Assembly: GCA_021815405.1 (NCBI GenBank)
Contig: JAKAGV010000012.1
Span: forward strand, 62,001 to 126,000
Reading direction: 5' to 3'
DNA from: Bacteroidota bacterium
Lineage (GTDB): Bacteria > Bacteroidota > Ignavibacteria > Ignavibacteriales > Ignavibacteriaceae
DNA: 64,000 bases
The position numbers and the translations under genes were made by a program. Below are positions 1 through 64,000 of the stretch, piece after piece (positions within the stretch are counted from its first letter, which is position 1; the number at the start of each line of letters is the position of its first letter). The notes beneath the pieces were generated by a model, which was given only the letters and a program-made list of their open reading frames with translations, was not told the origin of the DNA and did no database searches.

Positions 1-168
1 TATCTTAATTGGAAAGTGGAAATGGAACAAGGTAGTAAAAAAATTAAACGGGATTTAAAATTTATACGTATCACTTACTTAAATCTGATGGTGTCAGTAG
101 ATAAAAAAGCGTTATGGTTGAGATTAAGATGTATTGAGAAGGGCGTTAAAGGATTTGGATTAAATTGA
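1..168 (+). CDS. Possible 3' end of a gene cut by the window start
   Basis: Frame 1 is open from the first base for 55 codons to a TGA at 166-168. The peptide is basic and contains WLRLRCIEKG near its end. I do not recognise the family. An open run of 55 codons in AT-rich DNA is mildly unusual, which is the only support; it could be chance. Confidence 0.25.
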   Translation, partial: YLNWKVEMEQGSKKIKRDLKFIRITYLNLMVSVDKKALWLRLRCIEKGVKGFGLN

Positions 169-537
169 ATTGCAACACAGATGCTGGTGAGATATTAAAT
201 TTGTAAGAATTAAATTTATGTGGAAAATAGGAATCAAAAAATACATTTCACTGTAAAGTAAAATATATTTCTCAAATCGTGTTGTTCTTTCCGACTATTA
301 ATTACTTTATTTATTTATCTTCTTAAAGATCAGAAAGAATCTAAAGAATTTGCTTAAGCTTGGTATTAAAGTCCTATTACAGACAATCAATAAATTTCAT
401 CAAGTATTTAGACTAGTAAATAATATTGTTTTATGAATACCTTTTAAAAGATTATCGTTTCTCTTTTTATTTATAAAAATTTTGTTGTTCTAGGTTTGTA
501 TTTATATCAATTCTCTAATCAAGCATTTGTGGAAAAT
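169..537. other. Intergenic region downstream of the curli-locus lipoprotein
   Basis: AT-rich stretch between the possible partial plus-strand ORF and the end of the minus-strand lipoprotein gene. I see no ORF, no strong hairpin with a T tract, and no recognisable promoter. Confidence 0.5.
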
Positions 538-2025
538 TCATTTCCAATCCGGCATTGTTCCGTTAATCATTAATCGAGTCCGATTAATTCCTTCTGAACT
601 CATAACCCATATACTTGGGAGTGCAGATCCATCATTTGGTGAATTAGTAAAAATTATTTTTGAGCCGTCCGGAGAGTAGCTTGGAAAAGTATCATTTGTG
701 CCGCCAATTTTATTAAAAGATAAATCAACAGTATCTCTATTATCTATATTTATAGAAAAGATATGTGAATTTAACGATCTACCTGTCGAATTTTGAAAAC
801 CAGACACATCATAACAATATAGGAGCTTTTTTCCGTCAATAGAAAAGGCAGGTCCTTCAAGTTTTCCACCCGTACTGCTTACTAAGAGTGTGTTATTTGT
901 TCCATCTGTGTTCATTAAATAAATTTCTGATTCATAAATATTTGATCCGACTGTATGAACCGCAATTTTATTCGCAACTGGAGATACATCGCATTCTCTG
1001 AAGTTCCTATTTTGCGGTGCGGTGGAAATTAGCGTTAAGTTCGATCCATCCATCCCTATTCTATATAATTTATCATAATGTGCGTAGTATAAATAAAATC
1101 CATCCGGCGACCAGCAAAATCCCGTTCCGTTATTATTATAACCTGCAACAGAAATAGTAGTTACCTTAAATAATCCTGTTCCATCTCTATTGATTGTATA
1201 AATTTGAGGTTCAACTTCAACATCAGAAGTAAAAGCAATTTTATTATATCTTCTATTAAGCTTAGGCCACCAGTTTCGGTTATTTGTTGTTGTTAATGTA
1301 ATTGAATTTTCGCCAGAGCTATTCATAGAAAGCACCTGATAGTTACTATTTACTTGTTGTGTAAATACGATAGAGTTATTAGGCAAGGGTTGAGTAGTAA
1401 AATTCCAAATTTCACTGCATGTTTTGTTTGTGTCTTTGCCTTTGGCTATTACCTGCCAGAAGTAAGTTGTGTTGTATTTAAGATTTAGTACACTAATGCT
1501 CGTGTCAGTAATATTTGATGCAATTTTATTATCCGAAGTTGAACCGGACTCATAAAGGTATACATCGAACAAAGTTGAATCTGCACTATAATAAATTGGG
1601 GATTGCAGTGACCATGACAGCATTAGAGAAACCTGCTGATTTGCTGATTGATTTGGTGGCGATGGATTCTTAGGTATACCTGGTGTATAGGAACTTGAAG
1701 AATTATTTAGAAAAATTATTGCCTGTGAGGTTTCTCCATTTACTACCGAAATTGATACGGTACCTTTGCTATACCCATTTTTAGATGCGGTAATAATATA
1801 ATTGCCTGTTGGAATATTAGTAATTGAAAAGGCGCCAGAGTCATTCGTAACAATTGCACTTGTCGGGGGATTAGTTGTTACGCTCGCACCAGTAATTATT
1901 GTTTTTCCATCCGGACTGAAAACTACCCCTTTCAAATTTCCGTAAAGCACTGGTTCAACTGTGTTCTCATTACATGCAGATACTATTAAAAGAACAAATG
2001 CCACTATAATATTTTTAACTTTCAT
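538..2025 (-). CDS. Lipoprotein with carboxypeptidase-regulatory-like, FnIII-like and TolB-like propeller domains
   Basis: 495 aa. A lipoprotein signal with Cys18 (VSAC) predicts attachment to a membrane after cleavage. Residues about 28-105 look like a carboxypeptidase regulatory-like (beta-sandwich) domain, with the pattern G.L.G.V....G..I.GA.V and a G.Y.I.A...GY stretch. Residues about 115-212 resemble a fibronectin-type fold with a TTYFWQV motif. Residues about 215-495 carry TolB/WD40-like propeller blades with repeated SPDG motifs (WSPDG, YSPDG) and INRDGT/MNTDGT turns. It is the last gene in the minus-strand run that begins with the csg genes, 88 bp after a curlin gene. Placement suggests a surface accessory of the curli system, which is inference. 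It could equally be an independent surface lipoprotein. Confidence 0.85.
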   Translation of the reverse strand: MKVKNIIVAFVLLIVSACNENTVEPVLYGNLKGVVFSPDGKTIITGASVTTNPPTSAIVTNDSGAFSITNIPTGNYIITASKNGYSKGTVSISVVNGETSQAIIFLNNSSSSYTPGIPKNPSPPNQSANQQVSLMLSWSLQSPIYYSADSTLFDVYLYESGSTSDNKIASNITDTSISVLNLKYNTTYFWQVIAKGKDTNKTCSEIWNFTTQPLPNNSIVFTQQVNSNYQVLSMNSSGENSITLTTTNNRNWWPKLNRRYNKIAFTSDVEVEPQIYTINRDGTGLFKVTTISVAGYNNNGTGFCWSPDGFYLYYAHYDKLYRIGMDGSNLTLISTAPQNRNFRECDVSPVANKIAVHTVGSNIYESEIYLMNTDGTNNTLLVSSTGGKLEGPAFSIDGKKLLYCYDVSGFQNSTGRSLNSHIFSINIDNRDTVDLSFNKIGGTNDTFPSYSPDGSKIIFTNSPNDGSALPSIWVMSSEGINRTRLMINGTMPDWK

Positions 2026-2113
2026 GACATATCTCTATTTATTTTATTTTTAATTGATTTAATTATAAATGGTATTTTTCATTTCTTTCAGCGTCATTTT
2101 AATTTTTCGGATT

Positions 2114-2704
2114 TCATCTAATGACACCACTGGTTATCATTAAGCGCATGCCGTTTCCTTTTTGAAATATCATATAGGGCTTTGAAACAGCTTCGCTCTC
2201 CTGCTGAATAATCAAATTATTAGATCCCTGCTGTGAAAAGTAATATTTGGTGAAATCCGAGTCTAATTTCTGAGCTAAAAAATTATTATTTCCTTCCTGA
2301 ATAAGGACAGAGTTATTATAATTCCCTTCTACTGCAACAATCATTTTGTTCCCCAGACCACTCTGATTTACCGAATTATAGTTGCCTTTACCAGATTGAT
2401 TTATGCTTGCCTGGTTATTATCAAAATATTGAGTTATTGCACCTGTATTTCCCGTTACTTCATTGTCTTTTACTTGTTCAATATAAGCTTCATTATTATT
2501 TCCTAATTGAATAATATCTGCTCTGTTTGTAGCTATTTCCAAATTTTTATTATATAGATTAATATTTTTAATTTGACCCGAGATGTTTAATAATTTATTT
2601 TCTATAAGATCGCTATACAGCATCTGATCATTTATAGATTGAGAAAATGATATTTCTACTGTTATACAAAAGATCACAATTATGTAATTAAGTTTTGCTC
2701 TCAT
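2114..2704 (-). CDS. Divergent curlin-repeat protein (possible nucleator-type subunit)
   Basis: 196 aa with a signal peptide ending near SFSQ. From about residue 60 there are irregular curlin-type repeats of the pattern Q.G..N.A.I.Q (for example IIQLGNNNEAYIEQ, INQSGKGNYNSVNQSG, IQEGNNNFLAQ). Residues 25-60 are a non-repeat segment not found in the two larger curlins next door. The tail departs from the repeat and is richer in hydrophobic residues, as in CsgB, whose last repeat differs from those of CsgA. Curlins are secreted through the CsgG pore and polymerise into cross-beta fibres. Its size and irregular repeats make a minor or nucleating subunit plausible, but this is inference; the sequence does not distinguish CsgB from CsgA function. 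Confidence 0.75.
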   Translation of the reverse strand: MRAKLNYIIVIFCITVEISFSQSINDQMLYSDLIENKLLNISGQIKNINLYNKNLEIATNRADIIQLGNNNEAYIEQVKDNEVTGNTGAITQYFDNNQASINQSGKGNYNSVNQSGLGNKMIVAVEGNYNNSVLIQEGNNNFLAQKLDSDFTKYYFSQQGSNNLIIQQESEAVSKPYMIFQKGNGMRLMITSGVIR

Positions 2705-2801
2705 AATTCTTTACATTTCTAATAAATTCAAATTTCGCTTATCAGTGATGGCATATATTTCAGGAACATAATTAATTTTATTATCATTTCAGTTAATTTG
2801 G

Positions 2802-3797
2802 CTACTGCTGTAATATTATAGAGACATTCAACCAACCAGTCTGGAAAATTTTGGCTAAATTGTTATCGGTTGATTCTGAAATTTGAGCCTTATTAGTATT
2901 ACCGGCTTCTTGTGAAACAGTTGCAACATTCGAATTACCGATTTGTAATACTGATGCCAAATTATAGTTGATACTTTTTAATAATCCCTCTTCTATCGAA
3001 GCACTATTTAAATTACCTGTTTGCATTGTTTTTATTTCGTCACCAGCAATACCATTATTGTTACCAATCGAAGTAATAAGTGAAGTATTATTTTTGCCAA
3101 CTTGTTTTTGATGAGCATAGTTATTATCACCAATGAGATATGCATTTGAATTATTAGAGGTACCATCTAAATAATTTTCAGTGGAACCTGATTGAAATTG
3201 ATAAAGGTTATTACCATTGCCATCCTGTACCGCTTCTGATAGGGAACGTAAATTATATTGCTCTAAATGAGCAGAGTTAGAACTACCGTTTTGAAAAACA
3301 TATCCTTCATCATTGGTGCCGATTTGTACATGGAAAAATAAATTTTTATCTCCGTTCATTTGATCAATGCCGGAAATATTTTGCCCATTCAAAAGTGGGT
3401 TGACATCCTGTGAAATAAAAGCAAGGTGGCTATTACCAAATTGACCTATCCCTGCAATATTGTAAGCTCCGCTTTGAGTAACAGATGATCTATTTAATAC
3501 TCCTATTTGAGTTATGCCATTGCCATGCATTGGACCGGAATAAAAGAGAATTGTTTTCGGGACATAAAAGGTATGAAGTATTCTGCCATTAACTAAATTA
3601 TGATTACCTGAAATTAAAATGTCTGAAAAATTATCATTCCCAAGCTGCTCAATATTTGAATTATTAAATTCTCCGTTTTCAAACGTTGCAGAAGAATTAT
3701 CAAAACCAGTTTGATTTGTATGCGAAGTATTATTCTGTGGGAATAAAATACTTGCTGATATCAAAACCAGTAACAATATTTTCGTTAATGTATTCAT
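2802..3797 (-). CDS. Curlin-repeat amyloid subunit (tandem paralogue 2)
   Basis: 331 aa. Signal peptide ends near ILFPQ. The mature protein is built of curlin repeats of about 11 residues per strand (N.A.I.Q.G..N), such as IEQLGNDNFSDI, VTQSGAYNIAGIGQFGNS and VLQIGNSNVATVSQEAGN. A non-repeat insertion at about residues 70-92 with the signature FYVPKT...Y..PM interrupts the repeats and is matched in the neighbouring 317-residue paralogue. E. coli CsgA has five repeats and is about half this length. Expected to be exported by CsgG and built into extracellular amyloid fibres. It sits 79 bp after the larger-copy paralogue; a strong hairpin lies in that gap. Confidence 0.88.
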   Translation of the reverse strand: MNTLTKILLLVLISASILFPQNNTSHTNQTGFDNSSATFENGEFNNSNIEQLGNDNFSDILISGNHNLVNGRILHTFYVPKTILFYSGPMHGNGITQIGVLNRSSVTQSGAYNIAGIGQFGNSHLAFISQDVNPLLNGQNISGIDQMNGDKNLFFHVQIGTNDEGYVFQNGSSNSAHLEQYNLRSLSEAVQDGNGNNLYQFQSGSTENYLDGTSNNSNAYLIGDNNYAHQKQVGKNNTSLITSIGNNNGIAGDEIKTMQTGNLNSASIEEGLLKSINYNLASVLQIGNSNVATVSQEAGNTNKAQISESTDNNLAKIFQTGWLNVSIILQQ

Positions 3798-3831
3798 TTT
3801 ATTTACTGTTATTTTTAATCAGTAATTATCA

Positions 3832-3865
3832 TATTGCCCCGCGAATTATTACCCGCGAGGCAATA
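3832..3865 (-). terminator. Stem-loop between two curlin genes
   Basis: Inverted repeat with arms 3832-3843 (TATTGCCCCGCG) and 3854-3865, 11 of 12 positions paired, and a 10-nt loop. This is a GC-rich stem in very AT-rich DNA. It lies just after the stop of the upstream curlin gene and before the next. There is no clean T run behind it on the minus strand, so it may be an mRNA 3' protector, processing site or partial terminator giving different amounts of the two subunits. Confidence 0.55.
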
Positions 3866-3876
3866 CTTGGTTAATA

Positions 3877-4830
3877 TTAATGTTGAGATACTGTTGAAAA
3901 ATTAGATGCACCACTTTGTACAACATGCGCGATATTACCGTCTGTCGTCTGTGATACTCTAGCTTCATTCAAGTTTCCGCCTTCTTGGGATACTGTTGCA
4001 TTATTTAAACTACCAGTCTGTAAAATTGAGGCTAAACTAAAATTAACTGCTCCAGCTAGTCCTTCTTCAATAGAAGCGCTATTTCCATTACCTGTCTGCA
4101 ATGTACTAATGGCATCACTTAAAAGACCATTACTGCTGCCAATGGAGGTTATTAATGATTTATTTGCAGCGCCGCTCTGGCTTTGAGTAGCATAGTTAGT
4201 ATTGCCAATTTGATATGAATAAGCTTCATTCATGTTAGGTGAAAGACCTCCACCTGATTGAAACTGAGTTAGATGGTTACCAGATCCATTCTGAACGACG
4301 TCAGATAAAGCAACATTAATTTGAGTTACTTGAGCATTGTTCAATCCACCCTTCTGTAAAATGTAGCTTTCGTCAACTTGACCTACCTGCATTATTGAAG
4401 CTGTGTTGGTATTACCATCTAATTGGTCAATCCAAGCATTTCGATAACTTGTTGATGAAACCGTAGGATCCATCTGATTTATCGTTGCCATATCGCTGTT
4501 CCCATATTGTGCAATACCTGCTTTGTTATAGTTCCAGCTCTGTGTAATCAAACCAGTGTTAAAATTACCATGTTGTGTTACACCTTTTGCAAGCATTGGA
4601 GCAGGGTATGATATGCTAGTGTTTGGAACAGTAAATGCATGAGTAATAAATGAATGGTCATCATTATTGTTACCTGAAGATAAAATTATTGCAGTGTTTG
4701 TACTCCCAAGCTGCTCAACGAAAGCGGCATTAAGGCTTCCGGTTTGGGTTGTTGTTGCTGTATTACTCTGTCCGAAAGTGACAGTAGCAAACAAAATAAC
4801 TACGAATAAACTAACAAATAAATTTTTCAT
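3877..4830 (-). CDS. Curlin-repeat amyloid subunit (tandem paralogue 1, probably the major fibre protein)
   Basis: 317 aa. Signal peptide ends near TVTFG. The mature chain begins directly with curlin repeats (TTTQTGSLNAAFVEQLGS) and keeps them to the end (VVQSGASNFSTVSQH). It shares layout with the 331-residue neighbour, including the non-repeat insertion at about residues 56-82 with FTVPNT...Y..PM, so the two arose by duplication. The start has a good ribosome site (AAAGGAAAA). First curlin gene after csgG but separated from it by 765 bp, so it may have its own promoter. A leader hairpin lies just upstream. The regular repeats, ending in Q.G..N, suggest the main fibre subunit; this is inference. 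Confidence 0.88.
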   Translation of the reverse strand: MKNLFVSLFVVILFATVTFGQSNTATTTQTGSLNAAFVEQLGSTNTAIILSSGNNNDDHSFITHAFTVPNTSISYPAPMLAKGVTQHGNFNTGLITQSWNYNKAGIAQYGNSDMATINQMDPTVSSTSYRNAWIDQLDGNTNTASIMQVGQVDESYILQKGGLNNAQVTQINVALSDVVQNGSGNHLTQFQSGGGLSPNMNEAYSYQIGNTNYATQSQSGAANKSLITSIGSSNGLLSDAISTLQTGNGNSASIEEGLAGAVNFSLASILQTGSLNNATVSQEGGNLNEARVSQTTDGNIAHVVQSGASNFSTVSQH

Positions 4831-4860
4831 TTTATTTTCCTTTAATTTTTGTTAAACATG

Positions 4861-4891
4861 AATTCTTTAACACTTCATAGTGTTATGAATT
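4861..4891 (-). promoter_or_regulatory. Hairpin in the leader of the first curlin gene
   Basis: Perfect 7-bp arms TAACACT (4868-4874) and AGTGTTA (4879-4885) with a 4-nt loop, extended by AATTC (4861-4865) and GAATT (4887-4891) across a small internal loop. It lies about 40 nt upstream of the start codon, just before the ribosome site. It could affect translation or mRNA stability, or be a protein-binding dyad. Confidence 0.4.
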
Positions 4892-4941
4892 TTGAATAAA
4901 TCGAACGACATTTTTGATAAAACAGACTTTTAAGTTTTCAA

Positions 4942-5323
4942 TTACTTAATAGCATATTTACAAATAAGCCGTCCATTGTTAACTCCATATGCATAACAAT
5001 AATTTGCACTCAAAGCAATCATTAACTGCCGGGCTTTTAATTCTGCTTTTAATTGTAAAATTTCTGCCGCCAATATGACAAGCATATATTGCATTATAAA
5101 TCCCGTCAATCTGCATTGCTGCACCAACTTTATTGTAAAATAATTGGTAATGATTAGCTTTATACAAATTCATGTTCGTACATATGTAAATAATACAAAG
5201 AACACCGGGCATAAAATATTTTAATTTTTTAATGCCCCCGATTGTCAAATTATCAGTATTGATTAATCGGTAATTTGCATTGAAGTATTTTGTAATGAAG
5301 AAGTTCATACGCAAATAAATCAA
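4942..5323 (-). pseudogene. Possible decayed small gene with weak curlin-like spacing
   Basis: Two overlapping minus-strand frames (114 and 61 codons) lie between csgG and the first curlin gene. One frame contains NAIYACHIGGRN, in which N, G and N fall at curlin spacing with H where Q is expected; the other frame contains YAYGVNN. Neither frame has a signal peptide or regular repeats, and both are rich in Cys and Tyr, unlike the intact curlins. This may be the remains of a curlin copy broken by frameshifts, or chance. Confidence 0.2.
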
Positions 5324-5470
5324 TCAAATTATGCTCAGCAGAAACTCAATCTATTTTTAATTAAATTTATTTTTATTAAATTAAGATTGAATTTTAGATT
5401 AAAGGTGGCGTTAGAGTTCAGGTAATTCTCTACTATGTTTAATAGTAAAGAAGGGCTCTTTCGCTGCCTT

Positions 5471-5507
5471 TTTTACGATACAAACTGCTGGAATTCATAT
5501 CGTAAAA
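5471..5507. repeat. Inverted repeat between csgG and the curlin genes
   Basis: Perfect 10-bp arms TTTTACGATA (5471-5480) and TATCGTAAAA (5498-5507) with a 17-nt spacer. No T run follows on the minus strand, so it does not look like a simple terminator. Candidate operator or attenuator. Confidence 0.45.
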
Positions 5508-5595
5508 GCTTCTAAAATATATTTAATTGATTTTGACTTTACCGCTCCTTTCTATTTTCTTATTTAACAATGCGATTATTAATTAATCCTATGGT

Positions 5596-6990
5596 TTACC
5601 AATTCCCGAAATAAATATTTATGCCTAAGTCTAGATTCCAGAAGTAATCAAAAAATTTTCCATTACTTAATCCATCCAATTTATCACTCATTACATAGTG
5701 ATTTGTCAATTCTAAATTCATTCCGATATTGTCAAAAATCATATACTCTAATCCTCCTCCATATAAAATCGATGAGAAATATGAAGAGCTTAGGGATTCA
5801 GGATAAGGTATCGATTTTTTACTCTCTTCCCTGAATAAGAGCCCGCCGCCGAATACTATATAGGGAGTAAAATTGAATTCAGTTAAAAAGTAGTAATTAC
5901 CTCTTAGATCAATTGAATGTAAATATGAACTAAAAGAATTCTCTGCTGATAGCTTTCCTTTATAATAATTCACTTCTAAAAATAATTTGGGTGTAGTTTT
6001 TATTTTTAGATTGAGCCCTGCTATTGCATTTATTTCCGGATTAGAATAATCTCCAGAATATTTTTGACCACCAAAATTTAAACTTATTCCAAATCGTCCT
6101 CTATTTTTCGAAAAATTTCTATCGAGATAATCTTTTTTCTCGACTTCGTTCTTTTCCAAATAATAATTCCGTATTGTGGTAGATGAAATACCAGTTGAGT
6201 CTTTGAGCTGCCATAAATCATCTGATATTCCTTCAACAATTAAACTCAAAACTGCTTTTTCAATACATTGTGTAATACAAATATCCGTAGGCTCATTGTA
6301 TGAAATACCGGTTTCAGCTTGTAATAAGGAATTATATTCTACGAATCTGTAAACGCCAACATTAATTAATTGAGAGAGAATTGTTTTTGTTGTATAAACG
6401 GTCTTTAATATTCTTCCGTTTTGAGTTGAGGTTGCTCTTAGATAAATGGTAATTCTGTCCTGCCGGTATTGTCCGGAAGCGCTTATACCGAAATATTGTA
6501 TTCCCTCACCGCCTGTAAGAATATTTGAATCATAGGAAATAATCCCACCTTCTAAAATTATCCCGGCATATAATAATGGGGGCAGATCAGGTAGTTTTTT
6601 CCCATTTTCTCCTAAGAAATTTTCTCTGCTAGATCTAACTATTTTTCTCTCATTCAACAAATCAGATAGTCCTTCTCTTTCAATAGGAATAAACCATTTA
6701 GAATCTTCTAATGCTTTAATCAATATTGAAGTTGCGCCTTGTGTAACGGCTGTAGAAAAGCTACTGGTTCCCGAAGAAGATTTGTATTGCCCAGTTTGAT
6801 CTCTGAATTTATAAACTGCAGCAACAATTTTATCTTTCGGTTCCGGCAAGGATGTTAATTCAATATTCGTAGCTGTTCTTGGACCTAATGTTGCATTTGA
6901 ACTATTAAAAGGTTCAAAATAAGCACAGCTTGTTAAGCAGAGTAAGGAGAATATTGATGCAAACCATATATTATATTTTGTTAATTTCAT
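5596..6990 (-). CDS. csgG: CsgG-type curli secretion pore with C-terminal outer-membrane barrel
   Basis: 464 aa. Lipobox LTSC with Cys22, as in CsgG lipoproteins. Residues about 40-265 match CsgG: the VAVYKFRDQTGQ start, the GATSILIKALEDSKWF region, the FIPIEREGLSDLLNERKIVR stretch and the GG.I.YDSN.LTGG segment that leads to the pore strands. E. coli CsgG ends soon after this. Here about 190 further residues form alternating beta strands (FGISLNFGG, LFLEVNYY, PYIVFGGGL) ending in an aromatic residue, as in an 8-stranded OmpA-like barrel. CsgG forms the nonameric outer-membrane channel for curli subunits. The gene is 14 bp after csgF. The barrel extension is the odd part; its role is unknown. 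Confidence 0.9.
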   Translation of the reverse strand: MKLTKYNIWFASIFSLLCLTSCAYFEPFNSSNATLGPRTATNIELTSLPEPKDKIVAAVYKFRDQTGQYKSSSGTSSFSTAVTQGATSILIKALEDSKWFIPIEREGLSDLLNERKIVRSSRENFLGENGKKLPDLPPLLYAGIILEGGIISYDSNILTGGEGIQYFGISASGQYRQDRITIYLRATSTQNGRILKTVYTTKTILSQLINVGVYRFVEYNSLLQAETGISYNEPTDICITQCIEKAVLSLIVEGISDDLWQLKDSTGISSTTIRNYYLEKNEVEKKDYLDRNFSKNRGRFGISLNFGGQKYSGDYSNPEINAIAGLNLKIKTTPKLFLEVNYYKGKLSAENSFSSYLHSIDLRGNYYFLTEFNFTPYIVFGGGLLFREESKKSIPYPESLSSSYFSSILYGGGLEYMIFDNIGMNLELTNHYVMSDKLDGLSNGKFFDYFWNLDLGINIYFGNW

Positions 6991-7004
6991 AGATCATCAC
7001 AGTT

Positions 7005-7442
7005 TTAATAAAACGGCACAATAATACTTGTTTGATTTCCATTCGTGTTATCTTGAATATTTATATGAACACCATCGTTAGAGGGATTAACATCAATTAC
7101 GAAATTTCCAATTTCATAATGCCCCTCAGTTATATTTCCCTCTCCAAAAACTGATTTAATAATCTTACTGGATAGTTGGCTTAGTATCTGATTGTTTAGA
7201 TTCTGTGAGAACTGGTCCAGTGAATTAGTTCCATATAGACCACTGTACATGTTGTTATATGAACTTGCTGTGAATTTATTTTCTGCCTGTGCAATTGAAA
7301 GCATCCAGGAACCATTGAATGAGCTCCCTCCGAATGCCGGATTTATTGGAGTATAAACCAATTGCTGGGGATAAAGATTTACGCTGAATAATGTAAGCAG
7401 AAAGAAGCTTAAAAATATTTTAAAGATAAATTGTTTCATCAT
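7005..7442 (-). CDS. csgF: Curli assembly protein CsgF
   Basis: 145 aa with a signal peptide ending near LYPQQ. The mature N-terminus LVYTPINPAFGGSSFNGSWMLSIAQ matches CsgF, in which the F.NP.FGG....G..LL..AQ segment inserts into the CsgG barrel. The later parts also fit: LDQFSQNLNNQIL, then FVIDV and the G.QTSI.VP ending. CsgF sits in the CsgG channel and links nucleator to the outer membrane. Gene order csgE-csgF-csgG with 23 and 14 bp gaps indicates one transcript. Length is normal for the family. Confidence 0.93.
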   Translation of the reverse strand: MMKQFIFKIFLSFFLLTLFSVNLYPQQLVYTPINPAFGGSSFNGSWMLSIAQAENKFTASSYNNMYSGLYGTNSLDQFSQNLNNQILSQLSSKIIKSVFGEGNITEGHYEIGNFVIDVNPSNDGVHINIQDNTNGNQTSIIVPFY

Positions 7443-7465
7443 TTTTCTTTCACCAAATTTGACGT

Positions 7466-7954
7466 TTAAAAAATCCCAGTTCCTTTTAAATCTGATCCTT
7501 GTATTTCAGCTTGAATAGTTTTATAATTTTGTAAATATGTTGAGGCTATATTTATCGCTTCTGCAGCATCATCAACAATATTTTCATATCTGGGTTTTAT
7601 AAAGTTCTGATATATATCATCCCCATTAATATTTATTATTATTTGTGTTACAAGTCCCGGAAGTACTTTTTCTCCTACTGTTATTGTATAAGTTTCTGTT
7701 TGTTCTGGCGGTATCCAATTGGTATTAAATAGCTCGAAAAAATCCCTTCCCAATTTGCTTTGGGTTTGATCAATTATCATTCCTTCCAATTCAATATCTT
7801 TATTAGCAAGCATGTTTGAATCTGTAATCAATGTATCTGTTGAAATATTTTTTAATATCTGGATTGATGTAGAATCTTGAGAATAAGTTGTCCTAATTCC
7901 TAGAAGCATAATAATAACCGTTAATATTATAAATCTCAGATTCTTCATTAACAT
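7466..7954 (-). CDS. csgE: Curli assembly specificity factor CsgE
   Basis: 162 aa with an N-terminal hydrophobic signal (residues about 8-25). The core matches CsgE: GMIIDQTQSKLGRDFFELFNTNW, then YTI.VGEK....TQI.I.ING..IYQNFIKPR, then AA..A...L. CsgE is the periplasmic factor that caps CsgG and selects curli subunits. It starts the csgEFG block, 33 bp after the CheW-like gene, so the two are probably co-transcribed. Start could be the first Met or the one two codons later; neither has a clear ribosome site. Confidence 0.92.
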   Translation of the reverse strand: MLMKNLRFIILTVIIMLLGIRTTYSQDSTSIQILKNISTDTLITDSNMLANKDIELEGMIIDQTQSKLGRDFFELFNTNWIPPEQTETYTITVGEKVLPGLVTQIIININGDDIYQNFIKPRYENIVDDAAEAINIASTYLQNYKTIQAEIQGSDLKGTGIF

Positions 7955-7986
7955 CTTTTCTATAATTTTTATCTAATGTTAAGGTT

Positions 7987-8484
7987 TTATTCCGACATCC
8001 GTTTTTCAACATATTTAAAATTGTCTAAAGGACTTAGTTTGTTTAACTCTTTTGTTATTCTTTCGAAATCCAATAATAAGATTTTCCTGTTTTCAAATAT
8101 CAAATAACCTTTTATATACTTTATTCTTGACGAAAGGATCATGTCTAAGGATTTATTTATAAATATTTTTTCTGTAGTCAATATTTCCGAAACTTTGTCA
8201 ACTAAGAATCCAAATCTTGTTTGAAAAATATCGAATAGAATTATTCTTGTGTCATTTTTTTGTTTAACAGTATTATAGTTTAAAGTTTTGTATATGTTAA
8301 TTAGTTTATACTTGTCATCATTAAACTGAATTTCGGACTTAGGCATTCTCGATAAATTTGATGCCGCTTCTTTTAGATTTAATATGGCAGTTACAAATCT
8401 CATATCTGAGCAAAATTCCTGGTTACTTATCTCAAAGATCAATAATCCATCTACTCCTAAAGTCAAACCTTGATTTACATCCAT
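7987..8484 (-). CDS. Orphan CheW-like domain protein at the head of the curli operon
   Basis: 165 aa, no signal peptide or membrane segment. The single domain resembles CheW: an N-terminal strand LLIFEISNQEFCSDM, a central Y/I..IYK region, and the signature FGFLVDKVSEIL followed by the KGYLIFENRKILLLDFERI end strands. A paralogue with the same FCSDM and FLVDK motifs lies at 56572-57066. CheW couples receptors to CheA kinase, but there is no CheA or chemoreceptor gene in this window. Lying directly before csgE and after an NtrC-type gene, it may link a signalling array, or the PAS kinases nearby, to matrix production. That role is inference. Confidence 0.8.
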   Translation of the reverse strand: MDVNQGLTLGVDGLLIFEISNQEFCSDMRFVTAILNLKEAASNLSRMPKSEIQFNDDKYKLINIYKTLNYNTVKQKNDTRIILFDIFQTRFGFLVDKVSEILTTEKIFINKSLDMILSSRIKYIKGYLIFENRKILLLDFERITKELNKLSPLDNFKYVEKRMSE

Positions 8485-8545
8485 TACATCTTTGCATCTT
8501 CATTTTAGTAATTTGTACCAATCCCATTTTTTACATTTGAAATTA

Positions 8546-8561
8546 CACAAACAGCATGCCT
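8546..8561 (-). promoter_or_regulatory. Weak sigma-54-like promoter upstream of the CheW-csgEFG operon
   Basis: Minus-strand AGGCAT-N5-TTGTG has the GG and TTG elements with the right spacing for TGGCAC-N5-TTGCW, but the -12 element reads GT instead of GC. It is about 62 nt before the CheW-like start. An NtrC-family gene is immediately upstream, which gives the match some weight. Confidence 0.3.
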
Positions 8562-8758
8562 ATCAAGAATCTTTATTTTTTAATTGAAAACATCTCTGCG
8601 TGATATTTAATTTTTAAACTTCATATAAAAATTATACGGCTATTGAGGAAGTAATATTTAATTCAAAATATTATTCGCTTTTAGTATGACTGCTTTTAAA
8701 TGGTATTTGGAAGAAATGCGATTCCTAAAAAAGATAGGAGATGAGTTTTGTAATCGGC

Positions 8759-10108
8759 TTAAGACTGAATTATAGTGTGAAGTTTAATTTTATTATAAAG
8801 TGTTTGTCTGGAGATCTTAAGTAATTTGGCGGCTTCTTTCTTATTCCAATTTACTCTATTCAATATTTCTTTGATATGTTCTTTTTCGATAGAGTTTAAA
8901 CTTAAATCAATAGGATTTGACCTAATTGTATTCACCATATTATTTCGAAGTAAGATATTTTCTTTTTCAAGTGTCTCGCTTTTTGCTAGAACGACAGCTT
9001 GCAATAGCGTATTTTCAAGCTCCCTTATATTCCCAGTCCATTCGTATTTTTTTAATATCTCAATTACTTCATAAGGAATTTTATTCACTTTTTTATGAAG
9101 TTGTTTGTTTATCCTTTTTAAAAAGTGAATAACTAATCCCGGTATATCTTCTTTGTGCTCTCTAAGCGGCGGAACTTTTATTTTAAATACATTAAATAGG
9201 TAAAATAGATCAGCTCTAAATTTCCCCTGCTCAACTAATTGTTGAAGATTTTTATTTGTTGCCATAATTACTCTTGCTTTAAGTTGAATAGGAGCCTCAC
9301 AATCGATTCTTTTGAATTCATGCGCTTGAATTACATTTAATAACATTACCTGAAGTTTGGGAGTTAGTTCTGATATTTCATCTAAAAATATTGTCCCCTT
9401 ATCGGCTAGTTCAAATTTACCTTTTTTTATTCTTATAGTCCCATCCGTCATTTTTTTTTCAAATCCGAAAAGTTCTTCCTCAAGAAAGGATTCAGGCAGT
9501 GATGAAAGGTTTACACTGATAAATGGATATTCCATGGTTATGCCTGAATTGTGAATCACTCTGCTAATTAATTCTTTCCCTGTACCACTCTCACCTTCAA
9601 TTAATATATTTACTTTATTGGAAGATACTTTCCCGATTATCTTTAATATTTCCCTCATCTTAGGTGTCTTACCAATTATAATATCTTCATCAATTACATT
9701 ATTAAAACCAGTTGTTTCAATTTCCAACCTTTCTTTTTCTTTGTTCAATTTCATTACATCCATTGTTATGGATTTCAGCTTGCCTAGGTCCAAAGGATTT
9801 TCAATACAATCATAAGCTCCGATCTGCATCGCTTCTATTATAGGTTTCGTGTCATCAAATGTAGTAGTTAAAATAATTGGGATATTTTGATCAGATTTTT
9901 TTATAATTTTTAATAGCGATATGCCGTCTATTTGAGGAAGCTTGATATCTGCGATAATAAGGTTAGGCTTTTCTTTTCTATATGCTTCAATCCCTTTCTT
10001 TCCATCTGATGCTGCCATTACCTTGAAATTCAATTCATTAAAGAAAATTAGTAATGTGTCCGAAATTAGTTTATCGGGAGTGACGATTAATATTTTCCCA
10101 TTTTCCAT
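8759..10108 (-). CDS. Degenerate NtrC-family regulator (pseudo-receiver, AAA+ without GAFTGA, Fis-type HTH)
   Basis: 449 aa. Receiver (1-120), AAA+ (about 140-380), Fis-type helix-turn-helix (about 410-445, with NWNKKEAAKLLKISRQTLYNKI core). Walker A GESGTGKE (172-179) and Walker B (239-245) are intact. The acceptor Asp54 is present, but the acidic pair is replaced by Thr10-Pro11 and the conserved Lys by Asn104. The GAFTGA loop that contacts sigma-54 is replaced by KMTDGT (219-224), and the second arginine finger is Leu304 while Arg298 remains. The canonical paralogue at 57401-58759 aligns without gaps through this region, so the changes are real substitutions and not misreading. It probably binds DNA but may not activate sigma-54 promoters; it could be a repressor or a partner in mixed oligomers. 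Confidence 0.88.
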   Translation of the reverse strand: MENGKILIVTPDKLISDTLLIFFNELNFKVMAASDGKKGIEAYRKEKPNLIIADIKLPQIDGISLLKIIKKSDQNIPIILTTTFDDTKPIIEAMQIGAYDCIENPLDLGKLKSITMDVMKLNKEKERLEIETTGFNNVIDEDIIIGKTPKMREILKIIGKVSSNKVNILIEGESGTGKELISRVIHNSGITMEYPFISVNLSSLPESFLEEELFGFEKKMTDGTIRIKKGKFELADKGTIFLDEISELTPKLQVMLLNVIQAHEFKRIDCEAPIQLKARVIMATNKNLQQLVEQGKFRADLFYLFNVFKIKVPPLREHKEDIPGLVIHFLKRINKQLHKKVNKIPYEVIEILKKYEWTGNIRELENTLLQAVVLAKSETLEKENILLRNNMVNTIRSNPIDLSLNSIEKEHIKEILNRVNWNKKEAAKLLKISRQTLYNKIKLHTIIQS

Positions 10109-10142
10109 GTTCTATATGCACAACTCCAACTTCATTAAATTT

Positions 10143-10169
10143 TCAAGATTAACTTTTTAATAATCTTGA
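10143..10169 (-). promoter_or_regulatory. Inverted repeat upstream of the NtrC-like gene
   Basis: Perfect 9-bp arms TCAAGATTA (10143-10151) and TAATCTTGA (10161-10169), 9-nt loop, 35 nt before the start codon. Candidate operator or leader hairpin. Confidence 0.35.
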
Positions 10170-10316
10170 TAATTATTTTATGATTTGCACAGAATAAATT
10201 TTAAATATGTATGTTCTCTCTCAGATTTTTGTTCAATATGAATATTCACCGTTTCAAATTACGGATTTTTCAAGGTTACTGCGATTTTGTATTTAGTAGG
10301 TTTTAATCGCGTAAAT

Positions 10317-10341
10317 AACTTAATAAATTATTTAATAAGTT
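10317..10341. repeat. AT-rich near-palindrome downstream of the stand-alone receiver gene
   Basis: Arms of 12 bp with one mismatch around a single central base. A second, 6-bp GC-containing dyad (GCGATT 10281-10286 with AATCGC 10305-10310) lies just beyond. Either could end the receiver transcript, but there is no proper T tract and AT palindromes are common by chance here. Confidence 0.2.
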
Positions 10342-10375
10342 CAAATAATTATACTAAAATAGATCAAGTGCCTTT

Positions 10376-10747
10376 TCAATTGTAAAAAATTCTCGCGATT
10401 GTAGGAAGTAACTGCTCAGCAAAATTTTGCTTGGGTATAAACTCGTTAGCGCCAGCCGCTAAGGATTGTTCTTTATATTCAAAATTATTGTTAAATGTTG
10501 TTATGATAATTTTAATGCTCTTATTAAACGATCTTATTTTTTTTGTAGTCTCTAATCCATTTAATCCGTCAATATTCAAATCCAGGATAACAAGATCAAA
10601 ACTATGAGTTGAGATTTTGGTTATTGCCTCCTCACTGGAAGAAGCCCACATAATAATTTCGAATTTTACATTATTATTAATAAAACTTATAGCTGAATTT
10701 CTAAATTGATTATTGTTATCGACCAGCATTATTTTAAGAGCTTTCAT
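10376..10747 (-). CDS. Stand-alone response-regulator receiver protein
   Basis: 123 aa from the ATG at 10747, chosen over an in-frame ATG five codons earlier because a GAGGT ribosome site lies correctly in front of it. A single receiver domain: Asp10 of the acidic site (VDNNNQ, second acidic residue replaced by Asn), acceptor Asp56 (LVILDLNID), the IITT strand and Lys106 (IPKQ). No output domain, as in CheY and Spo0F-type proteins. It lies between the NtrC-like gene and the NarL-type regulator on the same strand and may pass phosphate to or from one of the kinases in the window; this is inference. Confidence 0.85.
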   Translation of the reverse strand: MKALKIMLVDNNNQFRNSAISFINNNVKFEIIMWASSSEEAITKISTHSFDLVILDLNIDGLNGLETTKKIRSFNKSIKIIITTFNNNFEYKEQSLAAGANEFIPKQNFAEQLLPTIARIFYN

Positions 10748-11064
10748 GATTACCTCAAACAAATGTTTTGTTAATATAACAGTTACTATTCAAGTAGTTA
10801 ATCTATGCTATTAATGACGCTCGTACAATCGGGGAATCCCTTATTATAATTAATTAAGTTACTTATACTGCATAGATATTTGTATTATTCTTCAATGGGC
10901 GAGAAAATAATTTTCTTTTAAAAGGAGATTGAATGTAATACTTCATAAGGCAGAATCTTTAGAAATGATTTGTAATATGAATGGATAAGTTTAGAGGAAG
11001 TAATATTGGAAGGCTCAATGAGGAATAAAGGAACGGTTGATAGAATTGAATAAAGATTTCAAAA
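10748..11064. other. Intergenic region with a GGGAATCCC dyad
   Basis: Gap of about 320 bp between the receiver gene and the NarL-type regulator. It contains the GGGGAATCCCT site listed separately. I see no ORF: an AAGGAGA on the plus strand is followed by ATG and an immediate TAA. Confidence 0.5.
10831..10841. promoter_or_regulatory. GGGGAATCCCT dyad, candidate operator
   Basis: An 11-bp word with a GGGA-A-TCCC dyad core, about 85 bp upstream of the receiver gene. The exact reverse complement occurs at 13325-13335, upstream of the kinase gene. GC-rich words of this length are unlikely to repeat by chance in such AT-rich DNA. The NarL-type regulator encoded between them is a natural candidate to bind. 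Confidence 0.4.
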
Positions 11065-11736
11065 TTAATTAGGAGAGATAATCCCTGTTCTTATTGCGTA
11101 ACGGACCAAACCCGGAATATCATAGATTTCTAGTCTTTCCATAATTTTCATTCTATGCGATTCGACAGTTTTAATGCTTATAAATAGTTTTTGTGCAATT
11201 TCTTTGGTAGTATTTCCCTCAGCTATAAGCTGAAGTATTTCTCTTTGTCTTGAAGTTAATTTTACAAAAATTCCCTCCATTGTCTTATCTTCTTGATTTG
11301 TACCGCTTATTCTGTTTAGGTAGTCATTGACAAGTGTTTTTGATATTGAAGGGCTTAAATATGTTTCGCCGCGAGTTACAGCCTTAATTGCAATTTCTAA
11401 TTCGGTAGGCGCAGAATCTTTTAATAAATAACCATGTGCACCAACTTTCAATGCTTGCAGCACGTATTCTTCATTTGAATACATTGATAAAATTATTACG
11501 TATACCGTTTCAAATTCTTTTCGCACTCTTTCCGCAACTTCTAACCCATTTAATTCACTCATGGCAATATCAAGTAAGATTATATCAGGCTGCAATTCCT
11601 GAGTTTTTTGTAAGGCTTCTCTGCCGTTTGATGCTTCGCCAACAACTTGGAAACCGCCCATTCCTTGCAGAAGTTGACGTAAGCCTGCTCTAATTAAAGT
11701 ATGGTCATCCGCAATTAAGATTTTTATATTTTGCAT
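11065..11736 (-). CDS. NarL/LuxR-family response regulator
   Basis: 223 aa. Receiver at 1-120 with Asp10/Asp11 (IADDH), acceptor Asp56 (ILLDIAMS), the ILSMYS strand and Lys (LLKDSAP). LuxR-type helix-turn-helix at about 158-215 (LTSRQREILQLIAEGNTTKEIA, then KTVESHR). All key residues are present, so it should be active as a phosphorylated DNA-binding protein. It lies 39 bp downstream of the HisKA_3 kinase gene on the same strand; this is the standard pairing for NarX/NarL or DegS/DegU-like systems. Targets may include the GGGAATCCC sites on both sides, which is inference. Confidence 0.93.
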   Translation of the reverse strand: MQNIKILIADDHTLIRAGLRQLLQGMGGFQVVGEASNGREALQKTQELQPDIILLDIAMSELNGLEVAERVRKEFETVYVIILSMYSNEEYVLQALKVGAHGYLLKDSAPTELEIAIKAVTRGETYLSPSISKTLVNDYLNRISGTNQEDKTMEGIFVKLTSRQREILQLIAEGNTTKEIAQKLFISIKTVESHRMKIMERLEIYDIPGLVRYAIRTGIISPN

Positions 11737-11775
11737 TTTTTATTCCCTTTTCTCGTTTTGTAAAAATAGTTAGGA

Positions 11776-13212
11776 TTATTTAAAAGGAAAAATCGCATGA
11801 ATTCTTGTTCCCTCTTTTGATTTTGACCATATATCTACCCAGCCGCCTACTAACTCCGCTCTTTCTTGCATTCCTAGAATCCCTATACTATATCCGCCAA
11901 TGGCATTTTCTCTTGCAGAATTAACATCGAAACCAATTCCATCATCTGAGATTATTAAATGCAGCTCTTTTTGTTTTACATAAATTTCAACGGACATATT
12001 TTCTGCCTGCGAATGCTTGATAATATTTGTCACTGCTTCCTGGATAATTCGGAAACATGTAATTTCTAGTTCATGCGGTAACTTTTTATCAATTTCACTG
12101 GTTGTCAATTTCGCATTTATATTTGCTCTCTGTGTTTGTCTATCTAAAGTCCATCTGACCGCAGGTATAAGACCTAAATCATCAAGAATCGATGGTCGAA
12201 GAATAAGTGACATTTCTCTAACGTTATTTAAAATATTTTCAACGAGTTTAACAGTATCTTTAAGTTTTTCTCTCACTTCTAATGAAGTAATGGAGGTTAG
12301 AATATTTATTAAATCAATTTTAATTGCTGTCAGTGTCTGACCGATTTCATCATGAAGTTCTCTGGCAATATTTCTTCTTTCCGTTTCTTGTACCTGGATC
12401 ATTTGCTTTGATAAATTTTTCAATATATTCTGAGCGGCAACAAGTTTATTAATTAATTTTTCCTGCATTTCTTCAGCATTTCTTCTTTCAGATATATCTC
12501 TAAAGATTAGCATAACCATTTTGTTTTCAAGAATTCGAATACTTATTTCGGAAGGGAAAAGGCTGCCGCTCTTACGCATGATATTCGAACTAATGTGAAA
12601 ACTTTTATACATGTTTTTAGAAATATTCTTCGGGGTCATTATTTTTTTTACTTCATCTGGTATTACTTTATTTATATTTAACTTTTCTATTTCCTTTTTT
12701 GAAAATCTAAGCTGCTCTATAAGCCTTGAATTCCAAATCAGCATATTTCCGCTTTTATCTACCAAGGCTACTCCGTCGAATTGTTGTTCAATTAAGGATT
12801 TGTACCTCTTTTCACTTTCATTTAGATCTTTTAATAATTTTATTCGTTGAGTTATATCTCGTGTAATGGAGGTAATACCTACCAATTTACCGCGTTCATT
12901 TTTTATAGGTATTAAGGTTGTTGAAACATTTTTAATAACCTTGTTCTTATCAATCCGTTCGGTTTCGATATGATATGTTTTCTTTTCCTTTCGAATATTT
13001 CTTATAATTTTTAAGAATTCGTCTTTTCTTTTTGAAGGAATAATTATTGAGATTGACTTACCAATAATTGCTTTAGATTTATAACCATATAATTTTTCAG
13101 CACCTGGATTCCACCCCAAGATGGTTCCCTTTAAGTCTGTTTCAATCAGACAATCGTCAACCGATTCCCATAAAGATGAAAGTTTTAAAATTTCCTTCTT
13201 TTTCTGATCCAT
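11776..13212 (-). CDS. Cytoplasmic PAS-PAS HisKA_3 sensor histidine kinase
   Basis: 478 aa without membrane segments. Two PAS domains (about 8-125 and 133-245), a coiled linker, then a HisKA_3 dimerisation domain with His287 in RRNIARELHDEIGQ, as in NarX and DegS. The HATPase domain (about 375-478) has the N box (EAVTNIIKH), the DDGIGFD box and GILGMQERAELVGG. Soluble PAS kinases of this kind sense redox, gas or metabolite signals inside the cell. Partner is the NarL-type regulator directly downstream. The gene is divergent from the beta-helix protein gene, with an intergenic region rich in dyads. Confidence 0.92.
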   Translation of the reverse strand: MDQKKKEILKLSSLWESVDDCLIETDLKGTILGWNPGAEKLYGYKSKAIIGKSISIIIPSKRKDEFLKIIRNIRKEKKTYHIETERIDKNKVIKNVSTTLIPIKNERGKLVGITSITRDITQRIKLLKDLNESEKRYKSLIEQQFDGVALVDKSGNMLIWNSRLIEQLRFSKKEIEKLNINKVIPDEVKKIMTPKNISKNMYKSFHISSNIMRKSGSLFPSEISIRILENKMVMLIFRDISERRNAEEMQEKLINKLVAAQNILKNLSKQMIQVQETERRNIARELHDEIGQTLTAIKIDLINILTSITSLEVREKLKDTVKLVENILNNVREMSLILRPSILDDLGLIPAVRWTLDRQTQRANINAKLTTSEIDKKLPHELEITCFRIIQEAVTNIIKHSQAENMSVEIYVKQKELHLIISDDGIGFDVNSARENAIGGYSIGILGMQERAELVGGWVDIWSKSKEGTRIHAIFPFK

Positions 13213-13324
13213 TACGTTTTCTTTGATAATAAATTTTAAACATCATTAAACAATAATATAATTTTAACAATCTGCCCAGGGTAGCGAGATTTAGTTATTA
13301 TAAGGTTATTCAATATAAAAATTC

Positions 13325-13335
13325 AGGGATTCCCC
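13325..13335. promoter_or_regulatory. AGGGATTCCCC dyad, candidate operator (inverted copy)
   Basis: Exact reverse complement of the 11-bp site at 10831-10841. It lies about 113 bp upstream of the kinase start and about 235 bp upstream of the beta-helix gene. Confidence 0.4.
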
Positions 13336-13403
13336 TATTTATTCAAGAATATAATAAATTTATTTTTAATTCGAGCTTTATGAGAAATAATTCATAACCT
13401 TAA

Positions 13404-13459
13404 GGAGATTTTTACTTATGCAGGTAAAATTCTCCGTTTTAGTATGATTTGTACTAAAA
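13404..13459 (+). promoter_or_regulatory. Two adjacent inverted repeats upstream of the beta-helix gene
   Basis: First repeat: GGAGATTTTTAC (13404-13415) with GTAAAATTCTCC (13424-13435), 11 of 12 paired, 8-nt spacer. Second: TTTTAGTA (13437-13444) with TACTAAAA (13452-13459), perfect, 7-nt spacer. Two dyads side by side suggest a regulator-binding region or a structured leader. Confidence 0.4.
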
Positions 13460-13568
13460 TTTAATTCCTCAAACAAAATTTCAATTGAAGGAATAAAGGA
13501 GATGAATTTTTCCTGATTTGTTTTGGTATATAATTTGTGAAATGAATAAAAATGTCAGGTGCTGTATT

Positions 13569-15542
13569 ATGAATAAGTTCCAAAACTTCTTAAATATAAT
13601 AGTAATTCTTTTTTTAATAATAGTAAATACAAATTTTGCTACGACTTACTATGTTGATGCAACTAATGGAAATGACAATAATTCGGGATTGTCTCCTAGT
13701 CAAGCCTGGCAGACTATTAATAAAGTAAATAATTTTAATTACCAACCCGGTGATACAATAAGTTTTAAAAGAGGAGAAACTTTTACAGGATATACTTTAA
13801 CGCCCCCGTCTACTCCATCTGGTACGAATAATTGTTATTTGGTTTTTAATGCTTATGGAAATGGCGCCTTACCGGTTATAGATGGACAAGGTTTAAGATA
13901 TGGAGCTGACGTACAAAATTTAGATCATTTAAAATTTTGTAACCTAAAATTTTATAATGGTAATTCAGATGCTGCATTTAATGCTTATCTCTCTCATTAT
14001 ATGGAAATTGATTCGTGTGTGTTTGATGCTGGTTTTTCTCATACTGCTGCGTATATAGGACATGCATTTTATTTAATTCTAAGTAATAATGTTTTTGAAA
14101 ATGGAACGGACACACAACATGGACTCTATTTGGGTGGTGGTGGTTATCAGTTAATAGAATATAATAAATTCATAAATAATGACGGAGATGGGATCCATAC
14201 CAATGTAAATATTGATACACATAGTAGAATAATGCATCCAGTTATAAGGTACAATTGGTTTGAAAATAACGCACAAAGTTACCAGGATCAAGCAAGTGAT
14301 TCGGCTGAAATTTATGGTAATGTAATCATAAATAAACTTAATGGTTGGGGCGTCTCCATGGCAATAAGTTATGAAAATGGATATAATGATCTTGGTGCAG
14401 CTAATGGTAAAATTTATAATAATACTATTATAGTTCGCAATGTAAATAGCTCATCAAATACTGGAATATTTTTCTATGGAATTCCACAAATAGATGGTTG
14501 GACGGTTGAGAATAATATTTTTTATCTAGCGGACGCTAGCGGCGGCAATTTTATTTATCAACAGACCGGTGGCGGAACGAATATGAAATTTGACCATAAC
14601 TTATATTATAGTAGCAGTAATTCGCCTCATTGGTATTTTGCCGGATCTGATTATACTTCGTTTTTGAGGTGGAAGAATGCAGGTTATGATGTAAATGGAG
14701 ATTATGCAAATCCTCTATTCGAGGATTTTGCAAATAATGATTTTGAACTGACTGCTGGTTCACCGGCGATTAAATTAGGACAAAATGTTGGTCTAACAAA
14801 AGACTTTTTAGGCAATCCAATTATTGGGCTTCCCGATGCAGGTGCTTTTGAATTTCAAGGTATGCAATCATCTAATGCTGTTAAATTAAGTGCTTCAGCA
14901 ATACTTGGTGGATGTTATTCAAACGGCATAATGAACACTACATTATTAGCAAGAGGATTCTTACCTCATAATCAACCATATAATGCTGCTCCATGGAATT
15001 ATAATGGAACCGAAAGTGTTAGCAGTTTTCCAGCAAATACAGTTGATTGGATACTACTTGAATTAAGAAGCGATACCAGTTCTTCTTCTATTGTTGCTAG
15101 AAGAGCTGCGTTATTACTTAATAATGGCTCAATAGTTGACCTTGATGGAACAAGTCCGGTGTTATTTGATGGAGTACCATCTGGAAATTATTATCTGGTA
15201 GTAAAACATAGAAATCATTTAGGAGTAATGAGTTCACAAAAACTGAATTTTACTTCCACAGGAGTAGTTAGTTATAATTTTACGGATTCTCAATCAGAAG
15301 CTTATGGAACTAATCCGATGGAATCATTAGGCAATGGAATCTATGGACTTTATCCAGGTGATGGAAATGCTAGTGGAGTAATTACCAAAAATGATATCAC
15401 AAATGTTTGGCTACCTCAATTTCTCACCGGTATTGATGGTTACTTCTCGGCAGATTTCAATCTCGATGGTTCTGTTACCGCCTCTGACAATAATTTATTT
15501 TGGCTCTTAGATGTTGGTAAAAGTTCTCAGATACCTAAATAA
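13569..15542 (+). CDS. Secreted right-handed beta-helix protein with dockerin-like C-terminus
   Basis: 657 aa from the ATG at 13569, chosen because it gives a clean signal peptide (MNKFQNFLNIIVILFL...NFA) and has AGGT before it; an earlier in-frame ATG lies at 13518. The mature start TYYVDATNGNDNNSG is typical of secreted parallel beta-helix proteins related to polysaccharide lyases. Residues about 100-430 carry the repeated N.F.NN/NKFINN ladder and end with the SPAI..G...DFLGNP...P..GAFE module. Near the C-terminus GDGNASGVITKND and DFNLDGSVTASD are two calcium-loop motifs as in dockerin type I. No T9SS domain is seen. Probable role is binding or cutting a polysaccharide; substrate unknown. 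Confidence 0.85.
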   Translation: MNKFQNFLNIIVILFLIIVNTNFATTYYVDATNGNDNNSGLSPSQAWQTINKVNNFNYQPGDTISFKRGETFTGYTLTPPSTPSGTNNCYLVFNAYGNGALPVIDGQGLRYGADVQNLDHLKFCNLKFYNGNSDAAFNAYLSHYMEIDSCVFDAGFSHTAAYIGHAFYLILSNNVFENGTDTQHGLYLGGGGYQLIEYNKFINNDGDGIHTNVNIDTHSRIMHPVIRYNWFENNAQSYQDQASDSAEIYGNVIINKLNGWGVSMAISYENGYNDLGAANGKIYNNTIIVRNVNSSSNTGIFFYGIPQIDGWTVENNIFYLADASGGNFIYQQTGGGTNMKFDHNLYYSSSNSPHWYFAGSDYTSFLRWKNAGYDVNGDYANPLFEDFANNDFELTAGSPAIKLGQNVGLTKDFLGNPIIGLPDAGAFEFQGMQSSNAVKLSASAILGGCYSNGIMNTTLLARGFLPHNQPYNAAPWNYNGTESVSSFPANTVDWILLELRSDTSSSSIVARRAALLLNNGSIVDLDGTSPVLFDGVPSGNYYLVVKHRNHLGVMSSQKLNFTSTGVVSYNFTDSQSEAYGTNPMESLGNGIYGLYPGDGNASGVITKNDITNVWLPQFLTGIDGYFSADFNLDGSVTASDNNLFWLLDVGKSSQIPK

Positions 15543-15575
15543 ATATTTATAAAAACAATTTATGAGGATATTTAT

Positions 15576-16358
15576 ATGAGAAAAGTAATATTTCTTTTAT
15601 TTAACATCTTTATTTGGATGTTTAATATAATAAATGCACAGACTGTTAATGGAAATTTTCAAATTATTCAAAACAATAATTCTGAAATTGTAGTAAATGT
15701 GCAATTAAATCTTAACCAAAGTACTGCTGCTCTTGGCAATGCAGTAATAAGATTTAATTTCAATGATGCGGCCCTTGCATTTCCTAAAAATCCAATTGAG
15801 AATACTGATTTCTTTATCCATAATCTTGACAGCAGCAATTATTATTCTTCTGTGTCTCTTTCTTCTCCCGGTGTAGCTTCAATTAACATTGCACAAGTAG
15901 GTGCAAATTATTTAAACTTATCAACTAATTATATTGATTTTGCAACACTTTATTTTAAACTTAATAATCCAAATGATTCATTAAATATTAAACCGGAATT
16001 ATTACAATTTTTCAGTCCTGCTTCTTCCGATGAATGGTCTATTGGTACTTGGAACGTAAATTATACCGTAACCGGGATTAAAGAAAATAAACCAAATCAA
16101 TTTGAACTATCTCAGAATTATCCCAATCCATTTAATCCTTCAACAATGATCAATTATTCTATCCCAATTAGCAGCTATGTAATTATAAAACTTTATAATG
16201 CACTCGGAGAGGAGATTTCAACATTAGTGAGAGACTTTAAAGCTCCCGGGAAATATCAGTATCAATTAAATGCTGGTAATCTTTCAAGTGGAATTTATTT
16301 TTATAAAATTCAGGCAGGTCCCTTTACCGAAACAAAAAAAATGTTATTACTTAAATAA
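15576..16358 (+). CDS. Cohesin-like protein with T9SS sorting domain
   Basis: 260 aa. Signal peptide ends near INAQ. Residues about 22-165 form a cohesin-like beta-sandwich: VNVQLNLNQ, then LGNAVIRFNFNDAALAFP, then INIAQVG and a final FATLYFKL strand. Residues about 180-260 are a type A T9SS sorting domain (SQNYPNPFNPSTMINYSIP, then LYNALGEEI, GIYFYKIQ and KKMLLLK). It should be secreted across the outer membrane and possibly anchored to the surface. A GAGGA ribosome site is present. It follows the dockerin-like protein by 33 bp and is probably co-transcribed, which raises the possibility of direct binding; that is inference. Confidence 0.87.
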   Translation: MRKVIFLLFNIFIWMFNIINAQTVNGNFQIIQNNNSEIVVNVQLNLNQSTAALGNAVIRFNFNDAALAFPKNPIENTDFFIHNLDSSNYYSSVSLSSPGVASINIAQVGANYLNLSTNYIDFATLYFKLNNPNDSLNIKPELLQFFSPASSDEWSIGTWNVNYTVTGIKENKPNQFELSQNYPNPFNPSTMINYSIPISSYVIIKLYNALGEEISTLVRDFKAPGKYQYQLNAGNLSSGIYFYKIQAGPFTETKKMLLLK

Positions 16359-16557
16359 GGAAATTAATTTGCTCCGCAGTTGCTGATAGGTAAGAGTTAA
16401 TAAAATATTTTAAGCATAATAATGTCTTTTAAAAGTGGATATTCTAATAATATAAATAGGGAATCGAGTGTTTATAAATATTTTGGTTGTGAATAATCTG
16501 ATAGTAAAAAGCCCCCAATATGAATCTCCTGATATTTTAAATTTAAGGATCTGACAA
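16359..16557. other. Intergenic region between two cohesin-like genes
   Basis: About 200 bp without an ORF. It contains AGGGAATCG near 16459, a partial match to the GGGAATCCC dyad, but too short to count. Confidence 0.4.
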
Positions 16558-17652
16558 ATGAAAATAATATTACATTTTTTATTCTTTTCTTTATTATTAA
16601 ATAATTCAATTTTTTCTCAAACTATAAATAGTAGTTTTCAAATTAATAAGATTAGTAATTCTAGATTGGCTGTAAAGGTTCAGATTGATCTTCAGCAAGG
16701 AACCGCAGTATTGGGAAATTCCGTAATTAGGTTCACTTTCGATACGGCTGCTATTTCTTTCAATCAATATCCTATTAAAAATATAGATTATGTATTTCAA
16801 AACTTGGATAGTACTGATTATTCAACCTCAATATCACTTTCATCTTCTGGCACAGTATCAATAAACATTGCCCAGATATCTACAAATTATTTAACTATTA
16901 CAACCAATTATATAGACATTGCAACAATTTATTTTACGATAATAAACTCAAATTATCCTTTAGAAATTCAACCAGCAATTCAACAATATTTTAGTCCTTC
17001 TTCTTCAAACGAATGGTCACTTGGGTCATGGAACGTAGATTCAACATCTATATTGCCAGTAGAGTTAACTACTTTTTCCGCTTATAAACTTGAAGATAAG
17101 GTTGAGTTAAACTGGAGTACAGCTACTGAAATAAATAATTATGGCTTTAATATCGAACGATGTTCTGAGCCTATTACCAATTCTACAAACAGCAAAGCAG
17201 AAAATGCTGATAGTACAGAGTGGGTAAAGATAGGATTTGTTGAAGGCAACGGTAACAGTAATTCACCTAAGAACTATTCTTTTACAGATGACAATCCAAA
17301 TAGAAGTAAAATTGAATATAGACTTCAACAGGTTGATTATTCAGGTAATTTTACATATTCTAAAATATTAACAGTGTATTTACTGCCTTCAAAATTTTAT
17401 TTATCACAGAATTATCCCAATCCATTTAATCCTTCAACAACAATAAAATATTCTATACCCGTTGGCAGTAACGTTGTTATGAAATTATATGATGTTTTGG
17501 GAAAAGAAATAAAAACATTGGTAAATGAATTTAAAGCCCCTGGTGAATATCAAGTTCAATTAAATGCTAATAATCTTCCTAGTGGAATATATTATTACAC
17601 TATTCATTCAGGCTCATTTAAAGATGTAAAAAAAATGATTTTGCTGAAGTAA
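16558..17652 (+). CDS. Cohesin-like protein with FnIII-like linker and T9SS sorting domain
   Basis: 364 aa. Signal peptide ends near IFSQ. Residues about 22-160 are a cohesin-like domain clearly paralogous to the preceding protein (VQIDLQQGTAVLGNSVIRFTFD, INIAQIS, FSPSSSNEWS). Residues about 168-275 are the LPVELTTFSA...LNWSTATEINNYGFNIER module that often precedes the sorting domain in this group. Residues about 282-364 are a T9SS type A sorting domain (YLSQNYPNPFNPSTTIKYSI). AAGGAT ribosome site before the ATG. Last gene of the plus-strand group; convergent with the polysaccharide cluster. Confidence 0.87.
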   Translation: MKIILHFLFFSLLLNNSIFSQTINSSFQINKISNSRLAVKVQIDLQQGTAVLGNSVIRFTFDTAAISFNQYPIKNIDYVFQNLDSTDYSTSISLSSSGTVSINIAQISTNYLTITTNYIDIATIYFTIINSNYPLEIQPAIQQYFSPSSSNEWSLGSWNVDSTSILPVELTTFSAYKLEDKVELNWSTATEINNYGFNIERCSEPITNSTNSKAENADSTEWVKIGFVEGNGNSNSPKNYSFTDDNPNRSKIEYRLQQVDYSGNFTYSKILTVYLLPSKFYLSQNYPNPFNPSTTIKYSIPVGSNVVMKLYDVLGKEIKTLVNEFKAPGEYQVQLNANNLPSGIYYYTIHSGSFKDVKKMILLK

Positions 17653-17705
17653 TGGAACGTAAGTGATTTCATTTAGTTTATAGGTAATATTAATATTTTA
17701 TACTT

Positions 17706-18893
17706 TTAATAAATACCATAAGCTTCAATTAATTTTGCAACCTGAACTTCCATATTCCATTTATCCTTAACAGCAACAAATGCCTGGTATCCCATTTTTC
17801 TTCGTAAAGGCTCATTGGATATTAAGTAATTAAGTGCATCAGCTAATTGGATTTCATTTTCTGGATCAACTAATATTCCGCAAACTCCGTCTTCAATTAT
17901 TTCGGGAATACCACCTACTCTCGTTCCAACCGCAGGCAAACGTGCCGAAAATGCTTCCATAATAGTTGTAGGCAATCCCTCCATTCTGGCTGGATGCACA
18001 TATATATCACACGCGGATAAAATGTTGTAAACATCGTTTCTTTTACCAAGCCAAATAAAATATTCATTATAATCAACAAGCTTTTCTTGCAAGTTCTTTA
18101 GCTCATTTTCATAGCGTAAAGCTGAATCGTTATCCAAACGCAAGCCTCCTATATGAATGATTTGAATACTCTTTTGCTTATGTTTTTCACGTAGTATTCT
18201 TGCAGCTTTTATAAGAATATCGATCCCCTTTACAAAATCTATTGCAGATATATTTACAACAAGCACTTTATTTAATGATAAATTTAATTTTCTTCTTTGT
18301 GTTTCTTTTGCTTGTACTTCAGAATTAATTCTGACTCCCAAGTATTGCAATTGTAATTTTTTTGTTTTTGTTCCAGCAAAATCAGAAAATTCCTTTCGTA
18401 CGGCTTCAGAAACACAAAAAGATCTTTCGCAAAGAAATAGCAATAGTTTCAAATAAAATTTCCATCTGTAGACTTTAAGTATGTTATTTTGTTTGCGGTA
18501 ATCCTCAGCAGTCATGCTGAATTTTAGCGAATGATTAGAGAAATAAAATCGAATACGATAAATATAACAAAATAGTGCTAGAATAGTTTTTATATAAAAT
18601 TCAAAATGCGAATGAACTATTTCGGGTTTATATTTCTTCAATAAATTTCGTAGATCTTTTATAATTTTTATTTTGCTTTGTCTGGTGTTCAATAATTCAA
18701 TTTTAGCTTCTGCCTTTAATATATCAATTCTCAATTCTTTTAAGCATATTTCATCATTAAAAATGATAATAGATGTATAACCTTTCTTTTTTAATTCTAT
18801 GCATAAAGCAATAGTAAAACGATCTAATGCAGAATAAACACTTGGTTTATAGCATAAAAAATGCATAATTGTTTTTTGTTTTTTTTTGCTCAA
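17706..18893 (-). CDS. GT4-type glycosyltransferase
   Basis: 395 aa. GT-B fold: N-terminal half with HSHFEFYIKT and FYFSNHSLKF; C-terminal half with VNISAIDFVKGIDILIKAA, a LGKRNDVYNIL strand, the acceptor-side E of YVHPARMEGLPTTIMEAFS and the VGGIPEIIEDGVCGILV loop. The E-x7-E motif is readable as EGLPTTIMEAF. These are nucleotide-sugar glycosyltransferases. Start is a TTG after a good AAGGAAAA site; an ATG nine codons later (18866) is the alternative. It overlaps nothing and lies 21 bp after the propeller protein, so the two are probably one transcript at the distal end of the polysaccharide cluster. Confidence 0.88.
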   Translation of the reverse strand: MSKKKQKTIMHFLCYKPSVYSALDRFTIALCIELKKKGYTSIIIFNDEICLKELRIDILKAEAKIELLNTRQSKIKIIKDLRNLLKKYKPEIVHSHFEFYIKTILALFCYIYRIRFYFSNHSLKFSMTAEDYRKQNNILKVYRWKFYLKLLLFLCERSFCVSEAVRKEFSDFAGTKTKKLQLQYLGVRINSEVQAKETQRRKLNLSLNKVLVVNISAIDFVKGIDILIKAARILREKHKQKSIQIIHIGGLRLDNDSALRYENELKNLQEKLVDYNEYFIWLGKRNDVYNILSACDIYVHPARMEGLPTTIMEAFSARLPAVGTRVGGIPEIIEDGVCGILVDPENEIQLADALNYLISNEPLRRKMGYQAFVAVKDKWNMEVQVAKLIEAYGIY

Positions 18894-18914
18894 TATTATT
18901 TTCCTTTTATAATT

Positions 18915-19892
18915 TTAGAAACCATCCACTGTTGCTATCCACTGACCTTCTTTTACATATACTGGATCGACAGTATGCATTCCTAGAAAATTCCATTCAC
19001 TTTTTCCCCCCCTACTTACTATTGGATTATTAGAACTTAATTTCTCTTGATAGTTAATTTCTGTAATTTTAGTAATCTCATAAACATATACTTGAATACC
19101 ATAGGTCGGCTGATCATCCTGTGTATACCGATAAAGAATATTATTATATTCTATTATTCTTCCTCCTCCTCTAGAGATATGTTTGTTGTGTTTGACTATT
19201 GGGCTTAAAGGATGTTGAATCCACGGACCCGATAAACTTTTAGAATAATATAAATTAAGATTATCATTCTCGGTTGTACAGACAAATAGCCACCACATAT
19301 TGTTGTAATTAACAATTTGGGGATCTACAAAATGATACCCCTTGAGAAGATTGCCGTCATACTTCCATTTAAAAGGAAATTTTGTTGCTTTGTATATTCT
19401 TACAGATAAATCCTGATGGCTTTCTGGAATTAGGTAATAATCATTCTTCCATTTAAATACATACGGAAATGATAGATGAAAAGGTTCGTTAATAACAATT
19501 TGTTTATATTTCCAATGGAATCCATCTTTACTTTCAGCACAGCCTATGTCTCCTTGTGCAGATTTTAAATTATATACTTCGAAAAACATATAAAACATCG
19601 AATCAGTTTTTATTAAAAACGGATCGGCAATAAACTGTGCTTTCACATCAGTAACATCGTTAGCAGTTAATACGGGATTTTTAATATTAGTCGGATTGTG
19701 AATTTCTAATGGAGAATTTCCAGAATAAATACCTATTGACCACCAGCGAGTTTTGACATTTAAAACTAAATCCTTTGCTTTTTTTAATGTGTGAAAAGGA
19801 AAGCTTTGCCTCTTGCCAATTAGTATTCCATATAAGCCACTACATATCATTAATATTAAAATTACAAGTGAAAAGATGATTTTCTTTTTCAT
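18915..19892 (-). CDS. Membrane-anchored five-bladed propeller protein, GINT1/GH43-like
   Basis: 325 aa with a single N-terminal membrane segment (about 5-24). The rest has beta-propeller features: IADPFLIKTDSMFYMFFEV, then SKDGFHWKYK, SFPYVFKWKNDYYLIPES, VDPQIVNYNNMWWLFV and SGPWIQHPLSPI. It resembles the N-terminal domain of plant GINT1 glycosyltransferase and GH43/GH32-type propellers. Bacterial homologues of this domain occur in polysaccharide clusters. A hydrolase or transferase role is possible; catalytic residues cannot be assigned with certainty. Strong ribosome site GGAGG before the ATG. Confidence 0.72.
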   Translation of the reverse strand: MKKKIIFSLVILILMICSGLYGILIGKRQSFPFHTLKKAKDLVLNVKTRWWSIGIYSGNSPLEIHNPTNIKNPVLTANDVTDVKAQFIADPFLIKTDSMFYMFFEVYNLKSAQGDIGCAESKDGFHWKYKQIVINEPFHLSFPYVFKWKNDYYLIPESHQDLSVRIYKATKFPFKWKYDGNLLKGYHFVDPQIVNYNNMWWLFVCTTENDNLNLYYSKSLSGPWIQHPLSPIVKHNKHISRGGGRIIEYNNILYRYTQDDQPTYGIQVYVYEITKITEINYQEKLSSNNPIVSRGGKSEWNFLGMHTVDPVYVKEGQWIATVDGF

Positions 19893-20490
19893 TTTATTTT
19901 GCCTCCGTTTTAATAAAAAAAATGCTTTTAGGAGTCATTACCCTTACCTAAAATAAAATATAATTAATCACTACTGACCGACAAAAAAAATCGGTAGCCA
20001 CTAAGAAGTAGCTTCCGGATGTCATAATTATGTTATAAGCAAAAAACACACAAGGGAACTACACAAACTATACATGAGTCGCTACTTAATCGCTTCAAAT
20101 CTTCAATTAAAGCCACATTAAAGCGACTCATATGGGATGAGGGTGAGTGTTCAAAAGGAATAATGCAAGTTAACTGATCACTTCCTGCATGTGCTTTCAA
20201 AATCTACAAATTTAATCTTGGAGGCGAAGTCTTGAAAGAAAATATTAGAAAAAGAAATCAGATAAACTAACACCAAGCCTATTGCCAATATAACTTGAGG
20301 AGGTCTGCTTTTGATAATGCGAGATCTTACTTGAATATTTTCTCTTTTATAAACTTTTTTACATAAATTGAAATTTAATCGGTTGATAGTGAAAATTAAT
20401 TAAGGTTATTACTTTTATGCTAAATAAAAGTTCCTTTGTAAAAAGAAGTATTTGATAAAATTTTGAAGGTGTGAATGAGAAAAAGCAATA
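19893..20490. other. 598-bp gap with an inverted repeat
   Basis: No convincing gene. It holds the 10-bp inverted repeat at 20074-20131 and a short frame that reads into a stop near 20270 after GGAGGCGAAG, too short to call. The central part looks less AT-rich than the surroundings and may be remains of an older element. Confidence 0.5.
20074..20131. repeat. Inverted repeat ATGAGTCGCT/AGCGACTCAT
   Basis: Perfect 10-bp arms at 20074-20083 and 20122-20131 with a 38-nt spacer. The inner bases (CGCTT 20091-20095 and AAGCG 20121-20125) allow alternative pairing. Could be a decayed mobile-element end, a structured RNA or chance. Confidence 0.4.
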
Positions 20491-20967
20491 TTAAAAATCT
20501 ACTTTTATATCCCATGCAATTGGGCTGCTAGGACTAAAAAACTCAGGTTTAAAATGTTCTAATTTATAATATGATCCGTTGGACTGTTTCTTAAAATAAA
20601 TTCTAACTAGTTCATATAAACTATCTGATATTAATATTGGTTTCCCGCGTTCGTAAAAAATATTGATTGAAATAGTATTTAAAGTTGGACTCGTAACGGA
20701 ACATAAATACTTTTTAGAGTCAACTCCTTCAAAATTAAAATCTTTTCCTTTTACTGGATGATGTGGAAAAAACAATTTTTGATTATCATAGTTGAATCGT
20801 AAAGTAGCATTTCCTAAAGCAGATTTAATTGCACTATCAGCTTTTATTTTTATAATCACACCGTAGATGGATTTATTTCCTGTATCGGGTATAATCTTAA
20901 CATTAAATTGTTGTGCAATTAAATTTATCTCAAAGCAAAGGAATAGAAAAAGAAATTTATAAAACAT
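20491..20967 (-). CDS. Small secreted cohesin-like protein without sorting domain
   Basis: 158 aa. Signal peptide ends near NLIAQ. The whole mature part is one cohesin-like domain: VIIKIKADSAIKSALGNATLRFNYDNQKLFFP, ISINIFYERG, then FFSPSSPIAWDIKV, the same order as the domains in the two T9SS proteins at 15576-17652. It ends right after the domain, with no T9SS signal, so it may stay in the periplasm or be released. It lies 43 bp downstream of the SGNH-like T9SS protein on the same strand. Confidence 0.75.
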   Translation of the reverse strand: MFYKFLFLFLCFEINLIAQQFNVKIIPDTGNKSIYGVIIKIKADSAIKSALGNATLRFNYDNQKLFFPHHPVKGKDFNFEGVDSKKYLCSVTSPTLNTISINIFYERGKPILISDSLYELVRIYFKKQSNGSYYKLEHFKPEFFSPSSPIAWDIKVDF

Positions 20968-21009
20968 AATTCTAATTTAATTCGCTAAAATATTTGAATT
21001 ATTTTATGG

Positions 21010-22362
21010 CTATTTCAAATATAAGAGTTTTTTCGATTCTTTATAACTGTCTGTTTCTATTCTATATATATATACGCCGGTTGGAAAATCTTCAATTGTA
21101 AAATCTAATTTATAATGACCCGCTTTCTGAAATTCATTTTTAAGGTTTTTTAATTTAGTCCCTAAAATGTCGTATAAATCTATTTTAACGTGAGTATTTA
21201 TGGGAATAGAATATTCAATTGTTGTTTTGGGATTAAATGGGTTGGGATAATTTTGTTTTAATGAATAGTGTAAACCTGAAAAATTATTAATGGAAACAAT
21301 ATTAGAATATTCAAAAGAACCGTCATTATCAATCTGTTTTAACCGGTATAATGTGGTTCCATTATAAGGATTATTATCAATAAAATTATATTTTAGAGGA
21401 ACATTGCTTGTACCAGATCCTTGCACAAATCCAATATTTTCCCATCCTGAATTTGCAGTATTTATTGTTTTTCTTTCGATATCAAAACCAAAATTATTTA
21501 TCTCAGTAGCGGTCTCCCAAGATAGGCATATTTTATCATTAGATACACTTACCGAAAATTTTATTAATTCAACCGGTAATAATGATTCATGTTGTATCGC
21601 TGCATCAAATATTTCCTGTACTAATTGCGGTGCAACAAGTTCTGTCGCAGATGAATTAGGATGGCTATCTGAAGTATCTAGCGCATACTCTAGGGGCAGT
21701 TTACCGTCTTTACCGGCTAACTTATGAAAAAAATCAAAGACATAGACATTTTTGGGAAACATGCCATAAACAGGATCTAATCCCATTGCAAGAGTATCTT
21801 TTGCCCATGTGCAAAATTGATCCGAAAGATATGCTTCATTATCATCGGTGCTCTTTGCTGTTAAAGGGGCATTCGTCCAAACAACAAAAAATTTATCAGG
21901 ATATGATTCCATCTTTTTAATAAAACTTCGCCAATGCCATTTATAGTTAAATATTGTTTTTCTATCCGGCTCAAGGGTATCTTCTGGTGAACCCCAAAAG
22001 CCAATCCCTGAACTGGGAAAGCATGATTTTATTATAATAATTCCATAGTTATCTATATAAGGCTGAATATCGGCGGCTGTATCTTCTCCGTCAAATATAT
22101 GGTGCCATCTTACCCATTCATTTGACCAGGGATCTGTTGGCCAATCTTCTTTCACAATTGTAAACTCGTTAATGCCGGTAAAATTATGAGAGTTGTTATA
22201 TTTTACAATTTCTAATGGGACGCTTGTATTGCTGCTGTTTGGTCCCCATATGTTTGTGCCCGTTGAGTGGGCAAGAAAAACCCCAATTCTTTTATTTAAG
22301 TTTTGTCCTAATAAAACGAAGGTAAAACAAAAAATAAAGGTAATGATTACTTTAGGTATCAT
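21010..22362 (-). CDS. Secreted SGNH-like protein with T9SS sorting domain
   Basis: 450 aa. Signal peptide ends near LLGQ. Residues about 22-262 look like an SGNH/GDSL-type hydrolase: an early FLAHSTGTNIWG stretch, IIIIKSCFPSSG, WTNAPLT and a late SDSHPNSSATELVAPQ that fits the DxxH catalytic pair. Residues about 268-370 are the LPVELIKFSV...LSWETATEINNFGFDIER module, and 373-450 a T9SS type A sorting domain (LKQNYPNPFNPKTTIEYSIP). Expected to be surface-located and possibly to deacylate or modify a polysaccharide; the active site needs checking. AGGAGG ribosome site before the ATG. Confidence 0.78.
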   Translation of the reverse strand: MIPKVIITFIFCFTFVLLGQNLNKRIGVFLAHSTGTNIWGPNSSNTSVPLEIVKYNNSHNFTGINEFTIVKEDWPTDPWSNEWVRWHHIFDGEDTAADIQPYIDNYGIIIIKSCFPSSGIGFWGSPEDTLEPDRKTIFNYKWHWRSFIKKMESYPDKFFVVWTNAPLTAKSTDDNEAYLSDQFCTWAKDTLAMGLDPVYGMFPKNVYVFDFFHKLAGKDGKLPLEYALDTSDSHPNSSATELVAPQLVQEIFDAAIQHESLLPVELIKFSVSVSNDKICLSWETATEINNFGFDIERKTINTANSGWENIGFVQGSGTSNVPLKYNFIDNNPYNGTTLYRLKQIDNDGSFEYSNIVSINNFSGLHYSLKQNYPNPFNPKTTIEYSIPINTHVKIDLYDILGTKLKNLKNEFQKAGHYKLDFTIEDFPTGVYIYRIETDSYKESKKLLYLK

Positions 22363-22384
22363 ATAAACCTCCTTGAAATTTATA

Positions 22385-23356
22385 TTAAGTTAATACGACA
22401 TCGATTGGTTCCTTTCGGAGATATTCTGTTGTTTTAATTTTTCTTGAAATGTCATTTATTACATTTTCAACTTGCTCTCTGGATAAGTTTAATACTTCTG
22501 CTATTGTTTCAGTGGGAATATTATTTTCCCAACCATACCAAATCCGGTCTAATAAGTCAAAAGGTAGTCTAAAGAAGAACTCTTCCTGAGTCTGCTCTGC
22601 ACTATAAGTATCTGTAGTGGGTGTTCGTTTTCTTATTTCATCTGGAATTCCTAGATATTCGGCAATCTGGTATACTTGAGTTTTAAAGAGATGTTTTATT
22701 GGTCGAATATCTGAACCGCTGTCTCCGTATTTGACAAAAAATCCCTGATCGTGTTCGTTCTTGTTTGGAGTTCCGATTACTGCATAGTTCCTTTTTTCGG
22801 CATGATAATATAACATGCTCATTCTACTGCGCTGTTTAAAGTTGGAGGCAGCTGTTATCTGTAAATATTCATTCAAAGGAAGCCTTGCCCTTTTTACTTC
22901 TCCTTCCGGTGAAATTATTTCAACATAAAATAAATTAAATTTATCTTTTTCTAGAATGTTGTTTGGCAGAATAATTTTCATTTTATATGTTGAATCATAC
23001 TCAGGAAATATTCTTTTCACAGCTTCATCTCTTCTCCTGTAACAGCCGAAACCTGTTAACACATAAGTCATCTCTTCTATTTCATAATTAACATTTATCT
23101 TTTTTAATAATTTTTCAACGAGAGTGATATTTTCGTCGCTGGATTCTTTCTCTGGAAGCATTAATGCTAATACTTTTTCATTGCCTAAAGCCCTTGCAGC
23201 AAGTGAAACCACAACAGAAGAATCGATACCGCCGCTTACACCAACTATTGCCCCTTTCTTTTTCAAAACATGAAAGACATTATATTCTATGCTCTCGATA
23301 ATTTGTTCAATTTCTATTTCGGGATTTATTAATATTGAATCTTTTGTAAAGTTCAT
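22385..23356 (-). CDS. NAD-synthase-family ligase in a polysaccharide cluster
   Basis: 323 aa. N-type ATP pyrophosphatase fold: SGGIDSS (41-47) P-loop, later GTPNKNEHDQGFFVKYGDSGSDI and the PIKHLFKTQVYQIAEYLGIPDEI stretch, all typical of NadE. It has no glutaminase domain, so ammonia would be free or supplied by another protein. The TPTTDTY region differs from the usual PSADL of NadE. Company with an AMP ligase, AsnB and an acyl carrier protein in a sugar cluster suggests it may amidate or ligate a carboxylate other than NaAD. A housekeeping NadE cannot be excluded. Start has GGAGG in front. Confidence 0.8.
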   Translation of the reverse strand: MNFTKDSILINPEIEIEQIIESIEYNVFHVLKKKGAIVGVSGGIDSSVVVSLAARALGNEKVLALMLPEKESSDENITLVEKLLKKINVNYEIEEMTYVLTGFGCYRRRDEAVKRIFPEYDSTYKMKIILPNNILEKDKFNLFYVEIISPEGEVKRARLPLNEYLQITAASNFKQRSRMSMLYYHAEKRNYAVIGTPNKNEHDQGFFVKYGDSGSDIRPIKHLFKTQVYQIAEYLGIPDEIRKRTPTTDTYSAEQTQEEFFFRLPFDLLDRIWYGWENNIPTETIAEVLNLSREQVENVINDISRKIKTTEYLRKEPIDVVLT

Positions 23357-23369
23357 TTTTACCTCCTAT

Positions 23370-25007
23370 TTATAAACTAAAAGTGAATTTTCTAAATCTA
23401 AGTAAATTTGATTTGAACCCCGGATTTATCATGATTGACTCTGCCTTCAAAATCTTTTTATCTATTTTTCCGTTCGGACTTTTAGGAAGTTCGTTAACAA
23501 ATTCTATGTGCTTAGGTACCATAAATGATTCCATGTTTTGATAACAATATTGCAAAATATTGTTTTCATCTGTTTTTAATCCGTCATTTAATACTATAAA
23601 AGCTTTTATAGCCTGTCCTAAAATTTCATCCGGAACGCCAATTACCGCAGCCTCTGAAACATAGGGGATAGCACATAAAATATTTTCAATCTCCTTAGGA
23701 CTTATTCTTTCCCCCTTCGATTTTATCATGTCGTCTTTTCTTCCAAGAAAATACAAGAAGCCGTCATTATCCTTGCGGAATAAGTCTCCTGTGTAAAGGA
23801 GCTTCTCTCCTTGAAATAGTCCGGGTCTATATACATTATTTGTAAGTTCAGGCGAGTTCCAATATCCGCACATAACATTTGAACCCCTGACTACGAGTTC
23901 TCCAACTTCACCTGGCTTCACTTCTTTACCATTGTCATCAAAAATAAAAACTTCACAATTAGGAATAGCTTTTCCAACCGAACCAGGTCTCTTGTAGACC
24001 TCATCAGGAGACAAAAAAGCAATTCGATTGCATTCCGTTAATCCGTACATTGAGAATATTTTAATGTGCGGAAACATCTGACTGAACTTTTGTATATGAG
24101 GTATTGGAAAGGCGGCTCCGGTATTGCTAATATATCTTAAAGAATTTAATTCAAATCTTTCCAGATCCTTCATCTTTAATAATAAAGCTATAATAGTTGG
24201 AATTATCGGAAAACCGGTAACATTTTCTCTGTTGATGATTTGGAGAATTTTTAACGGAAACATAAATGATGATTCCAATACAAGAGTACCGCCAAACAAA
24301 ACACTCATTATCATTTGATATAGACCGTAGTCGAAAGAAAGGGGAAGAACATTCAAGATTATATCGTCAGGAGTATTTCCGATATATTCGATGATGCTTC
24401 TTGCTGCTGAAATCATATTGAACTGTGAGCTCATTACTCCTTTCGGTTCACCGGTAGAACCGGATTTATAAATCAAAGCTGCCAAATTATAATCAATAAT
24501 TTGTTCTTGTCTTGCAGAAAGCCTGCTTGAAATTTCAGCTGATTGAGAAAAAATTAAATCATTAAATGAAAATGAATTTATTTTATTTATTGGTGCCCCG
24601 ACCCAAATTGTTTTTAACTCTCTCTTATTATTGTTATATGCATAACTAATAACATCATATTTGCTAGTACTGGATATAATAACTTTTGCTCCGGAGTCGT
24701 TCATTATATATAATAATTTGTTAGGCTTTATTGATGAATTTAGTATTATAAAAATTCCGCCTGCTTTTAAAACAGCCCAAATAGAAATGACACTCTCTAT
24801 GGAATTATCAAGAAAGATTATTACTCGGTCATGTCTTTTAACTCCCAGTTCTATCAGAGACTTTGCAAGTTGATTTGATTTTGCATCGAGTATTGAATAA
24901 GAAATTCTCTTCTCATCAAATATCAGTGCATCCTTATCAGAATATTTTTCAGCATTTTTAATTAAAAAGTTATGCAGCAGCCTAGGCTGAAATAAATTAT
25001 TTTTCAT
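23370..25007 (-). CDS. AMP-forming acyl ligase (acyl-CoA/acyl-ACP synthetase family)
   Basis: 545 aa, normal length for the ANL superfamily. Core motif YKSGSTGEPKGV, then MYGLTECNR, YTGDLFRKDNDGFLYFLGRKDDM and the C-terminal catalytic lysine in SPNGKIDKK. It should activate a carboxylic acid with ATP and pass it to CoA or to the phosphopantetheine of a carrier protein; the acyl carrier protein gene is one gene away (27023-27307). Resembles ligases found with exosortase and polysaccharide loci. Part of a tight group: 13 bp before the NAD-synthase-like gene and 21 bp after AsnB. Substrate unknown. Confidence 0.88.
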   Translation of the reverse strand: MKNNLFQPRLLHNFLIKNAEKYSDKDALIFDEKRISYSILDAKSNQLAKSLIELGVKRHDRVIIFLDNSIESVISIWAVLKAGGIFIILNSSIKPNKLLYIMNDSGAKVIISSTSKYDVISYAYNNNKRELKTIWVGAPINKINSFSFNDLIFSQSAEISSRLSARQEQIIDYNLAALIYKSGSTGEPKGVMSSQFNMISAARSIIEYIGNTPDDIILNVLPLSFDYGLYQMIMSVLFGGTLVLESSFMFPLKILQIINRENVTGFPIIPTIIALLLKMKDLERFELNSLRYISNTGAAFPIPHIQKFSQMFPHIKIFSMYGLTECNRIAFLSPDEVYKRPGSVGKAIPNCEVFIFDDNGKEVKPGEVGELVVRGSNVMCGYWNSPELTNNVYRPGLFQGEKLLYTGDLFRKDNDGFLYFLGRKDDMIKSKGERISPKEIENILCAIPYVSEAAVIGVPDEILGQAIKAFIVLNDGLKTDENNILQYCYQNMESFMVPKHIEFVNELPKSPNGKIDKKILKAESIMINPGFKSNLLRFRKFTFSL

Positions 25008-25028
25008 AATCTTTATCCCAATTATCTA

Positions 25029-27044
25029 TTAAACTAGAACAGCGTTTTTCTTCAAATAGCCTTTTTCTTTGTTAATCGTTCTTCTGTCAAAAATTAAATC
25101 GAATGTTATAGGAGAACTTGGGGCGGAACTGAAATTCAGAATAAATTTATCGTAAAGTATTTGAGTTGTTAAAATTCCTACTAATGCCATACTATCAAAT
25201 TCGCTTGCATCTTCTATCTTTGTTAATTTTTCTTTCAATTTGGTAACCATAGAAGGATTAAAAAGATTAAATTCTCTAATCTTTCTTTCAGACAGATATT
25301 CATCTACATATTCCAGGTTGTTGTTTAAAAGACTGTTTTTAATCGGAGCTCTGTATGGATGTTTAGGTCTCTTAATAATTGAAGCCGGTAAAACATCTTT
25401 AAGCATTTTCTTCAAAATTGATTTTTCATTTAATCCAACTATTTTAAGATACGAAGGGACTTTGCTCATGAATTCAATTATTCTGAAATCCAGGTAGGGC
25501 ATTCTGACCTCCAGTGAGTGAGCCATTGCTACTCTATCGCCCTGTGAAGATAACAGATAATTTGATAGGAATATTTTCATTTCCAGATATTGAGCTTTGG
25601 TTAATGAATCCCATTTATAAAACTTATTAGGCAATTGTTCTTTTAGTGCCAGATACGGATCATAGCCATTGTTTCTGGTGATTGTATCATCACTAAAGAA
25701 TCTTTTTAATCTGGATGTATTATTCCACCTAACAATATGCGAGAAGAAAGGATCGTCAGGCTTATCTATTCCAAATTTAAAGAACTCTTTAACGTTAGCT
25801 TTATTCCTTTCATCTTTGAAAATGTATGGATATAATTTTTCTAACAGGCTTGGTCGCATTTTAGACTCAGGAAATTTCGACCAGAAATATCTTATCATGG
25901 TTTCCTTAAAAATATTATATCCACCGAATACTTCATCTGCACCTTCACCCGTTAGTACAACTCGGAGCCCTTTTTGATTAACCAGTTTTGAAAGCAAAAA
26001 CAATGGAATAGGGGATAACCTTAACAATGGAATTTCACAATGCCAAATTACTTCAGGTAAAAATTTCCCGATTATTTCATTGGTCGCATAAACCTCACTA
26101 TGATCTACTTTTAAGTTGGAGATCATTTCTTTTTGGAATTCACCTTCATCAAAAGATTTTTCTTCAAATCGGATTCCGAAAGTTTGTAACTCATTATTAA
26201 AATGTTTATTGACTAGAGAAGTAATACCGGAAGAATCAAGCCCACCGCTTAAATAACATCCCACCGGTACATCCGCTCTTAATCTGATGGCAATCGAATC
26301 GATTAAAAGTTCTTTTAAGATATAGACTATATCACTTGTACTAAGGTTTACAAGCTCGTTGTCAATTGCAAAATCAAAATCCCAATATTTTGTTATAACA
26401 ACTTTTTTCTTTTCTAATTTTAAATATGAACCTGCCGGGAGCTCTTTTATGTTTTTAAATATTGTTTCGCCGGAAAGTGTGGTCCAAAAGGTAAATATTT
26501 GGTTTAACGCCGCGTAATTAAATTCAGGATGAATTTTTCTATTTGATAATATTGCTTTTATTTCAGATGCAAAGAGTAATTCTTTCCCGTTATAAAAGTA
26601 ATATAACGGCTTTTTACCGACTCTATCTCTTGCCAGGAAAAATTCTTTTTTAATGTTATCCCAGATAGCAAAGGCAAATTGTCCATTAAGCTTCTTAAGA
26701 CAATTCTCCTTTTCTTCTTCGTATAAATGTAAGACAACTTCAGTATCGGAAAACGTACGAAATCTATGACCATTTGCAATCAGTTCCCGCCTTAATTCAA
26801 TATAGTTATATATTTCGCCGTTGAAGACAATCCATAACGAGTTATCCTCATTATGGATCGGCTGAGTACCGTCATTTAAATCGATGATACTTAGACGGGT
26901 TTGTGCAATACCCATCCAGTCATCAATATAAATTCCTGCCTCGTTTGGACCTCGATGTTTTAGATAACTCGCCATTCTACTAATATTATATAGCGAGATC
27001 TTACCGGGCTCAATTAAATTAATTATTCCTGCGATTCCGCACAT
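25029..27044 (-). CDS. asnB: Glutamine-dependent asparagine synthetase-like amidotransferase
   Basis: 671 aa. Starts MCGIAG, so Cys2 is the Ntn nucleophile and the start is fixed. RGPNEAG (31-37), FNGEIYNY and SDTEVVLH complete the glutaminase domain. The synthetase domain has SGGLDSS (266-272) and the GEGADEVFGGY motif. All catalytic parts are present. In sugar clusters such proteins often amidate uronic acids or similar carboxylates rather than make free asparagine; here the acyl carrier protein and AMP ligases beside it support that. It overlaps the acyl carrier protein gene by 22 bp, so the two are translationally coupled. Confidence 0.9.
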   Translation of the reverse strand: MCGIAGIINLIEPGKISLYNISRMASYLKHRGPNEAGIYIDDWMGIAQTRLSIIDLNDGTQPIHNEDNSLWIVFNGEIYNYIELRRELIANGHRFRTFSDTEVVLHLYEEEKENCLKKLNGQFAFAIWDNIKKEFFLARDRVGKKPLYYFYNGKELLFASEIKAILSNRKIHPEFNYAALNQIFTFWTTLSGETIFKNIKELPAGSYLKLEKKKVVITKYWDFDFAIDNELVNLSTSDIVYILKELLIDSIAIRLRADVPVGCYLSGGLDSSGITSLVNKHFNNELQTFGIRFEEKSFDEGEFQKEMISNLKVDHSEVYATNEIIGKFLPEVIWHCEIPLLRLSPIPLFLLSKLVNQKGLRVVLTGEGADEVFGGYNIFKETMIRYFWSKFPESKMRPSLLEKLYPYIFKDERNKANVKEFFKFGIDKPDDPFFSHIVRWNNTSRLKRFFSDDTITRNNGYDPYLALKEQLPNKFYKWDSLTKAQYLEMKIFLSNYLLSSQGDRVAMAHSLEVRMPYLDFRIIEFMSKVPSYLKIVGLNEKSILKKMLKDVLPASIIKRPKHPYRAPIKNSLLNNNLEYVDEYLSERKIREFNLFNPSMVTKLKEKLTKIEDASEFDSMALVGILTTQILYDKFILNFSSAPSSPITFDLIFDRRTINKEKGYLKKNAVLV

Positions 27045-27307
27045 TGGTTTACCATTACAGAATTGTTATTTAATTTTCTATTCACATATTCATTCAGCTT
27101 AATTAAAGAAGAAAAATTCTCCGGAACAATTTCATCATCCTGTACAGAGAAGTTAAAAGTCTCTTCGACAAAACAGACTAATTCTAATATCCCCGTAGAA
27201 TCAATAATACCCTTTTCTAAGAAATCTGTTTCGCAGTTAAATTCATCCTCTTTGCCAAACAAATAATTATTAGTGATGAATGCTTTAAGTTTCTCAATCT
27301 GTTCCAC
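27023..27307 (-). CDS. Acyl carrier protein
   Basis: 94 aa with a GTG start preceded by AAGGAGG. The DS motif (GIIDSTGILELV, Ser37) is the phosphopantetheine site, followed by the acidic helix FVEETFNFSVQDDEIVPENF. Such a carrier would hold an acyl or amino-acyl group made by an AMP ligase of the cluster and deliver it to a sugar-acylating enzyme. Overlaps the AsnB gene. Not the fatty-acid ACP by sequence around the serine (GIIDSTG rather than LGADSLD). Confidence 0.88.
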   Translation of the reverse strand: MEQIEKLKAFITNNYLFGKEDEFNCETDFLEKGIIDSTGILELVCFVEETFNFSVQDDEIVPENFSSLIKLNEYVNRKLNNNSVMVNQCAESQE

Positions 27308-27354
27308 ACTAGCCTCCTTGCAATTTTAATTAAACTTATTTAATAATTTTTATA

Positions 27355-27948
27355 TCACGTAATAGTCCATGGGAATTTCCCGTCAAATCCTTTAACATAT
27401 ATGTTCCTACTTTCGATGAGGTTTAATATTTCATTTTTAAATTTTATATCTGGCGAGTTAAATTCATGGAAATCAAAGGATGGACATTCATTAGTCGCCT
27501 TTTTGTGTTGCTCAATAAATTCATCAAATTTTTGATATACTCTTGCCGGCACACCTGCCACGCATGAATTAGGAGGTATATCTCTATTTACAACAGAGCC
27601 AGCTGTTATTAATACGTTGGGTCCTATGGTTACGCCAGGTAAGATTATAACGTTGGTTCCTATAAAACAATTATCTTTTATTTCAATTTTCCCTAATCTT
27701 GCATAACCATCTGTAAATTTGAAAGTGGTGGCATCATGTGCAAGTATTACAACACCGTTGCTTAAAGAACAATTATCACCGATACTTATTAAATATGCAT
27801 ATCTTTCATCAATAGTAGCGCCGGGCATTATTGTTACATTTTTACCTAGTTTTAATCCATTATTTATAATTCTTTTTATTTTATTTTGATATTTCCATTG
27901 TTTAATGGAAAAATTTATAATTCTTAAAAGTTTGATAATTAAATTCAT
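27355..27948 (-). CDS. Hexapeptide-repeat O-acetyltransferase
   Basis: 197 aa. Left-handed beta-helix repeats from about residue 35 to 135 (NVTIMPGATI, YLISIGDNCSLSNGV, IEIKDNCFIGTNVIILPGVTIGPNVLITAGSVV) with the ALAHD-type segment VVILAHDAT carrying the catalytic His, as in maltose/galactoside O-acetyltransferases. Likely adds acetyl to a sugar from acetyl-CoA. An extra C-terminal segment of about 40 residues is not part of the repeat. Follows the second AMP ligase by 105 bp. Confidence 0.87.
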   Translation of the reverse strand: MNLIIKLLRIINFSIKQWKYQNKIKRIINNGLKLGKNVTIMPGATIDERYAYLISIGDNCSLSNGVVILAHDATTFKFTDGYARLGKIEIKDNCFIGTNVIILPGVTIGPNVLITAGSVVNRDIPPNSCVAGVPARVYQKFDEFIEQHKKATNECPSFDFHEFNSPDIKFKNEILNLIESRNIYVKGFDGKFPWTIT

Positions 27949-28053
27949 GATAAAACACTTTTCTTATTATGCACGTACATTATTTTTAAATCTTTATGCA
28001 TTTTAAGTCTAAACTGTTATACTAATTTTTTGAATATCTTTATTACTATACTT

Positions 28054-29484
28054 TTACTTAAAGACTTCTTCAATTTTTGAATAATCACGTTTTCCAGAGG
28101 GAGTTACAGGAATCGATCTTACAGCTTTGATATGAATAACCGAGTGATGAAGATGTAATATTTCGAATAACTTTTTTTGAACAATTTCTGGTAAAGCATT
28201 GTCATCAGATTGAATTATAATGTTTATACTTCCATCATTACCGAAACATGCAGCTGAACAATAAGTATAATTTTCAACTATTTTTTCTATTTCATCCAGA
28301 TTAATTCGAAAACCGAATACCTTAACAAATCTTTTCATCCTACCGGTAAGAAAAAAAAATCCTTCTTTGTCTTTTCTAGCCAAATCTCCGGTATGTAGTA
28401 CTCCTTTCAACTCATCACCTTTGACTAAACATTCTCTACTAGTTGCATAACCCATCATTACATTGTCACCCACATATACAAGTTCACCTTCATTGCCCGT
28501 TTCAGTTATGTCTTTGTCATCTGAAAAAATTTTTAATTTACCGTTAGGAATTGCAATTCCGATGGATCCGATTTTATCTCCAAGATACTCATAAGGAACA
28601 AATGAGATTCTAGCAGTTGCTTCGGTTTGACCGTACATTATGAATAACTTTATCCCCCGGCTTTTCGTTAAATTGTAAAAATATTTTTGCATCTCTTCAT
28701 TTAATCCCCCGCCTGCTTGAGTCATAGTTCTTAGTGTAGGCAGTTCAAGTTTCTCAAAATTAATTTTCTTTAACAGATGATAGCTATAAGGCACGCCTGC
28801 AAATGATGTACATTTATATCGATTAAATGTTTCCCAGAAACTTCTTAACACGAAAGTCTGCTTTGTTAATACGATACATGCACCTTTCAAAATATGGCTG
28901 TTTATTACTGATAAGCCATAAGAATAATTTAGAGGAAGACTTGAAATTGGTCTCTCAGTTTCTGTTATTTTTAAATATTGTGCTATTGATTCTGCGTTTG
29001 CCTGAATATTTTTATAACTTAATCGAACAAGTTTGGGACTTCCGGTAGTCCCAGAAGTAGATAATAATATTGCTAAATCATTAAATATTTTAAGACGTGG
29101 TTGTTCTTTTTCTATTACATTAATATTAATTCTATTATCAACGTTTTGTTTTTGATAACCTTTAAATAATTCTTCTTTAGTAGTTATAATTAGATCGGGC
29201 AAGTATAGGTTTATCAAATTTTCTTTTAATTCATTATCGGTTTTGGAATCTAACATGACGATTGCATGTCCGCTTCTGAGCAGACCGAAATAAGATAATA
29301 AGCAAGAATAAGAGTTCTCGCAAAATAGGAAGGCTAATTTTTTTTCGTTTTGAAATAAATAGTGCTCTAATCTTTGACAGTCAGAATTTAATTCTTCGTA
29401 AGTTATAGCTTTATTTTGATCACTATCAATAAAAGCTATATTATCAAAATACGTGGGTGAGAAGTCCCAAAACATTCGGTTCAT
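28054..29484 (-). CDS. Second AMP-forming acyl ligase
   Basis: 476 aa, somewhat short for the ANL superfamily. Motifs STSGTTGSPKLV, MYGQTEATAR, HTGDLARKDKEGFFFLTGRMKRFVKVFGFRI and the terminal TPSGKRDYSKI lysine. The N-terminal half is abbreviated relative to the 545-residue ligase. The PKGV motif reads PKLV. Activates a carboxylic acid for transfer to CoA or carrier protein. Two ligases, one carrier protein and a PaaK-like enzyme in one cluster imply acyl or aminoacyl decoration. Lies 31 bp after the SGNH-like gene. Confidence 0.85.
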   Translation of the reverse strand: MNRMFWDFSPTYFDNIAFIDSDQNKAITYEELNSDCQRLEHYLFQNEKKLAFLFCENSYSCLLSYFGLLRSGHAIVMLDSKTDNELKENLINLYLPDLIITTKEELFKGYQKQNVDNRININVIEKEQPRLKIFNDLAILLSTSGTTGSPKLVRLSYKNIQANAESIAQYLKITETERPISSLPLNYSYGLSVINSHILKGACIVLTKQTFVLRSFWETFNRYKCTSFAGVPYSYHLLKKINFEKLELPTLRTMTQAGGGLNEEMQKYFYNLTKSRGIKLFIMYGQTEATARISFVPYEYLGDKIGSIGIAIPNGKLKIFSDDKDITETGNEGELVYVGDNVMMGYATSRECLVKGDELKGVLHTGDLARKDKEGFFFLTGRMKRFVKVFGFRINLDEIEKIVENYTYCSAACFGNDGSINIIIQSDDNALPEIVQKKLFEILHLHHSVIHIKAVRSIPVTPSGKRDYSKIEEVFK

Positions 29485-29514
29485 AAAATAATTGGGAAGT
29501 ATTTTTATAAAATA

Positions 29515-30363
29515 TTATCTGTAATAACTTGAATATCTTTTGTAGTTTTCTTGATTGGATATAAAGGATATAAGTTTGGAGGCAATAAGACTCTGACCTT
29601 TTTCATTCAAATGCCCACCATCTATAGAATAGTCGTTAATTAAAAAATATATAGGGTCCCCGTTATAAATCTCTTTTTCTCTCTCGCCTGTTTCATAGGT
29701 CGATTCTATTTTCGCAATATCAAATATCTTATCTGAAGAATATTTCGATAAAATAAGTTGATTGTATTTATTCCTCATTACATTATCTAAAAGGCTATTA
29801 TCTGATCGTCCTTTTATCAAATCTTTAATTGACATTAAAAATGTCCTCTTTGAAGTTAATGGTACTGTAAAATGAAGAATTATCAAGTTGGGATATTTAC
29901 TCTTCAAGGTGTCAATTGTTGAAACGTAATATTTAAAGATATCATTAACATCGGTGTTTGACTTAATATCAGCAAAACAAAGCTTCATAAATGCTATGTC
30001 TAAGTTTTGTGAAGCTAATTGATTTATATATTTGGAAAAATCATCAATCTTGCTTTTTGGATCCCCGTTACTTCCAATATAAGAATGAACAAAATATTTA
30101 TCACTGCTTCGGTTAAAGTTTTCCAATCTATAAATAGTTAATTTGTTTATCCCGTTCTGGGAATAAAGTTCATTTATACCTTGAATAATGTTATCTCCAA
30201 CAGACCTATGCCCGAAGAAAATGTTCACATTACTTATTGTTTTCATTTTATGTAACAAATTTTCGTCCATTTTACTAGCTTTATTATTTTTTATGAGATA
30301 TAAATCAGCCAATATTATTATCAATAAAACAATAAGGATAGAAAGAAAATATTTCCGTTTCAT
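29515..30363 (-). CDS. Membrane-anchored SGNH-like hydrolase
   Basis: 282 aa. N-terminal membrane segment (about 5-25). Then FFGHRSVGDNII, where a Ser sits in the first conserved block, IAFMKLCFADI, LIILHFTVPL and a late SIDGGHLNEKGQSLIA that gives the D/H pair of the GDSL/SGNH fold. Such extracytoplasmic proteins add or remove acetyl groups on polysaccharides (compare AlgJ/AlgX and PatB). It sits between the ligase and deacetylase genes in the same operon. Activity uncertain because the first block is not the classic GDSL. Confidence 0.78.
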   Translation of the reverse strand: MKRKYFLSILIVLLIIILADLYLIKNNKASKMDENLLHKMKTISNVNIFFGHRSVGDNIIQGINELYSQNGINKLTIYRLENFNRSSDKYFVHSYIGSNGDPKSKIDDFSKYINQLASQNLDIAFMKLCFADIKSNTDVNDIFKYYVSTIDTLKSKYPNLIILHFTVPLTSKRTFLMSIKDLIKGRSDNSLLDNVMRNKYNQLILSKYSSDKIFDIAKIESTYETGEREKEIYNGDPIYFLINDYSIDGGHLNEKGQSLIASKLISFISNQENYKRYSSYYR

Positions 30364-30378
30364 TTCTTTTTTATTCTT

Positions 30379-31404
30379 TTACGCTGGTACTAAATTTTGC
30401 TGGGTCTTGTCTTGATTAGTTTTAGATCTCTCTTTCCACCAATATGCCATTTCATTTGGAAGACAGTACCAAGCATCACTTATTTGATTTAAATAATCCA
30501 GCAACTGTTCATAATATTTAAGGTGCTGGTTTTCAATTAAGTAATCCGGATGAGTTAAGACTAAGACCATTCCCTTATTTTTTATTATCCAATTAATTTT
30601 CTTTTTCCAGATTTCAATGCTATTTTCTTTTAATTCATAGAATAAAGTATGGTCTTGAGGAAGAGTATACGGCATCTCAACAAATTTACCTGCAATGAAA
30701 GGCCAAATGTATCCAATCCCTCCGGGGAACGGTTGATATGGGTCGTAATCAAAAGTGGAAGAATCATACAAAATATCCAACTCCTGCTGCCAAACTAAAT
30801 TTCTATGCATCATCGGAGATCTAAATCCCAATGCATTATACTTTTTTATAGCAGCATTTATTGCAGGTATCCGGCTATGGAATTCTTTATACGAAGAAAA
30901 TAATTTACCGTCGTGGTTATATCCATGGATACCGATTTCATTTTTTGTTTCAACAATAAACCGGAGGATACCTTCATCCATCCTGTACTTATACGGAACT
31001 ATATTCCATGAAGAATATAAATTATATTTTTGCTCCACTTTGATAACTTGAGGGATTGATTTTAATCCCAATTCGCCTTCCACATCGTGCGTTAGTATTA
31101 TTGCAGTCTTTTTTCTTTCAGGATAAAGGTCCTCCGGAAATTCTATCATCCCAATATTTAAATAAAGAAAGTTGATAAAGTCTTCATTTATAAAATATTT
31201 TTGGCATTTAATTGATGAGCTTATATACTTCTGAATTTTATGTCTGAATTTAAGCGGAATAAATGGTCTCAATAGGTTATAGTATATCCTTTGCTTCTTG
31301 CTATACTTACATTCAAGATTTCTCTCAGAAAGATATTTTTCAATAATAAAATATCTTTTTATTTCTTCTATGCTGATATTAGAGAATGGAGATAATAATA
31401 TCAT
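30379..31404 (-). CDS. Polysaccharide deacetylase-family protein
   Basis: 341 aa. NodB-type motifs: LTHDVE (catalytic and metal Asp), IGIHGYNHD (metal His pair), LGFRSP and the late VLTHPDY. No signal peptide, so it would act in the cytoplasm on a lipid-linked or nucleotide-linked intermediate, or be exported another way. A long N-terminal extension of about 100 residues precedes the domain. Polysaccharide deacetylases of this kind are usual in exosortase-type and other EPS loci. A second one is at 36441-37241. Confidence 0.85.
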   Translation of the reverse strand: MILLSPFSNISIEEIKRYFIIEKYLSERNLECKYSKKQRIYYNLLRPFIPLKFRHKIQKYISSSIKCQKYFINEDFINFLYLNIGMIEFPEDLYPERKKTAIILTHDVEGELGLKSIPQVIKVEQKYNLYSSWNIVPYKYRMDEGILRFIVETKNEIGIHGYNHDGKLFSSYKEFHSRIPAINAAIKKYNALGFRSPMMHRNLVWQQELDILYDSSTFDYDPYQPFPGGIGYIWPFIAGKFVEMPYTLPQDHTLFYELKENSIEIWKKKINWIIKNKGMVLVLTHPDYLIENQHLKYYEQLLDYLNQISDAWYCLPNEMAYWWKERSKTNQDKTQQNLVPA

Positions 31405-31733
31405 TTCAAAACTTTCCTAATATTTATTTAGTTGACAATTTCTGATTTGAGTAAGTTGTTAAAGTGTATTTTACCCATTTTTACTTATTCTTCTTTTATC
31501 TGAGATCTTTTAGTTATCCAAGATATACGAAGTTAAAAACCATTTATCAGAAATGGTTACTTAATATTCAATGTTTTTACTTTTATTTATTTGTAATTAA
31601 TTATTAAGGAATAATAAATGCAGTTTTAAAGAATTCTGAAATTACTCTGATTTCTCTCTGATTGTACTCAATTTATCCTCGCCCTGTAATTATAAGCCAT
31701 AAATGTTTGTACTTAAATATATACTGAACTTAT
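31405..31733. other. 329-bp intergenic region with a terminator-like hairpin
   Basis: No ORF. It separates two blocks of the polysaccharide cluster and contains the hairpin at 31538-31558. A promoter for the block starting with the deacetylase at 31404 is expected here but I cannot place it. Confidence 0.5.
31538..31558 (-). terminator. Candidate intrinsic terminator
   Basis: Perfect 8-bp stem AACCATTT/AAATGGTT with a 5-nt loop; on the minus strand the stem runs into a five-T run (GGTTTTTAAC). It lies about 175 bp after the end of the FemAB-like gene. The stem is short and AT-rich, so efficiency would be modest. Confidence 0.45.
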
Positions 31734-32735
31734 TTATTTTTTTGAGGACCTTAGATTATATATTCTGGATCCAAAGAAATATATTGGCTTATTTAAGATA
31801 TATCTGTATCTCCCATATTCTACAAGTTCTCCTCTGAATTTCTCTTTAAACTTAGCCGGACCATAATCTTGTCCTCTTAAAGCACCTCCGCCGAAATCAA
31901 ATATTGCATAACCATTTTTACATGCCCATTGGATTGTATTCCATACCAGAGCTTCGTTAGGATAATAATTATTAAACTCTGGCTTTGAAGCAGCATACCA
32001 GTCATAAACAGTTTTATTATAATTCAAAGATATCCGTGCAGCTATTATTTGAGAATTTAAATCCATTACAATTACTCTGATATATCCCTTAGGTTTTAAT
32101 ATCTTATATGCGTTAAAGAAAATTGATTTATCTATAAAAGGAATGTTCTTTCGCTTGTACAATTCTTCAATTAATTCAACCACATTATGCAGTTCATTAT
32201 CATTTATTTCTCTTACTTTACATTTAGCCTTTTCCGATTTCCTAATATGATTTCGTGTATATGAATTTAATGAACTGAAAATATTTTCTTCTCCGCACTT
32301 CAAATCAATTAAATAGTTTTGGTAGGGAAGATATTTAAAATCCTTAACTAAACTCCCGTCTTTTTTCAAATCAAATTTTTCGGAATTACGGATTTCAATG
32401 AATAAAGCTTTTCCCTTAGCTTCATTTATCAACTCACTCATAAGCATATTGATACCGCAAAAACCGTATTCGTTCTGTTCATAAAGAGGAGTAGAGTATA
32501 GAATTATCCTATTAGTAAGACTTTGAGGTAAGTGTGTTTTTATCTTTACGAGTACTGGAAACATTGCAGCAACGATCTTCTTTTCCTGTAATACGAATAA
32601 AGGATTTACCTCAAATCCATCAGAAGTATTAAACACTTCGTTCATTTCCGGTGAAGAGAAAATGTTGCTTTTAGAGAATCCAAGCACAAAATTCTGCCAC
32701 TCAATGTTCTGGTAATTTAAAGACTCAATTTTCAT
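31734..32735 (-). CDS. FemAB-like GNAT-fold transferase
   Basis: 333 aa. Features of the FemAB/GNAT-like family: SPEMNEVFNTSDGFEVNPLFV near the start, a central TRNHIRKSEKAKCKVRE helix with many basic residues, and the C-terminal YDWYAASKPEFNNYYPNEALVW and IQWACKNGYAIFDFGG stretch. Members transfer aminoacyl or acetyl groups and occur in PEP-CTERM/exosortase-linked polysaccharide loci. With carrier protein and acyl ligases nearby it may decorate the sugar; the donor is unknown. Confidence 0.82.
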   Translation of the reverse strand: MKIESLNYQNIEWQNFVLGFSKSNIFSSPEMNEVFNTSDGFEVNPLFVLQEKKIVAAMFPVLVKIKTHLPQSLTNRIILYSTPLYEQNEYGFCGINMLMSELINEAKGKALFIEIRNSEKFDLKKDGSLVKDFKYLPYQNYLIDLKCGEENIFSSLNSYTRNHIRKSEKAKCKVREINDNELHNVVELIEELYKRKNIPFIDKSIFFNAYKILKPKGYIRVIVMDLNSQIIAARISLNYNKTVYDWYAASKPEFNNYYPNEALVWNTIQWACKNGYAIFDFGGGALRGQDYGPAKFKEKFRGELVEYGRYRYILNKPIYFFGSRIYNLRSSKK

Positions 32736-32759
32736 CTTAAATGATACACCTTCAAGTAA

Positions 32760-33935
32760 TTAGTTTAATCTTATAGTTTGCAAATAACTATTTGCTTGAT
32801 CATCCCATATATATTTTTGTAAAAACCTTTTACTATTAGTAACAATTTGTTCACGTAGCTCTTTATTCCCCATTTTTATAATTGCATTCGATAAATCTTC
32901 AACATCATCTGGATTGAAATACAAAGCCATGTCTTCATCAAAATATCTCTGAATACTTTTAAGTTTCGGAACAATTGAGGGTAGTCCAATCGCAGTATAT
33001 TCCAGAAGCTTAACAGGAAGCATGCAATATTCGGAAAGAATGCTTCTGCGGTTCGATATTAATCCCGCATCATATTTTTCAATTTCATCCTGAAGTTTCT
33101 CTACCGGAATTGGATCTTTGAATATGATGAGATTATTGAATATGCCTCGTTTTTTACAAATCTCAACTAACTCGTTTTTCTGTTCCCCGATTGCTCCTAT
33201 AATTGTAAAAGACACACTCATTTTTTTACTGGCTCTCTCGACTGCTGCTATTGCTAAATCCAACCCAAGCCGATAGCTTGCAGTTCCATGATAAACAAAT
33301 CTTATATGTGAATTAGATGGATATGATATCCGTTCATGGAATTTATTTTTATCAGGAAGATTTAGGAATACATAGAATTGATTATGTTTTATTCCGTTAC
33401 TTTCAAGAAATTCTTTTTGTGAATGGTCTGAGCAGAAAAGGAAATTACTTACTTTAACGGAGATTAATGTTTGCATTTTCGTAATTTTATATAACAATGA
33501 ATTTGAATTAAGATTAAATTTTGCTGATAATCCCGCGATCATAATATCATGCATATCTAATATTATTTTTGCCCCGAATATTTTTGGCACAATGGCGCAG
33601 AATACAAGTATGTCGGGCTGGTTGTTAACATGAACAACACAATAATGTCTTTGAAAGAACTTGAACGTTACTAAAGCAGTTGCTTTAAAAATAAAAAGAG
33701 AGTAATTCAAAAAGTATAAAATTCTGCTTTTGCCTTGATATTTCTTTTGAACGAAATAGATATCTAAGTTTTCCTTATGGGATAATATTTCTTTTGAATA
33801 TTTGTCCTCTAGACAAATAACATCAACCGAAATACCTTTTTCAAGGAGAATATCAACGTATCCTTTTATTCGGGCATCATCATAATACTCGGCATAAGCC
33901 AACATTAAAACAGTTTTGCGGTTCATATTAAACAA
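32760..33935 (-). CDS. GT4-type glycosyltransferase
   Basis: 391 aa. GT-B fold: LMLAYAEYYDDARIKGYVDIL at the N-terminus, VHVNNQPDILVFCA, LDMHDIM in the middle and the donor side with VYHGTASYRLGLDLAI, ISNRRSILSEYCMLPVKLLEYTAIG, where the E of KLLEY is the usual conserved glutamate. Overlap or spacing of 24-32 bp with its neighbours indicates one operon. Donor and acceptor sugars cannot be deduced. Confidence 0.87.
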   Translation of the reverse strand: MFNMNRKTVLMLAYAEYYDDARIKGYVDILLEKGISVDVICLEDKYSKEILSHKENLDIYFVQKKYQGKSRILYFLNYSLFIFKATALVTFKFFQRHYCVVHVNNQPDILVFCAIVPKIFGAKIILDMHDIMIAGLSAKFNLNSNSLLYKITKMQTLISVKVSNFLFCSDHSQKEFLESNGIKHNQFYVFLNLPDKNKFHERISYPSNSHIRFVYHGTASYRLGLDLAIAAVERASKKMSVSFTIIGAIGEQKNELVEICKKRGIFNNLIIFKDPIPVEKLQDEIEKYDAGLISNRRSILSEYCMLPVKLLEYTAIGLPSIVPKLKSIQRYFDEDMALYFNPDDVEDLSNAIIKMGNKELREQIVTNSKRFLQKYIWDDQANSYLQTIRLN

Positions 33936-33967
33936 ATATTAAACGATAAATAAATGAGAACTGAGGA

Positions 33968-35311
33968 CTAATTCGTATCGAACTCTCTTGAAATTAATTT
34001 ATACTTACCCATTTTTGTAACCGGTATATCATCTACAATTTGAGTTTCAATTCTAATTAAGTTTCCGGTTCCAGTCTTTATTTCATTTTTAATTGAGTTA
34101 AGTTCTTCTTCGGTTGGTTTCCTGTTAACTAAGCATTGGAATATTAATTCATCCTGATTATTTTGAATAATATGATATCTATTTAACCAGTTTGCTTTAT
34201 AAATTGACGATAAATGATTGAAAAAAGCACCGTGAATATGCTGACCGTTTCTTAATATAACATAATCCCGGCTTCTTCCACCCAAATTGGTTAGTTTTAT
34301 TAGTCCTCTTCCACATGAACAATTTTCATTAGTCATGGAAGCAATGTCTCCATTATCATACCTTATAATCGGAAAACATTCGCTGTTTAAACTTGTAACT
34401 ACAACTTTACCCTGATTACCTTGTTCTAAATTTTTTCCAGCTTCATCTGTAATTTCAACATAACTGTTTAACATACCATAATGATAACCTGAGTGTTCAT
34501 TGCACTCATAAGAGATTAGACCGCTTTCCGGATTCCCATATATGTCAGTTATCTTTGTTCCGATTACTTCTTCAATTAGTTTTCTTTGAGCTGGGTACAA
34601 CATATCTGAGGAAGAAAATAGACCTTTCACAAATCTAAAATCAAGATTATTATCTTTTATTTCTTTTGAAAAATCGCTTAAGGCAGATGCATAGCCATAA
34701 ATATACTTGGTTTGTTTTGTTTGAAGAATTCTTAGGTACTTTAAGAAATATTCCTTACCAAGATGGTAAGAAGGCAATTGAATGCAGTTCTGTAATTTCA
34801 TATATATTTTTTGCTTTAATCCTATTGAACCAGGCAATAATGACCCTCCGGAAAATGAGGCATACTGATCTCCTAATTTATAACCAGATTGATGCCAGGC
34901 AGCATAATTTAGCGCTCTTAAATAAGTATGAGTTAATCTAGATATGTAAATTTCGAAAGGCTCACCGGTAGATCCCGAAGTTCTGTTTTTTCGCGGTTCA
35001 TAATTATTAAAGTCAAAAGACTTAATATTTTCAAAATTGTTTTTTATGTTTTGTTTTGTCTGAATCGGGATTATATTTATATCATTAAAGTCATGAATTC
35101 TATGTGGTATAAAACCTATTTCGTCAAAAAGCTTTTTATAATACTTTGTCGTTTGATATGCACGAATTAGTAATTTTCTTAATTTCATGAATTGAAGATC
35201 TAATAATTCATTGCGAGACAAATATTCTTCATTGATGCAATTGTCAAAGACTTCATGTACATTTGTTTTAGAATATAAGTCTATGATTTTGAATCTGGTT
35301 TTATTAAGCAT
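33968..35311 (-). CDS. PaaK/CapK-like adenylate-forming enzyme
   Basis: 447 aa, the family length. AMP-binding motif SGSTGEPFEIY, IYGNPESGLISYECNEHSGYHYG, the GKVVVTSLN strand, and YDNGDIA followed by CSCGRG. These features match phenylacetate-CoA-ligase-like CapK proteins found in capsule loci. CapK homologues are of unsettled function; adenylation of a carboxylic acid is expected. It is the third adenylate-forming enzyme of the cluster. Directly adjoining the glycosyltransferase gene at 35312 without intergenic space. Confidence 0.85.
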   Translation of the reverse strand: MLNKTRFKIIDLYSKTNVHEVFDNCINEEYLSRNELLDLQFMKLRKLLIRAYQTTKYYKKLFDEIGFIPHRIHDFNDINIIPIQTKQNIKNNFENIKSFDFNNYEPRKNRTSGSTGEPFEIYISRLTHTYLRALNYAAWHQSGYKLGDQYASFSGGSLLPGSIGLKQKIYMKLQNCIQLPSYHLGKEYFLKYLRILQTKQTKYIYGYASALSDFSKEIKDNNLDFRFVKGLFSSSDMLYPAQRKLIEEVIGTKITDIYGNPESGLISYECNEHSGYHYGMLNSYVEITDEAGKNLEQGNQGKVVVTSLNSECFPIIRYDNGDIASMTNENCSCGRGLIKLTNLGGRSRDYVILRNGQHIHGAFFNHLSSIYKANWLNRYHIIQNNQDELIFQCLVNRKPTEEELNSIKNEIKTGTGNLIRIETQIVDDIPVTKMGKYKLISREFDTN

Positions 35312-36463
35312 TTAACACATCTCCACATCATCGTAAATTCTATTAACTACTTTTTCCCAGGAATGATTCTTTAGAATTTCATCATATCTTCTTCTTAATA
35401 TCAATCTATCCGACATTAATGCCTTATCTATATTTTCAAGAAAAGAATATTTGTCATTGGATATAAGAACTACATTTCCATATTTATTTTTCACTTCAGG
35501 TATATCCACGCTAACTACAGGTTTACCCAATGCGAAATACTCCAATAATTTTAATGGACTGGAGTGCAAAATCCATTCGCGCAGTATCCAAAACATTATA
35601 GCAACATCAAAGCATGAACCGTATGCAGGAATATCCTGATATGATATCTTATCTATAAAATGAATATTCTTTCTTTCTTCAAGCTCAGGGAGCGAAATGA
35701 ATTTTTTGCCAATAAAAACAAAATTATATGATGGTCTTTGTTCAGAAATGAAATCAATAATCTCCCAATCATTTGAATCAGACAGTGTCCCGTAATAACC
35801 GATAATTGGGTGAGGAATTTTCATTAATTCCTTCGGAATAGGTGATATTTTATTAAAATGATCAAGATCTACACTGTGCGGTAAATATTTTGGCGTTTTC
35901 CCATTGCTGCCGAGCGTACTGCATATTTTATCTGAGGCACAATATATCAATTTAGAAATATCATATACTTTTTTATCTAATAAAATCATTTCGTTTTTGT
36001 GTTTTAGTTCTCTGTAAGCGACGTATAAATCCGAATAATAATAAATACAGAAAAATCTTTTTATTTTATCGGCAAGAATTCCAAAGGATGGAGATGAAAC
36101 AAAAAAGTGAATATTTTTTAATCGTAATATTTTTATGAACAGCTTAATCTGCAGCCAGAGAATTTCAGTATTTATTCTTGCCGCAAATTTGCCTTTGAAT
36201 ACCGGAATTGTAATAGGTGAAACAACATAAAAGTTCTTCTCTGGTTTTCTGAAATAGATTAAATAACTTTTGAATTTTCTGATAATAAGTTTTATGCCGT
36301 TTTTTTTCTTTATAGATGGGAATCTTGTTCCGATAGAATTTATCCACAACACTTTTGAATTTTTGGAAAACTGTTTTGCAATATGATATCTTGAATGCGG
36401 ATTGCTATTCCAGTAGTCATCGCCCGATAAACAGATCCAGTCAATCTTTGGTAAACTCTTCAT
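35312..36463 (-). CDS. Glycosyltransferase, TuaH-like
   Basis: 383 aa. N-terminal WICLSGDDYWNSNPHSRYHIA and VLWINSIG, then YYYSDLYVAYRE, a central GYYGTLSDSNDWEIIDFI and the donor-side SSPLKLLEYFALGKPVVS. This pattern resembles TuaH and related GT-B enzymes that act in teichuronic acid and EPS loci. It overlaps the upstream deacetylase gene by 23 bp, so the two are coupled. Confidence 0.82.
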   Translation of the reverse strand: MKSLPKIDWICLSGDDYWNSNPHSRYHIAKQFSKNSKVLWINSIGTRFPSIKKKNGIKLIIRKFKSYLIYFRKPEKNFYVVSPITIPVFKGKFAARINTEILWLQIKLFIKILRLKNIHFFVSSPSFGILADKIKRFFCIYYYSDLYVAYRELKHKNEMILLDKKVYDISKLIYCASDKICSTLGSNGKTPKYLPHSVDLDHFNKISPIPKELMKIPHPIIGYYGTLSDSNDWEIIDFISEQRPSYNFVFIGKKFISLPELEERKNIHFIDKISYQDIPAYGSCFDVAIMFWILREWILHSSPLKLLEYFALGKPVVSVDIPEVKNKYGNVVLISNDKYSFLENIDKALMSDRLILRRRYDEILKNHSWEKVVNRIYDDVEMC

Positions 36464-37241
36464 ATATTTTTTTCAAACTCCAAAACTCAAATTCAGGCGT
36501 CGATTTGCACCATTTTAAATATTCTCTAATTAAAGTAAGTTTGCTTTCTGTATTGTGATAACGATGATGAAGAAGCACTCCGATGGTTCTATATTTTTTA
36601 TATCGAATTGTATCGTCTATGATTTCTTGTAAGTCCATCATTTCACAATCATAAGATTCATTATAATATTTCTTGATGAATCCGACGTTCATATCTATTT
36701 CAAATAAATTTGTATCAGGATAAAAATCTAAATTCCATGATACATGATGGTTCAGTAAATATCCTTTATTAAGCATATGACCTAATTTGTAAAATACTTT
36801 TCTGCTCAGCTTAGAATTAAAATGTGAGTTTATAACTTTATATCCGCAATCATTTACTGCCTTGATGGCAGCGGGATTATAAGGTGCGTATGGAAAGTTA
36901 AAGGCATCAAACCACAAATTGCCAAACCATTTATCCATTAATTCCTTTCCCTTTTTAATATCATGTAATTGTTCAGAATAAGTTCTTTGACCTCCAAATT
37001 CTCCCTTTTTAATTTTGTTTTTTACAGTATGATCATATCCATGCTGCATTATATCAATATGTTCTGGATATTGCTCTTTCATTTTCAACAGCCATTCGGC
37101 AACCTCTTCGGTAATATTTGCCGGCTCCACAGCATGTGTAATAGGTATTCCATGGCAAATGAACATCATTGTTATTGCTTTTAGAGATTTATCTAATTTA
37201 TCTCTAACATCATCATTGCGGAAAAAAATTATATTCTTCAT
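36441..37241 (-). CDS. Polysaccharide deacetylase-like protein
   Basis: 266 aa. NodB-like motifs: FFRNDDV (Asp pair), IMQHGYDH (metal His pair), FNFPYAPYN and LLHHRYH near the C-terminus. No signal peptide. The domain fills the chain, unlike the 341-residue deacetylase nearby. Probably removes an acetyl group from a lipid-linked or cytoplasmic sugar; substrate not known. It overlaps the glycosyltransferase gene by 23 bp and follows the AsnB-like gene by 56 bp. Confidence 0.82.
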   Translation of the reverse strand: MKNIIFFRNDDVRDKLDKSLKAITMMFICHGIPITHAVEPANITEEVAEWLLKMKEQYPEHIDIMQHGYDHTVKNKIKKGEFGGQRTYSEQLHDIKKGKELMDKWFGNLWFDAFNFPYAPYNPAAIKAVNDCGYKVINSHFNSKLSRKVFYKLGHMLNKGYLLNHHVSWNLDFYPDTNLFEIDMNVGFIKKYYNESYDCEMMDLQEIIDDTIRYKKYRTIGVLLHHRYHNTESKLTLIREYLKWCKSTPEFEFWSLKKIYEEFTKD

Positions 37242-37297
37242 TTTAATTGATCAAGAACTATTTGGAAGGGAAAGAAAATTATCTAAATAATATTTTA

Positions 37298-39226
37298 TTA
37301 ATTTCGTGAACCTGTCGGTTGAAGTGATAAATTATTTGCAGCATATTCTGTATAAACCAGATCGTGTCTATTGCCCAAAGACCGATCAAAATAGATTTCT
37401 TTTAATCTTAAGGCATTAACCAAATTGGCTATGCAAGGATAATAACCTTTAGGTAATTTGTTTTGCTCAGGGAGTAATCCATCTACAAATTTATTTTCGA
37501 AAACATCCATTTCTTTAAGTGTGTTTTTTAAAACTGTATTATAACGTAAAGTAGTTTTGTTATCATAATGATTATTCTTATTTAAATTTGATTTTAAAAG
37601 ATCAACCTTCCGTAAAAAATTTATTATGCTTAAATATTTTTTTTCATTTTTTGCACTAACAGGGAACCTTGTTGTCTGAAATTGATTAAACCGCCTATCT
37701 TCGGATATCTGCATTAAATGTGCAGCTTCACCTTTAAGATATTTCGATGGTATAGTTAAATATGCATTAATTATATCGGTATCTAAATATGGATAAACTG
37801 GGATGGTATACAACCTGGCTTGATGGAAAGTCGGAACTATTCTGCCGATGCTTCTAGTCCTCACAGTACCTTGCCATCCGATTACATTGGGGTCTTCAGA
37901 GTTTATAGTTTTATATTGTTCGATCCACGCTTGCAACAAATCGGTAATCGGTAATAATTCAAAATCGCTATGTGTTTTTAATAAATTATAAATTCTTTCA
38001 TACGAATTCACGTCTGATGTTTCATGAAAAGTATGGTATCCAAATTCTTCCCGGCTTTTTATCTTTTCAAAACTGTAATAATGTATATTTTTCCCCGCTA
38101 AAAAGTCTCCTGAGAAACCAGATATCAAATAATCAGAATAATTGGAAGCTGCTTCCGACGCTTTGAATATTTCCCAATGTGCTGGAGAACCATTATTTAA
38201 TAAAAAAATATCGGCGATATTTTCCAAAAAAGACATATTTTGAATTTTAATTTTGCTAAAGTTTAAATGATTAAACAGACACATTTTTTCAGCTATTAAT
38301 GAATCCTTATTATTTTCAAGAACAAAGGAGATAAATGGATATAATTCGTTATTAGTTCTGAAAAATGTTAGTATATTCGGAATGAGCTGACTGTCGACTA
38401 AATGTTTTAATATTACACGGCAGTCTTTACCTCTTGATAACAGTAATGTAACTTTATTTTCAACAATGGGCTTAATTGATTTCATAAAATTTTTATGAGC
38501 TTCTGCAACTAAACTCACTGATTCATATAAGCCTAACTGTAACCTCTTTGGATAGTTCATATAGTCCTTCTGACCAATGGATCCGGAGTTAAAATGAGAA
38601 TACAAATAATGCCCCGGTAGAATTTGATTCACATTTTCGATGATTGTCTGTTTAGTAAAAGTATGACTGCAATAAATAATACTGCTCATCGCAAAATCTG
38701 AGAACTTTGCTGTTTTACCTATATACTCTTTTATTAAATATAGATTTGTTGAAAAGATTTTCTCCTCATTACTGTTTAAATAGAAAAGTTTATTAACTCC
38801 GTATTTATCTGTAAATGCAAACAGATAGTTATCACGAATACTTCCGGCAATTCCGCAAAAATATCCTGAAATTGAATTTAGAAAGGATGCAATATTAATT
38901 TCAGATTTGCTTTGAATTAATTTTAATAACCTGTCCTTAAGTAAATTGTTATTCTTGAATTTCTCATCATTGTAAATGCTGCCGCAAAAAAGCAAAAAAG
39001 TATCTCCATCATCATAAAATAATTTTTGTTGTAGTTCAAATTCATTTTGAGGATTAAAGAAAAGCCATTCCCATCTCTCTTGAATGTTTTCAATAACTTG
39101 CGGACCATATTCTTTAGGCAACTTATTTATAAATAACCTCAATGATGTACCATTTCTATTGAGATTCGTTGCATTTAACTTGATTATAAAGCCAGGATTT
39201 CCGATCATTTCAAAAAACACTTTCAC
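37298..39226 (-). CDS. AsnB-like protein with degenerate active sites
   Basis: 642 aa. Same two-domain plan as asparagine synthetase B: a glutaminase-like half (FLLFCGSIYND, ISGYFCGIAGSI, FAFTDKYGVNKLFY) and a synthetase-like half with SGFSGDFLAGKN where GEGADE is expected. It starts MKVFFEM, so the Cys2 nucleophile is missing, and the PP-loop SGGxDSS reads SRGKDCR (264-270). It probably cannot hydrolyse glutamine, and ATP use is doubtful. It may bind a substrate or act on another nucleotide. The canonical AsnB of the same cluster is at 25029-27044. Its start overlaps the end of the upstream glycosyltransferase gene by 17 bp. Confidence 0.8.
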   Translation of the reverse strand: MKVFFEMIGNPGFIIKLNATNLNRNGTSLRLFINKLPKEYGPQVIENIQERWEWLFFNPQNEFELQQKLFYDDGDTFLLFCGSIYNDEKFKNNNLLKDRLLKLIQSKSEINIASFLNSISGYFCGIAGSIRDNYLFAFTDKYGVNKLFYLNSNEEKIFSTNLYLIKEYIGKTAKFSDFAMSSIIYCSHTFTKQTIIENVNQILPGHYLYSHFNSGSIGQKDYMNYPKRLQLGLYESVSLVAEAHKNFMKSIKPIVENKVTLLLSRGKDCRVILKHLVDSQLIPNILTFFRTNNELYPFISFVLENNKDSLIAEKMCLFNHLNFSKIKIQNMSFLENIADIFLLNNGSPAHWEIFKASEAASNYSDYLISGFSGDFLAGKNIHYYSFEKIKSREEFGYHTFHETSDVNSYERIYNLLKTHSDFELLPITDLLQAWIEQYKTINSEDPNVIGWQGTVRTRSIGRIVPTFHQARLYTIPVYPYLDTDIINAYLTIPSKYLKGEAAHLMQISEDRRFNQFQTTRFPVSAKNEKKYLSIINFLRKVDLLKSNLNKNNHYDNKTTLRYNTVLKNTLKEMDVFENKFVDGLLPEQNKLPKGYYPCIANLVNALRLKEIYFDRSLGNRHDLVYTEYAANNLSLQPTGSRN

Positions 39227-40445
39227 ATTTCATGAGGTTATTATTTTTTATTGGTACTCTTTCTTCAATAAAAGAATTGTACTCTTTTATGATCTTTGCT
39301 GCCCAATTATCCCAGCTAAAATTGGCAGTAACCCAGGCAGATATATCATCCCTCTTCCAATCTGTATTTGCAGCTGACATTAATTTTCTAGATAAATCCA
39401 TTGAGGATTCCGCTTTAAATAAAAATCCATTAAATCCATCTATAATAATTTCATTCATGCCGCCAACATTTGCACTAACTACCGGCAATCCGCAGCCCAT
39501 TGCTTCAAGAGGTGCTGCCGGCAGTCCCTCGGATCTACTTGGCAGACAAAATACATCGTTCTGTAGTAGAATCTTACGTAAACTATCATGTGGAACTTCA
39601 CCTAAAAAATGTACAACACTCTCAAGTCCATTTTGGTGCACAAAATAATTACATTTATCATACTCTGGACCAGAGCCCACTAAAGTAATTTCAAAAGGCA
39701 TATCTAAATATTGAAGTGCGCGTAAAAGTATATCATGTCCTTTTACTCGATTAAAATTTGATACCGTTATTATTTTAAATTTATTATTTGTCTCATTATT
39801 ACCGATTGAATTGAAAAAAGAATTCTTATCATATCCATTTCTAATTACTTTTATATTCTGCAATTTAGTTTTTTGTTGAATTTGCATTTTCATATTCTCA
39901 GAAACTGCTATAATTAAATCGCAGTTTTTATTGATGATCTTTTCAATTCTTTTCCATCCGTTATAATGAAAAGGATGTACCAAAACATCCGAGCCCTCGG
40001 CAATGGCAAAGTTAATTGCTCTACAATCCTTTTTGAAATAATAAGAATAAACTGCAAATGGATTTAACCAAGTGCTAATAATTAATTCAGGATCAAAATA
40101 TTTAAATATCTTTTGAATTTTTTTGTTAATGAAAAAATGCAAGATTCTGAAATTGTACTGCCAAAATATTTTATTTGGAAATTTAAGCCACCTGGGATGA
40201 TAAACTTTTATTCCCTTATAAATTTCTTCTTCCGGAATTCGCAATATTTTTATAAAAAGTTTGATTGATTCGATGATCTTAAACTTAGGAAATAGATTTA
40301 TCATGTGAGGATTTAAACTGACTGGTGCAATTACTATTACTTCAAAGCCTAATTCTTTTAATGCTTTGGCTCTGGAAAAATTAAATATTCCATATTGAGG
40401 AAAGCTTTTATTTGGAAACAAATAAGTAAATAATATAACTTTCAT
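39210..40445 (-). CDS. GT4-type glycosyltransferase
   Basis: 411 aa. Classic GT4: ILFTYLFPNKSFPQYGIFNFSRAKAL at the start, VSENMKMQIQ, IRNGYDKNSF, VSNFNRVKGHDILLRAL, and the E-x7-E motif in EGLPAAPLEAMGCGLPVVSANVGG. Well conserved and expected to be active. The distance of 72 bp to the CapA-like gene and the 17-bp overlap with the AsnB-like gene place it in the main transcript. Confidence 0.92.
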   Translation of the reverse strand: MKVILFTYLFPNKSFPQYGIFNFSRAKALKELGFEVIVIAPVSLNPHMINLFPKFKIIESIKLFIKILRIPEEEIYKGIKVYHPRWLKFPNKIFWQYNFRILHFFINKKIQKIFKYFDPELIISTWLNPFAVYSYYFKKDCRAINFAIAEGSDVLVHPFHYNGWKRIEKIINKNCDLIIAVSENMKMQIQQKTKLQNIKVIRNGYDKNSFFNSIGNNETNNKFKIITVSNFNRVKGHDILLRALQYLDMPFEITLVGSGPEYDKCNYFVHQNGLESVVHFLGEVPHDSLRKILLQNDVFCLPSRSEGLPAAPLEAMGCGLPVVSANVGGMNEIIIDGFNGFLFKAESSMDLSRKLMSAANTDWKRDDISAWVTANFSWDNWAAKIIKEYNSFIEERVPIKNNNLMKCESVF

Positions 40446-40517
40446 ACGAATGTCGGTAATATTGGTACTTTTTCTGAATTACTTTAGTGTTACTGTTTTA
40501 AGTAATAATGTTGGTAG

Positions 40518-41684
40518 TTAGAACTGCTCGTTATAATTGAAAAATCCTTTTTTAAAGGCTTTGTATTTGAAATGATATGATCGTTTGTGAATCAAATTCT
40601 TTATTTTGTTCAATATATAGGTAAAAATAAATCTTAATTTTATTTTATAAATATTCCTCAGGAAATAAATGTTTTGAAGTTTTTGGAATTTTGCCTTTTC
40701 CATTAATTCTTCTTTATAGCATTCATTTGTATCGTACCTATCATCATAATCAACATTTGAAAGCCATTTATTCAGGACACTAATTTTAGATAATATATTT
40801 TTTGAATCTATTTCGCCAGCTAATTCTGGTTGAAAACGTTTATTTACTTTTACAGGGTGAATTTTATAGTCTAATATCTGTTTCTCATTCAATTCAATTT
40901 CCAATATCATGCTTTCCAGAGTTGATGGGAAGTGTTGATCGAAAATAAAATTTCCTAGGCTATAAGCTATGATGCCTTCATTGTATCTTTCCACAGCCTG
41001 TAAAACGTGAGGATGATGACCAATTACTCCTCGCGCGCCTACATCAATTAGAGAATGAGCTAGCTTTATTTGTTCTCGGGACGGATGATCAACAAATTCA
41101 AATCCCCAATGTAGCGAAACAAAAAGATGATTAACTTTTTGGTAATAATATTTAACATCTTCAATAATGATATCTGTGTTATTCTTTATAAAAGAAAGCG
41201 TATTAGATTCATTTATAAATTCTTCAGATTTTTTTAATGAGTAGGCAATTACACCAATGGTTATATCCTTGATACTTATAGTTTCCATTATACTTCTATT
41301 TTTGTTATTGCATAATCCAACACATTTAATATTGTGTTTTTTCAGATGCTCAATGCAATCATTTAAGCCCGTCTTTCCAAATTGTAATGAATGATTATTT
41401 GCAACAGACAGAATATCAAAACCATTCTGCTTTAAAATAGGGGCAGATAATGGAGAGCCTCTAAATCTGACTGATCTAAGCGATCTTTTATCTAGATAAA
41501 AATCAGTCAATGGAACTTCAAGATTCCCGAAAACAAAATCAAATTGAGAGAGAAAGCTTGTAATGTTCCTAAACGGAAAATCATAACCAAACTTTTCAGA
41601 AGTAGATCTTATACCAAAGCCAACGGAGGTTTCTTCACCTAACATTATATCCCCTACTGAAACAAATTTTATTTTATTGTTCAT
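40518..41684 (-). CDS. CapA-like metallophosphatase-fold protein
   Basis: 388 aa. Motifs of the CapA/PgsA family: VSVGDIMLG, FGNLEVPLTD, LSVANNHSLQFG, SLHWGFEF, GHHPHVLQ and AYSLGNFIFD. These are the metal-binding residues of a calcineurin-like fold. CapA is needed for poly-gamma-glutamate capsule retention, but relatives also occur in polysaccharide loci. No signal peptide is evident. Here it may process a polymer or lipid intermediate; the pgsB/C partners are absent, so poly-glutamate synthesis is unlikely. Confidence 0.87.
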   Translation of the reverse strand: MNNKIKFVSVGDIMLGEETSVGFGIRSTSEKFGYDFPFRNITSFLSQFDFVFGNLEVPLTDFYLDKRSLRSVRFRGSPLSAPILKQNGFDILSVANNHSLQFGKTGLNDCIEHLKKHNIKCVGLCNNKNRSIMETISIKDITIGVIAYSLKKSEEFINESNTLSFIKNNTDIIIEDVKYYYQKVNHLFVSLHWGFEFVDHPSREQIKLAHSLIDVGARGVIGHHPHVLQAVERYNEGIIAYSLGNFIFDQHFPSTLESMILEIELNEKQILDYKIHPVKVNKRFQPELAGEIDSKNILSKISVLNKWLSNVDYDDRYDTNECYKEELMEKAKFQKLQNIYFLRNIYKIKLRFIFTYILNKIKNLIHKRSYHFKYKAFKKGFFNYNEQF

Positions 41685-41689
41685 AAAAT

Positions 41690-42823
41690 CTAATGGTTGT
41701 TAAAACTTTTTATAAAACTTTCTATTGTCTTTGCCTGAATCTCCCAAGTGAACTTTTCAAGGATAATCTTCCGTCCTTTAGGGGCATTCTGTTTTAAGTA
41801 TTGAAGATTCAAAACGGCCTTTTCTATTTTTTTTGGTAAGTCTTCAGAATCGTCTGGATTGAAATAAACTGCAAATTCACTATTCCTTGGTACGACAGAT
41901 AAATGAGCTTCTATATCACTTAGAATGAGCGGCTTTTCCATCGAAAGATATTCCATTAATTTCAACGGGCTTGAAATTTCCCACCATTTAATTCTTGGCA
42001 AAGGAATAATACAAAGGTCTGCAAGATTTATATAAAAAGGTACTTGTTCATATGGTACAATATCAAGCAATAACAAATGATTGCCAAGTTGATAATTCTT
42101 TTTGTAACAATATTCCCTTATATAATTATTATTGTTACTAAGGCTTAATAAAATAATATTAGGGAAAGTCGTTTTTAATTTATTTATTGAATCTAGTATA
42201 AGGTTCAAGCCTCTATTTGGACTTATAGATCCGTGATAAAAGACGACTAATTTCTCATAAGTTTTTTCCTTTATATTAACTGGTATATTATTGCTTGCTA
42301 TTTTTGGAGAGAAAATTAATGGATTAACAGCAGAAGGAAAGAGGATTGATTTTGTAAATTCGGAATTTATTAGTTGTTCAATATAGTATTTTGTCCCAAC
42401 TGTTATAAAAGAAGCACCATCAAAATATTTTCCTGCAATCCTGCAAGCAAATCTATAATCCCATGGTAAATTCATTTCTACTGGAATTGACCTAACATCT
42501 AAAATTATTTTTATGTTAAAAAGGCTCTTTATTAGCAATAAAAAAATGGTAGAAAATATTATTTGAGGATCAACTATAACAACATCTATTTTTTTGATCG
42601 TACAGTATATAAGAAGAAAAAAAGATAGCTTTATTATGAAAAACTTTCTTCTGTGAAAAGGACTTTTTAATAAAATTATTTCTCCCTTCAATTTATTCTT
42701 TCTGCCTACTCCTATTAATTTAGCTTGATGATTCAAATTATTAAGAGCCTTAACTAGTTGAATTTCACAATTCACATGGTGCGTCGAGGCAATATCAACA
42801 TTCCTGATAAATATAATATTCAT
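41690..42823 (-). CDS. GT4-type glycosyltransferase
   Basis: 377 aa from the ATG at 42823 (MNIIFIRNVDIASTHHVNCE), which gives a proper GT-B N-terminus and avoids overlap with the upstream gene; an in-frame ATG at 42919 would add 32 residues without homology. Middle: ILDVRSIPVEMNLPWDYR. Donor side: VFYHGSISPNRGLNLILD and ISSPLKLMEYLSMEKPLILS, with the usual Glu. It ends 5 bp before the CapA-like gene. Sugar specificity unknown. Confidence 0.85.
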   Translation of the reverse strand: MNIIFIRNVDIASTHHVNCEIQLVKALNNLNHQAKLIGVGRKNKLKGEIILLKSPFHRRKFFIIKLSFFLLIYCTIKKIDVVIVDPQIIFSTIFLLLIKSLFNIKIILDVRSIPVEMNLPWDYRFACRIAGKYFDGASFITVGTKYYIEQLINSEFTKSILFPSAVNPLIFSPKIASNNIPVNIKEKTYEKLVVFYHGSISPNRGLNLILDSINKLKTTFPNIILLSLSNNNNYIREYCYKKNYQLGNHLLLLDIVPYEQVPFYINLADLCIIPLPRIKWWEISSPLKLMEYLSMEKPLILSDIEAHLSVVPRNSEFAVYFNPDDSEDLPKKIEKAVLNLQYLKQNAPKGRKIILEKFTWEIQAKTIESFIKSFNNH

Positions 42824-42857
42824 TTTTATATTTTGAAATTGGAATTTCTCATTATAA

Positions 42858-44207
42858 TTACAAGTCACTCCAAAGATGGTATAGCTTACGTCCTTCATAA
42901 CAATCAAGAATTTTTTCACAATAACGTAAACCAGTGTTTTCCATAATTATTTTGATGAATTGTTCATTATTAAAGTTTATGTATGTTTTGATTGCATAAA
43001 ACTCTTCCGGATTGTGCGGTTCAAAAAACATTTCTTTTATTTTCAAATTATGTAATAATCGCTTGAATTTAATATAGTTCGATTCGGTTTTTATGAAATG
43101 ATGGAATATGTTTAGAGCAAGAACAACATCAAATTGAATAGGTTTATTGTATATTTCAAGTATGTTATCGTGTACTATTTTAAATGATTTTTCTTCGGCT
43201 TTCTTAATTTTTTCCATGAAATAAACCAATTGTGGGTCTGTTTCCACTGCAGTGCAATTGTAGCCTATATCCTCAAATCTACTACTGAAGAATCCTAAAT
43301 TAGCTCCAATATCTAACAAATTACCGCTATGAGTAATACGATTTTTATCAATTGCATCAAACCTATCGTCATTTTCATGAGTATAAGGAATATCTTGTAA
43401 ATCTGGATGAGATAACTTCTGATATATTTGTCCTTCATGATTTGTTCCAATACGTTGATTTTTAGCAAAATTTAACAATTCATTTTTAAAGTTATACCAC
43501 TTTATGTGCCGGGTCTTTACTATAACAGGGATTTTTTGTAATCCCAATATTTTAGCAATGCACATTCTGTGAATACTATTAAAAAACAGAATTTTCCCAT
43601 CTCTATCAATTTTTACAATAACTTCATCATTTGGTAGTCCGTCTAATTCAAACTGAGATCTATAACCATTACTTATAATATTATTTATTAAACTTTCAAT
43701 CTTTTTACTCCTACTCTCATATTCATATTCAGATATATATTCCCATGATCGACACATTCCTTCTTTTGCAATATCAGACTGGTTTTTGATTTTCGGATTA
43801 TAAAACTTAGTATTTTTAAGAGGAATATGATTTATAATAAGATCATACAATGCTTGGAAAATATTTAACGTATTTATATTCAAAATGTTTTTATCCCAAT
43901 TCCCACCTTCAACACCACTAAGATCTGCAAATGTATTTTCGTATTTATTATTAATTACCATATAATTAATCATTTTGGGATTCACCCAAATTAAACTTCC
44001 TGGGGTATTTATAGGATACTTTATCTTTAGTAATTTCCAATAAATATCTGTCTTAAATATTAGGTATTTTACTTTTCTATTAATTTTAATAAAAATTAAT
44101 TTGATAAAGTTTTTACGGTTAATATTAATTTTATTTATGGGGCTTCCAGGAATTTTGATGGGTTTAAATTCCCAATTTAATTCTTTATTTGATTGATGTG
44201 ATAACAT
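42858..44207 (-). CDS. ParB-like plus SAM-methyltransferase fusion
   Basis: 449 aa. Residues about 170-235 hold a ParB/sulfiredoxin-like block (EVIVKIDRDGKILFFNSIHRMCIAKILGLQKIPVIV). Residues about 293-440 are a class I methyltransferase: LLDIGANLGFF (298-308), the ribose-binding acidic strand CTAVETD and the DVVLALNIFHHF motif. The first 170 residues are not recognised. The fusion is known from polysaccharide clusters but its role is not established; methylation of a sugar is the simplest idea. Ends 35 bp before the next glycosyltransferase. Confidence 0.78.
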   Translation of the reverse strand: MLSHQSNKELNWEFKPIKIPGSPINKININRKNFIKLIFIKINRKVKYLIFKTDIYWKLLKIKYPINTPGSLIWVNPKMINYMVINNKYENTFADLSGVEGGNWDKNILNINTLNIFQALYDLIINHIPLKNTKFYNPKIKNQSDIAKEGMCRSWEYISEYEYESRSKKIESLINNIISNGYRSQFELDGLPNDEVIVKIDRDGKILFFNSIHRMCIAKILGLQKIPVIVKTRHIKWYNFKNELLNFAKNQRIGTNHEGQIYQKLSHPDLQDIPYTHENDDRFDAIDKNRITHSGNLLDIGANLGFFSSRFEDIGYNCTAVETDPQLVYFMEKIKKAEEKSFKIVHDNILEIYNKPIQFDVVLALNIFHHFIKTESNYIKFKRLLHNLKIKEMFFEPHNPEEFYAIKTYINFNNEQFIKIIMENTGLRYCEKILDCYEGRKLYHLWSDL

Positions 44208-44219
44208 TTTTATTCTCGC

Positions 44220-44975
44220 CTAATTTAACAACCAACTCCATAATTTACCAAGAAGAGTGGAAGGATTTTTTTCGCACCAATTTTTATCTATTTTTATTGA
44301 CACTATTTTATTTAAAAGAGGAATACAACGATAAAGAAGATTGTCTTTTCCCCTATTAATGTATGCTTCTATTGCATTTGAATAAAAATGTATACTAAAT
44401 GCATCTTTAGGTATTTCATTATTATTAAATAAGTTTAAAAATGATTTCCAGTTGTATGGATAAAATAATTCGTTCTTATGTGTCGGATTTAAATTCCCGA
44501 AGTACTTATAATAACTATTAGAAAAAATATGAACGTTTCCCCAGTTCTTATTTGTATTACTAATACATTCTAAAAATATTGGGTGCTTCGAAGGGGCTTT
44601 TAATACTCCAATTGACAGTAAGTTGGGAATTCGCTCTCCTGAACAGACTATCCATTCGTCATTTGGAAATTTATTTAAAGCGAAGGCATCTGTATCGCAA
44701 TATAATCCCCCTAATTTATATAGTAAGTTAAATCTCCATAAATCAGCTGCCGTTCGAAAGTTTCCACCTTTGGAAATAAATTCATTCGTGTTAAATATTT
44801 CGTCGGCATTTCTAACCACAACATATTTTTCAATATCTTCCCAATATTTCGTCAGTGGTTTTTTCCCATGTAACCAAATAATAACCTCATGCCCAACTTT
44901 AAGGTGGCTCTTTAATACAATAAATTCTAAGAATTGAAAGTTAGGTCCACACCAAAAGAAATTGACCGTTAACAA
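44220..44975 (-). CDS. DXD glycosyltransferase (GT32/capsular type)
   Basis: 251 aa. VNFFWCGPNFQFLEF at the start, FRTAADLWRFNLLYKLGGLYCDTDAF with DTD at 94-96 as the metal-binding DXD motif, then SGERIPNLLSIGVLKAPSKHP. This is the Gly-rich region of GT32-type (OCH1-like) sugar transferases. GT-A fold, likely transferring hexose. Twelve bp before the methyltransferase fusion. Confidence 0.88.
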   Translation of the reverse strand: MLTVNFFWCGPNFQFLEFIVLKSHLKVGHEVIIWLHGKKPLTKYWEDIEKYVVVRNADEIFNTNEFISKGGNFRTAADLWRFNLLYKLGGLYCDTDAFALNKFPNDEWIVCSGERIPNLLSIGVLKAPSKHPIFLECISNTNKNWGNVHIFSNSYYKYFGNLNPTHKNELFYPYNWKSFLNLFNNNEIPKDAFSIHFYSNAIEAYINRGKDNLLYRCIPLLNKIVSIKIDKNWCEKNPSTLLGKLWSWLLN

Positions 44976-45255
44976 TTTATTACTATAAAAAAATTTAATT
45001 TTATAATGATATCTAAATACTTTTTATAAATGACAGTAATGATGAGGAGTAGTGATGATTTATTTAGATTACTAATAATTTACAATATTTTTTATTTCGG
45101 TAGCATTGGTCAGTCATAATCAACTATTATTGCTTCTAGTTCGTTTAAATCTACTAGACTTCTATATCCTTATTTAAATTTAAAATATTTTTTCTACATT
45201 AGATTTTTTTGAACTAAAAATATCTAATAAGATATAGAATTGAATTTTCAAAATC
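44976..45255. other. 280-bp intergenic region
   Basis: Very AT-rich, no ORF, no strong hairpin. It divides the polymerase/flippase/export block (on the right) from the glycosyltransferase block (on the left) and may contain an internal promoter. Confidence 0.45.
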
Positions 45256-46608
45256 TTAGGTTGATGCCACTACAGGTTTTCCCATAATAGGTATAGTATT
45301 TTTCAGAATATCTATTTGTCTAAGAACATAAATCCTTTGAAATAATATAGCTAATAAAATCCAATATATTAATCCAATATGAGAGGACCATGTTAAAGTA
45401 TAAAATAAGGAGATTATTACATTAAATGTTATAGGGATAAATGAATAATTAACTACTTTCATAAATACTGAAGACTCATGATGAACATACTTTATTAATG
45501 TTGGAATACATAATAAAAGTATCGCAATTATTAATCCTAATCCAATTATTCCTGTACTAGCTAATAACATCATTGCGTCGGGGCGGTCATATAAAAACGA
45601 GAATTTTAAATTTTTAGTCCCCGCCGATTTAGATTGTGTAATAACATCGTTCCCCATTCCTAGTAAAACATTAGTATTACTTTTAAATACTTCATTAAAT
45701 AATAAATAGTAACCTTGTATTCTGCTCTCCTTATAATCATTTGAACTATCATACTTTTCAATATTCTTAATACTGCTAATTGTATTATAATCAATAAATT
45801 TAGCAAATTTTGTTTGCGGGATTATTTCTATAAATATGAAAACAAAACTAATTGAAAATATTATAAATATAATAGTTACCTTAATAATTGTTTTTAATTT
45901 TATGTTTCGATTAAAAATGAAAAAACTAAATATCGTTGAAAAAATTGTGAATGGAAATAATAATAATGAAATTCTAGCCCCGCCTATTATAACCGGAATT
46001 GTTGCCGATAATACTAATATTAATCTAGCAATAGTAAGTCCTCTTAGTAAGATTAGCGAAATAACAAAGGATAGTAAAAATGTCATTAGTATTGCCATAA
46101 TCCCAGTTCCACCGACATTCATTGATGCAATAGTTCCGGAAATACTGTCGGCATCTGAATAACCTATTATAAAATATTGAAAAACTACAACTGGTATTTG
46201 CAGAAAAATAAGTGCATAAATAAATTTTACAAACTGTTCTTGCGCTAATTCATCTAATCCCAGTTCAATCACTGCCAAGAAAAGCAGTAGATAAATTAAG
46301 TCATAATCAAAAATTGATTTAAGTACCAGTAAAATATTATTATTATTAACTACGCTGCTTATTAATATCACTACCACAAAAAGCAGAATAGAATATTTAT
46401 ATCGATTAAAAATACTGTTCGTGATTACGAAATTTTTATTATTGATATACTTTGTCAAGTATATTATCACGAATAATCCGAATATCAAAAATTGTATTGT
46501 AAAAGGAGGTAATTCAGGAAATCCGAAATATCTTATTGTAAATGGATAGAAAAACTTTGCAATTAAGATGATATAAACAATAGATAAATATAAATTCATA
46601 TTAAGCAT
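45256..46608 (-). CDS. O-antigen polymerase/ligase family membrane protein (Wzy-like)
   Basis: 450 aa, about ten or more hydrophobic segments across the chain (e.g. YLSIVYIILIAKFF, FVIIYLTKY, SILLFVVVILISSVV, YLLLFLAVIELG) and a large hydrophilic loop before the last third with LLGMGND. This is the Wzy/WaaL plan: inner-membrane protein polymerising lipid-linked repeat units. It begins in the last bases of the flippase gene (TGATG junction, 1-bp overlap). In a cluster with Wzx, Wzc and Wza it is most likely Wzy. Confidence 0.85.
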   Translation of the reverse strand: MLNMNLYLSIVYIILIAKFFYPFTIRYFGFPELPPFTIQFLIFGLFVIIYLTKYINNKNFVITNSIFNRYKYSILLFVVVILISSVVNNNNILLVLKSIFDYDLIYLLLFLAVIELGLDELAQEQFVKFIYALIFLQIPVVVFQYFIIGYSDADSISGTIASMNVGGTGIMAILMTFLLSFVISLILLRGLTIARLILVLSATIPVIIGGARISLLLFPFTIFSTIFSFFIFNRNIKLKTIIKVTIIFIIFSISFVFIFIEIIPQTKFAKFIDYNTISSIKNIEKYDSSNDYKESRIQGYYLLFNEVFKSNTNVLLGMGNDVITQSKSAGTKNLKFSFLYDRPDAMMLLASTGIIGLGLIIAILLLCIPTLIKYVHHESSVFMKVVNYSFIPITFNVIISLFYTLTWSSHIGLIYWILLAILFQRIYVLRQIDILKNTIPIMGKPVVAST

Positions 46609-48164
46609 CAGGAATGATTCAGTGCCAATACTTTTGATATAATATTCATTTTAATAGAAATCTTTTCAAAGAATCCGGATAACATAATTTCTTCATTCTT
46701 ATTAAATGGTTTTATCAGCCTATATAAAGTCAAAAAAGAAATTCCACCCAATAATGCTGGAAGAAAAATTTGTATTATTAAGTTATTAGCTAAACTTGGT
46801 AGATACGCGATTAAACCAATTGAAATAAGCAATAAAAATATCTTAACGAAATCTAGATACAAAAGCTTAATATTATTCATTTTGATAATTATGATAAATA
46901 AATAAAAAAATCTTAGAAATCCTGAAATGCCGGTTGCAAATGCAACTCCAATTAAGCCCCAGTTTGTATACTGTAAAACTAATATTACTGCAAGAACATT
47001 AAACACCGCAAAAATTTTTGCATATAAGGTATATTCTATTTTTTCTTTAATCTCAATGATAATATGAGTTGGAAATCCGATTGCCCTTTCAAAGCTAAAA
47101 ATAAGGATAATAGCAACCAGTAACTGCGTAGATAAGTATTTGGAATCGAACACATAGACTTGAAATAATTTTTGATATGATAATATCGCTGCAATTATGA
47201 TCCCATAAAACAGAAAATATATTTTTAACAAAAAGTTAAACATACTTGTAAGATAGATTTTATTTTCATTTTTTTCATAATATTTTTTTATAAAGTACAG
47301 TTTAAACAACTCATTCATCTTGCCGATAGGAATCCAATTAAATAAATAATTAAGCATTTTATATGGAAAGGCATACAAACCGAGAGCATAAGGACCTAAA
47401 TAGGCTGAGACAAAATAATAATCTGATATCTGACTAAATCCTCCTTCTCCGATTTCATTTGCGGTAGATAGCAAAGTATATCTTTTAATTCTTTTCATGA
47501 AATCCTGTTTTTCATGCGCTGAAATTCCCATATCATTTCCTGTCGTAAGTTTGGTTATCTTTTTATATACGTAAAGTACGCTGGGAACTGCTCGAATAGC
47601 GATGCTTACGGCTTCAAGAATAAATATTAATTCGATAGTAAGGTTAGATATGAATATTGCGTATAAAATTCCTCTTATAATTATCCCAATCAGTCCTACA
47701 ATTGTTAAAAATTTCTGTTCAAACAGCGAATTGAGTATATCTTGTGAAATGGTAATCTGCAGGTAAAGGAAAATATTTATAATAAATATCGAGTAATAAA
47801 CTTCAAATTTTGGGATGTTCAAAATTATTCGCAATTCTCTCTTAAACAGGAATGCAATTACAACTAGAATAAACATCACAATAACTGAAATTAAATATAA
47901 CCTAATAATTATTGATTTGTGAAAAGAGAAATATTGCTTCTGTAATAATTCAGGTATGTACCTGCGAAGAGCCAACAAAATCCCGTTAATAGAAAAGATA
48001 GATAATATAGTTAAGCTACCAATAAACAAACTATATATACCAAAATCTTCCACGGGTAATTTTCTGATAATCAGTACAGTTACAATTATAGAGATGATAT
48101 TGGAAAATACAGTCCCAATAACCAACCATCCGATATTTTCAGTGAATCTTTTTAATGTATGCAT
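46608..48164 (-). CDS. Wzx-type polysaccharide flippase
   Basis: 518 aa, MOP-superfamily plan with 12-14 membrane segments starting with GWLVIGTVFSNIISIIVTVLII and RKLPVEDFGIYSLFIGSLTI, typical of RfbX/Wzx. It moves undecaprenyl-linked repeat units across the inner membrane. Adjacent to the polymerase by a TGATG overlap and 13 bp from the Wzc-like gene, so the export and polymerisation functions are one operon. Confidence 0.9.
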   Translation of the reverse strand: MHTLKRFTENIGWLVIGTVFSNIISIIVTVLIIRKLPVEDFGIYSLFIGSLTILSIFSINGILLALRRYIPELLQKQYFSFHKSIIIRLYLISVIVMFILVVIAFLFKRELRIILNIPKFEVYYSIFIINIFLYLQITISQDILNSLFEQKFLTIVGLIGIIIRGILYAIFISNLTIELIFILEAVSIAIRAVPSVLYVYKKITKLTTGNDMGISAHEKQDFMKRIKRYTLLSTANEIGEGGFSQISDYYFVSAYLGPYALGLYAFPYKMLNYLFNWIPIGKMNELFKLYFIKKYYEKNENKIYLTSMFNFLLKIYFLFYGIIIAAILSYQKLFQVYVFDSKYLSTQLLVAIILIFSFERAIGFPTHIIIEIKEKIEYTLYAKIFAVFNVLAVILVLQYTNWGLIGVAFATGISGFLRFFYLFIIIIKMNNIKLLYLDFVKIFLLLISIGLIAYLPSLANNLIIQIFLPALLGGISFLTLYRLIKPFNKNEEIMLSGFFEKISIKMNIISKVLALNHS

Positions 48165-48177
48165 TTGAAAAAGCTAC

Positions 48178-50697
48178 TTAGCCTATTTTATCTATATTAT
48201 TATTTCTTGTCTTCTTTTTATTCCCCTGAGGTTCGTATGCATATTTATAGCTGTATCCATAACCGTATTTATGTTTAAATGAAGACTTTTTAACATCGCA
48301 GTCATTAGCTATAATTCCGAGAATATTTGCTTTTTCTTTTTTCATTTCTTCAATTCCCCATTCAACACTTTCACGTAAGGAAAAATTATATCTTACTACC
48401 ATAATTACATTGCTGATCAGCCTGGACAAAATTAAGGAATCAACAACACGTGTAATGGGTGGAGTATCAATTAATATATAGTCGTATGAACTCGACTTGA
48501 GAGCATTTATTAATTCAATTGTTTTTGATGATTGCAGTAAATTACTTGAGTGTTCGCTTACATCACCAGCAGATAGCAGGCTTAAAAATCTTTCATTAGG
48601 TGATTTGCCGAATATGCTATTTAAATTTATTATTGGCGGCTTATTATAATCACCTTTTAAGTAGGTAGTAAGACCCGGAAGCTTCCTTGAAATATTAAAC
48701 GTATCTGAAAGGGTACATCGCTTTAAATCTCCATCTATCATGAGTACTTTTTTTTCTAAGGAAGCTAATGAAATTGCCAGATTTGATACGATGGAAGTTT
48801 TGCCTGAATGTTCTTCACAACTTGTAAACATTATAATTTTTGTGTCTTCCTTTGTATGAAAAGTAAGCCATGTCCTTAGCACTCTATATGATTCTATAAC
48901 TCCTACTTCTTCGTGCGATAAGACAGGAAATCGATCTTCAAATTTCTGAGGTCTTATAACCTGCTTTTTTAACCTTTTTGAATACGCGGGAATAATAGAT
49001 AATAAAGTCAGTTTAAGGTCCTTCTCAATTTCATCCAGCCTAAGAAATTTTCTTTCTCTATACTCGCCAATATATAAGTAAACAATTGATAGGCTTCCCC
49101 AAATAAACAGGCAAGCAATTAAAGTTAAATTTCTATTTGGGATAACCGGAGAGGTTGGAAGACTTGGATTATCAACTACAACTATATCCTGCAACTGTGA
49201 TATTTCTTTTACTCTTAATTCTTCTCTTTTATCAAGCAATAAATTAAAAACTTTTTCATATACATCTTTATCTCTGGTAAGACTTGCCAATTTCGTTTCT
49301 TTTTTGGGTTGGCTTTGAATTCTTCCTTGATATTGATTTATTAAATTGTCCAGTTTATTTTTTTTATCTTTTAATGTCCCAATTATAATATTGTAAGCCG
49401 TCAGGGTATTTTGATTATAAGAACTTAATTGATTTTTAATTTTATTAATTTGATTATTAATATTTACGATATCAGGATGAGATTCAGTTTCTTTTTGGAG
49501 CAACTCAATTTTTTTTACTTCGAGGTCATTTAATTGAATTAATAAAGACGAAAATGGATTTGAAGTTTGTTCAGTTTGGCTTGGCGATAAATAAGTTTGG
49601 TCAAAATATCCTTTATTTGAGTATTCTTTAAACATTTGTCCCTGTTTTTCTTCATATTCACTTAACTTAAGATCATTATTAATTCTCTCAGCTTCCAGAC
49701 TACTTAAGAATCTTACCATCTCATCCGAGCTTCTATCTATATTTGTTATTTTATTAGCCGCTTGGTAACTACTCAAATCATCTTCAGCTTTACGTAATTT
49801 TTTTGATATTTCATTCAGTTGATTATCAATTAAAACAAAAGACAATTGAATATTTTGTCTCTGCTGTTCGGTTCTGGCTTCATTAAACTTATCAACTAAG
49901 GTTTTTGCTATCTGTTGAGCTAACTCAGGATATTCATCTTTTATAGAGATTTCAATTAAGTCTGTGGATTCTTTCTGTGAAACCGAAATTTGTTGCTTAA
50001 GTATTCCACAAGCAGCGTCTTTGCTGAGCAATTCGAAATAAAAACAAGTTCCTATTATAGGTTTTTGCCAGGATATTAAAGCTAAAGAATTATCTATATC
50101 AACAGGGCTTGCTGTATTAAAATTTCTTAAAAAAGTATTTTTGTTATTATTAATGCTATATAATTCGAAGGTATTATTTCGTGCATACTTCAACATTAAA
50201 CTTATTATCTTGTTGGACGTGTCAGGAGTACTAATTAAAAATGTTGGGAAGTCAGGTTGATTATAATTATTCTTTGCTAAAAACAGGTAATATGCGGGCA
50301 ACGGTTTGCCTATTTCAATTATATTACCATTTGGATAAATTATTCTGTTAATAAAAATTTTAAAATTAAGACTGTTGGCAACTTTGTCTAAAACACTATT
50401 GGTAGTCACTAGGACAATATCTGTACTAATATCATCTTGAGATTGTAGCGATGCTAATCTTTTATAAGGATCATCTCTATATAATTCTGTTTTGGAATTT
50501 TCTTTCTTTAATAATACTACTGATTCATAAATTTTAGTTGTATTCTTTAAGTAATAGTATCCCGCGGCAAAAACTACAACAAATAATATTATGATAAATG
50601 TCTTTCTTTTATTTATTGCTCTAAAAAGTTCATCAAAATTCCTTTTATTGGAATTTGAACTTGCTTTTAATAATTCATTTAATTGATCATAATCCAT
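48178..50697 (-). CDS. Wzc-like co-polymerase and BY-kinase
   Basis: 839 aa. Wzz domain with the first membrane helix at 33-50, a long periplasmic coiled-coil region (about 280-500), a GNVR-like segment with PTSPVIPNR before the second helix, then the cytoplasmic BY-kinase. Kinase: Walker A SCEEHSGKTS (626-635, PGE before GKT replaced by EHS), Walker A' VLMIDGD (651-657), Walker B ILIDTPP (741-747). The C-terminal tail has a cluster of Tyr at 811-821 (KYGYGYSYKYAY) for autophosphorylation. Controls chain length and export. Ends 13 bp before the flippase gene. Confidence 0.93.
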   Translation of the reverse strand: MDYDQLNELLKASSNSNKRNFDELFRAINKRKTFIIILFVVVFAAGYYYLKNTTKIYESVVLLKKENSKTELYRDDPYKRLASLQSQDDISTDIVLVTTNSVLDKVANSLNFKIFINRIIYPNGNIIEIGKPLPAYYLFLAKNNYNQPDFPTFLISTPDTSNKIISLMLKYARNNTFELYSINNNKNTFLRNFNTASPVDIDNSLALISWQKPIIGTCFYFELLSKDAACGILKQQISVSQKESTDLIEISIKDEYPELAQQIAKTLVDKFNEARTEQQRQNIQLSFVLIDNQLNEISKKLRKAEDDLSSYQAANKITNIDRSSDEMVRFLSSLEAERINNDLKLSEYEEKQGQMFKEYSNKGYFDQTYLSPSQTEQTSNPFSSLLIQLNDLEVKKIELLQKETESHPDIVNINNQINKIKNQLSSYNQNTLTAYNIIIGTLKDKKNKLDNLINQYQGRIQSQPKKETKLASLTRDKDVYEKVFNLLLDKREELRVKEISQLQDIVVVDNPSLPTSPVIPNRNLTLIACLFIWGSLSIVYLYIGEYRERKFLRLDEIEKDLKLTLLSIIPAYSKRLKKQVIRPQKFEDRFPVLSHEEVGVIESYRVLRTWLTFHTKEDTKIIMFTSCEEHSGKTSIVSNLAISLASLEKKVLMIDGDLKRCTLSDTFNISRKLPGLTTYLKGDYNKPPIINLNSIFGKSPNERFLSLLSAGDVSEHSSNLLQSSKTIELINALKSSSYDYILIDTPPITRVVDSLILSRLISNVIMVVRYNFSLRESVEWGIEEMKKEKANILGIIANDCDVKKSSFKHKYGYGYSYKYAYEPQGNKKKTRNNNIDKIG

Positions 50698-50718
50698 TAA
50701 TTCATTCTCCCGAAATAT

Positions 50719-51333
50719 TTATCGGTTAGTTACATATATAATGGCTGCTATTATGGTTGTTGCTGCTGTTAATAATGTGATAAGTAATGTTGAAGTACCC
50801 CCTGATAACCATTTCCTTGTTATAAAAATTCCATCTCCCGATTGAAGACCAATATCATTAATTTTACTGCCTGTCTCAATTATTTTTTTACCGTCAATTT
50901 CAATTTTTCTATCATTTCTAGTAATATAAATATCACCTAAGTCAGCATCTGGTGTAGTCCCACCGGCTTTTGCAATTATATCTGAAAGTTTCTCAACGCC
51001 GGTTACATAATAAAAGCCCGGCGTCCGAACTTCTCCTAAAACATTAACCTTTAATAAAGGTAAAATCGAAATAACAGGGTTGCGATATATTAAACTATAT
51101 TTTTTTATAATTTCTGATTTTACAGTATCAAAATCTCGTTCTCCACTAGCTATTCCTCCAATGTAAGGAAGGAGCATAAAACCATCTTTCTGAACAAAAT
51201 AATCTCCAGAGATAGGCTCTGTAATATTGTAGAACATTATCCTAATTCCATCTCCCGGTACCAATTTTTGTGAATACAAAAATGGGCTTGTAAGAGTTAC
51301 CAGAAGAAAAAACTTTAATAAATTATTCTTCAT
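50719..51333 (-). CDS. Short Wza-type polysaccharide export protein with C-terminal helix
   Basis: 204 aa, much shorter than Wza (about 360 mature residues). Signal peptide ends near FLYSQ with no lipobox Cys. Poly_export domain (LVPGDGIRIMFYN, ISGDYFVQKDGFMLLPYIGGI), then one SLBB domain (VNVLGEVRTPGFYYVTGVEKLSDIIAKAGG). The C-terminus is one hydrophobic helix (STLLITLLTAATTIIAAIIYV), so the protein lacks the amphipathic-helix ring of Wza in the usual form. Exports polymer with the Wzc-like protein next to it. How it crosses the outer membrane is unclear. Confidence 0.88.
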   Translation of the reverse strand: MKNNLLKFFLLVTLTSPFLYSQKLVPGDGIRIMFYNITEPISGDYFVQKDGFMLLPYIGGIASGERDFDTVKSEIIKKYSLIYRNPVISILPLLKVNVLGEVRTPGFYYVTGVEKLSDIIAKAGGTTPDADLGDIYITRNDRKIEIDGKKIIETGSKINDIGLQSGDGIFITRKWLSGGTSTLLITLLTAATTIIAAIIYVTNR

Positions 51334-51409
51334 TTTTAATCATGAGATTTAGTTTTTTAATTAACGGTTTTTGCATTTCGCAAGAAGAAATGCAAACCGA
51401 AAAAAATTA

Positions 51410-51883
51410 TTAAACGTATTCCGTCTTTAGTACATGAGCAGGATTACCAGCTACTATCGTGCCGGGTGCTACATTTTTGGTAACAACTGCACCGGCTCCA
51501 ACTATCGCATTTTCCCCAATTGTAACCCCGCAAAGAATTGTTGCCGATGACCCAATCGAAGCTCCGCTCTTCACATAGGTTTTAACAACATGCCAATCAT
51601 CTTCCGTCTGTAAATGACCGGATGTGGAAGTTGCATGAGGATATTTATCATTTATAAACGTAACGTTGTGCCCAATGAATACATTATCTTCTATATAAAC
51701 GCCTTCGCAAATAAATGTATGAGAAGAAATTTTGCAGTTTCGTCCAATAAAGGCGTTCTTCTGTATTTCTACAAACGATCCTACTTTTGTGTTGTCTCCA
51801 ATTGCACATCCGTATAGATTTACAAAATGGAATAATTTAACATTCTTGCCTAATTTTACATCATTAATAAATTGGTCTTCCAT
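51410..51883 (-). CDS. Hexapeptide-repeat N-acetyltransferase (WbpD/FdtC-like)
   Basis: 157 aa from the ATG at 51883, chosen because AAAGAGG lies five nt before it; the ATG directly in front (51886) and an earlier TTG are alternatives. Left-handed beta-helix (VKLFHFVNLYG, VGSFVEIQKNAFIGRNC, VFIGHNVTFIND, ASIGSSATILCGVTIGENAIVGAGAVVT) with FINDKYPHAT, which resembles WbpD and related sugar-amine N-acetyltransferases. Acetylates a 3-amino or 4-amino nucleotide sugar. Beside the Gfo/Idh dehydrogenase; the aminotransferase is further upstream at 55242. Confidence 0.87.
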   Translation of the reverse strand: MEDQFINDVKLGKNVKLFHFVNLYGCAIGDNTKVGSFVEIQKNAFIGRNCKISSHTFICEGVYIEDNVFIGHNVTFINDKYPHATSTSGHLQTEDDWHVVKTYVKSGASIGSSATILCGVTIGENAIVGAGAVVTKNVAPGTIVAGNPAHVLKTEYV

Positions 51884-51913
51884 CATAACCTCTTTCTCAT
51901 TATATTTTTTCAA

Positions 51914-52969
51914 TTAAACAAATTCATGGATCTGTATCTTCTCTTTGTAATCGTCTTCGAAATTATTATTCAGGTAAATTAATTTGCTTTTATTCTTAAG
52001 TGATTTTTCAGATGCTTCTAATATTTTTACTATTTCAAGTCCATCTGAACCAGAGGTAAGCGGTTCACGGTTCTCTTCTATACAGCTTATAAATTCCTTA
52101 GCGGCACAGTTTAATGCCTCAGTCTGTTCGACTTTTGGGGAATACATATCTCCAATTCTATATTGAATTAACGCATTGTGAAGGCTCTCTGTAGACCTAA
52201 TATCTACCCCGCAATCATAGATCTTTATTTTTTCAGAATTTTCTAGATCATCAAAGACAAGCATTTTTCGTTTGCCGGCAATTATTATCCGTCTGATTTT
52301 TACAGGCGAAGTCCAGTTTACATGGAAATGAGCAAAGCAGGAGTCGTCTTCGAAATGAATTGATAATTGTGCCAGGTTTTCTAATTCATAATAATTAGAG
52401 ATTCCACATGCAGTAACTCCAAGAATATTTTTATCACTTAGGATATATTTCATAATTGATAAATCATGAGGTGCAAGATCCCAAACCACATTCACATCAT
52501 GCTGGAACAATCCCAAATTAATTCTAACCGAATCAAAATAAATAATATCTCCAAGTTCACCCTTATCGACAATTTCTTTAATCTTTTTTACAGCACCTGT
52601 GTACAGGAAAGTATGATCGACAAATATTTTCAGGTTGTTTGATTTCGAAAATTTTACCAAATCATACGCTTGCTTACTTGAAAATGTGAACGGCTTTTCA
52701 ACCCAGATATGTTTGCCTGCTTCTAACATCTTTTTAGCAAGTTGAAAATGCGTTTCAACGGGAGTCGCTATTGCAACCGCATCTATATCAGAATCCATTA
52801 GATTGGAACAATCCTTAGTAAATTCTACATCCGGAAATTTGTGCTTTAATATTTCTAATCTATCTTCCTTAACATCGCAGGCAACAATCTTATCAACAGA
52901 TTTCTGAGCTAAGAAATTCCTAACTAAATTTGGTCCCCAATAACCAAGACCGATAATTCCAATTTTCAT
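51914..52969 (-). CDS. Gfo/Idh/MocA-family dehydrogenase (WbpB-like)
   Basis: 351 aa from the ATG at 52969, which has GGAGG spaced correctly before it (the ATG four codons earlier lies in that ribosome site). Rossmann motif GIIGLGYWGPN, then ATPVETHFQLAKKMLEAGKHIWVEKPF with the EKP motif of the family, and HDVNVVWDLAPHDLSIMKYIL. In WbpB the reaction is oxidation of UDP-GlcNAcA at C3 to a 3-keto sugar. With the aminotransferase and acetyltransferase this forms the classic pathway to a 2,3-diacetamido uronic acid. The match is by family, not proven specificity. Confidence 0.88.
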   Translation of the reverse strand: MKIGIIGLGYWGPNLVRNFLAQKSVDKIVACDVKEDRLEILKHKFPDVEFTKDCSNLMDSDIDAVAIATPVETHFQLAKKMLEAGKHIWVEKPFTFSSKQAYDLVKFSKSNNLKIFVDHTFLYTGAVKKIKEIVDKGELGDIIYFDSVRINLGLFQHDVNVVWDLAPHDLSIMKYILSDKNILGVTACGISNYYELENLAQLSIHFEDDSCFAHFHVNWTSPVKIRRIIIAGKRKMLVFDDLENSEKIKIYDCGVDIRSTESLHNALIQYRIGDMYSPKVEQTEALNCAAKEFISCIEENREPLTSGSDGLEIVKILEASEKSLKNKSKLIYLNNNFEDDYKEKIQIHEFV

Positions 52970-53009
52970 ATCAACCTCCATTTAGTAAAATAATTATCAA
53001 AATAATTTT

Positions 53010-54437
53010 TCATCCGCCGCCTTTGCCAAATAACATTACAGGTAAAGTTTTTAATATCAGCTGCAAGTCCATCCATGGAGAAATATTATTAACATAATAT
53101 AGATCAAGCACGACTGAATCTTTAAATGAAACCGAGCTTCTTCCAATAACCTGCCAGATACCGGTACATCCAGGCAAAACATTCAATCTTCTTTTTTGCC
53201 AGCTGTCATAATTTTCATACTCATAAACTAAACATGGACGGGGACCTACCAGGCTCATATCGCCTTTAATTACGTTGAAAAGTTGTGGTATTTCGTCTAA
53301 TGAAGTTTTGCGCAGCAGCCTTCCAATTTTAGTAATCCTCCAATCTGATGTTATCTTCATATCAGTGCTATTGGATTCATAGCCCTTCATAAACCGCAGC
53401 ATTTTTTCTCTTCTTGCAAAATCATCCTCACCTTCTATAATCATGGTTCTAAACTTGAAAAACTTGAATTGTTTACCGTTTTTTCCAACACGTATTTGAC
53501 TATAAATTATTGGTCCTTTTGAGGTTAATTTTACGAGTAAAGCGATGATTATAAAAAGGGGGGAGAAAATAATAACTGCTGCAAATGACATAATTAAATC
53601 GAACAATCTTTTTAAGGATACCCAATATTTAAAGGAATGTGAGACATCGATAACGGAGATATCAGCGTATTTCTCGATATATATTTTTTGAGGGATTATG
53701 TTAAATAAATCGGAAGTAATCTTTACAGTAATTCTTGCCTTTTTGCAAAAATCTATCATCTCCAAAAGCTGCTCGTAATCTTGAGTATCAATGGCGATAA
53801 CTATTTCGTCTGCATTATATTTTTGTACAATTCGATGGACATCTTCATATCGTCCCAGAACTTTTATTCCGTTTATAATGTCTTCACCGATTCTTTTTTG
53901 ATTATCAAGGAAACCGATTATGCTTATACCCGGTGAATTCTCAAAATCTAATTTTGTTGCCAAAATTCTTCCTGGTTTGCCGTCACCTACTATTAGAACT
54001 TTCATTCTGAATCCATTCTTTTTTAGGATTAGAAAAGTTCTACTTAGTATTTCAACTCTCAACAAATAAGAAAGAAATAGGAAGGTCAAAAGAAAATTTA
54101 ATACAAGGAAAAAAATCCTATCAAGTTTTAAATCAGTAAATAAGATGCAAAACGGTAATACAATGATTGAAAAATAAAAATATGATTTTATAATTGCAGT
54201 TGTATGTGCCGACCTAATAAGAATAACCTGAATTTTATATAAGCTATTCAGGTCGTAAATGAGCAAAAGGATTAAGAGTAAAATGCAGACTAATGAAAAA
54301 GCAGTATACAAATCGCCATTCCTAATATCAATTAAATGCATTTTTATAGAAGTGCTTAGAAAGATTAATATCATTAAAGAAAATATTACTAAGTCAGATG
54401 CAATAAAAAAATATTTATATTTAGCAGTTCTTACCAT
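53010..54437 (-). CDS. Polyprenyl-phosphate sugar-1-phosphate transferase (WbaP/EPS initiator type)
   Basis: 475 aa. Four to five N-terminal membrane segments, a Rossmann-like CoA-binding domain (VLIVGDGKPGRILATKL, GFLDNQKRIGED), another membrane segment (LIMSFAAVIIFSPLFIIIALLV), then the catalytic sugar-transferase domain: QIRVGKNGKQFKFFKFRTM, DEIPQLFNVIKGDMSLVGPRP and LPGCTGIWQVIGRSS. It makes the first lipid-linked sugar of the repeat unit. First step of the cluster assembly pathway. Confidence 0.93.
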   Translation of the reverse strand: MVRTAKYKYFFIASDLVIFSLMILIFLSTSIKMHLIDIRNGDLYTAFSLVCILLLILLLIYDLNSLYKIQVILIRSAHTTAIIKSYFYFSIIVLPFCILFTDLKLDRIFFLVLNFLLTFLFLSYLLRVEILSRTFLILKKNGFRMKVLIVGDGKPGRILATKLDFENSPGISIIGFLDNQKRIGEDIINGIKVLGRYEDVHRIVQKYNADEIVIAIDTQDYEQLLEMIDFCKKARITVKITSDLFNIIPQKIYIEKYADISVIDVSHSFKYWVSLKRLFDLIMSFAAVIIFSPLFIIIALLVKLTSKGPIIYSQIRVGKNGKQFKFFKFRTMIIEGEDDFARREKMLRFMKGYESNSTDMKITSDWRITKIGRLLRKTSLDEIPQLFNVIKGDMSLVGPRPCLVYEYENYDSWQKRRLNVLPGCTGIWQVIGRSSVSFKDSVVLDLYYVNNISPWMDLQLILKTLPVMLFGKGGG

Positions 54438-54507
54438 GGCAGGATTAAAGATATTCTCGGTGTTTATTTGGTTTGTCTATTATTTAATGAAATCAAAAAG
54501 TATTTGT

Positions 54508-55179
54508 TCAGTGCGTAAAAGTCTTTTTCAAGTTGAATTTATGTCTATGCTCGTTAAAAATATTTTCTAAATTGATTTTGTTTTTTCTTAATATTATTGG
54601 ATCGTCGTTAGTCAAATCAATTAATGCAGTGTCGAGGTTGAAAAATTCTTTTTGTGTAAAGAAGAACGCATCAACACAATTTGAATATTCTTCTTTCAAT
54701 AATTCGTAACATTTACAGGATATATTTTTACTATCATTTAGTCTTATACTTATCAAAGGGCTTTTAATTTCTTCCAAAAGCTTTAAACAAAACCTATTAT
54801 TTGGAATTTGAAAAGCTGCTTTGGATACTTTGAATATTTCCTGATATTGCGGATTTAGTTTGAAAATAACCCGAACCGGATTTGGCCAGACGGAGAATAA
54901 TAAATCGAAATGCCGTTCTAAAGAAATATCAATGTAGTTTGATAAATTTTGTAAACTATCCAGCAATAATGTGGATTCTGTTAATGAATTCTGCCTCATT
55001 ATCTTCTGAATTCTGTGAACTGCAATTAAATTAAACGGGTTTGCTCCTATAGAATAAATTGTATCAGTGGGATAAATAAAAATATTTCCGTTAAAGTACA
55101 TTCTCTTGAATGAATTGATTGCTTTATCGAAATCCTTATCGATATTAAATAACTCAATATTTTTGTCTATACTTATCAA
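54508..55179 (-). CDS. Divergent Sua5/YciO/YrdC-family protein in a polysaccharide locus
   Basis: 223 aa. YPTDTIYSIGANPFN (36-50) is the Sua5/YrdC opening motif (YPTETVYGLG), and AVHRIQKIM follows as in the family. The rest drifts: the KGRP motif reads MRQNSL, the SAN motif is absent, and the PGP..LIL stretch reads WPNPVRVIF. No Sua5 C-terminal domain. A housekeeping tRNA t6A role seems unlikely from these changes and from its position between the sugar transferase and aminotransferase genes. Its function here is unknown. Confidence 0.75.
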   Translation of the reverse strand: MISIDKNIELFNIDKDFDKAINSFKRMYFNGNIFIYPTDTIYSIGANPFNLIAVHRIQKIMRQNSLTESTLLLDSLQNLSNYIDISLERHFDLLFSVWPNPVRVIFKLNPQYQEIFKVSKAAFQIPNNRFCLKLLEEIKSPLISIRLNDSKNISCKCYELLKEEYSNCVDAFFFTQKEFFNLDTALIDLTNDDPIILRKNKINLENIFNEHRHKFNLKKTFTH

Positions 55180-55241
55180 TTAATCGGAAATTCTTATTTA
55201 TTAAAGTTGGATTAACAAACTATTATTGTATTACGAATACG

Positions 55242-56372
55242 TCAGTCAAAGAAATTATTAATATTAGTGCACACATATTCGATTTGTTCATCATTTAGTT
55301 CAGGATAAATTGGTAATGATAAACAATTACTTGCTAATTTTTCAGCAACAGGAAAATCTCCTTCTTTATACCCCAGGTATCTGAAACATTCCTGTAAATG
55401 AAGCGGTATTGGATAATGCAAACCAGTATTGATACCTTTTTCTTTTAAATAGTTTGCCAATGAATCCCTTAATTCAGAATTTGGTTTGTTTTCGATATCT
55501 AAAATTTGAATTACAAATAAATGGTAGACATGTTTTGCGTAAGGCATTTCCTTTGGCAATTTTATTTTTAGATTATTCGACAAAAGACGAATATATTTTT
55601 TAGCTACGTTTCTTCTCTTTTCAGTCCAATCTTCCAGATGATTTAACTTAACCCCTAAAACAGCGCCCTGGATTCCTTCCATACGATAGTTATGTCCAAA
55701 TATTTCATGCTGGTATTTATTTTGTGAACCGTGATCTCTTATCATCCTTATTTTTTTTGCAAGCTCAGCATTATTAGTAACTACGGCTCCGCCTTCTCCG
55801 TAAGATCCAAGATTTTTACCCGGATAAAAACTAAATGAGGCTGCTTCACCAAATCCTCCAATCCTTTTACCTTTATACTCTGATATATGTGCTTGGGCTG
55901 CGTCTTCAACTAATATTAAATTATGTTTGGCGGCTACAGCTTTTATAGCATCCATGTTTGCAGGTTGACCATAAAGATGTACTGCAACAACAGCTTTTGT
56001 TTTAGAGGTGATCTTGCTTTCAATTAAATCTGCATTGAGATTATAACTATCAGCCTCACAATCAACAAAAACAGGTTTAGCACCACACAATATTGCACCC
56101 CATGCAGTCGCTATAAAAGTATTTACAGGAATAATAACTTCATCTCCCGGTTTAATACCTAGTGACCATAATGCTGCATGATTTCCAGCTGTTCCGGAGT
56201 TTAACGCAATGCAATGCTGAACTCCATGTGCCTTTGCAAATTCTTTTTCAAATTCTAAAACAGCTTCTCCCAGAACAAATGCTGATTTGTCAAATACTGT
56301 TTGTAAAGCCTTATCTATTTCGGGCTTGATTACAAGGTATTGCGATTTAAGATCTAAAAATGGTACTTGCAT
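55242..56372 (-). CDS. DegT/DnrJ/EryC1 sugar aminotransferase (WbpE-like)
   Basis: 376 aa, family length. PLP-binding Lys186 in SFYPGKNLG, Asp157 in VEDAAQAH, and NSGTAGNHAALWSL for phosphate binding. Final ALPIYPEL-type motif (LSLPIYPEL). Transfers an amino group from glutamate to a keto nucleotide sugar. With the WbpB-like dehydrogenase and the WbpD-like acetyltransferase it fits synthesis of a diacetamido uronic acid or a similar 3-amino sugar. First enzyme gene of the cluster after the CheW-like gene, 199 bp away. Confidence 0.93.
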   Translation of the reverse strand: MQVPFLDLKSQYLVIKPEIDKALQTVFDKSAFVLGEAVLEFEKEFAKAHGVQHCIALNSGTAGNHAALWSLGIKPGDEVIIPVNTFIATAWGAILCGAKPVFVDCEADSYNLNADLIESKITSKTKAVVAVHLYGQPANMDAIKAVAAKHNLILVEDAAQAHISEYKGKRIGGFGEAASFSFYPGKNLGSYGEGGAVVTNNAELAKKIRMIRDHGSQNKYQHEIFGHNYRMEGIQGAVLGVKLNHLEDWTEKRRNVAKKYIRLLSNNLKIKLPKEMPYAKHVYHLFVIQILDIENKPNSELRDSLANYLKEKGINTGLHYPIPLHLQECFRYLGYKEGDFPVAEKLASNCLSLPIYPELNDEQIEYVCTNINNFFD

Positions 56373-56571
56373 ATTTTCTTCTTCAATAAATATGATACAT
56401 TTGGATTAAATACTGCTTCGCCACGTGAGTCACATGATACTCATTTTTGTTATTGCCTTATGTTTTAAGATTGAAAAGTCCGAGCCTTCCATTTAACAAA
56501 TAAATACATAATGGTTTTTAGATATTTTAATTAAATATTTCTAAAATTGATTATGGCTTCTTTTCAATACA

Positions 56572-57066
56572 TCATTCTTCTGATTTATTCCTAATAAAAG
56601 ATTCACCATTAACTTTTTTTAGTTCTGATGATGCTATGCTGTTAAAGTCTAAAAGGAATAAATTTTTCTTTTTTAATTTTAGAATGCCTGAAAGGTGAAT
56701 TATCCTCTGGAACGGTTCGAATTCCATTTCGCTTATAATGTCTTTATCTAGACTATATATGTTGCAAATTTTATCAACGAGAAAACATAAAAACTGATTA
56801 TTTATTTCTATGACCAAGATTCTATCATCTTCAGAGCGCGGCTTAGAATTCAATCCGAATATTTTGTACAGATCAATCATTGCAATCTTTACTACACCCA
56901 AATTAATATGCGGAGATGCCGAATTAATATTTTCTTCTTGATTTAGCTCTGTTGGATTAATAATTTCTACAATGTTTGCCATATCAGAACAAAAGTATTC
57001 GCCGTTAATTTTAAAAGTTAAAAGTCCTTTAAAATTTTCTAATAGAGAAATATCTTTTTCATTCAT
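56572..57066 (-). CDS. Orphan CheW-like domain protein heading the polysaccharide cluster
   Basis: 164 aa, soluble. CheW-like features: LLTFKINGEYFCSDMANIVEII, a central IAMIDLYKIFG and LCFLVDKICNIYS, with a LSGILKLKKKNLFLLDF end. Shares the FCSDM and FLVDK motifs with the protein at 7987-8484 and so is its paralogue. No CheA or receptor in the window. It is the first gene after a sigma-54-like promoter (57093-57108) and has a good AAGGAG ribosome site. Probably a link between kinase signalling and matrix genes; unproven. Confidence 0.8.
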   Translation of the reverse strand: MNEKDISLLENFKGLLTFKINGEYFCSDMANIVEIINPTELNQEENINSASPHINLGVVKIAMIDLYKIFGLNSKPRSEDDRILVIEINNQFLCFLVDKICNIYSLDKDIISEMEFEPFQRIIHLSGILKLKKKNLFLLDFNSIASSELKKVNGESFIRNKSEE

Positions 57067-57092
57067 CTACTTATACTCCTTAGCGCCATTTA

Positions 57093-57108
57093 TGCAAATA
57101 ATAGACCA
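57093..57108 (-). promoter_or_regulatory. Sigma-54-like promoter for the CheW-like/polysaccharide operon
   Basis: Minus strand reads TGGTCT-ATTAT-TTGCA: the -24 TGG and the -12 TTGC are present with exact spacing (GG and GC separated by 10 bp). Three bases of the -24 box (TCT for CAC) deviate. Transcription would start about 27 nt before the ATG at 57066. The gene for an intact NtrC-family regulator with GAFTDA lies just upstream. Confidence 0.55.
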
Positions 57109-57266
57109 CCAAGTCTTGCCCTATTTTATTTCCAAATTCGAAAGCGATATTTAGTGGATGTCTAATAATTTTACCAAGGCATATAATAATTAGACGCAAG
57201 GGGGAGGTAATTAAATGTTATCTTTTAGACTAAATAACTGATATTATACAAGTAAATAAAAATGGC

Positions 57267-57287
57267 ATGCTGAATTTGTTTCAGCAT
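57267..57287 (-). terminator. Intrinsic terminator after the NtrC-type gene
   Basis: Perfect 8-bp stem ATGCTGAA/TTCAGCAT, 5-nt loop; on the minus strand the stem is followed by GCCATTTTTATTT. It separates the kinase-regulator operon from the CheW-like gene. Confidence 0.6.
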
Positions 57288-57400
57288 CTAAAAACATTGC
57301 AAGAGGAGATTCTGAAACAAGTTAGGAATGACAAAAAATTATTTTGCGTAACTTCAATTAAATAAATTGAAATATTAAGTTTAGATATTTAGGCCTGAAA

Positions 57401-58759
57401 TTAGGAGGGTTTAGATTCGGTAATATTATATTGAGCAATTTTATTATATAATGTCGCTTTAGTTATCCCCAAAATTTTGCTTGCTTGACTTTTATTCCAT
57501 CTTACATGATTTAATATAAATTCGATATGTCTTCTTTCTACCTCGGCTAAGGGAACAATGTCTCCCTGCGATTTAGTTTGTGATGGATTGTGTTCAATAA
57601 AATTAAAATATTCTTTTCCCAGTACGTTATCTTTTGCTAATAATACAGCGTTCATTAAAGTGTTTTCTAGTTCTCTAATATTTCCGCGCCACTCATGTTC
57701 TTTTAGCATTTCCATAACTTCATAAGGGACTGTGTTTACTTTTTTATGAACTTCTAAATTGATTTTTCCTAAAAGATGTACAACCAGTTTGGGAATTTCT
57801 TCCTTTCTTTCCCTTAATGGCGGAACGTTAATTGAAAAGATATTAAGCCGATAGTACAAATCTTCTCTGAATAGATTTTTCTTAACTAATTCCATCAAAT
57901 TCCTATTTGTAGCAGCAACTATTCTTGCTTGCATTGGAATTGATTCTTCTCCCCCAAGTCTTTCAAATTCCTTTTCTTGTATAACACGTAATAATTTTGC
58001 TTGAAGTTTTGGAGAAAACTCAGATATCTCATCGAGAAAAATTGTCCCTTTTCCCGCTAACTCGAACTTACCTTTCTTATTTCTTGTTGCATCTGTAAAT
58101 GCACCTTGTACGTGTCCAAATAATTCACTCTCAAGTAAAGTTTCAGGTAATGCCGAACAATTTATAGCGATGAAAGGTTCGTTTTTTGTAATACCGCTGA
58201 AATGAATCATTCTTGTTATAAGTTCCTTACCGGTTCCGCTTTCTCCCTGGATTAAAACATTCACTCGCGTACCGGAAACTTTACCAATCTTTTTGAATAT
58301 TTCCTGCATCTGTTCTGTAATTCCACCGATCATAAAATTTTTCATTATAAGTTTTTCATTTTCATTCGGCAGCGGAATTATCATCTGATCATTTTTTTTC
58401 TTACTTTCAAGTGTTTTTTTGACGATTAACTTTATTCTTTTTAAATCAAGTGACTTTTCAAAAAAATCGAAAGCTCCCAACTGCATAGCTTTAATTATCG
58501 AATCTGTCTCATCAAAAGCAGTTATGATAATTACTGCAATACTTTCATCATAAGCTTTTATTTGCTTTAAAACTTCTAAGCCGCTAATGTCCGGCATTCT
58601 TAAATCGGTTATTACGACGTCTGGATTTTCTTTCTTAACATAATTCATTCCCTCTGTTCCATTTGCCGCATAATCCACATGGGGAAATAATTCAGATAGA
58701 AAAATTTTTAATGTTTGTGCAAATGCTTTATCATCATCTATTATAAGTATTTTCTCCAT
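57401..58759 (-). CDS. Canonical NtrC-family sigma-54 response regulator
   Basis: 452 aa. Receiver 1-120 with DDD (8-10), acceptor Asp52 and Lys102; AAA+ domain with Walker A GESGTGKE (172-179), the sigma-54 contact loop GAFTDA (219-224, variant of GAFTGA), Walker B (239-245) and arginine fingers Arg298 and Arg304; Fis-type HTH at about 415-445 (WNKSQASKILGITKATLYNKI). All parts for a working sigma-54 activator are present. Overlaps the kinase gene by 26 bp, so they form a coupled two-component pair. Aligns without gaps through the AAA+ core with the degenerate regulator at 8759-10108. Confidence 0.95.
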   Translation of the reverse strand: MEKILIIDDDKAFAQTLKIFLSELFPHVDYAANGTEGMNYVKKENPDVVITDLRMPDISGLEVLKQIKAYDESIAVIIITAFDETDSIIKAMQLGAFDFFEKSLDLKRIKLIVKKTLESKKKNDQMIIPLPNENEKLIMKNFMIGGITEQMQEIFKKIGKVSGTRVNVLIQGESGTGKELITRMIHFSGITKNEPFIAINCSALPETLLESELFGHVQGAFTDATRNKKGKFELAGKGTIFLDEISEFSPKLQAKLLRVIQEKEFERLGGEESIPMQARIVAATNRNLMELVKKNLFREDLYYRLNIFSINVPPLRERKEEIPKLVVHLLGKINLEVHKKVNTVPYEVMEMLKEHEWRGNIRELENTLMNAVLLAKDNVLGKEYFNFIEHNPSQTKSQGDIVPLAEVERRHIEFILNHVRWNKSQASKILGITKATLYNKIAQYNITESKPS

Positions 58760-61412
58760 CGGTGTCTTTTCTTCTAAATTTTAATTCAAAAATAGTCATT
58801 CCCGGTTCAGATGATTTCAGATTAATTGAACCTTTATGATATTCCATTATCTTTTTAACAATACATAATCCCAGTCCGGTTCCATTAGATTTTGTTGTAA
58901 AAAAAGGATTAAAGATTTTATCTTTTTGAATTATTCCGTTGCCCGTATCTTTAATGCAAACGGAATAATAATCATTATCTTCTATGGAGGACAATTCAAT
59001 CGTTCCTCCTAATGACACAGCCTCTATAGAATTTTCAATTAAATTTGTAAAAACAGAGAGCAGGTTTATGTAATCCCCATATATTTTTATTTCATTCACT
59101 TTATTTATAAATACTATTTTTTGGGCATCAATTTTCTTTTTTAGCAGCTCATGTACTTTTTCGATTATCTTATTTAAATCAATTTCTACTTCTATTAATT
59201 CCTTACTCTGTGAATAATTTAATACGTCTTTTATGAGTCTATTAAGATGGTCAATAGCATCATGCATTAGATCAAGTGTATCTCTGCTATTGTTGGATAT
59301 CTCATTATTTTCATATAATAATTCTATGTAATTCTTAAGTGCGGCGAGAGGATTTTTTATTTCGTGGGATAAGTAGGCAGTCATAGCACCTATCGAGGCA
59401 AGTCTTTCAGCTTTAAGAAGCTCTTCTTCATTTCTTTTATATTGTGTATCATCCCTGAAAATTGAGAAAAGTAAAGTTTGATCTTCTTTAATTTCTAGAA
59501 AGGTAAATGTAACATATAGAAAAACTTCCTTTCCATTGTGCAAATGTAAATACTCGTGCCGGTGCTTTTGAATTTTTTGTTCCGAAAAGATTTTTTTATA
59601 TAGTTTTAAATTATTTACTCTTTCGGCTTCATTCATCTTATATATTATATAAAAGGGTTGGTTTATTAATTCCTCCTCCGCCATATTAACTAATTTACAA
59701 AAAGCTTTATTTACAGCTACCATAATTCCATTTTCATCTGTTAATCTCATCCCATCATTTGATTGTTCCCATATATTTCTAAATCTTGATTCCGAAAACA
59801 TAAGCGCATTTTCAGCCTGCTTGCGTTCAGATATATCCCGCTGAACTGCTAAAAATCCGGTAACTTCGCCTTTTTCATTATTTATTGGGTCGGCAGTTCC
59901 TTCAATATAAATATTATCCCCGTTTTTATTTTTATTTATTACTTCACTTTTAACACTGTTACCGGCTAATAAGGTCTTCCAGAATAAGTCATGAAGATCA
60001 GGATTTGTCATTCCGCTTTTCAAAATTCTAGGTGTTACTTTCCCGATTATTTCATCTTTTGTATAGCCATATATTTTTGTAAATGCAGGGTTGATGTATG
60101 TTATAATTCCATCCGTATTTGTTGTAAATATTATTTCTCCGGAAGATTCAACAGCATGACTAAGTTTTATGATTTCTTCTTCACTATTTTTCTTTTCAGT
60201 AATATCCCTGAAAATTGAAAATATTAATGTATCTTTTTCAAATAGCGGGACATCCGTCGTAGATTCAATCAGGGTACTAGTAATTTCAAAATATTTCTTT
60301 TTCTTACAGCTTAGTTTTATTTCTCCTTCAAAGGTAGTTTCATATTTCCTTTCCTTTAAAATGTCTTCAATTTTTTCAATTGATTCTTGAGATCCTGATG
60401 AATTATGTATATCATAAATAATTGAAAATGGTTTACCTAATAATTCTTTTGACGACATCTCCACCAGTTTACAAAAGGCGGGATTAGCTGCAACAATTAT
60501 TCCTGATTTATCAAGAAGACGCAGACCATTAACACTATAATTCCAAAGAGCCTGAAAACGCGTTGCTGTTTTTTTAATAGCATTTTCAGAATTCTTTAGT
60601 TTTGTTATATCTTTTAGTACGATTAAAAAATTATTGCATTTAGTTGATAAGATTTCTACTTCAATATATCTTGGAAAATTTCCAATATTAATTGAAGAAC
60701 TTATTGAGATATTTTCGTTTTCGGTCTTTAAGCTTTTAATAGATTTAATAATATTGTTGAAGAGGCTTTGATCAAACAAGGATATTATATTTCCTTTTAG
60801 GTCTATCGTTCTTATATAATTTTCTTCTCTCCAATCCGAATATTTTAAACTTTTTATTTCACCGTTTTCATCTATCTCAATATATACCTCCGGTAATCTT
60901 TCGAACGTCCTAGTTAAGTCTTTTATTAACGATGCAAATAATTCTTCTGTTTTTTCTTCAGTAGGTTTTTCAGTCGCTATTATTTGGAAACCAAATACCT
61001 CATAATCCTCACCGACTATTGGTATAATTTTTAGCTGTACGATAATAATAGTATTATTTTTTTTCAGGCTGGATGTTTTTTGGAGGATTAGAAAATTTTT
61101 CCCTCTCAGTTCTTGTTTCAAATATTTTATTGAAATGTTGCATCCAATAAAGATATGTGGAAAATTAATATTTAATAGTTCAAGAAGGGAGTATTGGTAT
61201 GCCTTAAGAAAAGCACCATTTGCATAAACAAAATTATAATTGCTATCAATAATGGATACTAAATCAGTAGAAAAATTGTAGCAAGATTCAATTTCCTTTA
61301 TCTTTGAAACCAATACGCTGTATTTACCGCTTGTATGGTTCTCCTTATTATCCTCACACGTGCGAACTTGTCCCTTTGGGAACATTCTGTTGTCCCTAAC
61401 TATTTGATACAA
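58734..61412 (-). CDS. Soluble multi-PAS sensor histidine kinase
   Basis: 892 aa, no membrane segments. Five PAS-type regions at about 40-150, 165-275, 283-410, 415-535 and 540-660, several with the RDIT/RDIS end motif. HisKA with His683 in LSHEIKNPLAAL, then HATPase with N790 (NLIENSIEAV), DTGNG and GTGLGL. Kinases like this (NtrB/HydH family) phosphorylate NtrC-type partners; the partner gene overlaps by 26 bp. The N-terminal 30 residues are uncertain because the first ATG has no clear ribosome site; the ATG nine codons later is an alternative. Signal unknown. Confidence 0.92.
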   Translation of the reverse strand: MYQIVRDNRMFPKGQVRTCEDNKENHTSGKYSVLVSKIKEIESCYNFSTDLVSIIDSNYNFVYANGAFLKAYQYSLLELLNINFPHIFIGCNISIKYLKQELRGKNFLILQKTSSLKKNNTIIIVQLKIIPIVGEDYEVFGFQIIATEKPTEEKTEELFASLIKDLTRTFERLPEVYIEIDENGEIKSLKYSDWREENYIRTIDLKGNIISLFDQSLFNNIIKSIKSLKTENENISISSSINIGNFPRYIEVEILSTKCNNFLIVLKDITKLKNSENAIKKTATRFQALWNYSVNGLRLLDKSGIIVAANPAFCKLVEMSSKELLGKPFSIIYDIHNSSGSQESIEKIEDILKERKYETTFEGEIKLSCKKKKYFEITSTLIESTTDVPLFEKDTLIFSIFRDITEKKNSEEEIIKLSHAVESSGEIIFTTNTDGIITYINPAFTKIYGYTKDEIIGKVTPRILKSGMTNPDLHDLFWKTLLAGNSVKSEVINKNKNGDNIYIEGTADPINNEKGEVTGFLAVQRDISERKQAENALMFSESRFRNIWEQSNDGMRLTDENGIMVAVNKAFCKLVNMAEEELINQPFYIIYKMNEAERVNNLKLYKKIFSEQKIQKHRHEYLHLHNGKEVFLYVTFTFLEIKEDQTLLFSIFRDDTQYKRNEEELLKAERLASIGAMTAYLSHEIKNPLAALKNYIELLYENNEISNNSRDTLDLMHDAIDHLNRLIKDVLNYSQSKELIEVEIDLNKIIEKVHELLKKKIDAQKIVFINKVNEIKIYGDYINLLSVFTNLIENSIEAVSLGGTIELSSIEDNDYYSVCIKDTGNGIIQKDKIFNPFFTTKSNGTGLGLCIVKKIMEYHKGSINLKSSEPGMTIFELKFRRKDTDGENTYNR

Positions 61413-61748
61413 TTAGTTAAATATCAAAATTTGCTACGAGATAATTGGATGACGGCGCCTGTAATATATATAATTTTTTTATATATAAGCAAATTAATTT
61501 ATAAAAAAATGGTATTGTATTTTCATAAGTTCATTATTGACTAAAAAGGAGAGTAAAAATACGCGGATATAATTTGATTTAATTACATCAACCAACTTGA
61601 GAAAGGATGGAAGGGATGATTTGATTTCAAATTTATGTTAAAGAAATATCCGAAGGATGATATTTTAAAAGTTAACAGTAACCGAAGTATACTTTAATTG
61701 CTAAATTCATTTTAAATAGATTTATAATAATTATTGATACCTGAAAAC
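61413..61748. other. 336-bp intergenic region
   Basis: AT-rich, no ORF. It includes a TATATATA...TATATATA near-palindrome near 61475 and small overlapping dyads just above the kinase start (TAACTA/TAGTTA and TTTGAT/ATCAAA around 61397-61428). These could be control sites for the kinase gene, but none is convincing. Confidence 0.4.
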
Positions 61749-62546
61749 TTATTGTGTTAAAAATTTGTTCAGCACACTCCAATCTATTTTATTCATCAGC
61801 TCTTTCATTCTATCCGGTGCGCCGGTTATTACAATAACAATATTCTGAATGCTGGCAGTCTTTGTTTTATTAAAATTGTAGTAGTAACAATTGAATTCCT
61901 TATTTTGCTTTATGTTTTTCCAATCGCCAAAAGCCAGGAAATAGCTCGTCCAGTTATCCTTTTGATAATAGCCGTGATTTAATTTTGTAACCAAAGAAGC
62001 GCCGCGAACATTTATATCCGGATCGTTAATAGGCTTTCCATTGATTAAGTCATCGTTTATATATGCGTAAACATCAATTTCATTTAGCTCTTCAGCTTTG
62101 TTGCCAATGGTCGTTATGCTGTCCATAGTAGGATTGGATTTGCTCATAAAATCTTCCTGTTCTTTTGCGCTTTTGCTTTGAATAGCCTGGTACTCTTCTT
62201 GATATTTTGAATTCAGCTCCTGAACTTTATCATATAGTGGTTTTAAAATAGTATTAAACCTTTTGGAATTTTCCCGTACTTTATATACTCGCTCAAAGTT
62301 CTGCGATAGTGGAATTGGTCCTGAGCCGTTATAGTCGATTGGGACGAGAAGTTGATAATCATCATTATCCGTATTTTCTTCACCCCAATCATTATTGCCA
62401 AACTGGTCCAAGAGGCTTTGAATAACGCGAACGGGTTTAGAAAGTATTTTCTTTTCGGCAGGGCTTGCCTCCTTTAAAGATTGCGCAGAAGTGCTGCAGA
62501 TTAAAAATAATGTTGATATTAAAATAGCCGAAATTAAAGATTTCAT
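61749..62546 (-). CDS. Secreted protein of unknown function
   Basis: 265 aa with a signal peptide ending near STSAQ. A central helix-rich, Gln- and Glu-rich region (YQEEYQAIQSKSAKEQEDF) lies at about 120-150, with an aromatic-rich segment later (YYQKDNWTSYFLAFGDW, FNCYYYNF). I do not recognise a domain. It lies 25 bp after the gene at 62572-64000 and is probably co-transcribed with it. Confidence 0.75.
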   Translation of the reverse strand: MKSLISAILISTLFLICSTSAQSLKEASPAEKKILSKPVRVIQSLLDQFGNNDWGEENTDNDDYQLLVPIDYNGSGPIPLSQNFERVYKVRENSKRFNTILKPLYDKVQELNSKYQEEYQAIQSKSAKEQEDFMSKSNPTMDSITTIGNKAEELNEIDVYAYINDDLINGKPINDPDINVRGASLVTKLNHGYYQKDNWTSYFLAFGDWKNIKQNKEFNCYYYNFNKTKTASIQNIVIVITGAPDRMKELMNKIDWSVLNKFLTQ

Positions 62547-62571
62547 TTTTCAATCTCATTGTTAAAAATAT

Positions 62572-64000
62572 TTAGTGCAAAATTCCTGTGGTGGTTACAG
62601 ATAACGGGCTTACATTCGCCTGCCCATCAACCATTTCTACAGATCTGCTAGCACCGACACCAAAAATATCCTGACCCGCTATACTTACCGAAGCGTTAAC
62701 ACTCGAGTTTCCACCGGTAAAGTTCCAATTATTATCAAAGTTGATATTAATAGAACCCTTTAGCTCGCCGCTTGCAGATAAAAGCGATTTTTCTTCATCT
62801 CCCTCGCCAACTTTAATAATATCAATATCTTTGCTTACACCAACGTCAAGCCCCAGCTTATTGGAATAGCCCTGATTTTGCGCTGCAATTTGGTCGCTTG
62901 TATGTGAATAGAATACTTTGAAAGGACCACCACCAATGTAAAACTTATCCCCGTGGCAAGTGCTTTCTATACCGCCAACCATAAATAAAGGATAAGTCTG
63001 GTTATAGCAAGGACCCTGAAATTCTTTAATGTGTTTTGGCTTTTTTGAAAATGGGTCGGGTTCATTTACTCTGGCAATCTCAACAGGACAAGTTGGAACT
63101 TGCCGGGTACCCCAAGCACAGACTTCACCATTGTTTTGGGTGAACAAAAGATCAGCGTTCCATTCATAATATGTTTTAAGAATGGCTTTTCGGACATCCA
63201 CCTCTCTTACCACATTGAGGTATTGGTTCCATTTTATCTGATGAACCCGACTGATAAGTGGAGCCGTCGCATTGATATACCATTGAATTGTATTGTGGAT
63301 ATTATCGGAGTACTTGTTCCATACTCTTGCTACTGCATCTATATCTGAATTTTTGGACCCGTGCAGCCTTGGGATCCATTCACAATTAACTTTATTTTTA
63401 CACTTATCATCCAGTCCGCAGGCTGATAAGGCTTTGAAGTACCGGTTCATTAAATCCATATCATTCAAAGGAATGGACTTTCTTAGTTTCGTTATTTCCC
63501 TATCGTATTTTTTATAATACCAAGCCGTTCTTTTTTCAAATAATACCTGTACGAGGTGAAAGATGTCAATATATTTTTTGAAGGTGTTGGGATAAACTAA
63601 ATAGTTTTCGTCATCAACATAAGGAGCCTGAAAAAGAGGAGGCAGGGCTTTCAGTATGGTTATTAATTTCAGGGTATAGTCTGCTTCTCTCTTAGTATAC
63701 TCCCGCGTTTTATTTATCGCAAATACAACTGCCTGCTCTAAATCCTTAGCATCCCCTACAAAAGCTGGTTTATAACTGGGATACGTAACAGGTTCTACAT
63801 CGGCACCAGGCGGCGGGTCCTGCGGCACACCTTCATCAACAGGATTGTTATTATTAAAAGTCCGATCGCTGGTTGGATTGGTGTTGCCATTTTGATTGTT
63901 AATTACTTCCTTTTCCATAAAGATGCCTGCACAAGTAGCAACAAAATTTTCGGAAGGACCCTGTTTCTTAAAACCTCCTGAAGAACTTATGTTATTAATT
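62572..64000 (-). CDS. Large unrecognised protein, 5' end beyond the window
   Basis: The frame is open from the window edge (27 more codons before the first Met at 63918, with no stop), and that Met has no ribosome site, so the gene is treated as partial; at least 475 aa. No signal peptide in the visible part. A Pro/Gly-rich segment (EGVPQDPPPGADVEP), a long helical part with many Trp and Tyr (WYYKKYDREITKLRK), several Cys, then a beta-rich C-terminal third (FKVFYSHTSDQ, GELKGSININFDNNWNF). No family recognised. Probably co-transcribed with the next gene. Confidence 0.6.
   Translation of the reverse strand, partial: INNISSSGGFKKQGPSENFVATCAGIFMEKEVINNQNGNTNPTSDRTFNNNNPVDEGVPQDPPPGADVEPVTYPSYKPAFVGDAKDLEQAVVFAINKTREYTKREADYTLKLITILKALPPLFQAPYVDDENYLVYPNTFKKYIDIFHLVQVLFEKRTAWYYKKYDREITKLRKSIPLNDMDLMNRYFKALSACGLDDKCKNKVNCEWIPRLHGSKNSDIDAVARVWNKYSDNIHNTIQWYINATAPLISRVHQIKWNQYLNVVREVDVRKAILKTYYEWNADLLFTQNNGEVCAWGTRQVPTCPVEIARVNEPDPFSKKPKHIKEFQGPCYNQTYPLFMVGGIESTCHGDKFYIGGGPFKVFYSHTSDQIAAQNQGYSNKLGLDVGVSKDIDIIKVGEGDEEKSLLSASGELKGSININFDNNWNFTGGNSSVNASVSIAGQDIFGVGASRSVEMVDGQANVSPLSVTTTGILH

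Follow-up and report, generated by a model that had tools for sequence, protein, structure and literature searches.

A curli-locus regulator of the NtrC family that has lost the GAFTGA loop, and its apparent two-step departure from sigma-54 in a member of the Ignavibacteriaceae

The window, that is, the whole stretch of 64,000 nucleotides analysed here, carries a curli locus headed by an NtrC-family regulator, with the genes of a CheW-csgEFG-csgA-csgB order all downstream of it on the minus strand (Table 1). By sequence, the regulator is best classed as a new addition to the sigma-54-independent bEBP descendants, and the reading given somewhat better than an even chance is that it is a dedicated curli regulator, formerly a sigma-54 activator, which left sigma-54 in two steps and was likely retained as a DNA-binding regulator. 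Two adjacent csgA-like genes occupy 2802-4830 of the window; a scan of the orthologous locus gave one.

Table 1. Features of the window and their coordinates
Feature	Coordinates	Strand	Remarks
Curlin-repeat protein (csgB-like, author's label)	2114..2704	-	
Second curlin-repeat protein (csgA-like)	2802..3797	-	
Curlin-repeat protein (csgA-like)	3877..4830	-	
csgG	5596..6990	-	
csgF	7005..7442	-	
csgE	7466..7954	-	
CheW-domain protein	7987..8484	-	conserved neighbour of EBPs of the window-regulator type
Weak -24/-12-like remnant	8546..8561	-	AGGCATG CTGT TTGTG; aligned place of the L029 site
NtrC-family regulator, 449 aa	8759..10108	-	degenerate receiver, AAA+ without GAFTGA, Fis-type HTH
Codon 304	9197..9199	-	Leu replaces second arginine of RxDxxxR
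Codon 258	9335..9337	-	Asn where 49 of 50 relatives have Arg
Codons 219-224	9437..9454	-	KMTDGT replaces GAFTGA
Codon 104	9797..9799	-	Asn replaces conserved receiver Lys
Codons 10-11	10076..10081	-	Thr-Pro replaces receiver acidic pair
Receiver-only protein of HK-NarL-REC cassette	10376..10762	-	
NarL/LuxR-type response regulator of cassette	11065..11736	-	sequence and homology
PAS-type histidine kinase of cassette	11776..13212	-	sequence and homology
CheW-like protein, second module	56572..57066	-	
Paralogous EBP (GAFTDA), second module	57401..58759	-	
Histidine kinase, second module	58734..61412	-	

The open frame of the regulator contains matches to the Response_reg, Sigma54_activat, AAA_lid_14 and HTH_8 domains, which is the NtrC-type architecture of a receiver, a sigma-54-interaction AAA+ domain and a Fis-type HTH. 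A sequence-only reading had listed T10-P11, N104, KMTDGT at 219-224 and L304 beside intact Walker motifs and HTH, and translation confirmed these residues. D54, T82, Walker A (GESGTGKE), Walker B (FLDE), R298 and the HTH are kept; of the features of a phosphorylatable receiver (acidic pair, D54, T82 and K104), the acidic pair and K104 are gone. The loop is neither GAFTGA nor a variant accepted in the list of PMC3162934, placing the protein among descendants of sigma-54 activators that have lost GAFTGA. The arginine motif reads RADLFYL (RxDxxxL) in place of the trans-acting RxDxxxR. The description of L304 as a lost second arginine finger holds for the second arginine of that motif, whereas the arginine finger proper of PspF has been assigned to R162 (PMC3419264), which matches the retained R298. 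The naming differs between papers, since PMC3419264 takes R162 and PMC7175178 treats R299/R168 as the finger. The PspF matches used here (R298 to R162, L304 to R168 and N258 to R122) come from a constant offset of 136, while NtrC1 R299 corresponds to L304 by alignment. PspF variants at R168 lose most ATPase activity, and all but R168K lose stable contact with sigma-54 (PMC3419264).

KMTDGT, RxDxxxL and N258 each occur in one of 50 distinct aligned rows (window included), always the window protein, so that loss of the loop, of the second arginine and of R258 is confined to it among rows that were gathered by similarity to the window protein and are therefore not a random EBP sample. Of 110 near-invariant columns, it also departs at 16; among 38 rows, the runner-up departs at 8. 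A PF00158 search of its own genome gave 36 matches, 29 of them at E <= 9.5e-53 and the next at 3.2e-8; loops were read in all 29, and 27 keep the pattern G-[AS]-F-[TS]-x-[AS]. The two without it are the window regulator and L012:3765-5114 (contig C23 of the same genome, G000), which lacks GAFTGA (EPDAERG region), has Lys at the second arginine position and stands in tandem with a canonical copy, L012:1087-2436. The genome has one rpoN match for sigma-54. An AlphaFold model of the regulator built from 13 rows reached a mean pLDDT of 64.9 with a poorly predicted AAA+ domain and was set aside.

The earlier reading supposed that the loss of GAFTGA would prevent productive contact with sigma-54, and there is good support for this in the sequence, in the confinement of the loss to this one protein among relatives, and in a weakened -24/-12-like site beside the gene; to call such control unusual is too strong as a general claim, since activators without GAFTGA are a described class that includes the biofilm-matrix regulator VpsR. 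GAFTGA variants and about 110 defective homologues have been compiled, with TyrR, DhaR, HupR, VpsR and YplP as examples (PMC3162934). VpsR of Vibrio cholerae resembles the window protein as an NtrC-family regulator with a defective GAFTGA that controls biofilm matrix genes, and it is reported second-hand to act on sigma-70 promoters without needing phosphorylation (PMC10274813; PMC3162934). Its loop, however, has a deletion, whereas the window loop keeps its length with other residues, and the window regulator sits at curli rather than polysaccharide genes. The NtrC proteins of Caulobacter and Rhodobacter capsulatus share the receiver-AAA+-Fis HTH layout without GAFTGA and act at sigma-70 promoters (PMC10274813), and that of Caulobacter is reported to promote some sigma-54 transcription once its DNA-binding domain is mutated (PMC12421884); they differ in having loop deletions, a cognate kinase and a phosphorylation-relevant receiver, while the window receiver is broken and the protein adjoins no cognate kinase. 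HupR, TyrR and DhaR likewise derive from sigma-54 activators, having lost the loop and become independent of sigma-54 (PMC3162934), but they have other targets and experimental evidence, where the window protein offers sequence. Among the papers matched and listed, mostly outside subscription journals, none deals with the control of curli by NtrC-type proteins or sigma-54 in this group of bacteria.

Relatives were sought in 80 genomes of the family (matches at E <= 1e-110 in 25) and in 164 genomes of the order (matches at E 1e-134 in 17). The closest orthologue, L029, with 68% identity, lies on a contig of G021 (MAG FK_Sedi_B_Bin.66) and heads a matching EBP-CheW-csgEFG-csgA-csgB locus that also has a homologue of the 538-2025 protein. 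Its receiver is broken too, with Asn-Ser for the acidic pair and N104, but its GSFTGA loop, both arginines (REDLFYR) and a clear -24/-12-like site are intact. The question of whether the substitutions are conserved in orthologues is thus answered in part: the receiver changes are common to L029 and those of the loop and arginine are not. In a tree of 43 rows, the window protein and L029 pair with support of 100/99, the pair joins L112 (G257) and L113 (G233) at 95/87, and these inner four join L032 (G060) at 99/95 to form a curli clade of five, all of which stand upstream of csgEFG, with an extra open frame between EBP and csgE in G257. Noncanonical receivers occur in four of the 50 distinct rows, exactly the inner four, each altered in its own way (TP/D54/N104, NS/D54/N104, DG/E54/A82 and DG/A54), while the deepest member, L032, has a canonical receiver and a kinase gene overlapping the start of the EBP. 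No kinase of the module type adjoins L029, L112, L113 or the curli EBP of G055. A broken receiver is found in four of six curli-linked rows versus none of the 44 others (Fisher 6.5e-5), a value given no weight as a test because the four belong to a single clade, the linkage of the 44 was not checked individually, and one of them, G062, carries csgF on a separate short contig. Run against 391 genomes of the class, a profile of the five scored four curli-linked proteins at 796-813 bits and the next match at 677; it serves as a consistency check only, since those four are the profile's own rows. At L112:5326-6681 and L113:4518-5864, Glu or Ala stands at Asp54 with GAFTGA intact. The exchange D54E is a phosphorylation mimic in NtrC.

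Comparison with these relatives suggests that the losses came in two steps. The ancestor would have been a phosphorylation-controlled sigma-54 activator in a kinase-EBP-CheW module. In a first step, common to L029, the adjoining kinase would have gone and the receiver would have lost its acidic pair and Lys104, for which reason phosphorylation is proposed no longer to control the regulator. In a second, on the window branch only, the sigma-54-contacting loop and the equivalents of PspF R168 and R122, residues that act across subunits (PMC3419264), would have been lost and the adjacent -24/-12 site weakened. With the HTH and the ATP-binding pocket remaining, the protein may still bind curli-locus DNA, conceivably in the form of an oligomer insensitive to nucleotide, and would act without sigma-54, a repressor or architectural factor being more likely than a remodelling activator. 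The analysis itself shows homology, synteny, the order of the losses, their uniqueness, the acceleration of this one gene and a weak promoter remnant; we infer that ATPase and sigma-54 activity are lost and DNA binding is retained, as well as the direction of regulation; a repressor role, as the earlier reading had it, is possible. Most knowledge of how regulators leave sigma-54 comes from final states. In the present case, the transition is flanked by close relatives, all at curli loci, from the kinase-linked canonical protein of G060 through the middle state of G021, G233 and G257 (kinase-free, broken receiver, intact loop) to the loop-less window regulator. The value of the window regulator lies in these relatives, with which the order of losses would be testable using the natural proteins in a laboratory host.

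For sigma-54 sites, the 250 bases ahead of every CheW-like gene were scored against a -24/-12 consensus matrix that was approximate and had rounded weights. A best site of at least 5.5 precedes cheW in 13 of 14 other loci, 34-77 bases from the start codon; the exception, L099, scores 2.5, lower than the window, though its loop is intact. Among shuffled regions, 5% score at least 5.0 and 1% at least 8.7, so sites scoring 5.5-7.6 are individually modest. The best score in the window is 3.3, reached by 8.8% of shuffles, at a remnant 77 bases before the cheW start that coincides in pairwise alignment with the L029 site GGGCATA TTAT TTGCA. This site appears weakened rather than shown dead: it retains GG and TTG at the correct spacing, and three GAFTGA-bearing relatives also lack the C of TTGC, so that residual sigma-54 use is possible. 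At csgA/csgB of the window, the best further sigma-54 score was 6.1 in a 795-base stretch, out of register with the orthologue, and before csgE at the L112 and L113 loci no clear sigma-54 site emerged; a search for sigma-70 sites was uninformative (42 found versus 38.5 expected from shuffles), and no convincing palindromic binding site was common to the window and orthologue gaps.

With G060 as outgroup, the EBP shows 54 window-specific versus 24 L029-specific changes (p 0.0009), while its curli-locus neighbours are balanced (window to L029, CsgG 29:32, CsgF 10:6, CsgE 15:10, CheW 15:14 and the 538-2025 protein 32:37). The faster evolution on the window branch is limited to the EBP and is not seen in these five neighbours. 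With six further outgroups, the EBP total stays unbalanced (p 0.033 to 1.5e-6), and for the AAA+ excess p is 0.05 with G060 and <= 0.008 with each of the other six; the imbalance of receiver and HTH was not significant with any of the seven. For the HTH the sample is small: all 8 near-invariant columns are unchanged, and the rate counts are level at 1-4 versus 2-3. All 20 near-invariant columns of the nucleotide pocket are unchanged, versus 14 changed among the 69 others in AAA+ and lid (Fisher p 0.03), and 6 of 13 changed at 205-228, both column sets having been picked after the changes were seen.

Of the competing explanations, the main one is decay, a doubtful though serious rival in which first the kinase and later control through sigma-54 ceased to be needed, the AAA+ domain drifted and no regulatory role was left. 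It draws on near-invariant columns changed at twice the next highest count, on the acceleration confined to the regulator gene, which decay would also give, on the weakened promoter site, and on a paralogue orthologue pair that is 82% identical versus 68% for the pair of curli regulators. Against it stand a full-length frame with no gap column relative to L029 and no stop, where neutral change would predict 3.3 stops for the 54 changes of the window branch (P of none 0.04), 5.2 for 86 changes (P of none 0.005) and 1.8 for the excess of 30 alone (P of none 0.16), together with a whole-gene dN/dS of about 0.07 (dS saturated) and an untouched nucleotide pocket. The intact frame, the stop expectation and the pocket constraint favour retention, with recent decay as a possibility beside it. 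That the changes are an artefact of assembly or sequencing is scarcely credible: the assembly is in 31 contigs and nine consecutive A fall at the loop, but the changes are spread over receiver, loop, AAA+ core and arginine motif, and this scatter, with the gapless frame, speaks against simple sequencing error. A compensated frameshift at the loop was rejected, neither other forward frame giving GAFTGA there.

It is improbable that the protein continues to activate sigma-54 with its unusual loop, for example as a constitutive and phosphorylation-free activator, in spite of the rpoN gene, the promoter remnant in register, the retained D54 and Walker motifs, and the BLASTP gap placement under which TDG aligns with the T-D-A of the paralogue at 57401-58759. 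Loop position 3 has no Phe or Tyr, other replacements there being classed as inactive in PMC3162934, and the PspF R168 effects described above point the same way. Least favoured save for the artefact is the suggestion of the sequence-only reading that the regulator acts as a dominant-negative partner, its mixed oligomers poisoning that paralogue, which we hold to be very improbable. The two share 50% identity over 448 aligned columns, and by analogy with PspF a lost trans-acting arginine could poison a neighbouring site. They fall, however, in different clades and differ in recognition-helix residues (KISRQTLYNKIK versus GITKATLYNKIA), and the paralogue sits with a kinase and a CheW of its own at an exopolysaccharide cluster; in G021, the 82% orthologue of the paralogue is found together with a curli regulator that bears GSFTGA, and the paralogue's clade occurs in G013 and G018 without a curli regulator of the window type. 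The partnership is thus unsupported.

The paralogue had also been described as aligning without gaps through the altered region with every residue canonical, which does not hold in full: it reads GAFTDA, Ser follows its K104, and BLASTP put two gaps at the loop. It is probably active despite GAFTDA, because G5-to-D is listed as a natural functional loop variant (FlgR) in PMC3162934. Its module adjoins genes read from sequence as exopolysaccharide synthesis and export. Of 21 EBP loci, 13 have a CheW-like gene immediately downstream in the same orientation and two have one that is divergent, and kinase genes adjoin many of them, including G060. Kinase-EBP-CheW modules (56572-61412 and relatives) recur in this order, some beside matrix genes, and are candidates for matrix-gene control in this class of bacteria.

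Upstream of the curli regulator, which on the preferred reading persists as a DNA-binding protein, lies an HK-NarL-REC cassette. Its kinase has one match in its own genome (E <= 1e-60) and matches in 11 other genomes of 164. In G110, of a different family, an HK-NarL-REC-REC cassette (identities NarL 62%, HK 36%) stands directly upstream of csgE with no EBP there, so the window has both kinds of curli neighbour. That the cassette now immediately upstream took over curli control is an attractive but predicted step, offered tentatively and at well under even chances; in G021, G018, G020 and G013, the cassette sits away from curli, and the separate places of the two in G013 count against a takeover. 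A fuller account would be a kinase-uncoupled lineage of curli activators, with natural D54E and D54A in sister genomes, that in this genome is leaving sigma-54 as loop, trans-acting ATPase residues and promoter erode together and the HK-NarL-REC cassette takes over; taken whole, it is rather unlikely. The receiver-only protein at 10376-10762 reads VDNN, so that its acidic pair differs by one residue from the VEDN or VDDN of its orthologues.

CsgF turned up in 17 genomes altogether, with matches in 9 of the 80 searched for the family and 11 of the 391 searched for the class. An EBP lies upstream of curli in nine of these 17, six of the window type and three of another (G164, G218 and G259) with a GA[FY]SGA loop and Pro for the Walker B Asp; of the eight without an upstream EBP, three have contigs that end within 2.4 kb. 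Loops of GAFSGA/GAYSGA type with LPE or IPE were read in L025 and L026 of the window's own genome and in L111, L114 and L115, from the curli loci of G259, G218 and G164. Each of the last three lies immediately before csgE, and its sequence shows no evident ordinary receiver.

A structured leader lies between csgG and csgA (window 5395-5480, minus strand; L029:12948-13035), with folding z-scores of -4.4 and -4.1. It had no Rfam match at the gathering threshold in the window, and a looser class-wide scan gave G000 plus two hits resembling chance. The leader is kept in window and orthologue (AGCGAAAGAG ... CTAACGCCACC flanking a variable hairpin), the remaining gap having diverged, and its pattern occurs among 21 relatives only in G000 and G021, at the csgG-csgA place alone.
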